Assembly: GCA_021806565.1 (NCBI GenBank)
Contig: JAJZXK010000012.1
Coordinates: 1-49,688 of the forward strand
DNA from: Bacillota bacterium
Lineage (GTDB): Bacteria > Bacillota > Sulfobacillia > RBS10-35 > JAJYVN01
Direction: 5' to 3'
Length of the DNA stretch: 49,688 nt
Shown piece after piece: positions 1 to 49,688 of the stretch; within the stretch, counting starts at the first letter, position 1; each line of letters opens with the position of its first letter. A program made the position numbers and the translations under genes. The notes under the pieces were generated by a model. It had not been told where the DNA came from. It made no database searches and saw only the letters and a list, made by a program, of their open reading frames with translations.

Positions 1-149
1 ATGTAGTAGAGCTCGTCTCTGAAATACCCGTAACGGGTCGAAAGGAGCATATGCAGGACGAAAACCCCGGTGGCGAGCAGGATCGGAATCCAGCGATCGA
101 TGGGCCGCCGTGGCGGCGGGACGCGCCCCTCCCCGGTTCCGGTCACCAT
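1..149 (-). CDS. Glycosyltransferase family 39-like membrane protein, N-terminal fragment (cut by window edge)
   Basis: The minus strand reads from an ATG at 149 without a stop to the window edge, giving 49 residues. A G-rich Shine-Dalgarno (GGAGGGG) lies about 7 bases upstream. After a short basic, proline-rich leader (residues 1-19) comes a hydrophobic segment (about 20-36), then RYGYFRDELYY. That aromatic/acidic motif right after the first membrane helix is characteristic of GT39/ArnT-type polyprenyl-phosphate-sugar glycosyltransferases, where the Asp/Glu in the first extracytoplasmic loop are catalytic. The family transfers mannose or other sugars from a lipid carrier to protein or envelope glycans. 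The rest of the gene lies outside the window, so only the family can be suggested. Substrate cannot be assigned. Confidence 0.72.
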   Translation of the reverse strand, partial: MVTGTGEGRVPPPRRPIDRWIPILLATGVFVLHMLLSTRYGYFRDELYY

Positions 150-402
150 GCTCCGGCCCCTCCCCCCCCGAATGGATCACCCGCACAACCAACTCAATAC
201 AGCGGCGCCGCCATCACGTTCTTCCGTGCCGCCGGCCCCTTCGACATCCGCCCCGTCTTGCGCCGCGTGATATCAGTACCCCGAAGAACATTCCCGCCAC
301 CCCAATGCTGAAGGTTGCGCACCATACCCCGGTTGACATTCTTAGCCACCTCTCACCTCACCCTATCACACGCGCGTCACACAACCCGCTACGCGTAACG
401 CT

Positions 403-511
403 CCATGCCGATCACCTGTATCGGCGCTTCACCATGCGTGAACCGCTATGTTCGCGCATGGTGATCGACATGCCCGGATTCGGTGATCGGCATGAGTGGA
501 CCGCGCACATG
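403..511 (+). repeat. Intergenic repeat copy A (IS-end-like, multiple short terminal repeats)
   Basis: About 109 bases that recur in inverted orientation at 39403-39511 with roughly 80% identity by eye. The unit contains a 13-base word, CATGCCGATCACC (about 405-417), its near-inverse GGTGATCGACATG (about 460-472), and a third copy CGGTGATCGGCATG (481-494). Short repeats stacked near an end like this resemble the multiple terminal repeats of IS21-family elements. No transposase is next to either copy, so this may be a solo end or a MITE-like element. The rest of the interval from 150 to 536 shows nothing else that I can support apart from a TTGACA hexamer at 334-339 without a matching -10. Confidence 0.6.
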
Positions 512-536
512 GGCGTCAGCGTCGGGTGCAGCCGTG

Positions 537-1304
537 CTAGTCCGTGCCCTTGCGCCAGATGACTGAACTGCGGGTGCATTCACTGAAGCCGGCCCCTTCG
601 TAGAAAGCGCGCAAGTGCTCTCCCGACTGGAGGAGGACTGCGTCTGCCCCCATTTTTCGGGTCTCAGCCCTCATGGCGTGGAGCAAGATGGTTCCGATGC
701 CTTGGTGCCGACAAGCCTTGTCGACTTCCACCCCAAACAGGCGGGTGTAGCCTCCCAGGTGGGCGCAGTAGACCCAGGCTAGAAGCTCTCGTCTCCTGAA
801 CAACCAATACGGCCTGAAGAGCCGCGTGAAGCCGAGTTGGAGAGGTCGCACCTTCTCGAACCACTCCGCCGTGTAGTACCGACGAGCTTGCACCAGTGCC
901 TTGAACCACGAAAGGTACTCGTCATCGGCCGGGACAACGAGCGTGCAGTCGGTGGGAAGGCTTTCCTCCAAGGGTGGAGCGGAAAAGAAGATGGCAGTAT
1001 CGACATCGTACCCTTTCTCACGGAGGGGCCCTTGCCACAGGCCCCGATCCAGACCCGGGGGATACACATCGTACCGATTCGGTCTTTCAAGACCCTTCTC
1101 TTTGTGGAACCTCTCGACCTGGCCAACGATCTTTTCGAAGGACCCGACGCCGGACAACTTGACGCCCACCGCACGGTTAAAGTCGCCGCCCCACGGAACG
1201 GAGGGATGGTGCATATGGACGAAGTCTGCATACTCCACCGGCCGGCTCCCGAAAGCCCGAGAACACTCAATCTCTGACTCAACCGCTCTTCTGGCCCAGT
1301 CCAT
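537..1304 (-). CDS. GNAT family N-acetyltransferase
   Basis: A 255-residue protein starting at ATG 1304, preceded by GGGGAGC at proper spacing. The C-terminal half has the GNAT fold. The acetyl-CoA pyrophosphate-binding motif A is RHQGIGT (residues 199-205), followed by a helix, then the strand AVLLQSG and the typical LRAFYEGAGF (about 231-240), which closes the GNAT core. The N-terminal ~120 residues match no motif I know and may be a second, degenerate GNAT half or a substrate-binding domain. GNAT proteins acetylate small-molecule amines or protein termini using acetyl-CoA. The target here is unknown. The gene stands alone, with repeat copy A directly beyond its 3' end. Confidence 0.85.
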   Translation of the reverse strand: MDWARRAVESEIECSRAFGSRPVEYADFVHMHHPSVPWGGDFNRAVGVKLSGVGSFEKIVGQVERFHKEKGLERPNRYDVYPPGLDRGLWQGPLREKGYDVDTAIFFSAPPLEESLPTDCTLVVPADDEYLSWFKALVQARRYYTAEWFEKVRPLQLGFTRLFRPYWLFRRRELLAWVYCAHLGGYTRLFGVEVDKACRHQGIGTILLHAMRAETRKMGADAVLLQSGEHLRAFYEGAGFSECTRSSVIWRKGTD

Positions 1305-1593
1305 TTCTCAGCTCCCCGGCAGGTGCACTGCAGTCACCATCTCGCTAAGGCCCTTGGTTCCGCACCGCCCGGTGCCCGGGAGTATCCCAAACTTTACGGC
1401 GATCGGAAGGGGATCGTTTCGGAGCCCGCGATGCGGACGGTTCGACACGGCCTTGCGGGGTCCTGGAAGGGCATCGGTCGCGACGGAGCACCTGAGGTTA
1501 TAGGCGTTTCATACCTTCGGGGACCGAAGGGCGCGCACATCGGGCCCGAATGGCTCTGAGGGGAAACGATAGGGACCCGCCCGTTCCTGATGA

Positions 1594-2463
1594 ATGGTTT
1601 TGCGTGGGGGCGATCGAGTGGGCGCATGGTGGGAGCCGTTGTTCGAGACCGGCGGTACCATGGACGATGGCGTGCTGCGGTTCGGAGACGGCCCCGAACC
1701 CTGGCCGCCGGACGGCCTCCGTGGACTGCTCAGGGGGCGATGGATAGAGATCAACTGGCATCGATCGGTCGCCGAGGGCATCCACGCCATAGCGACCTAC
1801 GACAACGCTACGTCCTCCCGGTTGGGAGACGCTGCGCGCGTCCGTTGGACCGAGCACCTGCGCGCCATCGCCTTCGCCGAGGGGCCCGTGTGTGAGGTCG
1901 CCGCCGGTCCGGGTGGCGGGTGGATGCCCAGGATCTTGACTTGGAACCCGGGTGCCCGCGTCGTCGTCAACGACTGGTCTCCGGGGGTGCTGCGCCTGTG
2001 GAAGGACTTCCTTGGTCGCGCTAGACCGGATGTCCGACTGTGCTTCGCCGCCTTCGATGCCGCCCGATGCACTTTTCGACCAGGGACTCTTTCGGCCGTC
2101 ACGAGCTTCGGCGGCCTGGAGAATGTGCAGGGCGGCGACCCCGATCCTATGCAGCGAGCTATCGAGTGCATGTACGCGGCATTAAGGCCCGGCGGCTTTC
2201 TGCTAGCTCAGGAGCATACTTTCGATGCGGCGGACTGGGCTCATCTTGGCACCGCCCAGCGCAGCGCATGGAACGAGCGGTTTTGGGACCTCACCCTTAC
2301 CAAGGGAGAGCGACTACAGCGGGCGGGGTTCGAAGTCGTGGATCGGCAACTGGCACCAGGTAAGACCATGGACCCCGGCAATGACGGGATTGCGGTCACA
2401 GCGGCCGAGTTTGGTGTGATCCTGCACTCCAAGAACGAGATGCTCTTTGCCAGACGGCCGTAA
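1594..2463 (+). CDS. Class I SAM-dependent methyltransferase
   Basis: Up to 289 residues. The first ATG (1594) has no convincing ribosome site. An internal ATG at 1660 gives 267 residues and fits the conserved part equally well, so the start is uncertain. The Rossmann SAM-binding motif I appears as CEVAAGPGGG (about residues 100-109 from 1594). It is followed by an acidic strand end VVVND, which would contact the ribose, and a motif IV-V stretch with LRPGGFLLAQEH typical of motif VI. The family methylates small molecules, proteins or nucleic acids. The sequence gives no substrate clue. It converges with an interrupted minus-strand gene that begins one base beyond its stop. The 1305-1593 interval upstream holds no feature I can support. 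Confidence 0.75.
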   Translation: MVLRGGDRVGAWWEPLFETGGTMDDGVLRFGDGPEPWPPDGLRGLLRGRWIEINWHRSVAEGIHAIATYDNATSSRLGDAARVRWTEHLRAIAFAEGPVCEVAAGPGGGWMPRILTWNPGARVVVNDWSPGVLRLWKDFLGRARPDVRLCFAAFDAARCTFRPGTLSAVTSFGGLENVQGGDPDPMQRAIECMYAALRPGGFLLAQEHTFDAADWAHLGTAQRSAWNERFWDLTLTKGERLQRAGFEVVDRQLAPGKTMDPGNDGIAVTAAEFGVILHSKNEMLFARRP

Positions 2464-2464
2464 C

Positions 2465-3101
2465 GGGACGAGGGACGGCCGCGACCTTGCGCGGCGCCGG
2501 TTGCACGGCCGCACGAACCGCCGTACTCACTCCCACAGGCGATTGAGGGAGGCACCGTCTCATCGCGAAGGCGTGGCAGCCCAGCCGCTTCCGCTGCATC
2601 CTGGTAGGCAGGAACGAACCGGCGCAGGTCGGCGATGGCCGCAACCACCGCGTTGTCGCCCGTCTGCCGCCGGATCGCGTTGGCCATAGCCTCTCCGAGG
2701 AAGTGGGCGACGGGCCCGACGAGGCAGTCACTTGGGGTGGCGATTCCCGCGACGTAGGACATGGCTGCCGGAATCTCCCGACCGGACGCCAGGATGGCCA
2801 ACGTAGAGTCGAGTTCCTGCACCAACTCTGGCAGCCGACACCCATCCGCCTTATCGCGCCGCAATCAGGTGTTGGCGAAGTCGGCGCCGTCCTCATCGGT
2901 CATCGCGGGGGCTATGGCCTGTAACCACTCGTCGTCTGTCGGGGTGAAGAAGGCGTTGGCCGTTCCTTCACTCAGGAGCCTGCGCAACGCCCTGGCGGCC
3001 GCGGCGGCGGGACCACCGCTCGTTAGCATGCGCCGCGTGCGCAGGTCCCGAGCCTGGCGCCAGTCAAACCCGATGCGAATAGTTTTGTGCACCCCGTGCA
3101 C
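2465..3101 (-). pseudogene. Unrecognised gene interrupted by an in-frame TGA
   Basis: The minus strand shows two coding stretches in the same reading frame separated by a single TGA at 2865-2867. The first has 78 codons from a GTG at 3101 and ends ADFANT. The second continues directly with RRDKADGCRLPELVQELDS and runs on for ~120 sensible codons. Both have strong G/C preference at third positions and normal amino-acid composition, which argues that they were once one protein. The 3' end of the second stretch runs into the antisense of the methyltransferase, so the original C-terminus is probably lost. I do not recognise the family. Alternatives are two tiny abutting genes (a TTG at 2864 follows the stop immediately) or a sequencing error. 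The 3102-3431 interval shows nothing I can support. Confidence 0.4.
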
Positions 3102-3431
3102 ACCCCCCCCTGAACCCGTAGGCCCAACAAGTCTTTTGGCCCATCGCCCGCTATCCCTTGCCCCTCACGGCGTTGGCTGCTTTTTCCCTATGCCCACCAG
3201 GCTGAAGTCGGGCTTCATCTCTTCCCACAATGAGGTGGTCCTGAGGGTACGCTTTCCAGGGCGAGCACTCTGTCCTCGGATGAGCCCTGGCAGGGGCATG
3301 GTGAACTCCGCGTAATCCTGATGGCAAGCCGTCGGACGCAGGCCCAGTAGCGGAGGGCCCGTTGCTGGATGTGTCGCCGCATCCTCGCTCGGCCATCCAG
3401 CGAAGGGGTGCGGAGAGCGGGGGGATCGGTC

Positions 3432-6400
3432 GTGGGGTTGACGCGGCGGCGGTTGCTGGCTGGAGGGGGAGGGCTGGCCTTGGGTGCGGCGGGCCTGGCA
3501 GTGGGCGGATGTGCTGCGGGTGCGCGTCAGGGGCAGCGGACCAGCGTGGCCGTCCTACGCGATCAGTTCCCGGGGTTTGAGACGGGAGCCACCGACGCAG
3601 TGATCCGTCGTCTACGCCAGGAGGGTCTGGCGGTCGACGTCCTGGACGGTGCGGCCGTGGCCGATGCCACGCACCTCGATCCGGGCCGGTATCGGGCGCT
3701 GGTACTCGGTGACGCTCGTTTCTTCCCGGCCGACGGGGTCTCGACCCTGCTCGCCTATCTGAGTGCTGCGGGACATGCCCCGGGAAGCCTGGTGGCCCTT
3801 GGCGGACCCTTCCTATCCAACCTGCAGTACCAGGTGGCCGGCCGCTGGGAGACGCGGGAGCAGGCCGTCGCGGCGCTCGCCGCCAAGTCCACTCCGCTCT
3901 CGCTGCCGGCCGCGTCGGCCTGGCACCCTGCCGGCCAGGTGCCCTCCAGCCGCATGGCGGTGTCCGAGCGCAGCGGGCAGTTGGACTTCCAGATCCCCAA
4001 CCTCCAGGGATGGGGCGGTGCCAACGTTCCGGCCAGCCTTCCGGCCGACCACGCCCTCCTGGCCTTTCAGGCCAAGGGCGGCGCCGAGACAAACTGCTTC
4101 ACCCTGGAGTTGGACGAACGGGACGGTTCGCGCTGGATCGCGGCCGTGCACATCACCAGTAGCTGGCAATCCTATCTGTTGACACCCGCGGACTTCCGGT
4201 TCTGGCCGCACCCGCACGTCCCCGGCCGCGGGGGTCCCGGCGATCATCTGCAGCCCCAGAACGCAATCAGGCTTTCGATCGGCGTGGACACTGGGCACTG
4301 CGGCGCGGTCTCCGGTCCGCAGCAGTTCGCCCTGCGCGGATTGGGGACCCTGCCCGCCTCGGCACCAGTGCCGGCGCCGCTCTCGTTGCCGACGCTCACC
4401 GGGCTTCTGCCCGCACCGGCCGGCGACGCCTATCAGGCCTACACGATCCCCGGAGCCGTCCATCTCGACCTGGAGAACGGGCAGAACCTGGTGAAGAGCC
4501 TGCCGAAGATCGGCACCGTCAGCGGCGCGATCTCTGCGGTGTACCGGCCGCGCGGGCTTGGGACCGCATCCTCGCTGACGGGGGCGCCGCCCTATCGCTT
4601 CATCCCGATCGTCACCGCCCGTTCGACCGACGGGGCTCTGCGCGGTGCTCCGGGCGCGGTGCTGCGGCACGTCCAGGGTAACCACACCGGGTCGACCTGG
4701 ACCTTGCTCGGACTGCCTGCCGGCATGCTCCAGACCGCTGCGGCGTATGCCGCGGAGTTCACCGCCCAGGCCCTGCAGTCGACCCTGGGACGAGCCTGGC
4801 TGTATGCGGCGGGGGCACAGACCGTGGCCGTCCCGGCCGGCCTGTCCCTACCGCTGGGAGCGACGGTCATCCTGGACCGGCCGTCGGAGAACGTGACCGT
4901 GTCCTTCTCCCTGGACGGCAAGCAGGTGGGTAGCCAGCAGGTGGCGCCCAAGCAGGGGGCTCTGGACCGCACATCTCCGGAAACCATGCCCGTGCCGGGG
5001 CTGACCATGGCCCAGGCGGGCGCAAGCACCAAGGCGCCGTCCGCGGCCGGCACCCCAACGCTGACGGTCACGCTCTCCCAAGAGGGGCAGACCCTGGACA
5101 CCATCTCCTATCCCCTACGGGTCTACCCCTCTACGCCCTCGCGCCAACAGGGGCTGGTAACGGTGCGGGGCGGGGAATTCATAGCCGACGGCAAGCCCTT
5201 CCACCCCGTCGGCATCAACTACTGGCCGCGTTCCAGTTGCGGCCTGGACACCTCGCTGCGGCGGGCGTGGCTCTTGCCCCCTGTGTATGATCCGGCGATC
5301 ATCGAGGCCGACCTGACGGAGATGCAACAGCTCGGGTTCAATCTGGTGAGCGGTATCCAGTACAACGACACCGCCCAGGCGCCCGCCCTGCGCGACTTCC
5401 TAGCGCGCTGCGATGCGCATGGCATCCGCGCGAACGTCTCCCTCTCGGACGCCGACCCGCGCAGCCCCAACCCCCAGCGGATCACCGACTTCCTGCAGGC
5501 GGCCGACCTGCCGCACGATACGGCGGTCTTCGCCTACGACCTGACATGGGAACCGCACTTCGGGTACTTTGCGAGCCGCCAGCGCCAGGCGGGCGCCTGG
5601 GGGGCATGGGTTCAGGAACAGTATGGTTCGTTCCCCAAGGCGCAGCAGGCGTGGGGCTACGGCGGGGGGGAGAAGGGGCCCGAGGACAGCCAACTGCAGC
5701 AGAGCGGCCCGTGGGACGCCATGGTGGCCGCCTACCGCCGGTTTGCGGATGACCTGATCACTGCAGGGTATGGCCAGGTCTGGCGCACGATCCGCTCGCT
5801 CGGTGATCCGCACCTGCTCAGTGCCCGCACGGGCTACGGCGGCACGGGACAGATGGGGGTGGTCACGCGGATGCCGTTCGATCTGCAGAGTGGGATGCTG
5901 TATCTGGACTTCACGTCTCCCGAGGGCTACGGGCTTGCTCCACCCCATGCGAACACGCTCAGCGGCGGGCTCACCACAGCCTATGGCCGCGCCGTAGGTG
6001 CCGGTAAGCCGGTCTTTTGGGCGGAGTGGGGCGCCAACATCTGGGCGAATGTCGCGGGGCTCCAGGGCCGCCAGGGAGAGCTGTACACCAGCATCTATCA
6101 CATGATCCAGGTGAGCGCCGCCAACGGTGGCGCGGGCTGGTGGTTCCCGGGCGGATATCGAGTGGACGAGAACTCAGACTTCGGGGTCTTCAATCCCGAC
6201 GGGACGCCGCGCCCCGCGGCACAGGCCACCTCCGCGGCCGCGAGCCAGATGGCGGCATCCGGGCCGCCGTCGACCCCGGACGTCTGGATCGACGTGGACC
6301 GGGACCAGTATGTGCAGGGCTACGCCGGCGTCTGGTCCGCCCTCTGGCCGAGCTACGTGCACCAACTCGGGGCGGGACACCGCCCAGGGGTGCGCTTGGC

Positions 6401-6797
6401 GGGCAGCGGTACCACCTCCGCGAACTGCCCCCTCACCGCCTTGGGTGGGGGCGCCTACCCAGGCTTCGGCCCGCTGCAGTTTCTGAACGCCGCCTTTGCG
6501 CACGTGACCACAGGTGGGGCCGAGGTGCACAGCGGGGCCTCCCTCACTGCTCCCGCGCAGTTGGATGTGACGGTGGGCAACACCGCCACATCCAACTGGG
6601 TGGACAACGTGGCCCTGTCCATCCGCCTCCCGGATGGTAGCGTCCAGTACCGGCCGCTGCCCCAGGGCTCCGTGGACTACCTGCAGTTGGTCACGCTGAA
6701 GGGCGTCCAACTGCCCGCCGTGCATGGCACGATCCGGCTCCGCATGGAGGCGCGGGGCCGGGCCGCCTTCGGGCCCGTCTTTGAACTGCAACTCTGA
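3432..6797 (+). CDS. Large secreted lipoprotein glycoside hydrolase (GH-A clan, GH5-like) with N-terminal ThuA/amidotransferase-like domain
   Basis: About 1121 residues. I place the start at GTG 3432 (or TTG 3438) because a G-rich site precedes it and the signal peptide begins there. An in-frame ATG at 3369 adds an unlikely leader. The N-terminus has a Tat-like TRRRLL motif, a hydrophobic run and a lipobox VGGC. Next is a ~120-residue flavodoxin-like domain resembling ThuA or glutamine-amidotransferase folds, then a long beta-rich region. The C-terminal half contains a TIM-barrel glycosidase: the entry strand FHPVGINYWP, an acid/base in LTWEPHF (E707) and a nucleophile in VFWAEWGAN (E865), as expected for clan GH-A. 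A final beta-sandwich tail follows. It probably cleaves beta-linked polysaccharide at the cell surface. The exact CAZy family cannot be set by eye. Confidence 0.78.
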   Translation: MGLTRRRLLAGGGGLALGAAGLAVGGCAAGARQGQRTSVAVLRDQFPGFETGATDAVIRRLRQEGLAVDVLDGAAVADATHLDPGRYRALVLGDARFFPADGVSTLLAYLSAAGHAPGSLVALGGPFLSNLQYQVAGRWETREQAVAALAAKSTPLSLPAASAWHPAGQVPSSRMAVSERSGQLDFQIPNLQGWGGANVPASLPADHALLAFQAKGGAETNCFTLELDERDGSRWIAAVHITSSWQSYLLTPADFRFWPHPHVPGRGGPGDHLQPQNAIRLSIGVDTGHCGAVSGPQQFALRGLGTLPASAPVPAPLSLPTLTGLLPAPAGDAYQAYTIPGAVHLDLENGQNLVKSLPKIGTVSGAISAVYRPRGLGTASSLTGAPPYRFIPIVTARSTDGALRGAPGAVLRHVQGNHTGSTWTLLGLPAGMLQTAAAYAAEFTAQALQSTLGRAWLYAAGAQTVAVPAGLSLPLGATVILDRPSENVTVSFSLDGKQVGSQQVAPKQGALDRTSPETMPVPGLTMAQAGASTKAPSAAGTPTLTVTLSQEGQTLDTISYPLRVYPSTPSRQQGLVTVRGGEFIADGKPFHPVGINYWPRSSCGLDTSLRRAWLLPPVYDPAIIEADLTEMQQLGFNLVSGIQYNDTAQAPALRDFLARCDAHGIRANVSLSDADPRSPNPQRITDFLQAADLPHDTAVFAYDLTWEPHFGYFASRQRQAGAWGAWVQEQYGSFPKAQQAWGYGGGEKGPEDSQLQQSGPWDAMVAAYRRFADDLITAGYGQVWRTIRSLGDPHLLSARTGYGGTGQMGVVTRMPFDLQSGMLYLDFTSPEGYGLAPPHANTLSGGLTTAYGRAVGAGKPVFWAEWGANIWANVAGLQGRQGELYTSIYHMIQVSAANGGAGWWFPGGYRVDENSDFGVFNPDGTPRPAAQATSAAASQMAASGPPSTPDVWIDVDRDQYVQGYAGVWSALWPSYVHQLGAGHRPGVRLAGSGTTSANCPLTALGGGAYPGFGPLQFLNAAFAHVTTGGAEVHSGASLTAPAQLDVTVGNTATSNWVDNVALSIRLPDGSVQYRPLPQGSVDYLQLVTLKGVQLPAVHGTIRLRMEARGRAAFGPVFELQL

Positions 6798-7059
6798 ACA
6801 CGCGGGGGAGGCGCGACTACGGTTTGGCCAAGCCGCTGGTCCCGCTGTCCGCCCAAAGCCGGCCATTCGGCGGCGTCGCCGGTGCGCAGGCCGGGAGGGT
6901 TGCCTCCGATGCGGCGCCGCAGTCCGGACCACCCTCCGGCGGAAGCAGGGAGGGGACAAGGGATCAAGTAGTGCAACACTGACTGAAACTCTCGGCCATC
7001 GAGGGGTCCCTCCCCCGAAATACCACTGCCGACCGCTACATATCTATGTCGGACCAAGG

Positions 7060-7589
7060 CCAGGCGACGCAGGCCTCCCCCAGGCAGGCGTTATACACCT
7101 GCCGTGCCGCCTCCAGTCTCGCGGCCAGCCGCTTGCCCAGCACCCAACCCACGCGCAAGGGCAACGCGCAGACGAAGGAGGGGCTGCGTGCAGACGTTCT
7201 TCTGGTTTTCGATGTATTGCTTGACGACCGCAAGCGGCGCACCCCCCACCGTCGCAACGAAGTAGCTATTCGTCCAAAGGGTCGGCAGCCGGCTGCGCAG
7301 GCTGGGCAACTCCTGTCGCAGCAGTCGTGAGGAACCGCCCTTGAGCAGCCGCACCCGTCGATGGCTGCCCAACTGCGGGTCCACCCCGACCAGCAGTTGC
7401 ACCTGGTCGGGCATGGTCTCCAACTCGGTCACATCGGCCTGCCGCTCGCCCGCGGCCTCGCGCAGGATCTCCTCTTCAGGCGAACATCCACGCCCGCCAC
7501 AAGCACCTGGCGCCGATACTTCGGCACCACACGACATGGTACTGGCAAGACCAGACCACGTTTCGACTCGCACGCAGCACCGTCCGCAT
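7060..7589 (-). mobile_element. Decayed IS200/IS605 element: frameshifted tnpA and 5' fragment of tnpB
   Basis: The minus strand carries a broken Y1 transposase (TnpA). MRTVLRAS...CQYHVVWC begins at 7589 in one frame, PKYRRQVLVAGVDVRLK continues in a second, and EILREAAGERQADVTELE through YIENQKNV lies in a third, ending near 7190. The catalytic HUH motif, normally DHVHLL, reads DQVQLL (Gln codons at 7403-7405 and 7397-7399). The tyrosine of YIENQ is kept. Just downstream, about 40 codons (7187 to ~7060) resemble the start of TnpB: LRLRVAL, then after another shift RLEAARQVYNACLGEA. The rest of tnpB is missing. The element is certainly inactive. The 6798-7059 stretch before it holds no gene. 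Confidence 0.8.
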
Positions 7590-7627
7590 GTTCGCACCAC
7601 GACCGTGAGACCGCCGACACGCGGCCG

Positions 7628-7760
7628 GTTTGCCTGACCTACCCCCTACTGGTCTGTCACGCCAGGCATGCGCCGGCCGCGACACTCCCTCAGGGTTGCG
7701 GCGACGGGTCGCGCATCCAAGCCAAATCACTTCAGGCACAAACCCGAAGGGCGCGGGCGT
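7628..7760 (+). repeat. Degenerate copy of the promoter/riboswitch leader found at 10286-10420
   Basis: This stretch aligns with 10286-10420 over about 130 bases. The best part is 7691-7759 versus 10351-10419 (roughly 80% identical by eye), including the shared word GAGCCAAATC as AAGCCAAATC. In this copy the -10 hexamer TATACT has become TCTGTC. The conserved GGGGGAACC box and the whole 3' half of the riboswitch, including its CCCGUCAGCUCACC segment, cannot be found. It is therefore a dead fragment of the same leader, lying just upstream of the broken tnpA on the other strand. The nearby 7761-8340 interval has no gene I can support. Confidence 0.6.
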
Positions 7761-8016
7761 ACTTCGCGGTCCCCCGGCGCGTTGCTTCACTTCGATCTCC
7801 CGCCATCGATCAAATCCACTCTGGTCCGGTTGCGCCCAACCACCAGGAAGACCGCGAACGCGAACGCCGCGCGCGCATGGCAACAGCACTGCATAGCTTG
7901 GCGCATGGCGGGCGACCCGGGGCACTGCAGGGAGAGATCGTCGCCCTGCTGGACGAGATGGTGCCGCCCGCGCGCAGCGGCATCCAAACCCGGAAGGGAG
8001 CGGTGGGGGGCAACTA

Positions 8017-8036
8017 CCGTCGGCTAGAGCCGACGG
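8017..8036. repeat. Perfect 8-bp hairpin resembling an IS200/IS605 end
   Basis: CCGTCGGC and GCCGACGG form a perfect 8-base stem around a TAGA loop, followed by CTTGTCCACCCGAATC. A short subterminal hairpin followed by CTTGT is typical of the ends recognised by TnpA and of the 3' end of TnpB-associated guide RNA. A second hairpin (CGGGTGG/CCACCCG, 8210-8232) contains CTTGCCCACCCGAACC, similar to the flank of the first, which suggests two related ends or a duplication. The link to the tnpA remnant is inferred from shape and proximity. Confidence 0.45.
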
Positions 8037-8340
8037 CTTGTCCACCCGAATCGGCGGACGTTAGGCCGGTTGCCGGCGGCCCGCCGGGGTCGGATGTACC
8101 CACCCCGGCAAGGAGAGGAGCGATCCGGAGCCATGCGCCCACAGCGGTTGTCCGGTAAGCCGGTGCCTTTGGGCGGCGTCTCCTGCCCGCTGTGCTGCGA
8201 GCGTTTTACCGGGTGGCAGACTTGCCCACCCGAACCCGCCACGCTCGGTTTGCAAGGTTCCGACCCAATTCTACCGCAAGGGGGGGGGAGCGGCGCTGCC
8301 GCTGTCGCCTGAAGGCGGCAGTCCCCGCGCCGCGTGATTT

Positions 8341-8820
8341 GTGGCGGGTGAAGTGGAAGCCCACACGCTCGAGCTGACCGTCCATGTGCCAGAGTGGGTA
8401 CCGACGCACGCCGAGCGCGACGGGGCATCCCCCGAGTTTCGCCAGAGCCGCGACCGGCTCATCGCCGACGGCCATACCGACTGTTGGGGATGCGCCCTAG
8501 CCGCCCGCAAGGTGCCGGCGGCGGAGGCACACCACTTCGGCGTGGAGTGGTGCGAATGGAACGCCGCCGATTCTGATCGCGTCTTGGCGTTCCTTGAGGC
8601 CATCGACCCCTACGGATACGCCGCCAAGATGAAGGGGCAGCCGCTGACCGGCGTCGACGACATCAGGAACCTGCTGATGCTCTGCGTTGGCTGCCATCGG
8701 GGCGCACCTCGGCAGCCGGTCGATCGGGCGGCCGAGCCGGGCGGATACGAGGGCGGCGGCATCCATTACCAGCCGTGGCCGGCATGGCTTGCGGAACGGC
8801 TGCGCAAGAAGGGGGGTTGA
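8341..8820 (+). CDS. Small HNH-like zinc-binding protein
   Basis: A 159-residue protein from a GTG start at 8341. No strong ribosome site is visible, so the start could be slightly downstream. It carries two cysteine pairs, CWGC and CVGC, with an AHHF between them and an LLMLCVGCHRG that ends the second pair. A paired CxxC layout around a histidine-rich turn and a final CxxCH is how the beta-beta-alpha-metal core of many HNH nucleases looks. The canonical AHHI/N/H triad is only partly met (EAHHF, then NLLMLC and CH). It may be a phage- or IS-derived nuclease or a catalytically dead zinc-binding protein. It sits between IS debris and a kinase-like gene, in a part of the window with no operon structure. 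Confidence 0.5.
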   Translation: MAGEVEAHTLELTVHVPEWVPTHAERDGASPEFRQSRDRLIADGHTDCWGCALAARKVPAAEAHHFGVEWCEWNAADSDRVLAFLEAIDPYGYAAKMKGQPLTGVDDIRNLLMLCVGCHRGAPRQPVDRAAEPGGYEGGGIHYQPWPAWLAERLRKKGG

Positions 8821-9000
8821 CGGCCAGCCGGGGCACGCCCCGGTCATCCAACGCGCTGACCAGACGCGGCACCCACGGATCCTACGACCGCTTCCAGGTC
8901 GCGCCAGGAGTGATGGCGGCCGCGGCCGGTTCCACGCCCATTCGCTGCTCTCGACGGTATTGTTCGTCCCCCCACGCGGGACGCGAGGAAGCCGGCGGCG

Positions 9001-9996
9001 TCACGTGAAGAGGTTCTCGTGCACCGTGCCGGCGGCGAGCGCGTCGCGCCACCACGCGCACGCCGGACCCCGCCGCTGCCGAAATTCGCGCCGCAGTCGC
9101 CGAGTCTGCGCCGCGTCGGCCGGAATCGTTAGGTATTGGAGGAAACACAGCGCCATGCGTGCCATCGCAAAGGGAAGCGCCCGGCGTTCGTCCGCCGAAA
9201 GCCTCGGCATAGCGTCCGCGTCGTAGCATTCGACCAATGCGCCGAGCGACGCGAAACCGGCGCCGCGCACCTCAAGGGCGTACGCCAGCGGCAGGGCCAG
9301 GTCGTCCACGCGCGGGCGCACGCCGGCGAAGTCGAAATCGAGCACCGCCGCGACCTCCGCACCCGCGAACAACACGTTGTTATCCCAGAAGTCGCCGTGC
9401 ACCGCTTGGTCCGGAAGGTCGATCACCGGGAGCCGCCGCGCCAGGTCTTCTGCGGCGTCTGCCAGTCGTGCCTCCTCTGCGGTGGGCGGCCAGGACGCCA
9501 CCAGCGCCTTCACGGCGATCGTCGCGTCCAACGCAAGCCCCTGCGGTAGGTGGTTGGCGATGGGCGGCGGCACGGCCACCTCCAGGTCGGCCATGCTCGC
9601 GTGCAGCCGCCCGAGCGCTCGCATGCCGGCGCACAGGCGCTCGAAGGAGTCCATCGGGCCGCCGGACACGTACCGCTCGACCTCCAGGACGGTATCTCCG
9701 AACCGGCACCATGGCGATCCGTCCAGGGCGGGCCGCACCTCGGGGATCGGCACCCCGCGGGCACGCAGCGTGCGGCGGAGATCCTGCAGCACCTGAAGCC
9801 TCGCATCGCTCACCCACGGCCCGTACACGCGCACAACATACCCGTCGAGCAGAACATTGAGGTTGAAGCTGCCGCCCAGGTCGCGCGGCGACACCCCCTG
9901 CAGACCGTAGCGGCGCGCGACGAACTCGAAGAGTTCCGGGGAGGCTTCGGGATCCGGGGCGGCGAGCTTTTGCGGATCGCCGTGGTACACCCACAT
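9001..9996 (-). CDS. Aminoglycoside phosphotransferase/homoserine-kinase-fold protein
   Basis: A 331-residue protein starting at ATG 9996, where GGAGG stands 7 bases upstream. A longer open frame to 10281 lacks any signal and overlaps the opposite-strand promoter. The catalytic loop (Brenner motif) reads VHGDFWDNN with D202 and N207. The metal-binding DFD-like motif is LDFDFAG (D220, D222). The N-lobe contains the strand pattern NLNVLLDGYVVRVYG, where the nucleotide-binding lysine is replaced or displaced. The family phosphorylates aminoglycosides, homoserine, choline, methylthioribose or similar small molecules. The substrate is not deducible from the neighbours. It is divergent from the riboswitch transcription unit. 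Confidence 0.8.
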   Translation of the reverse strand: MWVYHGDPQKLAAPDPEASPELFEFVARRYGLQGVSPRDLGGSFNLNVLLDGYVVRVYGPWVSDARLQVLQDLRRTLRARGVPIPEVRPALDGSPWCRFGDTVLEVERYVSGGPMDSFERLCAGMRALGRLHASMADLEVAVPPPIANHLPQGLALDATIAVKALVASWPPTAEEARLADAAEDLARRLPVIDLPDQAVHGDFWDNNVLFAGAEVAAVLDFDFAGVRPRVDDLALPLAYALEVRGAGFASLGALVECYDADAMPRLSADERRALPFAMARMALCFLQYLTIPADAAQTRRLRREFRQRRGPACAWWRDALAAGTVHENLFT

Positions 9997-10288
9997 GGGC
10001 CGTCCTCCAATCGGCGGGGCCACGCGAGCGGATTGAACACCGCCAGGGGCACACCCTGCGGTCCGCAGTGTGGTCCGCCCGTCGCGTTCCGCCCGGAAAC
10101 GCACCACCCGGCACCGCTTCGCCTGCTCCCAGCCCGCCAAACCCCACCCCACAGCGGCCGCTGACGGCCCGTGCGCCCTCCCGCAGTCGGGCCGTCCGGG
10201 GCCACCCTCGGGCCGCGCGTGAACGGCCGCGACATACCCCCGCGGCTTCGGCGGAAAACTTCCTGCACGTCCTACACACACAGGGGGT

Positions 10289-10317
10289 TTGCCCTGCCTA
10301 CCCCCGCCTGGTATACT
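10289..10317 (+). promoter_or_regulatory. Sigma-A-type promoter of the riboswitch transcript
   Basis: TTGCCC (10289-10294) and TATACT (10312-10317) are spaced by 17 bases, close to the vegetative consensus and unusual in so GC-rich a region. Transcription would begin near 10324, just before the riboswitch aptamer. The same segment in the degenerate copy at 7628 has lost the -10 box. Confidence 0.6.
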
Positions 10318-10339
10318 CCATCACGGACACGCGCACCGA

Positions 10340-10525
10340 TCCGCTACCCCCAGGGTTGCGGCACCGGGTCGCGGATCCGAGCCAAATCGCTCCGGGCGCA
10401 AGCCCGCAGCGAGCGGGGGAACCGTCTTCCGGGGCGTATGTCGCCGGACTCCGGCCGCTCGGTCGGTGCGCAGCGACAGGGGCACCCTCGCCCGAGCCCG
10501 TCAGCTCACCCCGCCGGCACAGAGG
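10340..10525 (+). ncRNA. ydaO/yuaA-type cyclic di-AMP riboswitch
   Basis: The RNA carries the conserved ydaO blocks in the right order: GAGCCAAAUC (10379-10388), a short hairpin GGGCGCAAGCCC, GCGGGGGAACC (10413-10423), a U-rich CUUCCGGGGCGUAUGUC, and the highly conserved 3' segment CCCGAGCCCGUCAGCUCACC (10491-10510). The Thermoanaerobacter ydaO aptamer has matching GCCGAAUCC, GGAGGAACC and CACCCGACAGCUAACUCC. The family binds two c-di-AMP molecules and usually turns off cell-wall hydrolase or potassium-transport genes. A promoter lies just upstream. A perfect 7-bp hairpin, GCACCGC-UCCG-GCGGUGC (10582-10599), sits directly before a strong Shine-Dalgarno (10607-10615) and could be part of the expression platform. 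I did not verify the pairing of P1 by computation. Confidence 0.8.
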
Positions 10526-10624
10526 GGTGTCGCGTGTAGGCCTGGTCGGACCGGCCGCTGCGCGTCGCGCCCTTTCCATCCGCACCGCTCCGGCGGTGCT
10601 GGCTCTGGAAGGAGGCCGCAGACG

Positions 10625-10996
10625 ATGAAGTTGCTTCTCGAAGATGCTTGTCGCGTCAAACACACACGGATACACGCCCCGGCGAGTTCCACCTCGCCTG
10701 GATCCTTTACCCACCATCCCCCCGGCCGCACGGAACCGCCGGCCGTCCTGCCGATCCGTGACGGTCCACTGCTGGCCGCCCGCCCGGCGGCGGACACCCT
10801 CCCGCTTCGGGACCGGCCGCGCCCAGTCCGCCTGCCCCGCCGCGATCCCTCACCCACCACCCGGCCGGTGCGCTCCCACCTGCATCACCACACCCCGGCC
10901 GCCCGCAGGGCCGCTTCCAGGCGGCCAGAGGGTGTGCGGCAGGCATTTCGTCTGAATGCCGACGCGTGTCCGCAGCCGCCGCCCACTCCCCGTTGA
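10625..10996 (+). pseudogene. Open frame behind the c-di-AMP riboswitch, probably a gene remnant
   Basis: An ATG at 10625 follows GGAAGGAGG with good spacing, so translation very probably starts here: MKLLLEDACRVKHTRIHA. After ~20 codons the reading becomes proline- and arginine-rich low complexity and ends at 10996 (123 residues) with no domain. Genes behind ydaO riboswitches usually encode NlpC/P60, Rpf or LysM wall hydrolases or potassium importers. None of these is seen in any frame down to 11061. I infer that the original coding sequence was deleted or scrambled, leaving the leader. Another possibility is that the leader now drives cysH at 11062. No terminator with a U-tract is seen between them. 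Confidence 0.35.
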
Positions 10997-11061
10997 TCAA
11001 TGGCAATACACCGTAGAGGCCGATCGCCATCGAGGCTAATGGACTGGGGAGGAATGAACCG

Positions 11062-11808
11062 ATGTCCATGCGACGAAATGCGGCCACCGCGCCGGCAGTC
11101 GAGCCCGATACCGCCGGACCTCCGCTCGCGGAGTTGGCCGCCCGCAACGCCGAGTTCGAAGCGGGCGGCGGCAGGGCCGCCGAGATCGTGGACTGGGTGG
11201 CACGGACGTACGCCCCCAATGCGGTGCTGGCCTGCTCCTTCGGCCTGGAAGACTGCGTGCTGGTGGATCTGGCAAGCCGGCACGGGCAAGGCGTCACCGC
11301 CTTCTACCTCGATACGCAACTGCTCTTTCCTGAAACGTACGCAACGCGCGACCACCTCGCCGAACGTTACGGGGTCCGCTTCGTGGCCATCCGGCCGGTC
11401 AAAGACGTCGAGCAGCAGGCGCAGACGCACGGGCCGGCCCTGTGGCGCCGCGACCCGGACCTGTGCTGCCGCTTGCGCAAGGTGGAACCGCTGCAGGCCC
11501 ACCTCTCCGGCCAGCGCGCCTGGATCACCGGCATACGCCGCGAGCAGTCACCGGCGCGGGCCGGCGCCCCCTACGTCGGCTGGGACGACCGCTTCGGGCT
11601 GGTCAAGGCCAACCCGCTGGCCGGCTGGACGGCGCAGGATGTGTGGGACTACGTCCGCCGGCAGGACGTTCCACATAACCCGCTGCACGCGCAGGGCTAC
11701 CCGAGCATCGGCTGTTGGCCGTGCACGCGCGCCGTGCGTCCCGGCGAGCCCCCCCGCGCCGGCCGCTGGTCCGGCCGTGGCAAGACCGAGTGCGGGTTGC
11801 ACGCCTGA
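11062..11808 (+). CDS. cysH: Phosphoadenylyl/adenylyl-sulfate reductase
   Basis: A 248-residue enzyme that reduces APS or PAPS to sulfite with thioredoxin as electron donor. An upstream GGGGAGGA precedes two possible ATGs (11054, 11062); the reading with the conserved protein starts at 11062. The PAPS-reductase fold shows the PP-loop-like ACSFGLED and the LDTQLLFPETY motif. The two cysteine pairs C135-C136 and C218-xx-C221 (GCWPC) are those that bind a [4Fe-4S] cluster, which favours the APS-using, iron-sulfur type. The catalytic C-terminal motif ECGLH carries C244, four residues from the end. No sulfate permease, ATP sulfurylase or sulfite reductase is near. Instead comA follows after 52 bases, so the sulfite may feed organosulfonate synthesis. 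Confidence 0.93.
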   Translation: MSMRRNAATAPAVEPDTAGPPLAELAARNAEFEAGGGRAAEIVDWVARTYAPNAVLACSFGLEDCVLVDLASRHGQGVTAFYLDTQLLFPETYATRDHLAERYGVRFVAIRPVKDVEQQAQTHGPALWRRDPDLCCRLRKVEPLQAHLSGQRAWITGIRREQSPARAGAPYVGWDDRFGLVKANPLAGWTAQDVWDYVRRQDVPHNPLHAQGYPSIGCWPCTRAVRPGEPPRAGRWSGRGKTECGLHA

Positions 11809-11860
11809 ACCGCGCACAGAAGGACGCACAACACACGAAGATGAGACGGAGGACGAGTAC

Positions 11861-12730
11861 ATGGCGGATGACAAGCACGCGCGGCAAGACGGGGTGTGGG
11901 CAGGCACCTGTGACCTGCCGGTCGCGGGCCGCTCGGCCAAACCCCGCACCGACGGCCTGACGATGGTCATAGACAAGGGTATGGGCGCCTCGGCCACCCA
12001 GGACCTCCTGGAACTCGCCGGCCCGTACATCGACCTGCTCAAGCTGGCATTCGGCACGACCGCCTTCTATTCCAAGGCAGCGCTGGAGCGCAAGCTGCGG
12101 CTTGCCGCTGATGCGGGCGTGCTCGTCTACCCCGGCGGAACCTTCCTGGAGGTGGCGGTGGCGCAGGACCGCGGCACGGCCTTCCTCGAGCGCGCGGCCA
12201 GCCTCGGATTCCGCGTCATCGAGATCTCCGACGGTACCATTCAGATGCCGGCCCACACCCGGTACAGCCTGATGGAGCGAGCGGTGAAGTTGAACCTCAG
12301 GGTCCTGAGCGAGGTGGGTAAGAAGCACCCCGACGACCGTCTTTCGAGCGACACCCTCCACAGGCAGATCGCACAGGACCTCGACCACGGTGCCTGGAGG
12401 GTGATCGTCGAGGGCCGCGAGTCCGGCAAGGGGGTCGGCATGTATCGGGATGACGGCAGCATCGATGCCAGTGAGATGGAAGAGATCGCCGCCTGCGTGC
12501 CGGACCCCGCCCAGTTGATCTGGGAGGCCCCGCTCAAGCCGCAGCAACAGGAACTCATCCTGCACTTCGGCTGCAACGTCAATCTGGGGAACATCCCCGC
12601 GACCGAGGCCCTGGCCTTGGAGGCGCTACGCGTCGGACTGCGCGGCGACACCCTGAGGGCCACGCTCGCCGCGCAGGAACTGCCCCCGCTCCAGGAGCGG
12701 TCGCGCGCCTCCGCCCGTCCTAGCGCCTGA
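11861..12730 (+). CDS. comA: Phosphosulfolactate synthase
   Basis: A 289-residue protein starting at ATG 11861, with GGAGGACG about 7 bases ahead. It matches the ComA family of TIM-barrel enzymes: PRTDGLTMVIDKG near the N-terminus, LLKLAFGTTAFY, GVLVYPGGTFLEVA, LGFRVIEISDGTIQM, LSEVGKK and WRVIVEGRESGKGVGMYRDDG are all recognisable blocks. The enzyme adds sulfite to phosphoenolpyruvate to give (2R)-phospho-3-sulfolactate, the first step of coenzyme M synthesis in methanogens and of sulfolactate formation in some Bacillus spores. The C-terminal ~30 residues exceed the common core. Together with the upstream cysH this would couple sulfite generation to sulfite use. ComB, ComC and later enzymes are not in the window, so the end product is unknown. 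Confidence 0.93.
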   Translation: MADDKHARQDGVWAGTCDLPVAGRSAKPRTDGLTMVIDKGMGASATQDLLELAGPYIDLLKLAFGTTAFYSKAALERKLRLAADAGVLVYPGGTFLEVAVAQDRGTAFLERAASLGFRVIEISDGTIQMPAHTRYSLMERAVKLNLRVLSEVGKKHPDDRLSSDTLHRQIAQDLDHGAWRVIVEGRESGKGVGMYRDDGSIDASEMEEIAACVPDPAQLIWEAPLKPQQQELILHFGCNVNLGNIPATEALALEALRVGLRGDTLRATLAAQELPPLQERSRASARPSA

Positions 12731-12736
12731 ACCCGC

Positions 12737-12803
12737 GCCGGCGCCCCGCCCCGTGCGCCCCACCGCGGATCGGATCCGTGCCGATCCACGGCGGGGCGCC
12801 GGC
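12737..12803. terminator. Nested inverted repeat between convergent genes, probable bidirectional terminator
   Basis: GCCGGCGCCCCGCC (12737-12750) and its exact reverse complement (12790-12803) form a 14-bp stem. Inside, GGATCGG (12767-12773) and CCGATCC (12781-12787) form a second 7-bp stem. The structure fills the short gap between the convergent ends of comA and the DHA2 transporter. No T-tract follows on either side, so termination by a pure intrinsic mechanism is uncertain. Confidence 0.5.
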
Positions 12804-12814
12804 CGCCGGCCGCT

Positions 12815-14286
12815 TCACCCCTGCGCCGCATCCACCGCGCCCCGCGACCCCCACACCAGCGACAGGGCGAGGGCCGCCACCAGAAAGCTGATGGCGCTGA
12901 GCATCGCGCTGCGCAGGCCGGTGAGGAAGAGTTGCGCCAGCGCCGGGGTGAGGTGGCTCACCCCCAGGAAGATAGCGAACGCGTCCGCGCGCGGGATGCC
13001 GGTGGAGGCCGCCAGCAGGGCGACGGCAAAGCTCATCACCATGCCGACGTTCGAGAGGGTACGCAGCAGGCCGGAGGCCAGCCCGTAGGCCTCCGGCGGC
13101 GCGTTGGCCATGACCGCCGCGTTGTTGGCGGGAAAGAAGAACGCGTTTCCCACCCCGTTGATCAGCGCGGCGATCCCCACGACCGCCACCGACGAGCCGA
13201 GGGTCAGACTGGCGTAGAGCAGGAAGGCCACCGCCTGCAGGCCCAATCCGAGCGACACCGGCAGGCGGGAGCCGGCGCGGTCCGCCAGCCGTCCGGCCAG
13301 CGGCGCGACAAAGCCCCCCAGGACGTAGCCCGGCACCAGTACGAGCGCGGCCACGAAGGGTGACAGCCCCCGCGCACCCTGTAGATACATGATCACGAGG
13401 AACATCACGGCGTAACCGCCAAGGGATTGGAAGAACGCCGCCAGGACCGAGGCCCGCAGCACCGAATGGCGCAACAGCCCCAGGTCCAGCAGCGGCGACG
13501 CCACCCGCCGCTCCCAGACCACAAGCAGCCCGAGCAGCGCGACGCCGCCCGCGAGCTTGGCCGCCGTGGTGGCGGTGAAGCCGACCCCCGTCGTATCCGT
13601 CAGCGCCAGCAACACCAGAAGCAGGCCGGCGCCCAGCAGGGCCGTACCCACCAAGTCCAGGCGCTGGGCGATGCGATGGACCCGCTCGCGCAGCCCGCGC
13701 ACCCCCATCCACAGCCCCACGGCGCCGATCGGGACATTGATGAAAAAGATGGCGCGCCAATTGAAGAACGTGATGATCAGGCCGCCGAGCAGGATGCCGA
13801 GCACCGCGCCGACGCTCCAGCCGATCGCCACCAACCCGTAGGCCCGCCCCCGCTCGGCCGGGGGGACGGTGTCGGCGATGATCGCGCCGCTGTTGGCAGA
13901 GACCAGCGCACCACCCAAACCCTGGACGACCCTGAAGGCGACCAGTTGCGGGCCCGACGCCGCCAGGCCACACAACAGCGACCCGGCCGTGAAGACTGCG
14001 AATCCGACGTTATACATCCGCACCCGGCATACATGTCCCCGAAGCGGCCGAGCTGCGTCGTCATCATGGTCAGCACCAGCAGATAGGCCATGATGACCCA
14101 AACCATGCCTACCATGTCCGAGTGCAGCCGCTGCATCATGACCGGCAGGCCGAGCACCACGATCGTCGTGTCGACGGCGGTGATCATCACCCCCATCAGC
14201 ACCACGAACATCGCCAAGCTGCGGTAGCGCTGGTCCGCCGCGACCGGGGCCTGGGGCATGGGACGTTCAGCTGCGCTGCGCGCCAA
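12815..14286 (-). pseudogene. DHA2 (EmrB/QacA-type) MFS drug exporter, frameshifted
   Basis: The protein begins at TTG 14286 (GGAGGAGGG seven bases upstream) with LARSAAERPMPQAPV, then the first membrane helix MFVVLMGVMITAVDTTIVVLGLP, which carries the DHA2 hallmark D-T-T-I-V. It proceeds to GRFGDMY and there the frame breaks. The rest (RMYNVGFAVFTAGSLLCG onward, to 12815) is in another frame. One missing base around 14021-14030, in a run of C and G, restores GDM-x-RVRMYN, the expected loop 2-3 motif A. Everything else looks intact, including motif C and about 14 membrane segments. This is either a recent inactivating mutation or a sequencing error. Members export drugs and amphiphilic compounds by proton antiport. 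Confidence 0.7.
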
Positions 14287-14473
14287 CGAGGCACCCTCCT
14301 CCGATGCGAACGGGGGCTGAGGAACGAGGCGCGTCGAGGCGACGGAGACAGCGCCAGTGTAATCACCACGGGCCACCCGCAACAGAGGCGCCGTCCCGCT
14401 CCCGCCTCCCAGATCGGCATCCATCCGAGCAGCCGACCGTCCCAGAGCTCCAGCGACCCGGCCCGGAGGCCGG

Positions 14474-15763
14474 TCAGGACGCCAGGCTGCGTCCGGCGGC
14501 GGGACGCGGTTCGTAGCGGCCGAGCACCGTCGCAAACAACACCACATAGACCAGCTGCAACCCCGCGGCGACGAAGATCGGCAGGCCGAGCGCCCCCAGG
14601 CCGATCAGCCAGCCCGCCACAAGCGGTCCGGCCGCCCCCGGCACGCGCATGGAGATCAGGTTGAGGCTGCTGGCCAACCCCCGCCGGGCGTCACGTACCA
14701 GGCCGACCCCGAAGGCCTGACGCGCACCGGCCGAACCGCGGTTAAGCACAGAGCGCAGGGTATACGCGGCGGCGGCCCAGCCAAAGCTCGGGAGGAAGGG
14801 CAGGCAGACAAACAGCACCAGGGCAGCGGCCCGCACCGCCACCACCGACCGCACCAGGCCGCGGCGCGCGGCGAACTCACCCGCCACAAGCGACGCCAAC
14901 CCCGTCAGCAGGAACATCGCCCCGTATACCGGTCCGAGCGCCTGAGGACCGACGCCGTAGCGCAGCGCAAACCAATAGGGGAGGATCGGGCCGGCGATGC
15001 CGATCGCCAGGGCGTTGACGGCGTTGACGCTCACCAGCAGGGCCAGCGCGGTGTTCTCCCGCCGCCGCAGCGTCGGCTCGGCCTCCGCCTCGTGAAGCCC
15101 CCCGGCCTGGGGCTCCGCCGCTGGACCCGGCCGTTCGGGCCGGGACTCCGGCAGGCCGGCGATCTGGGCGTAATTCACCAGCGCCAGGATCCCCGCAACA
15201 CAAAACAGCGGCATGAAGCGCTCAGGCCCGGCCAGCCAGCGAGACCACAGCCCGACCGCCCCACCCAGCAGCGAGCCGAGCCCCATGCCCCAAAAGCCGA
15301 CGGCGCTGTTGAGGCTGAAGGCGCGGCCCCGTTCTGGTTCGGGCACCAAGCGCGCCAGCCAGGCCTGTTCCGCCGGTCCGAACGCACCCGCGGCACCGTT
15401 GGCGCCCAGTCCGAAACCGACCGACAGCACCGCCGCAGTCAACACCCACGCCGTCGGCCGGGCCAGCACCGCCGCCGCGGCCAGGGCGAGCGCCGCCTGG
15501 TAGGCCAGCAGGAACGGCCGCCGGCCGAAGCGGTCGCTGAGGATGCCGACCGCGAGCCCCAGGGCGGCACCCACCAGTTCGGCGCCGGCCAGCAGGGCGC
15601 CCACCCGCAGGGGCGCCCAGTGCAGGGCTTTGAGATACAGGACGAAGTCGACCGCCAGCGCCCCCTGCGCCACGCTGCGCAAGGCCCGAACCTCCATGAG
15701 CCGGCGGGCCGCGGGCTGCAGGCGGCGCCATCCCTCAAGCAGCGCGCCCGGTCGCTGGACCAT
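14474..15763 (-). CDS. MFS transporter (12-helix)
   Basis: A 429-residue membrane protein. ATG 15763 has GGGAGGGGG 5 bases upstream. A GTG at 15820 overlaps the marR stop (GTGA) but lacks a ribosome site, so I prefer 15763, although coupling remains possible. The loop 2-3 motif reads LSDRFGRRPFLL, the usual MFS motif A. The halves are separated by a charged loop (about residues 205-235, rich in E, P and R). It is a clear paralogue of the MFS protein at 31738-32958: shared blocks include GANGAAGAFGPAEQAWLA, SLNSAVGFWGMGLGSL and RSVLNRGSAGARQAFGVG. It is transcribed directly behind a MarR-type gene, which suggests repression relieved by the transported compound. The substrate is unknown. Confidence 0.88.
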   Translation of the reverse strand: MVQRPGALLEGWRRLQPAARRLMEVRALRSVAQGALAVDFVLYLKALHWAPLRVGALLAGAELVGAALGLAVGILSDRFGRRPFLLAYQAALALAAAAVLARPTAWVLTAAVLSVGFGLGANGAAGAFGPAEQAWLARLVPEPERGRAFSLNSAVGFWGMGLGSLLGGAVGLWSRWLAGPERFMPLFCVAGILALVNYAQIAGLPESRPERPGPAAEPQAGGLHEAEAEPTLRRRENTALALLVSVNAVNALAIGIAGPILPYWFALRYGVGPQALGPVYGAMFLLTGLASLVAGEFAARRGLVRSVVAVRAAALVLFVCLPFLPSFGWAAAAYTLRSVLNRGSAGARQAFGVGLVRDARRGLASSLNLISMRVPGAAGPLVAGWLIGLGALGLPIFVAAGLQLVYVVLFATVLGRYEPRPAAGRSLAS

Positions 15764-15816
15764 ACCCGCCCCCTCCCCGCCAGCCGGCGAGGGCGATCCC
15801 GTGGGTTCCGGCGGCC

Positions 15817-16323
15817 TCACAGATTGCCGGGCTGCGGCAACACGCGCATCAAGCCGCGCAGGCCGACCGCCAACGCCCGTCGTTCGCCGGGCCGCAGGTC
15901 CGCCGCGAGTGCGGCCAGCACGTCCTGCTGCCGTCCGCGCGCCGCCGCGACCGCCGCGTCGCCGGCAGCCGTACGGCCAAGCGGCACGGAGCGCCGGTCG
16001 GACCCGGGGGCGCGGCGCTCCACCAGACCGCGGCGCACCAAGCCGGCGACCGCGGTGCTCGCTGTGGCCGGCGTGACCTCCAGGGCCGCGGCGAGTTGCG
16101 TCACGGTCGCGCCCCCCCGCCCCAGCAGCTTCAAGATGCGGAACTGCGTCAGAGTCAACGCCGCCTCACCGCCGGCCGCTGCCTGGCGCACGATGCGCAG
16201 GACGACGGGTAAGACCTCCAGCGCAGTGGCGACCACCGCCAGCGGCCGTTCGTCCTCCGCCAAGCCCCGCGCCTCCTCCACCCTCCATCTGATGCGCTGA
16301 TGCGCACCACACATATTCAGCAT
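15817..16323 (-). CDS. MarR-family transcriptional regulator
   Basis: A 168-residue winged-helix protein from ATG 16323 (a second ATG stands at 16314). The winged helix spans residues 56-105: TLTQFRILKLL, then the recognition region VTQLAAALEVTPATASTAVAGLVRRGLVERR, followed by the wing tip DRRSVPL (109-115), a MarR signature. Flanking helices would form the dimer interface. It is the first gene of an operon with the MFS transporter and very likely represses it. The start region has the imperfect palindrome TTTAGGCATGCTGAA (16313-16327), covering the start codon, which could be the operator. MarR proteins respond to phenolic or lipophilic ligands. The actual ligand is not known. Confidence 0.88.
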   Translation of the reverse strand: MLNMCGAHQRIRWRVEEARGLAEDERPLAVVATALEVLPVVLRIVRQAAAGGEAALTLTQFRILKLLGRGGATVTQLAAALEVTPATASTAVAGLVRRGLVERRAPGSDRRSVPLGRTAAGDAAVAAARGRQQDVLAALAADLRPGERRALAVGLRGLMRVLPQPGNL

Positions 16324-16486
16324 GCCTAAACGTAGACACCACAGGTGGGTTCGTCAAGGCATCGGGCCAACGATGCCGCCGGGTGCCTTGACGCGCCCCC
16401 GTCACGGGTGGGCCCGCCCGCGGCACCGAAACGCGGCTCGAAAAGCGCCTGGGGAACGGATGCCGGGCGGGAACTGGACCCGCCGC

Positions 16487-18772
16487 CTACCCCGCACCAC
16501 CGTGCGCTTCCAGGCCCCGCAGCCGTACCTCCGCCACCGCGGTACCGGCCGGGCCGGACAGGCGCAGGTGCGCGCCGCCGTTTTGCGCCGGCCAGAGCGT
16601 CGCCGCCTCCAGCACGAAGCTCATCCGCCGCCAGCCGTCCTCGGTGTGGCTGGCGGCGACCCGCGCCGGGGTGTAGGCGGCCGAGGCCGTCGGGTAGGTG
16701 CACTGCAGTCCGGACCCGCCGCTCGCCGCGCCGGCCGGCTCGCGATAGACAACCTCCAGGGTCAGGCCACGCGGTGGGTCGGCCAGCATGTCCCAGCCCT
16801 CGACCAGCAGGTACAGGTGCCCGGTGATGCCCGCGCGCTGCGGCTCCAGAACCAAGCAGGTGCGACCGGCGGCGTCCTCCAGCCGGAAGCGGCCGTCGCC
16901 GTGCGGGACCGGGCGCAATCCGCCGGCATCGACCGCACCGCCGGCGGCGCTCAGGCAGGCGGGGTCCGCGGGCGGGCGGCGGCAGAATTCCCCGATCAAC
17001 GCCAGCAGCGTCACCAGATCGACCACGGTGATGCCTTCGGCTTCCAACGCCTGGGCGACGGAACGGTACCAGGACGGCGGCATGAGGATGGCGCGGCCGG
17101 CCGCGAACTGCGGGCCGCGTAGCGGAGCGAACAGCCGCCGCACCGCGTCCACCGCCGCGCCGGGCTCCACCCCCGGATGGCCGACGCCGTGGCTTGCCAG
17201 GTCGGCCACCGGCACACCGCCCGCCCGCCCGATGGCGGGTAGCCCCTGGCCGACGATGCCCCCGGGGGAAAAGCCCGTGTAGGCGCGAATCCCCTCCGCG
17301 CCCATGCGCGGCGCGAAGCCCTCCAGCACAAAGCCGGTGACCCGCAGGTCCCACCGCCGATAGGCCTCGGAGCAGTGCCGGGCCCACTCGGCCATACCGG
17401 ACGGCAGGCCGGAACCGCGCGGCGCCTGCAGGGCCCCGGGGTTGACGTAGCCCGCGCCGGAGTCCCCGGCGACGAAGCTGTCCGCCCCGGAGGCCGTGGC
17501 GCGCATCCAGGCCAGCGCGGGCGCCATCCGCTCGGCCAGGTTCGGGTTCACCGCCCAGGAAAGCGGCACCCGCCCGCGGTCGGGGTCGTTCCACAGCCTG
17601 GGCAGGGCTTGGTACAGCCAGGACGGGGCGTCGAAATCACCGACGTAAAAGGCAAAAAAGCGCTGGGGCGCCACCCGGCCTTCCGCGTCGCACCAGCCGG
17701 CCTCCGCCAGATCCGCCAACCGGGGTGCGGGACGCTGTGGATGCGTGGGCGGCAGCGGCAGGTGCCGGGTGAAGGAGGCGTTGGCCTGGGCCGACATGCC
17801 CAGGGCGTCCGCTTCGATATAGCCGTCATACTCCGAGACGACGTGGACGAAGTGCCACTCGGTCGGCACTGGGTCATGCTTCCCGCCGGCCACCCCGTGG
17901 GTCGTGTACTTGAACGCCCAGGGGGGAAACCCGCCAACGCGCAGCATCCGCCCCCCGGCACGCCCCTGCGCCGACCGGAGGATGGCGCGCAGGGTGCGGC
18001 CGTCCGTCCCAGGCACCTGATCCGGATCATCGATCGGCGACTCGTCCTCCCAGGGATCGAGGTCGCAGAAGAAAGCGCGCTCACCGATGAAGTAGTCGGA
18101 GTTGACCAGCGTGTTGTTCCAGAAGGAGCCGCCCACGCCCGGCCGTTTCAGCCAGTACGCGTCGATGTAGTACGCCAGTTGGACCGGACTGCACCTCCCG
18201 CGGTCCAGGTAGTGCGCCTTGGTCCAGAGGTAGGCGTCGCACTTGGCGCTGCCGCTCGATGGCAGGTCGGTGCCCGGAATACGGCCACTGCCCGTGAAGA
18301 GAACGCCGCCGTCCGGTGCGTCCAGGCGCACCCGCTCGCACCAGCCGGCCGCGACGAGATCCGCATACAGCGACGGCGCCGGCCGCCGCGCCACCGGCAG
18401 CAGGTCCTCGACCCCGGCGACCGTCGCGGCCACCGCCTGCGTGGCGGGCACGCGCGGATCCCAGACCACCAGACCGCGCGCCAGTCCGCCGAAACGCTCC
18501 AGCAGGTCCGGTAAGCGCGTGACTTCGTCCACCGGCGCCTGCGCGACCTCCCAGCCGAGTTCCGCCAGGCGCTCCCACCAGAACGCGTCCAGATCGGCCT
18601 CGCCGCCCCCGGCCACGCCACACAGATACAGCCGCGGCGCCGAGCGGTTGGCGATCCCCTGCAGCGCCGAGACCAGCGCAAGTTCGTCGTAGGCGCGCTC
18701 CAGCGCCGGACCGGGTTCGAGCCGGACCGCGCCATAGGGCATGCGGAAGTGGACCACCGGGTTGTCCACCAC
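16487..18772 (-). CDS. GxGYxYP-domain protein (putative glycan-processing)
   Basis: A 761-residue protein. Translation starts at GTG 18772, directly after the stop of the sialidase-like gene, with GGAGGGAGCC just upstream, so the two are translationally coupled. The central motif GAGYVNP (about residues 439-445) and surrounding sequence (SGLPSGMAEWARHCSEAYRRWDLRVTGF in outline) match the GxGYxYP domain family, found in carbohydrate-utilisation loci. N-terminal blocks such as ALQGIANRSAPRLYL and TTHGVAGGKHDPV also fit its N-terminal domains. The last ~130 residues look like a beta-sandwich carbohydrate-binding domain. The family has no established reaction that I know. No signal peptide is seen, so it may be cytoplasmic or exported by another route. 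Confidence 0.8.
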   Translation of the reverse strand: MVDNPVVHFRMPYGAVRLEPGPALERAYDELALVSALQGIANRSAPRLYLCGVAGGGEADLDAFWWERLAELGWEVAQAPVDEVTRLPDLLERFGGLARGLVVWDPRVPATQAVAATVAGVEDLLPVARRPAPSLYADLVAAGWCERVRLDAPDGGVLFTGSGRIPGTDLPSSGSAKCDAYLWTKAHYLDRGRCSPVQLAYYIDAYWLKRPGVGGSFWNNTLVNSDYFIGERAFFCDLDPWEDESPIDDPDQVPGTDGRTLRAILRSAQGRAGGRMLRVGGFPPWAFKYTTHGVAGGKHDPVPTEWHFVHVVSEYDGYIEADALGMSAQANASFTRHLPLPPTHPQRPAPRLADLAEAGWCDAEGRVAPQRFFAFYVGDFDAPSWLYQALPRLWNDPDRGRVPLSWAVNPNLAERMAPALAWMRATASGADSFVAGDSGAGYVNPGALQAPRGSGLPSGMAEWARHCSEAYRRWDLRVTGFVLEGFAPRMGAEGIRAYTGFSPGGIVGQGLPAIGRAGGVPVADLASHGVGHPGVEPGAAVDAVRRLFAPLRGPQFAAGRAILMPPSWYRSVAQALEAEGITVVDLVTLLALIGEFCRRPPADPACLSAAGGAVDAGGLRPVPHGDGRFRLEDAAGRTCLVLEPQRAGITGHLYLLVEGWDMLADPPRGLTLEVVYREPAGAASGGSGLQCTYPTASAAYTPARVAASHTEDGWRRMSFVLEAATLWPAQNGGAHLRLSGPAGTAVAEVRLRGLEAHGGAG

Positions 18773-19771
18773 TCAGGCTCCCTCCATCTCGACCGCTGGG
18801 ATCTGCGGCAGCGGCAGCCGCAGGTGGCGGATCGACCGCCGCTCGTGGGTGTACAGGACGTGCAACCGGTTGCCGGCCCCCGCCAGTAGCGCCGGGTACG
18901 AATACTCCCCCGGTCCCTCGGCCAACACCAGACGCAGCGGCCAACGGCCGCCGCCGTCGGCCGAACCCCGCAGGGCCAACACCCCGCGCCCCCGTTCGCG
19001 GTCGTCGTTGCAGGCCACAAGCCAGTGGCCGCGCGCGTCGACGACGGCGTCGCAGGCGCTGTTTGGATTGCTGAGCCCCGCCGGCCGCGCGGGGGTCCAG
19101 GTGCGGCCGGCGTCGGGAGACCGGCTCAGCCAAAGCGGCCCGCCGCGGCCGCCACAACGCAGCAACGCCGCCAGGCCGCCGTCCGCCAGCGGCAGCAGCG
19201 TCGGCTGAATGCAGCCCTGCGGTGCGGTGATGCGCGCCCCGGCCTCCCAGGACCAGCCGCCGTCCGCCGAGCGCAGCACCACACCTTCCCAACTCCGCTC
19301 GTCATAGAGCGGCAGCAGCCACTGGCCGCCGTGGCGTACCGGCTTGTTGCGTCCCAGCCAGCCCGGCGCCGCGTCGGCCATGTCCTGCGCGGCGCCCCAG
19401 GTAACACCGCCGTCGGTCGAACGCAGCCAGCGCACCCGCGCATCGGTCCAGCGCGGGCCGTCCAGGGTCGCAAACCACAGCCAGAGGTCTCCGCCTGGGG
19501 AGATCCCCAAGACAGGGTTTCCCTCGGCGCGCCCCGGTGTGTCGACCAAGACCCGGGCCTCCGACCATCCGCCGGCCTCGGTCCAGTTGGCCGTCAGTAC
19601 CGCCACGTCGGGCCGGCATTCGGCCGTGCCGGCGTACCAGGCGGCGACCAGCCGCTCCCCACCCCGACCGTCGTCCAGGGCCACGGCCGTCACCGCGTGG
19701 CACTCCGGCCACCGTCCCCCGGCGCGAAACGCGTCCGCCGCCTCCCAGCGCGCGCCAGCCGTCTGGGACAC
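18773..19771 (-). CDS. BNR/Asp-box sialidase-like protein
   Basis: A 332-residue protein starting at GTG 19771 with GGAGGGGGG about 9 bases ahead. An ATG at 19816 lacks a ribosome site. Four Asp-boxes of the form S-x-D-x-G-x-x-W are visible: STDGGVTW, SADGGWSW, SPDAGRTW and SADGGGRW, the mark of a six-bladed sialidase beta-propeller. The segment PECHAVTAV...RLVAAWYAGTAE and the late EYSYPALL also suit the exo-alpha-sialidase/BNR group. Catalytic Tyr/Glu and the FRIP motif cannot be placed with certainty, so glycosidase activity is unproven. No signal peptide is evident. It forms a coupled pair with the GxGYxYP protein and faces a divergent sugar-binding lipoprotein. Confidence 0.82.
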   Translation of the reverse strand: MSQTAGARWEAADAFRAGGRWPECHAVTAVALDDGRGGERLVAAWYAGTAECRPDVAVLTANWTEAGGWSEARVLVDTPGRAEGNPVLGISPGGDLWLWFATLDGPRWTDARVRWLRSTDGGVTWGAAQDMADAAPGWLGRNKPVRHGGQWLLPLYDERSWEGVVLRSADGGWSWEAGARITAPQGCIQPTLLPLADGGLAALLRCGGRGGPLWLSRSPDAGRTWTPARPAGLSNPNSACDAVVDARGHWLVACNDDRERGRGVLALRGSADGGGRWPLRLVLAEGPGEYSYPALLAGAGNRLHVLYTHERRSIRHLRLPLPQIPAVEMEGA

Positions 19772-19984
19772 TCCGCACCGCCCCCCTCCGCCAAGTTGCG
19801 ACGCCAGCCGCCCCATACCCCAACACACGGCGGCCACCTGCCGCCCCCGCCCCGACATCGGTACGAAGCGGGCCCGCGCCGCCGCCAGCGGCCAGGACGC
19901 CGACCGGCAGGAGCCGGCGGGTGGGCCTGGCAATGGAGCCCGACGGCAGCGACTCGTGCGGTGCCGTAGGGAGGGGCGGTCGTC

Positions 19985-21391
19985 ATGGTGCAGAGCGAGA
20001 CCCGACGGCGGGCGCTGTGGCGCCTGGCCGGTTGCTCGACGGCGGCGGCGGCCCTGGCGGCGTGCGGCCGCGCCCGCCCGACCGCGGCCCGCGGCGCCGT
20101 CCAGGTGCCGTTCCAACTCGACGTCATCGGCCCGCCGATCAACGCCTCCCTGATCCGCATGGTCCAGGACTTCGTCGACCGGCACTTCAACGCGCGCCAC
20201 CGCGGCGTACGGGCCGTCTGGCAGCCGCGCGGCAACGCGCAGGCCGTCGTCGCCACCATCCTGGCCGGGCAGCCGGCGCCGGTGGTGTTCGCATCCTGCT
20301 GCACGGACTTTCCCGTGCTGCAGCCCTTCCTGGCCCCGCTTGCGCCCTACCTGCACCGCGACAACATCCCGACCAGCCGTTGGGCGGCGCGGCGGCTGTC
20401 CACCTACCAGCCGGACGGCACACTGGTGGCCGTACCGTCGGACGCGGCTGGCCAGGCCTATATCTACCGCCAGGACATCCTCGACCAACTCGGGATCCCC
20501 TACCCCCCTCCCGACTGGACCCACCTGGACGCAAAGTCCATCTGGACGCGCTGCACCTCGGACCGGGGCGGTGTGCACCGCTACGGCGCCACCATCCCCT
20601 TCCAGCCAGGCGGCCCGAGCCCGGGCCTGGCCCTCTTCCACGGGTTCGGCGGCGCGTACATGGATGCGGGTCACACGCACTGCCAACTGACCGACCCGGG
20701 AAGCATCGCCTGTGGCCGCTACGCCTTCGACCTGCTGTGGAGCGGCGTTTGCACGGCGGGCGACGGCTGGCCGGCACCCGGCCTCGCCACCGGACAGGTC
20801 GTCTTCAGCCAGGGTGCGGACCCGTCGGTCCTGTGGGCGGTACAAAACCTCCGCGGCGCCAAGTGGGACTTCATCCCCTACCCGCGCTGGCCGGTGCGCC
20901 CGGCCACCATCGCCCAGGTCAACTTCTACGGATTGAACGCGACCGCGCCCGACCTGAACCTGGCCTGGGAGCTCTTCCGCTTCGCCGCCGTCGACCCGAC
21001 CTGGGCCCGTTACGTCATGCGGCTGACGCTGCAGCCGCCCGGCACGCTGGGCCAGCTCTCCGAGTGGGAAGCGGTGCTGCGCTCGGCGGTGCCGCTCCTG
21101 CGCCAGAAGGCCCTGAAGTACTGGACCCAGCCGGCGCTGGCCGGGGACGTTTATGAAGCCCAGCAGTTCTTCCGCTATCAGCCCCTGACCGCCATCTCGC
21201 TGGTGGCAAGCACCTGGGGCGCGTTGTGGCGCCGGCAGCTGCAGGTGCCCGCCGCCTTCGCCGCGATCACGCGCGCGGTGAACGCGCAGCAACAGGCGGA
21301 TCGCGGTAGCGCAGCGCCGACGGCCGCGGTGCTGCTGCGCCAGTCGCGCCGCGAGCGCGCCCGGCTGGCCGCCCTGTTTGCCGATGGTTGA
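19985..21391 (+). CDS. Extracellular sugar-binding lipoprotein (ABC, family 1), orphan
   Basis: A 468-residue protein from ATG 19985 (GGGAGGGG nearby). The N-terminus TRRRALWRL is Tat-like, followed by a hydrophobic stretch and the lipobox LAAC with lipidated C27. The mature part follows the CUT1 binding-protein plan: a first strand FQLDVIGPP, AQAVVATILAGQPAPVVFASC as the start of lobe one, then GTLVAVPSDAAGQAYIYRQDILDQLGIPYPPPDW, the classic 'Y-x-x-D-x-F/L-x-x-G-ϕ-P-x-P-x-T/D-W' block. No permease gene lies next to it, so it must share one elsewhere, for example the 40992-42791 pair, or act in sensing. It is divergent from the sialidase-like gene and heads a run of catabolic genes to 26256. 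Confidence 0.85.
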   Translation: MVQSETRRRALWRLAGCSTAAAALAACGRARPTAARGAVQVPFQLDVIGPPINASLIRMVQDFVDRHFNARHRGVRAVWQPRGNAQAVVATILAGQPAPVVFASCCTDFPVLQPFLAPLAPYLHRDNIPTSRWAARRLSTYQPDGTLVAVPSDAAGQAYIYRQDILDQLGIPYPPPDWTHLDAKSIWTRCTSDRGGVHRYGATIPFQPGGPSPGLALFHGFGGAYMDAGHTHCQLTDPGSIACGRYAFDLLWSGVCTAGDGWPAPGLATGQVVFSQGADPSVLWAVQNLRGAKWDFIPYPRWPVRPATIAQVNFYGLNATAPDLNLAWELFRFAAVDPTWARYVMRLTLQPPGTLGQLSEWEAVLRSAVPLLRQKALKYWTQPALAGDVYEAQQFFRYQPLTAISLVASTWGALWRRQLQVPAAFAAITRAVNAQQQADRGSAAPTAAVLLRQSRRERARLAALFADG

Positions 21392-21480
21392 GCGTTCCAA
21401 GTGGAGCGCGGCGGCCCGGCGAATACCGCGTTCGGACGAGCGCGCCGCGGGAGTCCGGGCGGTCGATTGGACGATGCGGA

Positions 21481-21954
21481 ATGGAGCGTGTTCACGCGTT
21501 GGGGGGCACGGTGGCTTCCGTGAGCATTCGCGACGCCGCCGCCGGGGATTTCGCCGCGGTCACGGCCCTGCTCGCCGAACTGGGCCGGCCCGCCGTCGGC
21601 GTTGGGGACACCGGCGCCGCGCGGGTGGTGTACGAACGCCACCTGGCGCGGACGGAGACGGCGTCCCTCGTCGCGGTGGTGGGCGGGGCCGTGGTCGGGT
21701 TCCTGTCGCTGGAGTTCCGCGACCGCCTCAACCGCACCCGCCCCCAGGCCTGGATCCCCGACCTGATCGTCACAGCGGCGCACCGGGGCACGGGGGTCGG
21801 CCGGGCCCTGCTTGCGCGGGGCATCGCGCAGGCACGGCGGCGCCAGTGCTGGAGCATCATGCTGGAATCGGGCAGCAACCGCCACGCCGCCCACGCACTG
21901 TACCGCCGCCTCGGACTGGTGGACGAAGGCTCCTACTGGATCCAATACTTCTGA
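21481..21954 (+). CDS. GNAT family N-acetyltransferase
   Basis: About 157 residues. I use ATG 21481, though GTG 21520 (VSIRDAAAGDF), nearer the first conserved strand, is equally possible; neither has a strong ribosome site. The protein is a compact single-domain GNAT: VSIRDAAAGDFAAVTALLAELG as the first strand and helix, AAHRGTGVGRAL as the acetyl-CoA-binding motif A, and the closing HAALYRRLGL-like block HAAHALYRRLGLVDEG. It sits between the binding lipoprotein and the RraA-like gene in the same orientation, so an amino-sugar substrate is conceivable. That is only inference from position. Confidence 0.82.
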   Translation: MERVHALGGTVASVSIRDAAAGDFAAVTALLAELGRPAVGVGDTGAARVVYERHLARTETASLVAVVGGAVVGFLSLEFRDRLNRTRPQAWIPDLIVTAAHRGTGVGRALLARGIAQARRRQCWSIMLESGSNRHAAHALYRRLGLVDEGSYWIQYF

Positions 21955-22072
21955 CCTGTGCCCTGGCGCGTCGGGGCCGGGGTCCCGGCCGGCAACCACG
22001 CCGGGCCCGCATGCGGACCGGCAGGGCGCCGGGGAGTCGCCGCGAAGGGCCGGGGCGGAGGGATGCCAAGCG

Positions 22073-22753
22073 ATGCCCCCACCGCCGCTGGATCCGGAGG
22101 TGCTGGCCCGCCTGCGCGCACACAGTACCCCGACGATCTGCAACGCCGTCGAGGCCTTCGACGTGCGGCCGCGGGACCAGGGATTCATGAACGCCCAAGT
22201 GCGCAGCATCCTGCCGCACCTGCCGCCCATGGTCGGATACGCGGTCACGGCCAAGATCGCCGCGGCCGGCCGGCCCGAAGCGCCGGGCGGGCCGAACCGC
22301 CATGCCTTCTGGCAGCACGTGCTTTCCGTGCCCGCGCCGCGCATCGTCGTGATTCAGGACCTGGATCCGACCCCGGTCGGATCCTACTGGGGTGAGGTGC
22401 AGGCCAACATCCACCGCGCCCTGGACTGCTGCGGCGCCGTCACCAACGGCGGCGTCCGCGACGTCCAGGAGGTCGCCGCGCTCGGTTTCCACCTGTTCGC
22501 CTCCTGCCTGCTCGTCTCGCACGCCTACGTCCGCCTGGTCGAGATCGGCGGGCCGGTGCGCATCGGCGGCTTGGACGTCCGGCCGGGAGACCTGCTGCAC
22601 GGAGACCGCCACGGGGTGACCAGTATCCCCATCGAGGTGGCCCCGGGGCTGGATGCGGCCGTGGCCCGCCTCAGCCGGCGCGAGGTGGAGGTCCTCTCCG
22701 CCTGCCGGGCCGAACCGTTCGATCTGCGGGAGTTGCGCCGGGTCTATGGCTGA
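22073..22753 (+). CDS. RraA-family protein (HMG/CHA aldolase or oxaloacetate decarboxylase-like)
   Basis: A 226-residue protein from ATG 22073, with GGAGGG upstream. Conserved family blocks are TPTICNAVEAFDVRPRDQG, GYAVTAKI, VVVIQDLDP, the substrate- and metal-binding GGVRDVQEV (R129, D130) and GDLLHGDRHGV. Characterised relatives cleave 4-hydroxy-4-methyl-2-oxoglutarate or 4-carboxy-4-hydroxy-2-oxoadipate, or decarboxylate oxaloacetate, with a divalent metal. RraA itself inhibits RNase E but lacks catalytic activity. In sugar loci these proteins often act on 2-oxo-acid intermediates, so a role late in a sugar-acid pathway is plausible. The next gene starts 41 bases downstream. Confidence 0.85.
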   Translation: MPPPPLDPEVLARLRAHSTPTICNAVEAFDVRPRDQGFMNAQVRSILPHLPPMVGYAVTAKIAAAGRPEAPGGPNRHAFWQHVLSVPAPRIVVIQDLDPTPVGSYWGEVQANIHRALDCCGAVTNGGVRDVQEVAALGFHLFASCLLVSHAYVRLVEIGGPVRIGGLDVRPGDLLHGDRHGVTSIPIEVAPGLDAAVARLSRREVEVLSACRAEPFDLRELRRVYG

Positions 22754-22794
22754 GGCATGGGCGCCGAATCCGCTGCAAGAGGAGTGGTGACCGA

Positions 22795-23643
22795 ATGCGT
22801 CTGTGTTTTCACGGTACCCTGGTCCGCGGCGAGCGCCTGAATCTGGAGGACCGGCTGCGCGCGGCCGCACGGTTCGGCTACACCGCGGTCGACTGCGGCC
22901 ACGCGGAGTTGAACGCACTGCCGGCAAGCAACCCCTACGGCCCCTGGCGGGAACTCGGCCTGGTGCCGGGCCTGGTCGGCGGCCTGATCGGCGCCAGCCC
23001 CTTCGCCCCCGAGGATGCCTTCACGCAGGGAATCCAAGGCCTTGACCGGCGCGCGGCGGCGGCGGCCGAGGCCGGAGCGACGATGACGGGCATGGTCCTG
23101 CCCAACCGCAGCGACCTGCCGGAGCCCCAGGCGCGGGCGATGATCCTCGAGCGCTTGCGGCGCATCGGTCAGGGCCTGGCTGGCTCCGGCATCCGCGTTG
23201 CGGTCGAGTTCCTCGGCGTGCGCTCGCTGCGGCCGGAACTGGCGCATCCCTTCCTGCAATCGTACGCCGCCACCCTCGAACTCCTCACGGAGACCGGCGA
23301 CGAGCAGATCGGCCTGCTACTGGACGCATACCACTGGTACGCGTCGGGCACTTCCGCCGCGGCCGTCGCCGCGACGCCCGCCAGCCGGCTGGTCTACCTC
23401 CACATCAACGACTGCAAGCCCGGCCCCCTGGACCAGATCCAAGACGCCGACCGCCTCCTCCCCGGCGAGGGGGTCATCGACCTGCCCGCTTGGCTGCGGG
23501 CGGTCGCTGCGACCGGTTACGACGGCTGCATCGCCCCGGAGGTCCTTGGCCCCCGCCTCCAGGGGATGACCACCGCCGGCGCCGCAACCGCGTGCGCCGA
23601 CGGTATCTGGAGCGCCATGCGCGCCGCGGGGCTTGAGGCCTGA
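22795..23643 (+). CDS. Sugar phosphate isomerase/epimerase (AP-endonuclease-2-like TIM barrel)
   Basis: A 282-residue protein from ATG 22795, with GAGGAG 9 bases upstream. It follows the xylose-isomerase-like TIM-barrel plan: FGYTAVDCGHAE for strand 2, VAVEFLG with metal ligand E138, LLLDAYHWY with D177 and H180, LVYLHINDCK with H203, and CIAPEVLG with E249. These residues match the metal site of IolE/IolH/Hyi relatives, which isomerise or epimerise sugars, inosose or hydroxypyruvate. It belongs with the adjacent RraA-like gene and the frameshifted binding protein that starts 30 bases downstream. Substrate is not determined by sequence. Confidence 0.85.
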   Translation: MRLCFHGTLVRGERLNLEDRLRAAARFGYTAVDCGHAELNALPASNPYGPWRELGLVPGLVGGLIGASPFAPEDAFTQGIQGLDRRAAAAAEAGATMTGMVLPNRSDLPEPQARAMILERLRRIGQGLAGSGIRVAVEFLGVRSLRPELAHPFLQSYAATLELLTETGDEQIGLLLDAYHWYASGTSAAAVAATPASRLVYLHINDCKPGPLDQIQDADRLLPGEGVIDLPAWLRAVAATGYDGCIAPEVLGPRLQGMTTAGAATACADGIWSAMRAAGLEA

Positions 23644-23673
23644 CCCGCCGGTGGCCGGACGGGGGTGGCGACC

Positions 23674-24594
23674 ATGGTGGCGCGGCGCGGCCGCCGGCAG
23701 TTTCGGCTCCTGGCGTCCGGATGGGCCATGGCGGCCTGCGGACCATCACCCGTCCCCCCGCCGACGGCCGCGGCGAACCGGCGCATCCCCAGCATCTGCG
23801 TGCTGCTGCCCGAACCGCCCTCGATGGCAGAGGCGTTTGGCGCCTTTGACCCGGCCGTCGCGCCGGTGGCACGGTCATCCCCCGCGTTTCAGCGGCTCGT
23901 CCGGGCGCGCAACGCTCCGGTCTGGGCGATCGCCGGCGCCCAGGCCGACGCCCCTCCGGCGGTCTACGCGCCGCTGGATGCCGCGGTGCGGCGCGCCCGG
24001 CATCACCGCGGCAGACTTATTGCCCGGGGCGCTGACCGCCTTCCTGGGCCCGCGCGGCCTGTATGGGGTGCCCTTATCGCCCCTGATCCTTGGTGTGGAG
24101 TACCGCTGGGACGCCTTCAAGCGCCTGCGCCTTCCGGTGCCCGGACGGGCCTGGACCTTCGCGGACTTCGTCTCCGTTTGCGCGGCGCTCAGGTCCGGTC
24201 TGGATTCTGGCCGCCTGCGCAACACCGGCGTCTACGGCGTACTCCCGCCGCTGCTGGCGAGCACCCCGTTGACCATGGCCGGCGGCCGGCGACAACCCGT
24301 TTACGGCGAGGCCGCCTTCCGGTTGGTCTGGCAGGCCTTCGCGCTGGGGTTCGGAGGAAGCACGGGCGATGGCCACCGGTTTGATTTCGTTAACGCCGGG
24401 GCGCTCAAGGGATTCATGTGGCTGGTCTCCTTGGTGAGGCAGTTCGGCGCGCCGCCGGCGACGAACCCGGACGTGGCGGTGTTCCGCGCCCTGCGCGCGG
24501 CGGCGACCGGTGCGCAACCGCTGGCCCAGGCACTGGCCCTCGCCCAGGACGGGCTCAACCGCAGTCTTGGTCATCGAGCGCGGCCCGCTCCATG
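23674..24594 (+). pseudogene. Small sugar-binding lipoprotein, frameshifted
   Basis: From ATG 23674 a lipoprotein-like start MVARRGRRQFRLLASGWAMAACG (lipobox MAAC) leads into RIPSICVLLPEPPSMAEAF and on to PLDAAVRRA. The frame then changes. The continuation GITAADLLPGALTAFLGPRGLYGVPLSPLILGVEYRWDAFKRLRLPVP is in another frame and ends at 24594. A surplus C in the run at about 23994-23998 explains it. The second part shows the GLYGVPLS...DAFKRLRLPVPGRAWTFADF block of CUT1 binding proteins. The whole would be ~305 residues, shorter than its relatives (about 460), so it may be truncated as well. It could be a dead paralogue of the 19985-21391 gene, or the frameshift could be a read error. Confidence 0.6.
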
Positions 24595-24750
24595 ACCCCG
24601 GTCACCACCGTGGGCAGCCATCGGCGGCGCGGCGGTAGCGCCCACCGCGTCAGGCCGGCTCCATCACCAAAGGAGCCCGCCGCCCTGCCGCGAAGCCGGA
24701 AAGGGGAGCCGTTCGAGCCCACCGGTCCACGCGTCGAAAGAGGCCCAAGC

Positions 24751-26256
24751 ATGACTGAGCAGGGGGGTTCCGCCATGGCGCCCAAGCGCCCGAATCTGAT
24801 CCTGATCACCACCGACCAACAGCGCGGGGACTGCCTCGGTTGCGCCGGACACCCGGTGCTGGAGACCCCGTATCTCGATCAACTCGCGTCCCAGGGGGCG
24901 CGCTTCACCCACGCCTACACCTCGGTACCCGCCTGCACCCCGGCGCGCGCCGCCCTGCTGACCGGCATGGACCAGTGGCACCACGGCCGCATCGCCATGG
25001 CCGGGGCCGACGCGCTGGAGTTTCCCGCCACCCTGCCCGGGGAACTGGCCCGCGCCGGCTACCACACCCAGGCGGTCGGCAAGATGCACTTCTATCCGCA
25101 GCGCCGACTGTATGGGTTCCACCACATGGTGCTGGACGAGAGCGGCCGGCAATACGGGCGATTTGTCAGCGACTACATCACGTGGTTTGAAGCGCACCGC
25201 ACCGGTCCCTACGGCTACCGCGACCACAGCATCGACTGGAACAGCTGGATGTCCCGCCCCTCACACCTACCCGAACACCTCCACCCCACCTACTGGACGG
25301 CGGAGGAGGGCATCCACTTCCTGCAGCGGCGCGACCCCAGCAGGCCCTTCTTCCTCTGGTTGTCGTTCGCGCGGCCGCACTCGCCCTACGACGCCCCTGA
25401 ACCGTACTTCCGCCTCTACGACGGCCGCGACGACATCCCAGACCCCCTGGTCGGCGACTGGACGGACGCGTACGCGGTCGCGGATCCCGACGTCAACGCC
25501 CCATTCACCCTGCGGCCGCCGCGCGAGGTGCGCCGTGCCCGCGCCGGCTACTACGGCAACATCACCTTCATCGACCATCAGATCGGCCGCCTGTTGTACG
25601 AGTTCGGGCGCTTCGACCGCGCCGAACTCGAAAACACCTTCATCCTCTTCACCTCGGACCACGGCGACATGCTCGGCGACCACCACCACTGGCGCAAGAC
25701 CTACGCCTATGAGGGTTCGGCGCGTGTGCCCTTGCTCTGCCGCTGGCCGCGCGGTTGGGACGCGCCCCGCGGCCAGGTGCTCGACCAGCCGATCGAGTTG
25801 CGCGACGTCATGCCCACCCTGCTCGATGCGGCGGGTGTCGCCTGCCCGCCCTCGGTCGACGGCGCCAGCCTGCTGCCACTGGCCCGCGGCGGCGATCCAT
25901 CCTGGCGGCCGTTCGTGCAGGGCGAATACTCCAGTTGCTATCGCAAGTCCGAGGGGATGCAGTACGTCACCGACGGGCGTGAGAAATACATCTGGTTCCA
26001 CCATACCGGCCGCGAGCGCTTCTTCGATCTGGTCGCGGACCCCGGTGAGTGCCACGACCTCAGCGCCGATCCGGCGGCCTCCGGGCGGATCGAGCGCTGG
26101 CGGCACGCCCTGGCGGAGATCGATGAGCGGCGCGGCGACCCACGCGGCCAGGGCGGCCGACTGGTGCCCCAGCCCCAGGGGGTCCCGTCCCTTTCACCCT
26201 TCTATCAGCGGTGGCGCGAGGCGGCGGCCGCCCTGGACCACGGGGCGACCCCGTGA
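24751..26256 (+). CDS. Sulfatase (formylglycine type)
   Basis: A 501-residue type I sulfatase from ATG 24751 (a second ATG at 24775 also fits). The metal-binding start NLILITTDQQRGDCLGC and the activation motif CTPARAALLTG are complete: C62 would be converted to formylglycine, with P64 and R66 conserved. Further active-site parts are GKMHFYP, RPHSPYDAPEPY and TSDHGDMLGDHHHWRK, which supply the late Asp, His and Lys. There is no signal peptide, so it is probably cytoplasmic and desulfates imported sugars. A formylglycine-generating enzyme or anaerobic maturase is required but not in the window. It converges closely (10 bases) with the next isomerase gene. Confidence 0.92.
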   Translation: MTEQGGSAMAPKRPNLILITTDQQRGDCLGCAGHPVLETPYLDQLASQGARFTHAYTSVPACTPARAALLTGMDQWHHGRIAMAGADALEFPATLPGELARAGYHTQAVGKMHFYPQRRLYGFHHMVLDESGRQYGRFVSDYITWFEAHRTGPYGYRDHSIDWNSWMSRPSHLPEHLHPTYWTAEEGIHFLQRRDPSRPFFLWLSFARPHSPYDAPEPYFRLYDGRDDIPDPLVGDWTDAYAVADPDVNAPFTLRPPREVRRARAGYYGNITFIDHQIGRLLYEFGRFDRAELENTFILFTSDHGDMLGDHHHWRKTYAYEGSARVPLLCRWPRGWDAPRGQVLDQPIELRDVMPTLLDAAGVACPPSVDGASLLPLARGGDPSWRPFVQGEYSSCYRKSEGMQYVTDGREKYIWFHHTGRERFFDLVADPGECHDLSADPAASGRIERWRHALAEIDERRGDPRGQGGRLVPQPQGVPSLSPFYQRWREAAAALDHGATP

Positions 26257-26266
26257 CCTCGACCGC

Positions 26267-27109
26267 CTACGCCCCGCCGGCCAAACCGTGGCGCAGTTCC
26301 GCCAAGGCCTGCGCCACGGCCGTCTCCGGGTCGGCCCGCCCCTCGAACTCCAGGGAGACATAACCGCGGTAGCCGGCGGCGCTCAGGATGCGCCCGACCC
26401 GGTTGAAGTCGGTCTCCAGGTCGTACCACACCCCGCCCCCGATGTAGGACTTGGCATGGACCAGCACGGCGCGCGCCGCCAGCGCCGCGAGTTGCGCGTA
26501 GCGGTCGGGCGCCCCGCCCAGGTAGTTGCCGGTGTCCGCCACCGCCGCGAGCCAGGGCGAGGGCAGTGCGTCCAGCAGGCGCAGCACTCCGGACGCGTTC
26601 GCCGTAAGCCCCCAGTGGTTTTCCAGCGCCAGCACCACCCCGGCCCGCTCCGCCGCGGGTAGCAGCCGCTCCAGGCACCCCTGCACCCACCCGAAGGCGT
26701 CGTCCTGCGTCCAACCCGGAAGCGGCGGCTCGACCCCGCCGGCCGCCATGAACGCCGTGAAGTCCGGGATGGTCTTCCACCGTCCGGAGTTGACCCGGAT
26801 GCAGCCGGCGCCGAGTTCGGCCGCCACCTGCAGCGAGCGTTCCGTCCGGCGCACCTGCGCGGCCCGAGCCTGGGCATCGGGTGAGACGAAGTCCTGGTGG
26901 GTCGCCAGGCCGTAGAGGTCCAGCCCGAGGGTGAGCGCCTGTCGCCGTAGCGCGTGCAGGCGCGGCGTCCCAGCGTCCTCCCCGAGTTGCATCTCCAGGA
27001 CCTCGACGCCGGTAACCCCGAGCCGGGCGGCCGCCTCAAGCACCCGCTCGGGCGGATGGGGCGCTCCCTGGAAGTGCCAGTACGAGTATGTGCTGATGCC
27101 AAGCGGCAC
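26267..27109 (-). CDS. Sugar phosphate isomerase/epimerase (TIM barrel)
   Basis: A 280-residue protein from ATG 27109. It has the xylose-isomerase-like barrel with metal and catalytic residues in the order expected: GVTGVEVLEMQ, ALENHWGLTA (E163, H165), AAVADTGNYL (D192), AVLVHAKSY (H218) and YVSLEFEG (E254). It differs clearly from the plus-strand isomerase at 22795, so the locus holds two non-redundant members, perhaps an epimerase and an isomerase acting in sequence. It is the second gene of a minus-strand unit behind the SDR gene (32 bases apart) and converges with the sulfatase. Confidence 0.87.
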   Translation of the reverse strand: MPLGISTYSYWHFQGAPHPPERVLEAAARLGVTGVEVLEMQLGEDAGTPRLHALRRQALTLGLDLYGLATHQDFVSPDAQARAAQVRRTERSLQVAAELGAGCIRVNSGRWKTIPDFTAFMAAGGVEPPLPGWTQDDAFGWVQGCLERLLPAAERAGVVLALENHWGLTANASGVLRLLDALPSPWLAAVADTGNYLGGAPDRYAQLAALAARAVLVHAKSYIGGGVWYDLETDFNRVGRILSAAGYRGYVSLEFEGRADPETAVAQALAELRHGLAGGA

Positions 27110-27141
27110 GCCGCATTCCCCCCGCTTTGCGACGCCCGCCT

Positions 27142-27933
27142 TCAGTGGCGGCCGCCGCCGTTGACCATGATCGTCTGGCCGGAGACGTAGTCGGAGGCGG
27201 GACCCGCCAGGAAGCGCACCACGCTGGCCAGGTCCCCGGGTTGCGCCACCCGCTGCAGCCGGGACTTGTCCCCCTCGTCGGCCACCGCGCGCGTGGCTGC
27301 GAAGCGGGCGGTCCAGGTCGCCCCGGGGGCGATGGCGTTGGCGGTCACATCGTACGGCCGCAGGTGCATGGCCAGGCAGGCGGTGTAAAAGGAGATACCC
27401 GCCTTGGCGGTCGCGTAGGCTACGCCCTGGGTCGTGGGCAGAACGCCGGCCATGGAAGCCACGTTGATGAGTTTGCCGCGGCGGCGCGCGATCATCCGGG
27501 GCGCCGCCTCGCGGCAGCAGAAGATCGTGCTGAGCAGGTTGCGGTCGATCACCGCCCGCAGGTCCTCGGGCGAGATGCCGATGGCGTCGTTGTTCTCGGG
27601 CCGCCTCCCGCCGCTGGCGGCGATGTCGCCACCGGCATTGTTGATCAATACGTCCAGCGGCCCGAGCCCCGCCTCCACCTCGTCCAGCAGCCGCCCCACC
27701 GCGTCGGGATCGGTGACATCCCCCAGGACGGCGACGCTGCGCCGCCCGAGCGCCCGCACCGCCGCCACGGTCTCCTCGATCGAACTGCCCTCACCGAACT
27801 CCGCCGGCTTGTCGGCCGACACGTCGTGGATGGCGACGTCCGCGCCCGCCTCCGCCAACGCCATCGCGTACGCCCGCCCGAGCCCACGGCTACTGCCGGT
27901 GACCAGGACCACCCTGCCCTCGAGCTCCGCCAC
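27142..27933 (-). CDS. SDR-family oxidoreductase
   Basis: A 263-residue short-chain dehydrogenase from GTG 27933, with GGGAGGG 6 bases upstream. Longer in-frame starts lack a ribosome site. The Rossmann motif TGSSRGLG (12-19), NNAGG (98-102), catalytic S160, Y173 and K177 (YATAK), and the C-terminal SGQTIMVNGGGRH are all in place, the complete classical SDR set. Asp37 after strand 2 (IHD) suggests NAD(H) rather than NADP(H). In this setting it would oxidise or reduce a sugar or sugar acid. It is divergent from the AraR-type regulator across a 188-base intergenic region that contains an AraR-like operator. Confidence 0.92.
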   Translation of the reverse strand: MAELEGRVVLVTGSSRGLGRAYAMALAEAGADVAIHDVSADKPAEFGEGSSIEETVAAVRALGRRSVAVLGDVTDPDAVGRLLDEVEAGLGPLDVLINNAGGDIAASGGRRPENNDAIGISPEDLRAVIDRNLLSTIFCCREAAPRMIARRRGKLINVASMAGVLPTTQGVAYATAKAGISFYTACLAMHLRPYDVTANAIAPGATWTARFAATRAVADEGDKSRLQRVAQPGDLASVVRFLAGPASDYVSGQTIMVNGGGRH

Positions 27934-27974
27934 CGCGATCCCTCCCGCTTGAGCGCACCGGGGTGCGCCGCAGC

Positions 27975-27984
27975 TGTACGTACG
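27975..27984. promoter_or_regulatory. AraR-like operator in the SDR/regulator intergenic region
   Basis: The sequence TGTACGTACG at 27975-27984, with the perfect palindrome GTACGTAC, matches the core of the Bacillus AraR operator, ATTTGTACGTACAAAT. It lies between the divergent SDR and GntR/LacI genes, 42 bases upstream of the SDR start. The regulator encoded next to it has exactly the AraR architecture. The outer AT-rich arms of the Bacillus operator are not kept. The pairing of site and regulator is inferred from sequence and location. Confidence 0.5.
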
Positions 27985-28121
27985 TGCCCGGAGCACCCGG
28001 CCCCTGCCGACCGCCGCATGGCAGCGGCCGGACTGCGAACGAAACCATTGCCGCAAGACGCAGCGCGGCAGGCCGCCCACAGACGGACCGCGAAACTGCG
28101 GACGCAGGGAGGGGGGACTCG

Positions 28122-29267
28122 ATGGAACGGGTGTCCGGACAACCGCTGCATCAACAACTCTCCCGGATCCTCTCGGAAAGGATCGCGGCGGGCGAATACC
28201 CGCCCGGCGGTCTGCTGCCCTCGGAGGCCGACCTGTGCCGCACGTACGGCATCAGTCGTTCCACCGTGCGCCAAGCCCTGGGCAGTCTGGTCAACGGTGG
28301 ACTGGTCCGGCGCACCCGAGGCCGTGGCACCTTCGTCACCACCGGACCGCAGCGCCACCCGTCGCCGGTGGCCGGCCACCACACCGTCGGGTTGGTGATC
28401 TCGCGCCTCGGTGGCACGTTCACGGGCAGTGTGCTGGAGGGCATCCACCGCGTGCTGACCGAGCGAAGCCACGCCCTGACGATCGAGTCGGCCGCCGTCG
28501 GCGACGAGGAGGCCGCCATACGCCAACTGATGCGCCATGGCGTCTCCGGCATCCTGTTGGCGCCCTCGGCCTTGCAGCCGACCCGGAGCGCCGTCTTCCG
28601 CGACGTGCTGGACTCAGGCATGCCGCTGGTCTTTTTCGACCGCTACTGCCGGGACGTACCGGCCCCCTGGGTGGCGTCGGACAACTTCACCGGCGGGCGG
28701 GACCTCGGCCGTCACCTCCTCCGCCTGGGCCACCGCCGCCTTGGCTACATCCTGCCGCGCGAGCACCCGACGACCTCCACCGAGGATCGGTTGCGCGGCG
28801 TGCGCAGCGCGCTGACCGAGGCGCGCCTAGACCCGGACAGCCTGCAACTGGTGCGCGTGGGCGGCCTGCCCTTCGATGCGATGGGCCCGTCGGTCCGCGA
28901 GGCCGCGGATGCGCTGTTGAACCTGCCGCCGGGTGAGCGTCCAACCGCCATCCTCTGCGGCAACGACGACGTGGCGCTGGATACGCTGGCCGCCCTGCGC
29001 CAGCACGGGCTTGCGGTGCCCGACGACATCGCCGTCACCGGCTTTGACGACCTGCCGGTCGCCGAACTCGTGTCCCCCCCGCTGACCACGGTGCATCAGA
29101 ACGCCACCGAGATGGGGGCCCGCGCCGCCGCCCTGCTCCTGGAAAGCATCCGGCGCGGCACCAACCCGTCGCCGCCGCGCCGGATCATCCTGCCCGTCGC
29201 CCTGCGCATCCGTCGCTCCACGGTCGGCAGCACGGCCGACGCCTACGCCCCCGGTCAGAACGGCTGA
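28122..29267 (+). CDS. GntR/LacI chimeric transcriptional regulator (AraR-type)
   Basis: A 381-residue protein from ATG 28122 with GGGAGGGGGG before it. Residues 1-75 form a GntR winged helix: PLHQQLSRILSERIAAGEYPPGGLLPSEADLCRTYGISRSTVRQAL and VNGGLVRRTRGRGTFV. From residue ~85 a periplasmic-binding-protein fold of the LacI type begins (HTVGLVISRLGG), with FFDRYCRDVPAPWVASDNFTGG, AILCGNDDVALDTLAALRQHG and AVTGFDDLPVAELVSPPLTTVHQ as diagnostic blocks. This fusion is the AraR design, a repressor released by arabinose in Bacillus. It probably controls the divergent SDR-isomerase unit and perhaps the plus-strand glycan genes. The inducer may differ from arabinose. Confidence 0.92.
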   Translation: MERVSGQPLHQQLSRILSERIAAGEYPPGGLLPSEADLCRTYGISRSTVRQALGSLVNGGLVRRTRGRGTFVTTGPQRHPSPVAGHHTVGLVISRLGGTFTGSVLEGIHRVLTERSHALTIESAAVGDEEAAIRQLMRHGVSGILLAPSALQPTRSAVFRDVLDSGMPLVFFDRYCRDVPAPWVASDNFTGGRDLGRHLLRLGHRRLGYILPREHPTTSTEDRLRGVRSALTEARLDPDSLQLVRVGGLPFDAMGPSVREAADALLNLPPGERPTAILCGNDDVALDTLAALRQHGLAVPDDIAVTGFDDLPVAELVSPPLTTVHQNATEMGARAAALLLESIRRGTNPSPPRRIILPVALRIRRSTVGSTADAYAPGQNG

Positions 29268-29295
29268 AAAAGCGCGGCCGTCACACCCACATGCG

Positions 29296-29931
29296 TCACC
29301 CCAGGGCGTTCGCCGCCCACAGCGCCCCTTGGCCGAACAGGCGCGCGAACTCCGGGTGGTCATACGTCGTCCGGTTGTGGCCCAGCGACAGGTAGAAGAC
29401 GCGGCCCCGCCCTTCCTCCCGCACCCAGGCGATCGGTACCGAGGTGCCCTCGTGGCTGAGGGTACGCGCCAGAAGCTGCACCCGCTCCGGCTGCCACTCC
29501 AGGAGATAGAGTTCGTCGTGGACCGTGAACGGCGAGACGCCGGCCATGATCGGATGCGCGGCGTCGGTGATCTCCACGGCGATGTCCAACTGCGGCGGAT
29601 GGCGCACGAACACCCCCCCGAGGGCGGCGATGTAACCGGGGCTCGCCTTGAAGGTGTCGGCGGCGTTGTGGATGCCGACCAGCCCCTTGCCACCGCGCAG
29701 GAAACCGAGCAAGCCCTCTTCCTGGTCCGGGGTCAACTGGCGCCCCGTCGTCAGGTTGACGATCAGGTCATAGTTACCCAGGCCCGGCGCGGCCAGCACC
29801 TCGAGGTCCTCGCTCAGGAACGTCGTGACGCCGTGGCTCTCCAGTACGTCGCGCGCCGCCGGTCCATTGATCCAGAATTGATGGAACGCCCGGGTCATCC
29901 CGCCAAGCAGCAGGGCACGCAAGGCCAACAC
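29296..29931 (-). CDS. ThuA-like domain protein
   Basis: A 211-residue protein from GTG 29931, with GAGGGGG upstream. The fold is class I glutamine-amidotransferase-like: LRALLLGGMTRAFHQFW, LGNYDLIVNLT, FLRGGKGLVGIHNAADTF, ALGGVFVRHPP, DIAVEITDAAHPIMAG and VFYLSLGHNRTTYDHPEFARL. These are the ThuA (trehalose/sucrose utilisation) blocks, in which the amidotransferase cysteine is absent and histidines of GIHNA and GH take part. ThuA proteins act in disaccharide metabolism through 3-keto sugars in rhizobia. It converges with the AraR-type regulator and extends the sugar locus. Confidence 0.88.
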   Translation of the reverse strand: MLALRALLLGGMTRAFHQFWINGPAARDVLESHGVTTFLSEDLEVLAAPGLGNYDLIVNLTTGRQLTPDQEEGLLGFLRGGKGLVGIHNAADTFKASPGYIAALGGVFVRHPPQLDIAVEITDAAHPIMAGVSPFTVHDELYLLEWQPERVQLLARTLSHEGTSVPIAWVREEGRGRVFYLSLGHNRTTYDHPEFARLFGQGALWAANALG

Positions 29932-30129
29932 GCATCCCCCTCAATCACCCTAACCATCTTCGCCACCCGCGCGGGTCTGGATGCCGCGATCCCGCCCGCC
30001 GTGCCCTCCACCTTCCGTACCTGGACCGCACCCCCTGCCGCCCGCCGTCGCCCTGTGCGACCGTTCTCAGGCGGGTGGAAGCCGCCTGTTCCACCCGGCC
30101 GTATGTCTATCGAGAAGGGGGATGCCCGG

Positions 30130-31014
30130 ATGGCGGCTCCTGGCTTCGATTGGTCGGGATGGCTCGGACACCACGACGCAAGCGCCGCGGGGCTCGCCGG
30201 TTACCGGCGCCTGGGGGCGCAGGTTCTGGATCTACAGGAGGAACTGCCGGCCGGCGCCGGCCGCGCCCGTGCCTATTTTCATGCCGCGCGTTGCCTGCAA
30301 CTGTTCGCCGACCGCTTGGTGGAGGAGGCCTTCGCCGACCCTGCCCGTCCCGGACGGCTGCCGCAGATCACCGTCTCCCAGGCCGAGTCCCTGTACCGTC
30401 AGACGCCGGACCTGATCACGGCCGCTCGTCAGGAGGTGTTGGCGCCAGGAGGGCCACGCGACGTCGACCTGCCGATCCTGCTGCAGGGCCGCGTCGAACC
30501 GCGCGGGCACGCGCTGCCCCTCTCCCACCTGCAGGGCATGCTGCGCGGCGCAGCCGCGGTGGTCGGCTTGGCCGAGGGCGACGTGCGCTCCGCCGGGTCA
30601 GGGGCCGCACGCGCCAAGGCACTGTTTGCCGAAGCCGTGACCAACCGCGACTCGGCCCAATACCTGGTGGGTGGACTCGACGGGGGCGCCCTGCCCCCGG
30701 CCAGTACCCAGCAGGCCGCCGATTACGCGTGGGCCGCCCTGGCCTATGCGATGGGCTCCCTGCAGGAATGGGCCGTAGCGGGTATCCTCGGCGACATCGA
30801 CATTGACACGGTGCTGGAGGGTCATGGCCAGCGCAACCAAGGGAGCGAGCCGCCGGCCACGGGCCTGGAGGCCGAGTTGCGCGCCCTGCAAGCCCGGGAG
30901 ATGCGCGAGGCCGAACAGCAGCGCTGGCGGGCCATGGCCGAGCGCGAGGAACACGGCGAACACCACCACCATCATCACCACGAGCACGAGCACGAGGGAT
31001 GGCGGGGCTGGTAG
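30130..31014 (+). CDS. Unrecognised helical protein with histidine-rich C-terminus
   Basis: A 294-residue protein. ATG 30130 has AAGGGGG at a suitable distance; ATG 30103 upstream is possible. I recognise no family. Residues 15-245 look alpha-helical with alternating Leu/Ala/Arg patterns, no membrane segment and no signal peptide. A charged, probably coiled-coil stretch EAELRALQAREMREAEQQRWRA then leads into a tail of seven consecutive histidines followed by EHEHE, ending GWRGW. Such tails bind Ni, Zn or Co in metallochaperones (HypB, SlyD, CooJ), so metal storage or buffering is plausible but unproven. It sits between the ThuA-like gene and a convergent EVE-domain gene. The ~200 bases ahead of it contain nothing else. 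Confidence 0.75.
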   Translation: MAAPGFDWSGWLGHHDASAAGLAGYRRLGAQVLDLQEELPAGAGRARAYFHAARCLQLFADRLVEEAFADPARPGRLPQITVSQAESLYRQTPDLITAARQEVLAPGGPRDVDLPILLQGRVEPRGHALPLSHLQGMLRGAAAVVGLAEGDVRSAGSGAARAKALFAEAVTNRDSAQYLVGGLDGGALPPASTQQAADYAWAALAYAMGSLQEWAVAGILGDIDIDTVLEGHGQRNQGSEPPATGLEAELRALQAREMREAEQQRWRAMAEREEHGEHHHHHHHEHEHEGWRGW

Positions 31015-31069
31015 GCCCGCCATCCCCCCGCACCCGCACGGAGCCACCCATGGCGGCCAAGTCCGGGAA

Positions 31070-31489
31070 TCAGGTGGGTGCCGGGCCGCCCCCCAGCGCC
31101 AGAACACGCTGCCAAAGTGGTTCGGGCACCGGCATCACCGACAGGCGCGCCTGACGGACGAGTTCCCACTGGGCAAAGGCGGGATCCGCTTTGATCTCCG
31201 CCAGGGTGACAGGGCGCGCCAGCCGCTGCAGCGGCTCCACGTCCACCAGTTGGATGCGCGGGTCGTCCTGCCCCGGTTCGGGGTATGGATCGGAAACCAC
31301 CCGGCACACCGCGACGGCGCGCCGCTCCCGGCCCGTGTGGTAAAAGAGGGCGAGGTCACCCCGCCGCATGCGGCGCATGTGCGCCAGGGCCGCCGCGTTG
31401 CGCACCCCGTCCCACATATCGCGGCCCTTGGCCACCAGATCGTCGTAACTGAACACCGATGGTTCGGTCTTCAAGAGCCAATAGGCCAT
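31070..31489 (-). CDS. EVE-domain protein
   Basis: A 139-residue protein from ATG 31489. It is a full-length EVE domain: MAYWLLKTEPSVFSYDDL, MWDGVRNAAALAHMRRMRRGDLALFYHTGRE, AVAVCRVVSDPYPEPGQ and the C-terminal LSVMPVPEPLWQRVL are the family's signature blocks (thymocyte nuclear protein 1 relatives). EVE domains share the PUA/YTH-like fold and bind modified nucleotides in DNA or RNA. Bacterial members are linked to tRNA modification, restriction of modified DNA or single-gene function. No associated nuclease is nearby. It converges with the histidine-tailed gene. Confidence 0.93.
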   Translation of the reverse strand: MAYWLLKTEPSVFSYDDLVAKGRDMWDGVRNAAALAHMRRMRRGDLALFYHTGRERRAVAVCRVVSDPYPEPGQDDPRIQLVDVEPLQRLARPVTLAEIKADPAFAQWELVRQARLSVMPVPEPLWQRVLALGGGPAPT

Positions 31490-31737
31490 GCACCGGTCCC
31501 CCCCACGTGCCGCCTCGCGGAGCCCCTATCCAGGTCCGGCCTACGCCGCGAGCGCCACCCCCACCTGCCGTCACGGGCACAGCCGCCCGTTTGCCGGCGG
31601 TCCGCTGGAGGGGTACAGTCCGGACATGAAACAGGCGCGTCCCCGCCCCGCCCGCCCCGCGGCTCCCGCCGCGGCCGGCTGCGTCCGGCCGGAGGGTGGT
31701 GGGGCGGCCGTTGCCTGACGGCCGCAGCCGACCGGCC

Positions 31738-32958
31738 ATGCACCACGTGACGCGCCGCCTGCTGTGGGCCAGGGGGCTGCGCAGCGTCGGCCAGGGGGCT
31801 CTCGTGGTCGCCTTCGTCCTCTACCTCAAGGACCTGAACTGGACGGCCGCGGCGATCGGACTCCTGCTGATGGTGGGCACCCTCGCCGGGGCCGCCCTCA
31901 GCCTCTTGGTCGGTCCCATCAGCGACCGCTACGGCCGCCGCCGCTTCCTGCTGGTCTACCAGGCCGCGCTGGTGGTGGGCACGGGCGCGCTGATGGCCGA
32001 CCGGGCGGGCTGGCTGTTGGTGGTGACCAGCGCCCTGCTGGGCTACGGCCGCGGGCTCAACGGCGCCGCCGGTCCGTTCGCGCCCGCGGAGCAGGCCTGG
32101 CTCGCGCAGGCCGTGCCGCGGGCGGCGCGGGCCCAGGTCTTCAGCCTGAACGGCGCCGTCGGCTTTTGGGGCATGGGCGTCGGGTCCCTGGTCGCGGCGG
32201 CCGAACCACTGTGGCAACGGTGGTTGCCCGGTCCGTCCGCGTACGAGCCATTGTTCGCCCTCACCCTGCTCATCGGATTGATCAACTACTTCCAGATCGC
32301 CTCCCTGCGCGAGGAGGCGGCCGTCATGGAACCCACCCGGCCCGAAGACCTCCCGGCCGCGGCAGACCTGCAGCGGCGCGAGAACGTCGCCTTGGCGGCG
32401 CTGTTTGGGATCAACGCCATCAACGCCCTCGGAGTCGGGCTCTTCGCCCCGCTACTCCCCTATTGGCTGGCCGTGCGCTTCGGCGTGGGCTCGGGCGCCA
32501 TCGGAAGCGTCTTTGGCATCAGTCTGCTGGTCACGGGCGTGGCCAGCATCGCCAACGGCATGGCGGCCGAGCGCTACGGGCTGGTGCGCACGGTGGTCTG
32601 GATGCGCCTGGCCGGCGTGGTGCTCCTGGCGCTGCTACCGCTGGCCCCAGACTACGCCTGGGCGGCGACGCTGTATTTCGTCCGCTCCATCCTCAACCGC
32701 GGCGCCCTGGGTGCCCAGCAGGCCTTCAGCGTCGGGATGGTGCGCGAACGCCGCCGCGGGTTGGCCAGCAGCCTCAACGCCGCCTCCTTTGGTCTGCCCT
32801 CGGCGCTCGGTCCCGCCATCGCCGGACAGATGATCGACGCCGGTGAGTTGGAACTGCCCTTCTTCCTCGCGGCCGGCCTGCAGTTGGTCTACGCCATCCT
32901 CTTCGGCTCCGTGCTTGCGCCCCTTGTCCCGTCCGAGCTCGAGGCGGACGACGCCTAG
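31738..32958 (+). CDS. MFS transporter (12-helix)
   Basis: A 406-residue membrane protein from ATG 31738; TTG 31711, nearer a GGAGGG, would add nine residues. The loop 2-3 motif is ISDRYGRRRFLL. It is paralogous to the minus-strand MFS protein at 14474-15763, sharing GLNGAAGPFAPAEQAWLA, SLNGAVGFWGMGVGSL, RSILNRGALGAQQAFSVG and GLQLVYAILFGSVL. Both have a charged loop between the six-helix halves. This copy has no MarR gene next to it. The substrate is unknown. After it, 443 bases to the next gene are non-coding. Confidence 0.88.
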   Translation: MHHVTRRLLWARGLRSVGQGALVVAFVLYLKDLNWTAAAIGLLLMVGTLAGAALSLLVGPISDRYGRRRFLLVYQAALVVGTGALMADRAGWLLVVTSALLGYGRGLNGAAGPFAPAEQAWLAQAVPRAARAQVFSLNGAVGFWGMGVGSLVAAAEPLWQRWLPGPSAYEPLFALTLLIGLINYFQIASLREEAAVMEPTRPEDLPAAADLQRRENVALAALFGINAINALGVGLFAPLLPYWLAVRFGVGSGAIGSVFGISLLVTGVASIANGMAAERYGLVRTVVWMRLAGVVLLALLPLAPDYAWAATLYFVRSILNRGALGAQQAFSVGMVRERRRGLASSLNAASFGLPSALGPAIAGQMIDAGELELPFFLAAGLQLVYAILFGSVLAPLVPSELEADDA

Positions 32959-33210
32959 GCTCCGCGATTCGGTCCTGGTCCTCTCTGCCGCAGGCCGGAC
33001 CATCCACATTCCCGCGCCTCCCCGCGCCGGCGTTCCACCGGTCGACTCCGGTATGCCTCGCGATGTCCGCTGTGCCACCGGAGCGCCGTCGCGAATCCGA
33101 CCGGCTGCCCCGCCCTCCACCACCCCCCACATTGCACGCCCTTGCGCCGTTCGCGGACACGCCGCCCGGTCCGAATCGCGCCGGATCCATTTCGATCTGC
33201 TCAGACATCA

Positions 33211-33239
33211 TTGAAACGAATCCACCGAAAGTGAATGTG
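33211..33239 (+). promoter_or_regulatory. Weak promoter candidate upstream of the oligopeptide transporter operon
   Basis: TTGAAA (33211-33216) and AATGTG (33234-33239) are spaced by 17 bases, about 165 bases ahead of the first gene. The same place has an imperfect dyad TTTCGAT...ATTGAAA (33190-33216). This AT-richer patch is the only candidate I see in the 443-base gap at 32959-33401. The -10 is poor, so confidence is low. Confidence 0.25.
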
Positions 33240-33401
33240 TGCTCTACGCTCCCCCGCTCGCCCACCCGTGGTAGGAGAAAGTGACGAACCCCAGAGCCCG
33301 TCCACAGGAATGCGGCGGGTGACCCGGAAGACGCAGCACCGTACTCCGGCCCCGTCGGTGACCAGCCTGTGTCCGCAGGAAGGCAGGGGGGGTAAGAATC
33401 G

Positions 33402-35198
33402 ATGGCGCGACAGGCGGAAATTGCGGCATGGACCCGCAAGCGCGTGCTGACCCTCGCAGGCGCGGCGACCGCTGGAGGAATCCTCAGTGCGTGCGGTACA
33501 CCCCAAGCGGCTCCCACCAAGACTGGAAACACATCCACTTCCTCGTCCGCATCGACGTCCGTCGCGACCGGTGCACTTCCGGTGCCCCGAGACCAAACGG
33601 TTGTACAGGAGCAGACCCCGTACACCGTTTTCGACAGCTTCAATCCCTTCATTCCGAACGGCAACCAGTGGGCGTCGGGATGGCTACAGATCTGCAACGA
33701 GCCTCTTTTCTATGGCAACGTGGCGGCCGGGAAAGTCGTTCCATGGTTGGCGACGAAGTTTTCCCTGGCGAAGGACCACATGAGCGGCACGCTGTACCTG
33801 CGCAATGACGCGACCTGGAGTGACGGCCATCCCTTCAGCGCAACCGATGTGGCCTTCACGTTCAACATGTTTCTCAACAATCCCCACGTCTTCGGCTCAT
33901 CCTGGTCGCGACAGATCAAGTCCGCGACGGCTCAGGGTTCCAACGTGGTCAAGTTCACCTTCCCGACTCCGCAACCGCGCTTCATGGAAAACGCGCTCAT
34001 CACCGTGGTCACCCCTCCAGCCCTCATCGTGCCGGAACACATCTGGAAGGGGAAGGATCCTGCCACCTTCACCAACAATCCGCCGGTTGCGACGGGCGCA
34101 TGGAAGTACCACAAGGTTTATCCGAACCTGAAAATGTTCGTCTGGGCGCGTAACGACACCTATTGGGGCAAGAAGCACGGCAACTTTCCCATCCCCAAAT
34201 ACGTGGTTTACCGGACCGCCCCGCCCGTGGACGAGGACCTGGCGGATTTCGAACGTGGCGCGATCGATTGGGCAGGCAAACTGCAGTATCCTCAGATGAA
34301 GCTCGCGAAGGAGAAGCTTCCGGGATCGGACCTCATCACCTCGTTTACCGACCCCTGTCCGCGGGGCATGTGGTTCAATTGCGGCAAGCCACCCTTCAAT
34401 GACCGCCGTTTCCGCTGGGCGATGTCGTACCTCGTCGACCGACCGACGGCGGCAAAGGTCATCTGGTCCCCCGCGACCTCCGCGGCCCGCTATCCCTGGT
34501 CTTCCTGGTCATGGTTCAAGCAGTACGAAAACGCCGAAGCTCAAAAGATCGTCGCCAAGTACGACCTCTCATACAACCCGACCAAGGCCGGCCAGATCCT
34601 CGACTCCCTCGGTTACAAGCGCAGTGGTTCTGGCCAGCGCATGCGCAACGGCAAACCGCTCAGCTTCGAGATCATCACCCCCGTCCCCAACACCGGGTAT
34701 GAGTTCGCGATCGCGCAGATGTTCGCCAAGGCCGCCGCCAAGCAGGGCGTCACGGTCCACGTCAAGTCGCTCTCAGTCGGCCCGACGTTCGGTAACGATA
34801 CGGCAACGGGAAATTTCAGCATGACCAGCCACTGGTTGTGTGGCGCCATGCTGGATCCGAGTCAGCTCTATGACCAGTTCAACTCCAGCAAGATGACCCC
34901 GGAGGGCGCGCGGGCGCTCACGCCGGACTGGGCGCGGCTCAAGGACCCGACCTTCGATTCCCTGGACGATCAGTTGGATCGGACCCAACCGGGGTCCGCG
35001 GCGATGCCGTTGTACAACAAGCTGCTCGACCGCTTCCTCCACGACCTCCCGGCCACGCCGGTCATCGAGACGGTTTATCCCTTTCTGCTCAGCACCAAGG
35101 TCTGGACGGGTTGGCCCACAAACCACAACCTCTACACCGTACCGGATAACTGGTGGTCGCCGTCGGCGTTGGTGTATTTCCGCCTGAAGCGCGCCTGA
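33402..35198 (+). CDS. Peptide/nickel-type ABC transporter substrate-binding lipoprotein
   Basis: A 598-residue protein from ATG 33402 behind GGGGGG. The signal peptide TRKRVLTLAGAATAGGILSAC ends at a lipobox (C31), followed by a Ser/Thr-rich linker. The mature protein follows the SBP_bac_5 plan: NPFIPNGNQWASGWLQICNEPLFY, LAKDHMSGTLYLRNDATWSDGHPFSATDVAFTF (the family's hallmark stretch), NPPVATGAWK and RFRWAMSYLVDR. Relatives bind oligopeptides, opines, nickel complexes or oligosaccharides (cellobiose/xyloglucan). With so many sugar genes nearby, an oligosaccharide ligand is possible. It is the first gene of a five-gene operon. Third-position GC is lower here than in the flanking 16-30 kb region. 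Confidence 0.93.
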   Translation: MARQAEIAAWTRKRVLTLAGAATAGGILSACGTPQAAPTKTGNTSTSSSASTSVATGALPVPRDQTVVQEQTPYTVFDSFNPFIPNGNQWASGWLQICNEPLFYGNVAAGKVVPWLATKFSLAKDHMSGTLYLRNDATWSDGHPFSATDVAFTFNMFLNNPHVFGSSWSRQIKSATAQGSNVVKFTFPTPQPRFMENALITVVTPPALIVPEHIWKGKDPATFTNNPPVATGAWKYHKVYPNLKMFVWARNDTYWGKKHGNFPIPKYVVYRTAPPVDEDLADFERGAIDWAGKLQYPQMKLAKEKLPGSDLITSFTDPCPRGMWFNCGKPPFNDRRFRWAMSYLVDRPTAAKVIWSPATSAARYPWSSWSWFKQYENAEAQKIVAKYDLSYNPTKAGQILDSLGYKRSGSGQRMRNGKPLSFEIITPVPNTGYEFAIAQMFAKAAAKQGVTVHVKSLSVGPTFGNDTATGNFSMTSHWLCGAMLDPSQLYDQFNSSKMTPEGARALTPDWARLKDPTFDSLDDQLDRTQPGSAAMPLYNKLLDRFLHDLPATPVIETVYPFLLSTKVWTGWPTNHNLYTVPDNWWSPSALVYFRLKRA

Positions 35199-35241
35199 CG
35201 GCCGCTCCGCGGGGCCGGGCGCGGGAAGGAGGGAACGACAT

Positions 35242-36255
35242 TTGGGACAGGGAGCCTTCTGGACCTTCCTGCTCCGGCGAGTGGCAGGCTATCTGGTCAG
35301 CTTGGCCGTCGCGATCACGGTCACGTTTTTCTTCTTCCATCTGATTCCAGGAAATCCTATTCAGGCGTACATAACATCGCTGCAAGAGAACTATGGGTAC
35401 AACGCACCGGTGTCGAACCAGCTCATCATTCATTACGAAAAGGAGTTTGGCCTCCAGGGCACGCTGTGGCATCAATATGTTCTATATCTTAGAAACGTGT
35501 TTCTGCGCGGCAACCTGGGAGTATCCTTCATCTCGTTTCCCACTCCGGCGCAACGGTTGATCGCGCAGGCCCTGCCCTGGACCATCGGGCTGTTCGGCGT
35601 CGCGGTCATCATCGCCTGGAGCATCGGAATCCTCGCGGGCATGGCGCTCGGATGGTTCCGGCGAGCCCGGGCAGCGCAGTGGTTGGCCACGCTGGCACTG
35701 ATCTTCTCGCAGATTCCCTACTACCTGCTGGCACTGGGCCTGGTCTTCACGTTCGCCTATGGGATGGCGATCCTACCGGCCAGGGACGCCTACTCGGCGT
35801 CTCTGACGCCGGGGCTGAGTTTTACGTTCATCATGAGCGTCGCCCGCCACGCGATCCTTCCCGCCTGCTCCCTGATCCTCATCGCCGTATGCGGATGGTT
35901 GATCTCCACCCGCTCCCTGATTGTCAGCATCCTGGGCGAGGATTACCTCACGTATGCCCAGGCCAAGGGCCTGCGCCAGGGAAGGATCCTGCGGCAGTAT
36001 GCGTTGCGCAACGCGTTGCTGCCTCAACTGACGGCCTTGGCGATCTCCTTGGGGTTCGTGGTCAATGGGGCTTACCTCGTCGAATATGTCTTCAATTGGC
36101 CGGGCATCGGCTACCTCTTCGTTTCCGCACTGGGGCAGATGGATTACAACGTGCTGCAGGGAATCGTGCTGATATCGATCTTTTCGGTGCTGACCGCCAA
36201 CCTGCTGATCGATCTGACGCTTCCGCTGGTCGATGCCCGGGTGGGCTACCGTTGA
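35242..36255 (+). CDS. ABC transporter permease (OppB/DppB type)
   Basis: A 337-residue protein from TTG 35242, where AAGGAGGG stands 8 bases upstream; no other start fits. The N-terminal LLRRVAGYLVSLAVAITVTFFFFHLIPGNPI is the typical first helix and loop of this family. Six membrane segments follow, and the cytoplasmic EAA loop reads GEDYLTYAQAKGLRQGRILRQYALRNALLP, which docks onto the ATPases. It forms the transmembrane pore with the next gene. The spacing to the binding-protein gene is 43 bases. Confidence 0.93.
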   Translation: MGQGAFWTFLLRRVAGYLVSLAVAITVTFFFFHLIPGNPIQAYITSLQENYGYNAPVSNQLIIHYEKEFGLQGTLWHQYVLYLRNVFLRGNLGVSFISFPTPAQRLIAQALPWTIGLFGVAVIIAWSIGILAGMALGWFRRARAAQWLATLALIFSQIPYYLLALGLVFTFAYGMAILPARDAYSASLTPGLSFTFIMSVARHAILPACSLILIAVCGWLISTRSLIVSILGEDYLTYAQAKGLRQGRILRQYALRNALLPQLTALAISLGFVVNGAYLVEYVFNWPGIGYLFVSALGQMDYNVLQGIVLISIFSVLTANLLIDLTLPLVDARVGYR

Positions 36256-36323
36256 ACGGACGCGTACGGTCCACCCAGGGGGCCTATCTGAAGGAGATCT
36301 GACTTGCGGGGGGAGGATGGCGG

Positions 36324-37175
36324 ATGCGCAAACTGGACGCGAAAGTGATTGCCGGGCTGATCCTCCTTGCACTCCTGACCGGGACGGCACTCGCCGAGCC
36401 GTGGCTGGTGCATATCTGGACCGGTCCGCACTCCCCGACCACCATCGGCGCCTTTTCTGTCTTTGCCAAGCCGAGTTGGCGCCATCCCCTCGGGACGGAT
36501 CGCTACGGGCGCGACACCCTGGCGCTGGTCTTACTCGGCTTGCGCAATTCGCTGGCGGTCGGGGCCATCGCCGGCGTCATCGGTAGCGCGGCTGGAATCG
36601 TGGTTGGATTCATCTCCGGTTACCTGGGCGGTTGGACCGATGCGGCCCTGCGTACCGCCACGGACGCCTGGTTGGTGATCCCCACCTTCCCCCTGCTCGC
36701 GGTCCTGGCGGCGTACGTCAAAGTCGTGACCCTGGCCGAGCTTTCCGTCATCCTGGCCATCTTCAGTTGGCCGTTTGCCGCCCGGGCAATTCGGGCCCAG
36801 GTGCTCAGCCTTCGAGAGCGACCGTACATCGACATGGCGAGAATGTCCGGCGAGCGCACCCTCGAGGTTATTTTCACCGAGATCCTGCCAAACATGCTGC
36901 CTTACTTGGGGGTTGGCTTTGCGGCGAGCGTGATCGGCGCGATCGTGGCCCTGGTCGGCTTAGCCATCATCGGAATCGGGGCCGCGAACGCCATCACTTT
37001 GGGAACGCTCCTGAACTTTGGCATCTCATGGGGCGTCATGTCTCTGGGCCTCTGGGAGATCATCGTTGTCCCCGGCCTGTTATTGGTCGTCATCTTCGTT
37101 TCCCTCAACTTGATCAACTTCGGCCTGGAGGAGATGTACAACCCCCGGCTGCAGGGTGTTACCACCGGGAGATAG
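36324..37175 (+). CDS. ABC transporter permease (OppC/DppC type)
   Basis: A 283-residue protein from ATG 36324, preceded by GGGGGGAGG. It begins with a single membrane helix followed by the family motif HPLGTDRYGRDTLALVLLGLRNSLAVGAIAGVIG. The EAA loop is RERPYIDMARMSGERTLEVIFTEILPNMLPYLG. Five to six membrane segments are evident. The C-terminus NLINFGLEEMYNPRLQG is typical for OppC-type proteins. It pairs with the OppB-type permease. Confidence 0.93.
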   Translation: MRKLDAKVIAGLILLALLTGTALAEPWLVHIWTGPHSPTTIGAFSVFAKPSWRHPLGTDRYGRDTLALVLLGLRNSLAVGAIAGVIGSAAGIVVGFISGYLGGWTDAALRTATDAWLVIPTFPLLAVLAAYVKVVTLAELSVILAIFSWPFAARAIRAQVLSLRERPYIDMARMSGERTLEVIFTEILPNMLPYLGVGFAASVIGAIVALVGLAIIGIGAANAITLGTLLNFGISWGVMSLGLWEIIVVPGLLLVVIFVSLNLINFGLEEMYNPRLQGVTTGR

Positions 37176-37215
37176 CGCTGTCGGGCTTATCGGCGACAGG
37201 CCAGGGGGTGAACGC

Positions 37216-38316
37216 ATGGCGGCTCCTGCTCTGGTTGTGCACGGACTCAAGGTGTACTACCACACGTCGCGCGGACCGTTCCGCGTCGTGGACGGAGTAC
37301 AGCTAGAGTTGGAACAGGACGAGATCCTTGGGATCGCCGGCGAGTCGGGATGCGGAAAATCCACGGTGGTGGAAGGCATCCTGCGTCTGGTCGCGCCTCC
37401 CGGGCGCATTGAGGCCGGCAGGGTCCTCCTCTACGGCAACCGCGCAGAAGCGGTCGACGTGCTGTCCCTGGCGGAGGAAGCCATGCGGCGGATCCGCTGG
37501 ACCCGGTTGGCGTATGTCCCACAGGGTTCTATGAACTCGCTCAATCCGGTCCTGCGCGTTCGCGAACAGATGTTGGATGCGATGCTGGATCACGGGGCTC
37601 GGTCCCGGAGCGAGTGCCTGGACCGTATTCCCATACTCCTGCGCGCGGTCGGCCTGACACCGTCGACGGCCGAGATGCATCCACACCAGTTGTCGGGTGG
37701 CATGCGCCAGAGGGTCGTTATCGCCAACAGCATCTCCCTCAACCCGGAGGTGGTCGTCGCCGATGAACCGACCACCGGGCTGGACGTTCATGCACAGCGC
37801 CAGGTCCTCGAGACACTGCTGCGCGTGCGACGCGAGCATCGGGTGGCGATGATTTTTGTAAGCCACGACCTAGCGGTGCACGCCCAACTGGTGGATCGCC
37901 TAGTGGTGATGTATGCGGGCCAGGTCATGGAGATCGGTCCCGTCGTGCCGATGTTCCGCGATCCACGGCATCCGTACAGTCTTGGGTTGGTCGCGTCCAT
38001 GGTGCGCATCGGCGGACCCCGCCGGCGGCTTTTCGGGATCCCGGGGCTTGCGCCCAGCCCCCTGGAGTGGCCGGGAGGCTGCCGCTTTCATCCGCGTTGT
38101 CCGTATGCCTTCGATCGGTGCCGAGAGGTCGTGCCGGTTCTGCAACCGCTCGAACCCGGGCGATGGGCGGCCTGCCATCTGTACGCGGAGGGCCTCACCG
38201 ATCGCTTGGCGCAGGCACGGCGCGAAATGCTCGCGGGTCCGGCGGCGACGGGCGCACGCCTTCAGGAGGTACATGCGGTAGACCAGCACGCCGCGGGGGG
38301 CGAGTACGGTGAGTGA
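37216..38316 (+). CDS. ABC transporter ATP-binding protein (OppD/DppD type)
   Basis: A 366-residue ATPase from ATG 37216; an upstream in-frame ATG at 37156 overlaps the permease gene and lacks a ribosome site. Walker A is GESGCGKST (42-50), the Q-loop has AYVPQGSMNSLNP, the signature is LSGGMRQR, Walker B is VVVADEPTTGLD and the switch His is in FVSHDL. The C-terminal part carries the oligopeptide/dipeptide ATPase extension with cysteine pattern CRFHPRCPYAFDRC. The cluster of Cys at the end is normal for OppD/DppD and may hold an iron-sulfur centre. The next gene overlaps its 3' end by 8 bases. Confidence 0.95.
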   Translation: MAAPALVVHGLKVYYHTSRGPFRVVDGVQLELEQDEILGIAGESGCGKSTVVEGILRLVAPPGRIEAGRVLLYGNRAEAVDVLSLAEEAMRRIRWTRLAYVPQGSMNSLNPVLRVREQMLDAMLDHGARSRSECLDRIPILLRAVGLTPSTAEMHPHQLSGGMRQRVVIANSISLNPEVVVADEPTTGLDVHAQRQVLETLLRVRREHRVAMIFVSHDLAVHAQLVDRLVVMYAGQVMEIGPVVPMFRDPRHPYSLGLVASMVRIGGPRRRLFGIPGLAPSPLEWPGGCRFHPRCPYAFDRCREVVPVLQPLEPGRWAACHLYAEGLTDRLAQARREMLAGPAATGARLQEVHAVDQHAAGGEYGE

Positions 38317-39334
38317 AGCCCCGCTTCTGCAGGTGCAGCATCTGACCAGGACCTTCGCCGGCGGTCACCGTGGTCAGCGCCTCGCCCTGCGCGCCAACGA
38401 CGAGATCGATCTGACGCTGGGGGCGTCCGGACCGGAGATCGTATCACTGGTCGGCGAAAGTGGGAGCGGCAAGTCCACCCTGGCACGGATCCTGCTCGGA
38501 CTGGACCGCCCCTCGGTTGGTCGGGTCCTGTACCATGGGGTCGACGTGGCGAAGTTGCGCGGCCGGGCGTGGTGGCAGTACCGCCGGGAGGTCCAGGCCG
38601 TGTTCCAAGATCCGTATGGCATCTATAACCCGTTCTACCGGGTGGACCGCGTGCTGGACCGCCCCGTGCGGCACTTCCGCCTAGCGGCCTCCCGCCGTGA
38701 AGCCGACGAGAAGATCGATGGCGCCCTGCGCGCCGTCGACTTGCGGCCGCAGGATGTGTTGGGCCGGTTTCCCCACCAGCTGTCTGGAGGCGAACGCCAG
38801 CGCATCATGCTGGCACGCCTCTATCTCATCCGTCCACGGCTAATTATCGCGGATGAGCCGGTGTCAATGATCGACGCCGCCCTGAGGACGATGTTCCTCA
38901 ATATCCTTCTGGACTTCCGCGACCAGGGAATCTCCTGCCTCTTCATCACGCACAACCTGCAGACCGCCTACTACCTCGGTGGCCGCTGTCTGGTCCTCTA
39001 CCGCGGACGCATGGTCGAGTCCGGCAGCATCGACGAGGTGCTGCAGGAGCCGGCGCACCCCTATACCCGGGTCCTTGTATCGTCCATCCCTTCCCCCGAT
39101 CCGACGCAGCGTTGGTCCGGAGAATTGCCGGAGGCCGCCGTCGAGAGCGGATCGCCGCCCGGCCCCAACGAGTGCGCCTTCGCGCAGCGCTGTCCCCACG
39201 TGATGGAGCGCTGCCGATCGGAACGGCCATCCCATCACCGCGTGTCCGGCGATCGCGAGGCCGCATGTCTGTTGTTCGAGGACGTCGTCCCCGCAGCGAA
39301 GGCAACCGATCTCGATCGTCCCAAGCCCACCTGA
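38309..39334 (+). CDS. ABC transporter ATP-binding protein (OppF/DppF type)
   Basis: A 341-residue ATPase from GTG 38309, overlapping the previous gene, so translation is coupled. Walker A is GESGSGKST (49-57), the Q-loop VFQDPYGIYNPFY, the signature LSGGERQR, Walker B LIIADEPVSMID and the switch His LFITHNL. The Walker B context VSMIDAALR is the usual OppF wording. The C-terminal extension ends with ECAFAQRCPHVMERC. It completes the importer, with one ATPase of each type. The operon ends here, and repeat copy B follows after ~70 bases. Confidence 0.95.
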   Translation: MSEAPLLQVQHLTRTFAGGHRGQRLALRANDEIDLTLGASGPEIVSLVGESGSGKSTLARILLGLDRPSVGRVLYHGVDVAKLRGRAWWQYRREVQAVFQDPYGIYNPFYRVDRVLDRPVRHFRLAASRREADEKIDGALRAVDLRPQDVLGRFPHQLSGGERQRIMLARLYLIRPRLIIADEPVSMIDAALRTMFLNILLDFRDQGISCLFITHNLQTAYYLGGRCLVLYRGRMVESGSIDEVLQEPAHPYTRVLVSSIPSPDPTQRWSGELPEAAVESGSPPGPNECAFAQRCPHVMERCRSERPSHHRVSGDREAACLLFEDVVPAAKATDLDRPKPT

Positions 39335-39402
39335 GGGGAACGGTCCGCAGCACCGACGGGAAAAGCGAGCCACGTTCCGCGACCGAGCGCCAGTCGCGGG
39401 TG

Positions 39403-39511
39403 GCATCTGCGCAGTCCGCTCATGCCGATCGCCGAATCCGGTCATATCGATCACCTGGGCGAACACAGCGGTTCACGTGCGGTGCAGGGCCGAGACAGGT
39501 GATCGGCATGG
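39403..39511 (-). repeat. Intergenic repeat copy B (inverted relative to 403-511)
   Basis: The reverse strand from 39511 to 39403 aligns with 403-511 at roughly 80% identity with hardly any gaps. It carries the same internal words CATGCCGATCACC and GGTGATCGATATG and the same CGGATTCGGCGATCGGCATGAGCGGA core. It fills the gap between the convergent oppF-type gene and a sugar-binding-protein gene. Neither copy has an open reading frame of worth, and the substitutions are spread evenly, so conservation as DNA or RNA is more likely than as protein. Confidence 0.6.
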
Positions 39512-39528
39512 GACGCTGGTCGAGTGCG

Positions 39529-40938
39529 CTACCCGGCGGCACTCGCGGCCGCGCTGGCGGTCAGGGGCGCGAATGCCTTGGAAACGGCCCGCATGGCCGA
39601 TGCGGTGGACTGCTTACCCAGGAAAAACGGGTCCAGCGTGTTCGACCAAGCGGTATTCAACTGCACGAAGTCCGCCAGGGTGTGCCCCGGCGCCTCAAAG
39701 GCTTGACCCGGTGCCAGGCCCCCCAGGACCACCGACTTGAGTTGCTTGTAGGTGAGGGTCATGCCGGTAAGTTTCGACTCGAAGCGGAGCGTGCTGTCCT
39801 GCAGCGTCGACAGGGCCGGAAAGAAGCCGGTCGTCAGCGCGAAGGACTTGGCACGTGATCCCGTGGTCAAATAGAGCAGGAACTGAAAGGCCGCCTTCGG
39901 ATGCGCGGTGTGGCGCGACATCACCCACGCGTCGGTCCAGAGCTTGGTCGTATCCTTTCCTCCGGGGCCATACGCGAAGGGTGCGATGGCCCAGCGGAAC
40001 GTCGGGTGCACCGCCAGCATCGGCTGCACGATGTAGATCCCGCTCTGCACACCGACCCGGCCCGTCATGAACGGGTCGTTTCCAAGCGTGGTCAGCGCGG
40101 TCATATCCGTGGGCGAAGGGGACACATGGTCTGTGACCGACAGGTTCTTCGCAAAGCGCATCGCAGCCGTGTAGCAGGCGGACGTGAAGTAGGTGGCGCT
40201 CACCATCCCGGTCCGGTACGCGGTGGCCGCAGACGGCCCGCCACTTGGGGCAAACGGATCGCAACCCCACAACCACGAGAGATCCGTTCCAAATTGACCC
40301 GGCGAAAGATTCAGTCCCCAGACCGCCTGGGTGGGATGGGTAGTGTGCCGGCTGATGGCTTTTGCATCCTGTACAAGCGTGGAGAGGGTCCAGGACCGAT
40401 CGGCCCAGGAGGTCGGCGGCAGGGGAAGATGTGCCTTGGCAAACAGCGTCGCGTTGTAAAACAGGACCGACGGCATGTTGTCCATGGGAAGGCCGTAGAC
40501 CTTACCGCCACGCGTGAGGGAGGTCATCGCGGACGCGTTCCATTGCTTCATGGGAACATCGCTGGAGCGCAAGTACGGCGTCAGATTCGCCAACGTTCCT
40601 TTGGCCAGAAACGTTCCAAACCCGGCAGCAAATGTCGCATACACGGCGGGCGGGGTCCCGGCCGCGGTCAGCGACAACAGCTTCGCGTTATACGCCGACC
40701 ACGGAACACTGATGATGGAGATATGCACGTCCGGATGCAGGTGCTGATACTGTCCGGCCACCTGCTTTTCCCACTCAACCACTTTGGGCCCCATGTCCGA
40801 CCTCGTCAGCCACGTCAGGGTCACCACGGGCTTGCCCGCGGCGGTACCGCGGTGGCCGCAGGCGGTGAGCGCCATCGCCACGCCGAGCGTCAGGATTCCC
40901 AGGCACATGCGGCCCGTCGACCCAATGCGCATCCCCAA
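39529..40938 (-). CDS. Extracellular sugar-binding lipoprotein (ABC, CUT1)
   Basis: A 469-residue protein. AAGGAG lies 9 bases before TTG 40938, which I prefer; ATG 40932 is the alternative. The signal peptide ends at lipobox LTAC (C27). The mature part has VVTLTWLTRSDMG, VYATFAAGFGTFLAKGTLANLTPYL, GKVYGLPMDNMPSVLFYNATLFAKAHLPLPPTSW and NDPFMTGRVGVQSG, the standard family 1 solute-binding plan. It is a clear paralogue of the binding protein at 42823-44208 (shared 'PPTSW-x-DRSWT', 'VSP', 'GTPP'). It is the last gene of the minus-strand transporter unit. It may have a different ligand from its paralogue, since residues in the pocket region differ. Confidence 0.92.
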   Translation of the reverse strand: MGMRIGSTGRMCLGILTLGVAMALTACGHRGTAAGKPVVTLTWLTRSDMGPKVVEWEKQVAGQYQHLHPDVHISIISVPWSAYNAKLLSLTAAGTPPAVYATFAAGFGTFLAKGTLANLTPYLRSSDVPMKQWNASAMTSLTRGGKVYGLPMDNMPSVLFYNATLFAKAHLPLPPTSWADRSWTLSTLVQDAKAISRHTTHPTQAVWGLNLSPGQFGTDLSWLWGCDPFAPSGGPSAATAYRTGMVSATYFTSACYTAAMRFAKNLSVTDHVSPSPTDMTALTTLGNDPFMTGRVGVQSGIYIVQPMLAVHPTFRWAIAPFAYGPGGKDTTKLWTDAWVMSRHTAHPKAAFQFLLYLTTGSRAKSFALTTGFFPALSTLQDSTLRFESKLTGMTLTYKQLKSVVLGGLAPGQAFEAPGHTLADFVQLNTAWSNTLDPFFLGKQSTASAMRAVSKAFAPLTASAAASAAG

Positions 40939-40991
40939 GAGAGGTCACTCCTTCCCCACGGGGCTTAGAGGGCCTGCCCATACGGGACCCC

Positions 40992-41825
40992 TCAGCGTGA
41001 AGACACCACGATGCCGCTGAGCAGGTAGTTCTGAGCGAAGAAGAAGATGGTGATCGGCACCAACGCCATCATCAGAGACACCGCCATCAACTGGTTCCAC
41101 GGGGTGGCGCCGTATGCGGAGCGAAAGTTCGCAATGCCGAGCGCAAGCGTGTACTTCGAGTTCGAGTTAATGTAGATGAGCGGGGCCAGAAAGTCGTTCC
41201 AGGAAAACTGGAAATGGAACACAGCCGCGGCGGTGAACGCCGGAACGGCGAGTGGACGCGCTATGCTCCAATACAGACGCGGGTAGCCGCATCCATCGAT
41301 GCGTGCCGCATCGAACACCTCCTCCGGGATGCTCGAAAAGAACTGCCTGAAGAGAAAGATGAGGAAGGCCGATCCACCGAAAAACGCCGGAACGATGAGC
41401 GGCAGATAGGTGTTGACCCATCCGAGTGTCTTGAACAGGACGAACTGCGGGATGAGCAGCACCGCCATCGGCAGCATCATGGTGGACAGGACCAGAACGA
41501 AGAAGAACTTCTTCGTGGGAGCGTGCAGGCGAGCAAAGGCAAAGCCGACGACCGAGGCGGAAAGCACCGCGCCCAGCGTGGAGAGAACGGCGATCTCACT
41601 CGTGTTGAGAAAGTACCGGGCGAACGGCAGGAACGTCAGCCCTTTGGGATAGCTTGCGAAATCGAGCGGATGCGGCACGAGTTCCGGTGGGAATCGCACG
41701 ATTTGCGCCAGGTGCTCCACGGAGGACGCGACCATCCAGTAGAACGGAAAGAGGATGAGCAACACCCCGGGCAGGAGCACAGCTGCGGCCAGAATGCGGC
41801 GCATGCGGCGCTTTCTCCCCGCCAT
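40992..41825 (-). CDS. Sugar ABC transporter permease (MalG type)
   Basis: A 277-residue protein from ATG 41825, with GGGAGGGG 6 bases ahead; ATG 41843 would add six residues without support. Six membrane segments are visible, the first being AAAVLLPGVLLILFPFYWMVASSV. The EAA loop is PEEVFDAARIDGCGYPRLYWSIARPLAVPAF. The C-terminus QNYLLSGIVVSSR matches the MalG-type 'GLTAGAVK' position. It lies between the second binding-protein gene and the MalF-type permease, with a few bases between them. Confidence 0.93.
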   Translation of the reverse strand: MAGRKRRMRRILAAAVLLPGVLLILFPFYWMVASSVEHLAQIVRFPPELVPHPLDFASYPKGLTFLPFARYFLNTSEIAVLSTLGAVLSASVVGFAFARLHAPTKKFFFVLVLSTMMLPMAVLLIPQFVLFKTLGWVNTYLPLIVPAFFGGSAFLIFLFRQFFSSIPEEVFDAARIDGCGYPRLYWSIARPLAVPAFTAAAVFHFQFSWNDFLAPLIYINSNSKYTLALGIANFRSAYGATPWNQLMAVSLMMALVPITIFFFAQNYLLSGIVVSSR

Positions 41826-41846
41826 CGCAGCCCCTCCCCCCATCGC

Positions 41847-42791
41847 CTAACGTTCGGAACCGTAGAACACCCAACGGGCGGAGAACTTGAATATCAAGAG
41901 CGTGAGCATCATGACAATCGCCAACAGTATCCATGCCTGGGCGGAGGCGAGGCCCATCTTGAAGTACACGAATGCATTGTTATACAAGGCGAGGTTGTAG
42001 AAGTAGGACGCATAATCCGGTCCACCCTGAGTCATCACGAAAGCGGTGGCGAATATCTGGCTGGCGGCGATCAGGCCGACAATGAGGTTGAACAGGATCA
42101 GAGGCGAGATCATCGGCACCGTCACATGGCGAAACTGCCGCCACGCAGAGGCCCCGTCCAGTTGCGCCGCCTCATAGAGCTCGTTCGGCACCCCCTGCAG
42201 AGCCGCCAGGAACAGGACCATCGGCCCTCCCACGCCCCACAGCGACATGAGGATGAACGCCGGCAGCACCCAATGGGCGCTTCCGAGCCAATCCGGCCCG
42301 TGGATGCCGAAGGCGGCGCTGAGCGCCCAGTCGATGACGCCGTACGTGGGGGCGAACAGGAACAGCCACAGCATGGCGGTGGCGACCTGCGGCATGATCG
42401 TCGGGAGGTAGTAGATGGTGCGCAGGGCGCGCATGCCGATGATGCGGACGTTCAGCAACAACGCCAGGGCGAGCGCGACCGCCAGGTGCAGGGGCACCGC
42501 GACGGCGACATAGGTGAAGGTGACGCGCAGGGACTTCCAAAACAGCTGGTCCCGCGTGAATAGATAGGCGTAGTTCGCGAGCCCCACCCAGTGCGGCGGA
42601 TGGATCACGTCGTAACGCGTGAAACTGAAGTAGGCCGACCCGACGATCGGATACAGCATGAAGATGAGGAAGCCGATGATCCATGGACTGATGAGCACAT
42701 GGAACCAGAATGCCTCCCGGCGGGCCTGTCGAGAGGGTCGAACGCTTCTCGCCCTGCGCAGCGAAAGCGGTGTCGCCGGATCCACAGGCAT
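41847..42791 (-). CDS. Sugar ABC transporter permease (MalF type)
   Basis: A 314-residue protein from ATG 42791 with a G-rich stretch just before it. The N-terminus is basic, then WFHVLISPWIIGFLIFMLYPIVGSAYFSF, the typical first helix. The EAA loop is PNELYEAAQLDGASAWRQFRHVTVPMISPLI. Six membrane segments are visible. It pairs with the MalG-type protein. No ATPase gene is present, so a shared MsmX/UgpC-type ATPase elsewhere in the genome must energise it, as is common for CUT1 importers in Gram-positive bacteria. Confidence 0.93.
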   Translation of the reverse strand: MPVDPATPLSLRRARSVRPSRQARREAFWFHVLISPWIIGFLIFMLYPIVGSAYFSFTRYDVIHPPHWVGLANYAYLFTRDQLFWKSLRVTFTYVAVAVPLHLAVALALALLLNVRIIGMRALRTIYYLPTIMPQVATAMLWLFLFAPTYGVIDWALSAAFGIHGPDWLGSAHWVLPAFILMSLWGVGGPMVLFLAALQGVPNELYEAAQLDGASAWRQFRHVTVPMISPLILFNLIVGLIAASQIFATAFVMTQGGPDYASYFYNLALYNNAFVYFKMGLASAQAWILLAIVMMLTLLIFKFSARWVFYGSER

Positions 42792-42822
42792 CCGCCCCCC
42801 GTACACCTGAAATCCGTCGCTC

Positions 42823-44208
42823 CTAACCCCCCGCGGCGCGCTCCTGGTGCAGGAGGACGTCCAACGAATGCTGCAGATCAGTGAGCGCCTTGCGCGGCGA
42901 TTCCTTCCCATTCCAGACGTTTGCCGTCCCGTTGACGAACTCGCTACTCCAGTGGGGCCCGCCTGAAAACACCTTAGCCGGGAAGATGTACCCATCGCTG
43001 GCCAGGATGCCGCCGCCCACCACCTGTGCGTCCTGGGCATACGTCTGCCCGTTGCCCGGCAATGCCGCGAGGCGGTGCAGGTAGATCGACAGGTCGACTC
43101 GGTTCGAAGGCACGTAGCCACCGATCTTGGCGTAGCTTGCGGCGGCGGGCCCGACGGTGAGGTACGCGACAAAGGCCGCAGCGGTCCGCGGGTGCGGGCT
43201 CTTGGCGGCCACGGCCCAGCCGGACACGCCCGTCGGGCTCAGGTCCCCGCCGGGCCCGTACGGTACGGGGGCGATACCCCAACGGAAGGACGGGTGCGCG
43301 CCGGAGAACACGTGGAGCCCGGTGATCAGCGTGTCCTCCATGCCGACGCGCCCGCTGAGAATGGGATTGCCCAGCACGCCCAATGCCGTCGCCTCATCCG
43401 CGGTTGGTGACACATGCCACTTGGTGATGAGGTCCGCCAGCCACGTCATGGCGGCAAGGAACTGCCCGCTGTCCACATGCGGCTGGTCCGGAAGTCCAGT
43501 ACGGTACGGCCGCGCATGGGTCGGACCCGACGGGCTGAACATATCGGCGCCCCACAGCCAAGCCGTGTATCCGAGCTGCCCCGGCCCCATGATCAGACCA
43601 TACACGGACTGCGCAGGAGTCGACCCACTATGACTCAGGCGCTTGGCATCCCGCAGCATCTGGCCGATCGTCCATGAGCGATCCGTCCACGACGTCGGCG
43701 GATAGGTCAGGCCGGCCTTTTGGAAAAGGGTGCGGTTGTACAGCACGACCATCGGTGGATCGCTGAAAGGGAGCCCATATATCTTGCCGTTACGCATCAT
43801 CGTGTCCACAACCGACTTGTGAAAATACTTGGAAAGGTGGATATTGAGCGCGTGCAGTTGCGGGGTGATATCCGCCAGCATGTGTTTGGCGTAAAAGGTA
43901 CCGAATCCCATCGCATACGTACCCACGACATCCGGTGGTGTTCCCGCCGCGTACATGGTGAGGAACTTTTCATTGTACTGCGCAACGGGAGCCGAGACGA
44001 TCGTCACGTGGGTCCCGGGGTGGCTGCGCGCGAACGCCGCGGCCGTTTGCTTCGCCCACGCAGCGGAACCCGCCCCAAGGTCGCTGCGGACCAGCCAAGT
44101 GATGCGCTTGGTGCCCGCACCGCCGCCGGCGTTCGCACCGCCCGCCGCACAGCCGCTCAGCAGCAGGCACGCGGCCGTCGCGCCCGCCAGAATCCTCCTA
44201 TACTTCAT
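42823..44208 (-). CDS. Extracellular sugar-binding lipoprotein (ABC, CUT1)
   Basis: A 461-residue protein from ATG 44208. The signal peptide MKYRRILAGATAACLLLSGC carries the lipobox LSGC (C20). The mature sequence follows family 1: TWLVRSDLGAG, VVGTYAMGFGTFYAKHMLADITPQL, GKIYGLPFSDPPMVVLYNRTLFQKAGLTYPPTSW and NPILSGRVGMEDT. It is the first gene of the four-gene importer unit. Just upstream, a strong Shine-Dalgarno points at a different ATG (44237), which opens a 10-codon frame ending in TGA that overlaps this start (ATGA). An 8-bp tandem repeat lies within that mini-frame (see the repeat entry), so the effective start is unusual. Confidence 0.92.
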   Translation of the reverse strand: MKYRRILAGATAACLLLSGCAAGGANAGGGAGTKRITWLVRSDLGAGSAAWAKQTAAAFARSHPGTHVTIVSAPVAQYNEKFLTMYAAGTPPDVVGTYAMGFGTFYAKHMLADITPQLHALNIHLSKYFHKSVVDTMMRNGKIYGLPFSDPPMVVLYNRTLFQKAGLTYPPTSWTDRSWTIGQMLRDAKRLSHSGSTPAQSVYGLIMGPGQLGYTAWLWGADMFSPSGPTHARPYRTGLPDQPHVDSGQFLAAMTWLADLITKWHVSPTADEATALGVLGNPILSGRVGMEDTLITGLHVFSGAHPSFRWGIAPVPYGPGGDLSPTGVSGWAVAAKSPHPRTAAAFVAYLTVGPAAASYAKIGGYVPSNRVDLSIYLHRLAALPGNGQTYAQDAQVVGGGILASDGYIFPAKVFSGGPHWSSEFVNGTANVWNGKESPRKALTDLQHSLDVLLHQERAAGG

Positions 44209-44235
44209 GGCCAGATGGCCAGATGGCCAGATGGC
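44207..44235. repeat. 8-bp tandem repeat (3.6 copies) over the start of the sugar-binding-protein gene
   Basis: On the plus strand the unit ATGGCCAG occurs three times at 44207-44230, followed by ATGGC. On the minus strand this is read between the ribosome site (GGGGGGAGG near 44243-44251) and the lipoprotein start. The best-spaced ATG (44237) makes MPSGHLAIWP and then stops on a TGA at 44207-44205 that overlaps the lipoprotein ATG 44208. Because 8 is not a multiple of 3, losing one unit would put ATG 44237 in frame with the lipoprotein. Confidence 0.7.
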
Positions 44236-44334
44236 ATGGCATCCTCCCCCCTTTTCACGCGCCACGGTTGATGCAGATCGCGAATCCATTCCCCGTCTTT
44301 GGCCGCAGCACCGAGAGATTGGAAACGAGAGGCT

Positions 44335-44340
44335 GTTATA
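44335..44340 (-). promoter_or_regulatory. Possible -10 element for the sugar transporter unit
   Basis: TATAAC on the minus strand, about 127 bases upstream of the lipoprotein start, is the best -10-like hexamer in the 44252-44536 gap. The expected -35 position reads GAGAAC, a poor match. Nothing else in the gap can be supported. Confidence 0.25.
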
Positions 44341-44536
44341 CCTCGTGGGTGATCGGTGTTCTCACCAAGCCCTCTCGGACCCTGTCGCACGATGGGCAGA
44401 AAGTCCGGACTGTGGGACGGCGCCAGGCGTGTCGGCTTTAGTGGGTGGTGCCGTGATCATCCACCTACGGTAGGCTGTGACAGGTACGAGATGTGGCGGC
44501 GGGGGCCCGCCGCGGCCGCGATGCTAACGGCCGCCC

Positions 44537-46228
44537 TCAGCCCTGCGGCGTCCGGTAACGGCCGCCGGAGAACGTCCATACCTGCGGGACCACCTTGCCA
44601 CCGCTCTGGGTGGCGACCGTGATGGTGTACGGGGCATACGGCTGCGGTTGCGTCAGGCGCGGGTAACCGCCGGCCGGGGCGCTCACCATCTGCCCGATCA
44701 GCGACGCCTGCGTGGCGCCCAAGCGGTAGACGGCGAGGTCCGAACTGCCGTGGTGCGCCGAGAGCAGGGTACGCAGCACCAGGGCGGTGCCGCCGTCGCC
44801 GCCCAGGTCCCCGCAGGCGACGGGATAGGTGCCCTGCGACAGACCGGGCAGGTCGATCCCGGTCAAAGGCTGGCCCGACGGGCCATCGACCTTCAGGCTG
44901 GACGGCCGGGCGGCAAAGGTGAACCCGTCGTTCTTCTGCGCCTGCACCGATCCGACGCGCCACCGCACCACGTCGGACCCGCAACGCAGTTGTCCCCCGG
45001 CCCAGGCCTTCGCGCTACTCAACGACGGCAGGGTGACGCGGTCCAGCGGTCGGAACCTCACCACGCGCGCCCCCAGCAGTTGGGGCGCCCCCGCGAAACG
45101 GCCGACCGTGAAGGCGATGACGCGGGCCGCCAGGGGGGTGCCGGGCGCGTACCCCGGCGCGCGCGACCCGGGCCCGGTCGGGGCCAGGGATGCCCGCCAG
45201 AGGGCGGCGTGTACCCCGGAGCGTAGCGGCAGTTCCTCGCGGACCACCACACGCACCCGACCGTCGCGTACCGGCCAAGCGTCCATGACCTGGGCGCTCA
45301 CGGGCGGCCACTGACCGCGAATGAACCCGGAGAGCGTGTGTCCGGCCTGCCAGCCGTAGCCCCATGCGGCGTAGGCCGTCCCCCAGGCGGCACGTCCCAG
45401 GGCACGCTCGTAGCCGGTGACCAGCGATCTGGCCGCGGTCGTCGTGACCGCGCCGGGCAGCGCCGCCGTCTGCACCTGGGCGGCGGCCAGCCGCGCGGTC
45501 ACGATCAAGCGGTGGGTATCCCAGAGGCCCGAGCAGGTGACCAACTGCAACAGGTGCTGCTTGGTCGTCAGACGCAGGGCGGAGGTATCCGTCGGAGTGA
45601 CCAACTGGGTACCGGTGACGACGTATGTATAGGAAGAAGCGGGGGTCTCCACCTGCAGCCGCGTCCCGGGTCGCAGCCGGTGCAGGTGCTGGAAGACCGA
45701 TCCCCAGATGTTCACGTGCCCGAAGATCACCACGTCTCCGGTCTGCCCCGGCAAGGCCGATCCCTGCAGGTGGGCCGGCCCCCGGCGCAAGAGCGTCTGC
45801 CAGACGCTCGTCTGGAAGGTCAGCCCCTGCAGCACATAGGCATCGAGGCCGATGGACCGCACCCGCAAACGCGCCAGCACATGGCCGAACCCGACTGGGG
45901 CGGCGGGCGCGGCCGCGCTCTTCGCGGCCGTCCGGGGCGGCGAGGCGGCGGTAGTCGCGCCGCCGCCCGGGGCCGACCGGCCGAGCGCACCCCGACTGCC
46001 ACCGACCGCCGCCGCCCGCTCGGCCGCAAAGTGCCGGGCGGCCGTGTGCTGTGCGGCCGCGTCCAGCCAACCGGACCACAGGGGGGCCGCGATGAGGACC
46101 AGGCCCGCCCCAGCACAGACCACCCCGAGGAGCAAACCGAAAAGGGCGGCACGGCGGCGGCGGCGCCGACCGCGCCGCCGCGCATGGGTCGGAAGGGCGG
46201 GATCCGCCTCCCGCACCGACGCCGCCAC
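44537..46228 (-). CDS. Sortase with a long C-terminal extension
   Basis: A 563-residue protein from GTG 46228, five bases after the wall-protein stop. A basic cytoplasmic start (RRRGRRRRRR) leads into one membrane helix (about 28-50), then an Ala-rich linker. The sortase domain spans roughly 115-250: FGHVNIWGSVFQHLHRL with catalytic H171, LVTCSGLWDTHRLIV with C232 and R240. The pattern fits class D/E-like sortases, usually 200-270 residues long. Here ~310 more residues follow, largely beta-type, with blocks like VACGDLGGDGGTALVL that recall FG-GAP/VCBS repeat loops. The enzyme would cleave the MPKTG motif of the neighbouring protein and attach it to the wall. The extension might bind glycan or dock substrate. 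I do not recognise its family. Confidence 0.87.
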   Translation of the reverse strand: MAASVREADPALPTHARRRGRRRRRRAALFGLLLGVVCAGAGLVLIAAPLWSGWLDAAAQHTAARHFAAERAAAVGGSRGALGRSAPGGGATTAASPPRTAAKSAAAPAAPVGFGHVLARLRVRSIGLDAYVLQGLTFQTSVWQTLLRRGPAHLQGSALPGQTGDVVIFGHVNIWGSVFQHLHRLRPGTRLQVETPASSYTYVVTGTQLVTPTDTSALRLTTKQHLLQLVTCSGLWDTHRLIVTARLAAAQVQTAALPGAVTTTAARSLVTGYERALGRAAWGTAYAAWGYGWQAGHTLSGFIRGQWPPVSAQVMDAWPVRDGRVRVVVREELPLRSGVHAALWRASLAPTGPGSRAPGYAPGTPLAARVIAFTVGRFAGAPQLLGARVVRFRPLDRVTLPSLSSAKAWAGGQLRCGSDVVRWRVGSVQAQKNDGFTFAARPSSLKVDGPSGQPLTGIDLPGLSQGTYPVACGDLGGDGGTALVLRTLLSAHHGSSDLAVYRLGATQASLIGQMVSAPAGGYPRLTQPQPYAPYTITVATQSGGKVVPQVWTFSGGRYRTPQG

Positions 46229-46233
46229 GAGCC

Positions 46234-46686
46234 TCAGCGCTCCGAGCCGCGCAGCCGCCGGACGTTACGCACGACCAGCAACCCACCCAGCCCGGCCAAT
46301 CCAAAGCCGACGATCGCCGCGGTCGGGCTGGAACCCGTCTTGGGCATCGCGCCCTTCGCCGAAGCGCTCGACGACCCGGATGTAGAAGAAGACGAGGAAG
46401 AAGACGACGATGTCTTGGAAGCCTTGGTGCCGGCGCTTGTCCCCGTGCTGGTCGCCGTCTTGGTCGACGTACCCGTCGAACCCGAGCCATAGCTGGGATC
46501 CTTCGCCTTGGTCTTGCCGCTCGTACCCGCAGAGCCCGCAGCGCTGCTGTGGCCAAGGCTGCCGCTGGTGGTCTTGGCCGGGCCGCAGCCAGCGGCCGCG
46601 ACCAACACCGTCGCGCAGGCCGCCACCGTCATCCAGCGCCGCTGGCGCCCCGTTGCGCGCACGGACACGCTTCCCTGCTCGGTCAT
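46234..46686 (-). CDS. Ser/Thr-rich surface protein with both lipobox and MPKTG sorting signal
   Basis: A 150-residue protein from ATG 46686, with AAAGGGG 10 bases ahead. The N-terminus has a basic region, the hydrophobic VAACATVLVAAAGC with a lipobox-like end (C34), then ~75 residues very rich in Ser, Thr, Gly, Ala and Lys, including nine consecutive serines. The C-terminus is a complete sorting signal: MPKTG (114-118), a hydrophobic stretch AAIVGFGLAGLGGLLVV and a basic tail RNVRRLRGSER. The sequence thus offers two anchors, a diacylglycerol at one end and a sortase-made wall link at the other. It is cotranscribed with the sortase. The poly-Ser linker is probably glycosylated or extended. 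It has no enzymatic domain. Confidence 0.85.
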   Translation of the reverse strand: MTEQGSVSVRATGRQRRWMTVAACATVLVAAAGCGPAKTTSGSLGHSSAAGSAGTSGKTKAKDPSYGSGSTGTSTKTATSTGTSAGTKASKTSSSSSSSSSTSGSSSASAKGAMPKTGSSPTAAIVGFGLAGLGGLLVVRNVRRLRGSER

Positions 46687-46973
46687 GGTACCCATCCCCT
46701 TTCGGCCGACCGGTGGGTGCCGCATCCACCGGTCCGGCGCAAACCACCCCTCACACTTTCGAGTCCCGAGCCGCCTTTATGGGCGCACTCCCGGCCGAGC
46801 CGATCGCCGCACACGCTTCGGGCGGCAGCGGACGGGCGGCGCGACGACCCACACCCGTGCCGACGCCGGAGACACGCGTTTGGTTCCGCGCCGTCCAGGC
46901 GGGCTCGTCCGGCGCGATTCGGCAGGCTGGGCCGGTGGCGACGGCGAATCCGCCCGTCCGGGGGGTATGGAGC

Positions 46974-48296
46974 GTGGCCAAAGAGCTCCTGGAGCGGCCG
47001 GCCGTGGTCGGTCGCGGCGGCGGCATCTACAGGCAGAGGTTCGCGGTTCCGGACCACGGCGAGGCAATCCTCAACATGCACATCGCGGCGGCCGGCACCC
47101 ACTGGGGCAAGGCGGGCCAGGAGGCCGGGACGCTGCGCGTCGAGTTCGAGGGTAGCTACAGCCAACACCTGGTCGTCTTCGGCGGAGCCGAGGAGACCCT
47201 TTATCAGCGCTTCCTCGGGGATATCGGCATCGGCGCGCACGAAATCATGTTCACGTTCTCTCCCGAGGGATCCGCCGAGGGCGCCCAATGGATCCGCACC
47301 CTTTCCATGAGCATCGACGTGCTCACCACCGAGGACCGCCGGGCGATCCCCGCCAGCAACAGCCCGCTCTTGTATGGGCGGGCCGAGAAGGCCCCGTACG
47401 AGATGCGCAAGACCGACACACCGATGTACGCCTTTTACCACTACCCGCGTGGCGGTCCGACCGGGCGCGAGATCGAATACTTCTACATTTATTCGCACGC
47501 GGAACGCGGTCCGGACCCCGCGCAACGGTTGGCCCAGACCGGCTGCCTGGCGGTGATCGAGTGGAGCTTCCGCGGCAGCCTGGACAGCGCCGGCCACGTG
47601 GCCAAGAACATGGCCTTCCAGGGCCGAAACCGCGCCCCGCACGGCTTCGCGGGCGGGTTCGACATGCGCGGCCATCCCGTGCTGCAGGCGGCGGGACCGG
47701 AGGGCATGTTCCACGACAAGGTGGTCACGCCATACCGCCTGGGCCTGCCCGCGCTGGAGGAGTGGCCGGAGGACCGCCCGCTCGCCTGGATGCAGAACGT
47801 CTTTCCGGTCTCCTATCGCACCGCCGCATGGGAACTGTCGCGGGAGGCCAAGATCGAACATCCGGGCAACCCGGCCAGCCGGGCCCTGGCCGACCCCCAC
47901 GACTACCTCTTCGTGCACGCCAACCGGCGCCTGGCGCAGGGGGATGCGCGCCGAGCCCCCGCGGTCGAGGTGTTGGTGACCCTGGCCGGCCAGGCCAAGC
48001 CCTTCTCCTCGAGCTTCGGCGACGCCCGCTGGGCGATCCCCGGCGCGGAGCCGTTCGCAACGGCGGTGAAGCTGCCCGCCGGCACCGCGGTGGAGGCGGT
48101 GCGCGAGATCCGGGTGCGGGCGCTGCCGCAGCGCAGGGACCCCTTCGAGTTGGAAATCGTTGGACCGCAGGCCGCCTTCTTTCTGACCGGTCCGAGCTAC
48201 CAGGTCGGCCCCATGCCGTCGGGCGTACCCGGTGAGACGACCGTCACGCTCAGCCGCGAGCATCCGGAAGCCGTTCTCTGGCAGGCCGGTGCCTGA
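46974..48296 (+). CDS. Unrecognised protein divergent from the sortase operon
   Basis: About 440 residues from GTG 46974, chosen because GGGGGG precedes it and the conserved-looking sequence starts there; an ATG at 46779 would add a low-quality leader. I do not recognise the family. The N-terminal half seems beta-rich (GIYRQRFAVPDHGEAILNMHIAAAGTHWG, LVVFGGAEETLYQRFLGDI), with a middle PMYAFYHYPRG...EIEYFYIYSHAERGP and HDKVVTPYRLGLPALEEW. No signal peptide or membrane helix is seen. The C-terminus has an Ig-like feel (FELEIVGPQAAFF, TTVTLSREHPEAVLW). Third-position GC and composition mark it as a real gene. It is divergent from the MPKTG protein with a 287-base gap that contains nothing I can assign. 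Confidence 0.65.
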   Translation: MAKELLERPAVVGRGGGIYRQRFAVPDHGEAILNMHIAAAGTHWGKAGQEAGTLRVEFEGSYSQHLVVFGGAEETLYQRFLGDIGIGAHEIMFTFSPEGSAEGAQWIRTLSMSIDVLTTEDRRAIPASNSPLLYGRAEKAPYEMRKTDTPMYAFYHYPRGGPTGREIEYFYIYSHAERGPDPAQRLAQTGCLAVIEWSFRGSLDSAGHVAKNMAFQGRNRAPHGFAGGFDMRGHPVLQAAGPEGMFHDKVVTPYRLGLPALEEWPEDRPLAWMQNVFPVSYRTAAWELSREAKIEHPGNPASRALADPHDYLFVHANRRLAQGDARRAPAVEVLVTLAGQAKPFSSSFGDARWAIPGAEPFATAVKLPAGTAVEAVREIRVRALPQRRDPFELEIVGPQAAFFLTGPSYQVGPMPSGVPGETTVTLSREHPEAVLWQAGA

Positions 48297-48308
48297 AGGC
48301 CCGGCGAT

Positions 48309-48357
48309 GCGCCGCCGCCGGCCGGGGCAGGCCGCCCAAGCACGGCCACGGCGGCGC
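48309..48357. terminator. Inverted repeat between convergent genes
   Basis: GCGCCGCCG (48309-48317) and CGGCGGCGC (48349-48357) are exact reverse complements and can form a 9-bp GC-only stem over a 31-base loop. It follows the end of the 46974-48296 gene by 12 bases and faces the end of the convergent epimerase-like gene. No T-run follows, so termination is only likely. Confidence 0.35.
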
Positions 48358-48421
48358 GGGGTGGATATCCGGCATCCCCCGTGCCGCCGGTCCCACGCCC
48401 CCCGGGCAACCCGCCGCCGGC

Positions 48422-49444
48422 CTATGACCCGGCGGGCCGGCGGCTGCCGCCCGCCGCGCACCAGCCGGCAATCGCGGCCGCCTCCGCGGCGTGGTCGTGG
48501 CCGCAGCCCCAGCGGGCCAGGTACGGACCAAGGAGGGTTGGCACAGACTCCCCCGGCAGATCCCACAGCCACCGCGCCGTGCGCGCCAGCCCCTCCCGGG
48601 GCCGCGCCGCATCGCGATAGCCGAGCCGCGCCCGCAGCCGAAAGGTATCCAGCAGGACCGGAGCCGGCGTCGCCCACGGGTGGCGGCCGTCAAAGCGCTC
48701 CAGCGGCAGCGGCACGCCTTCCAGGGGCCGCTCCAGCGCCCGTGCGCACTCCTGGCACAACTCGGCCAGGGTAGGCACGTCGCCGTCGCCGACGTTGAAG
48801 CTGTGTCCGTCGGCCTCGCGCGGGTGGTCCAGGGCACAGACGATGGCGTGCACCGCGTTGTCTACAAACAATCGGTGCAGCAACTGACCGCCCCCGTCCG
48901 GCAGGGCGATCCGGGTCCGGCCCGCCCGCAACCGTTCCACGACGTGCCATTCGCGCGCCAGACCGACCCCCGGCCCATAGAGCGGCGCCAGGCGCAGCAG
49001 CGTCGCCGGAAAGGCGCCCGCCGCCCGGGCGTTCCACAGCCCGTCTTCGGACGCCAGCGCGATGCCGTCCCGAAGCGGGGCGTCCTCTGGGCACGGCCGC
49101 GGCATGCCCCCGCCGGGCCTCTGGCCGCCACGGCAGTCCGGGGCGTCCACGGCCCCGGCATACACACGCCAAGTGCCCAACTGCACCATCAAGCCCACGC
49201 GCCCGTGCAGGGCCGCGGCGACCGCCGCCGGACCGTCGAAGCCCCGCGCCCCGAAATCGATCGCGGCATCGAAACGGCCCCTCAGCTCCGCCAGCGCCGA
49301 CGGATCCTCACGGCGACCGGGCACGAACTCCGCGGTCGGCACAGGTCGGGAGCCGAAGCAGACCACCCTGGTGCCCAGGCGGCCAAGCGCATGACAGAGC
49401 GCCTCTCCCAGGGCCGCATCCCCATCCAACACCGCCACGCGCAA
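48422..49444 (-). CDS. NAD-dependent epimerase/dehydratase-like protein (extended SDR)
   Basis: A 340-residue protein. I choose TTG 49444 because GGAGGGGGAG is 7 bases upstream and the Rossmann strand (LRVAVLDGDAALGEAL) begins right there; GTG 49480 is possible. The glycine-rich loop is DGDAALG instead of the common TGGxGFxG. The YxxxK pair is not obvious: a position after LMVQLGTWRVY may give the Tyr (GTWRVYAG) but no Lys follows at +4. Later blocks HRLFVDNAVHAIVCALDHP and GHSFNVGDGDVPTLAELCQECARAL are those of the sugar-nucleotide epimerase family. It may bind NAD and act on a sugar or be a non-catalytic relative. Confidence 0.78.
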   Translation of the reverse strand: MRVAVLDGDAALGEALCHALGRLGTRVVCFGSRPVPTAEFVPGRREDPSALAELRGRFDAAIDFGARGFDGPAAVAAALHGRVGLMVQLGTWRVYAGAVDAPDCRGGQRPGGGMPRPCPEDAPLRDGIALASEDGLWNARAAGAFPATLLRLAPLYGPGVGLAREWHVVERLRAGRTRIALPDGGGQLLHRLFVDNAVHAIVCALDHPREADGHSFNVGDGDVPTLAELCQECARALERPLEGVPLPLERFDGRHPWATPAPVLLDTFRLRARLGYRDAARPREGLARTARWLWDLPGESVPTLLGPYLARWGCGHDHAAEAAAIAGWCAAGGSRRPAGS

Positions 49445-49498
49445 TCGATGACTCCCCCTCCGCCCGCGGTTCGCCCGCACCCGTTCCTCTCTTCCATA

Positions 49499-49552
49499 CC
49501 ACTGGCCCCACTGCTCCCACTGGTCCCACGCATCCCACCGGTTCCACCGCCA
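49499..49552. repeat. Six degenerate 9-bp units beginning CCAC
   Basis: Six consecutive 9-mers (CCACTGGCC, CCACTGCTC, CCACTGGTC, CCACGCATC, CCACCGGTT, CCACCGCCA) occupy 49499-49552, upstream of the epimerase-like gene. The last ~200 bases of the window otherwise show no gene. The repeats could be a binding array or relics of a repetitive peptide-coding segment. Confidence 0.5.
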
Positions 49553-49688
49553 GCGATCTGCCCCCCCCCCGCTAAGTCATGCTTGGGTCCGGGGTCGGGG
49601 CTCGGGGCTTCCCGCCGAGAGAGTCGGTAGACCTTGCTCGGGGACGGGAGATCCGGGGGGTGTCATCCCGGCCTTGTCCCCTTGAACG

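Follow-up and report, generated by a model that had tools for sequence, protein, structure and literature searches.

A perfect octamer array between the Shine-Dalgarno sequence and the start codon of a sugar-binding lipoprotein gene suggests a leader-coupled start

The window, a 49,688-nt stretch of DNA from an uncultured Bacillota genome, carries on its minus strand a four-gene carbohydrate ABC operon that lacks an ATPase of its own:

42823-44208, minus strand: first gene, sugar-binding lipoprotein SBP_bac_1/SBP_bac_8 (PF01547/PF13416), 461 aa from ATG 44208
41847-42788, minus strand: ABC permease 1, BPD_transp_1; probable start MPVDPATPLSLRR, approximate
40992-41843, minus strand: ABC permease 2, BPD_transp_1
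39529-40938, minus strand: second sugar-binding lipoprotein, 39% identical to the first, with its own Shine-Dalgarno sequence (SD) and no tandem array

The first protein begins with a lipoprotein signal, MKYRRILAGATAACLLLSGC, that contains a good lipobox (LSGC), and, among proteins of solved structure, those closest to it in sequence bind maltose or arabino-oligosaccharides. The SBP_bac_1 fold family, the lipobox and the adjacent BPD_transp_1 permeases identify it as the binding lipoprotein of a carbohydrate ABC importer, in agreement with the initial annotation of this DNA. A sortase-domain gene (44537-46228, minus strand) ends upstream and leaves about 330 bp for a promoter; scanning 44150-44600 for sigma-70 promoters and terminators found none.

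The start region of the first gene holds the following features:

44243-44253, minus strand: strong SD, AAGGGGGGAGG, -14.6 kcal/mol when paired with the genome's own anti-SD
44240-44242, minus strand: third ATG, abutting the SD (spacing 0) and opening a 14-codon ORF (44242-44198); an unlikely start
44205-44237, minus strand: leader ORF of 10 codons, MPSGHLAIWP (stop), from the best-placed ATG, 5 nt after GGAGG
44207-44235, minus strand: perfect octamer tandem array, 3.62 copies of GCCATCTG (any rotation, e.g. CCATCTGG; plus-strand unit ATGGCCAG)
44194-44199, minus strand: AGGAGG, SD-like, at lipoprotein codons 4-5, -10.2 kcal/mol

Read from 44253 to 44194, the minus strand is AAGGGGGGAGG ATGCC ATG CCATCTGG CCATCTGG CCATCTGG CC ATG A AGTATAGGAGG, so that the 29-bp array separates the SD from the lipoprotein ATG (44208). 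Tandem Repeats Finder (TRF) returned the same interval (44207-44235, period 8, 3.6 copies, 100% matches), which outscored every other perfect array of the window. The initial annotation had described 3.6 copies of an 8-bp unit between a strong SD and the lipoprotein ATG, and this matches base for base. When 326 kb of this genome were generated anew five times under an order-2 Markov model, no perfect array of at least 22 bp with a period of 4-15 appeared, which argues against a chance origin. In 1.62 Mb of the genome this is the single octamer array with more than 3.0 copies. As in contingency loci, the array is uninterrupted, lies above background and has a unit that shifts the reading frame (perfect 3.62 x 8 bp).

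The source assembly is a draft (213 contigs, 92.6% complete, 3.9% contamination) and probably metagenome-assembled, and one might suspect that the repeat number is wrong or that a mixed population was collapsed to one value. We regard this as very unlikely, since a read of ordinary length spans a perfect 29-bp array with much to spare, so that assemblers resolve it.

Pairing energies were calculated with the 3' end of the genome's own 16S rRNA (...GGATCACCTCCTTTCT). With this partner, the lipoprotein ATG at 44208 is without an upstream SD (-1.5 kcal/mol) and lies 34 nt past GGAGG. A count over 498 long reading frames showed that, in this genome, in-frame ATGs are enriched about 5-10 nt downstream of GGAGG and are near background beyond about 15 nt. 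Because SD strength and spacing both favour 44237 over 44208, de novo initiation is expected at 44237, with the lipoprotein made via termination-reinitiation. The two ATGs are 29 nt apart, and the leader TGA (44207-44205) overlaps the lipoprotein ATG (44208-44206) as ATGA (44208-44205), a stop/start overlap of the kind that marks termination-reinitiation coupling. The 10-codon peptide from the best-placed ATG, the overlap of its stop with the lipoprotein start, the distance of 29 bases and the coupled-start geometry had all been proposed in the initial annotation and are borne out by our reading of the sequence. The third ATG had not been mentioned there; its ORF, from 44242, stops at a TAG 8 nt past the lipoprotein ATG. 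An SD-driven start from the AGGAGG at codons 4-5 was rejected, there being no ATG, GTG or TTG at a usable distance downstream.

The lipoprotein could also start upstream in frame, at ATG 44289 or GTG 44265, with the array read through and the gain or loss of a unit acting as a classical ON/OFF frameshift. Indeed, the frame that begins at 44289 runs across the array without a stop (488 aa), and in an orthologue from a related genome the basic n-region is likewise longer, at about 20 residues. Yet the SDs of both candidate starts are weak or misplaced (-5.7 kcal/mol at spacing 0, and -3.3 kcal/mol), and either start would bury the strong SD at 44243-44253 inside the gene, which makes this reading highly improbable.

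That related genome (G005), from the same family, carries the orthologous operon in the gene order binding protein, permease, permease, binding protein; its first protein is 55% identical, a distance too great to align the spacer or to reconstruct its ancestral state. The start region of this orthologue reads GGAGG, 10 nt, GTG, and the array is absent. Since the orthologous operon has a normal SD-start arrangement and no array, the array is, by this comparison, lineage-specific. In the same stretch of the G005 genome (L054, G005:C100 from 5000, 10240-16000) there is a sulfatase-like gene further downstream, and the second binding-protein gene is broken by a run of N. A wider search gave the same picture of absence: the pair of adjoining octamers was found nowhere else in this genome with one mismatch allowed, nor, as an exact match, in the five other genomes of the family, and no tandem array of at least 20 bp turned up in 198 kb from relatives, most of it from the neighbourhood of binding-protein genes. 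A scan of other genomes' contigs gave a Lederbergia protein as its only match (31% identical), and this was without the repeat. The genus is represented by a single genome, probably a MAG, which is the source assembly itself.

The isolation of the octamer also bears on the proposal that the array is a protein-binding or RNA regulatory element, built either on the TGGCCA palindromes that recur every 8 bp or on a hairpin (UGGCCAUCUGGCCA) over the start region. The units are self-complementary and a local hairpin is predicted. However, the leader region folds no more stably than its dinucleotide shuffles (z = +1.4), the 8-bp spacing mismatches the helical turn, and neither the rest of the genome nor the family contains this octamer pair. 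We therefore give this proposal little credence.

The reading that we favour, with moderate confidence that amounts to an even bet, is that the array is peculiar to this lineage and arose in the SD-start spacer by slippage or tandem duplication, and that its current state works by leader translation and reinitiation. Slippage or tandem duplication would have grown the array between the SD and the native lipoprotein start, adding about 24 bp to their separation. In the present state, the strong SD would recruit ribosomes, initiation would most probably take place at ATG 44237, and ribosomes would translate the 10-codon leader and stop at its TGA, which overlaps the start codon of the lipoprotein. 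Reinitiation at ATG 44208 would then rely on coupling without a local SD, presumably at reduced efficiency. The array probably makes ribosomes pass through the leader first. Removal of local SDs cut reinitiation in E. coli gene pairs (by 60-90% in three of five pairs, and completely in one; PMC6728339), and for this reason the coupled lipoprotein start is plausibly weak. The array itself, the geometry, the SD strength and the absence of the array in the orthologue are direct observations; the origin by slippage, the start used, the reinitiation and the expression levels are inferred. Operon-first binding-protein genes usually need high expression, and a weak coupled start sits uneasily with that expectation.

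To follow the consequences of unit number, copy-number states from 0.62 to 6.62 were enumerated in silico, an exercise in sequence logic only. With three units removed (0.62 units), ATG 44208 lies 10 nt from the SD, within the genome's usual range, and gives a direct, normal start; because of this restored spacing, slippage growth probably displaced an ordinary start. At 1.62 units the SD-proximal ATG is out of frame and the leader stop falls 8 nt past the lipoprotein ATG, and at 2.62 units the SD-proximal ATG is in frame and provides a direct start with a 7-residue N-terminal extension (MPSGHLA). The state seen, 3.62 units, couples the lipoprotein to the leader by ATGA; at 4.62 units the leader stop again lies 8 nt beyond the lipoprotein ATG. 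On this enumeration, a different number of units gives the lipoprotein gene a different start or frame, as in contingency loci, and changes in copy number would alter the mode of initiation.

The initial annotation had noted that one unit fewer reduces the 29 bases to 21 nt, which is in frame. The arithmetic is right, but we rejected it as evidence for a switch: any out-of-frame upstream ATG regains the frame at either -1 or +1 octamer, and the coincidence therefore carries no weight. A working phase-variation switch, in which slipped-strand mispairing would move the gene among a coupled start (3.62), a direct start fused in frame (2.62) and a poorly placed one (4.62) and so give a mixed population with differing importer levels, has other points in its favour. 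At every step, the frame and the placement of the SD-proximal ATG depend on copy number; the gene encodes a lipoprotein exposed at the surface; and the array is perfect, like slippage-prone arrays. In addition, strains of Haemophilus influenzae differ in the length of one octamer repeat, which has anything from 1 to 6 units (PMC2651432), and pilus expression in Streptococcus gallolyticus is switched by repeats that lie within a leader ORF (PMC3894217). Against these stand the small size of the array, whose 3.62 units barely exceed the cut-off of 3 units from which octamers are listed as simple sequence repeats (SSRs) in a survey of H. influenzae (PMC2651432), and its absence from the G005 orthologue. 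Likewise, the single genome of the genus gives no sign of high-rate copy-number change or of selection as a switch.

A survey for perfect arrays with a period of 4-15 and a length of 20 bp or more, run on stretches of the genome that total 1.62 Mb, weighs in the same direction. It yielded 24 arrays, of which about three, as judged by inspection, were start-proximal against 1.2 expected from start zones covering 5% of the sequence, an approximate count, as gene starts were called crudely; this is no significant clustering at gene starts. The three are the 44207-44235 octamer, a 2.62x octamer 5' of ftsZ and an in-frame 9-mer, so that only the first two are both frame-breaking and near a start. 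Multiple repeats at gene starts, which are common in phase-variable species though not strictly defining, were not found in the 1.62 Mb, and, within the stretches scanned, no similar arrays preceded other binding-protein genes of the genome. ftsZ is an essential gene, and because one of the three start-proximal arrays precedes it, incidental slippage fits better than an evolved switch.

The array at ftsZ (GAGGTCCT x2.62; L060, G000:C3, 1247-1267) is itself SD-like and ends just before the ftsZ SD region (MLDFDVDEQRYAVIKVVGVGGGGNNAVDRM). The genome also holds hexamer microsatellites of related units, GATGTG x11.3 (L036, G000:C31, 1791-1858), TCCACG x6.7 (L092, 11583-11622), CGTCCA x6 (L154, 3154-3189) and TCCACA x5.5 (L129, 5768-5800), apparently mostly intergenic or in doubtful frames. 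Two tetranucleotide arrays share one common unit, CCAT x5.75 (L098, G000:C60, 1876-1898) and ATGG x5.0 (L130, G000:C154, 1539-1558), and apparently lie in intergenic or 5' regions, the latter ahead of what is probably the true start of a nucleotidyltransferase-like gene.

Collectively, these data make a working phase-variation switch unlikely, and we consider the array an ordinary product of slippage: a potential genetic switch, not an established one. The more specific proposal of a phase-variable importer in a probably free-living, uncultured lineage, where octamer slippage would switch between direct, coupled and mis-coupled initiation as a graded three-state translational switch, appears quite unlikely. 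If it were true, it would provide an example outside host-associated bacteria, where such loci are mostly known, and if the unit number varied in populations, the locus would give compact, graded expression of a nutrient importer by initiation mode, not by frame breakage. As seen, the locus indicates how an ordinary start can become leader-coupled when the spacer between SD and start codon grows by slippage. A literature search found no paper that joins phase variation, a tandem repeat, an SD, a start codon and slipped-strand mispairing.

Among known systems, the locus appears to work like a leader-coupled start, while its membership in the phase-variable loci has a weak prior. With SSR contingency loci, such as the lipooligosaccharide (LOS) genes of H. 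influenzae, it shares a unit not divisible by three near the start, more than one possible ATG, and a unit number that selects frame or start. Functional initiation codons of H. influenzae lic2A were reportedly treated by Dixon et al. in 2007 (cited in PMC6479036). The present case differs in having 3.62 units at one locus in a single sequenced length, and in the position of its repeat between SD and start, whereas theirs lies inside the reading frame. The H. influenzae octamers suspected of switching, upstream of the hmw genes, have 12-15 units (PMC2651432). The S. gallolyticus pil1 leader peptide, with 22 GCAGA repeats, is alike in that the repeat lies inside a short SD-driven leader ORF and unit number shifts the leader stop relative to downstream expression signals. 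In contrast, pil1 acts through a transcription terminator (PMC3894217), and no terminator-like stem was found here, where the leader stop overlaps the next start. ATGA overlaps are known to couple translation (PMC6728339), and short leader minigenes can alter downstream translation, as in axe-txe (PMC8708949). Our locus resembles the former in the overlap of an upstream stop with a downstream ATG, and the latter in the very short leader ORF that precedes the gene; it departs from both in that the upstream ORF, of 10 codons, is made of repeat units and the downstream start is without its own SD. Each half of the proposed mechanism has a separate precedent among known systems, in the pil1 leader and the axe-txe minigene (PMC3894217, PMC8708949).
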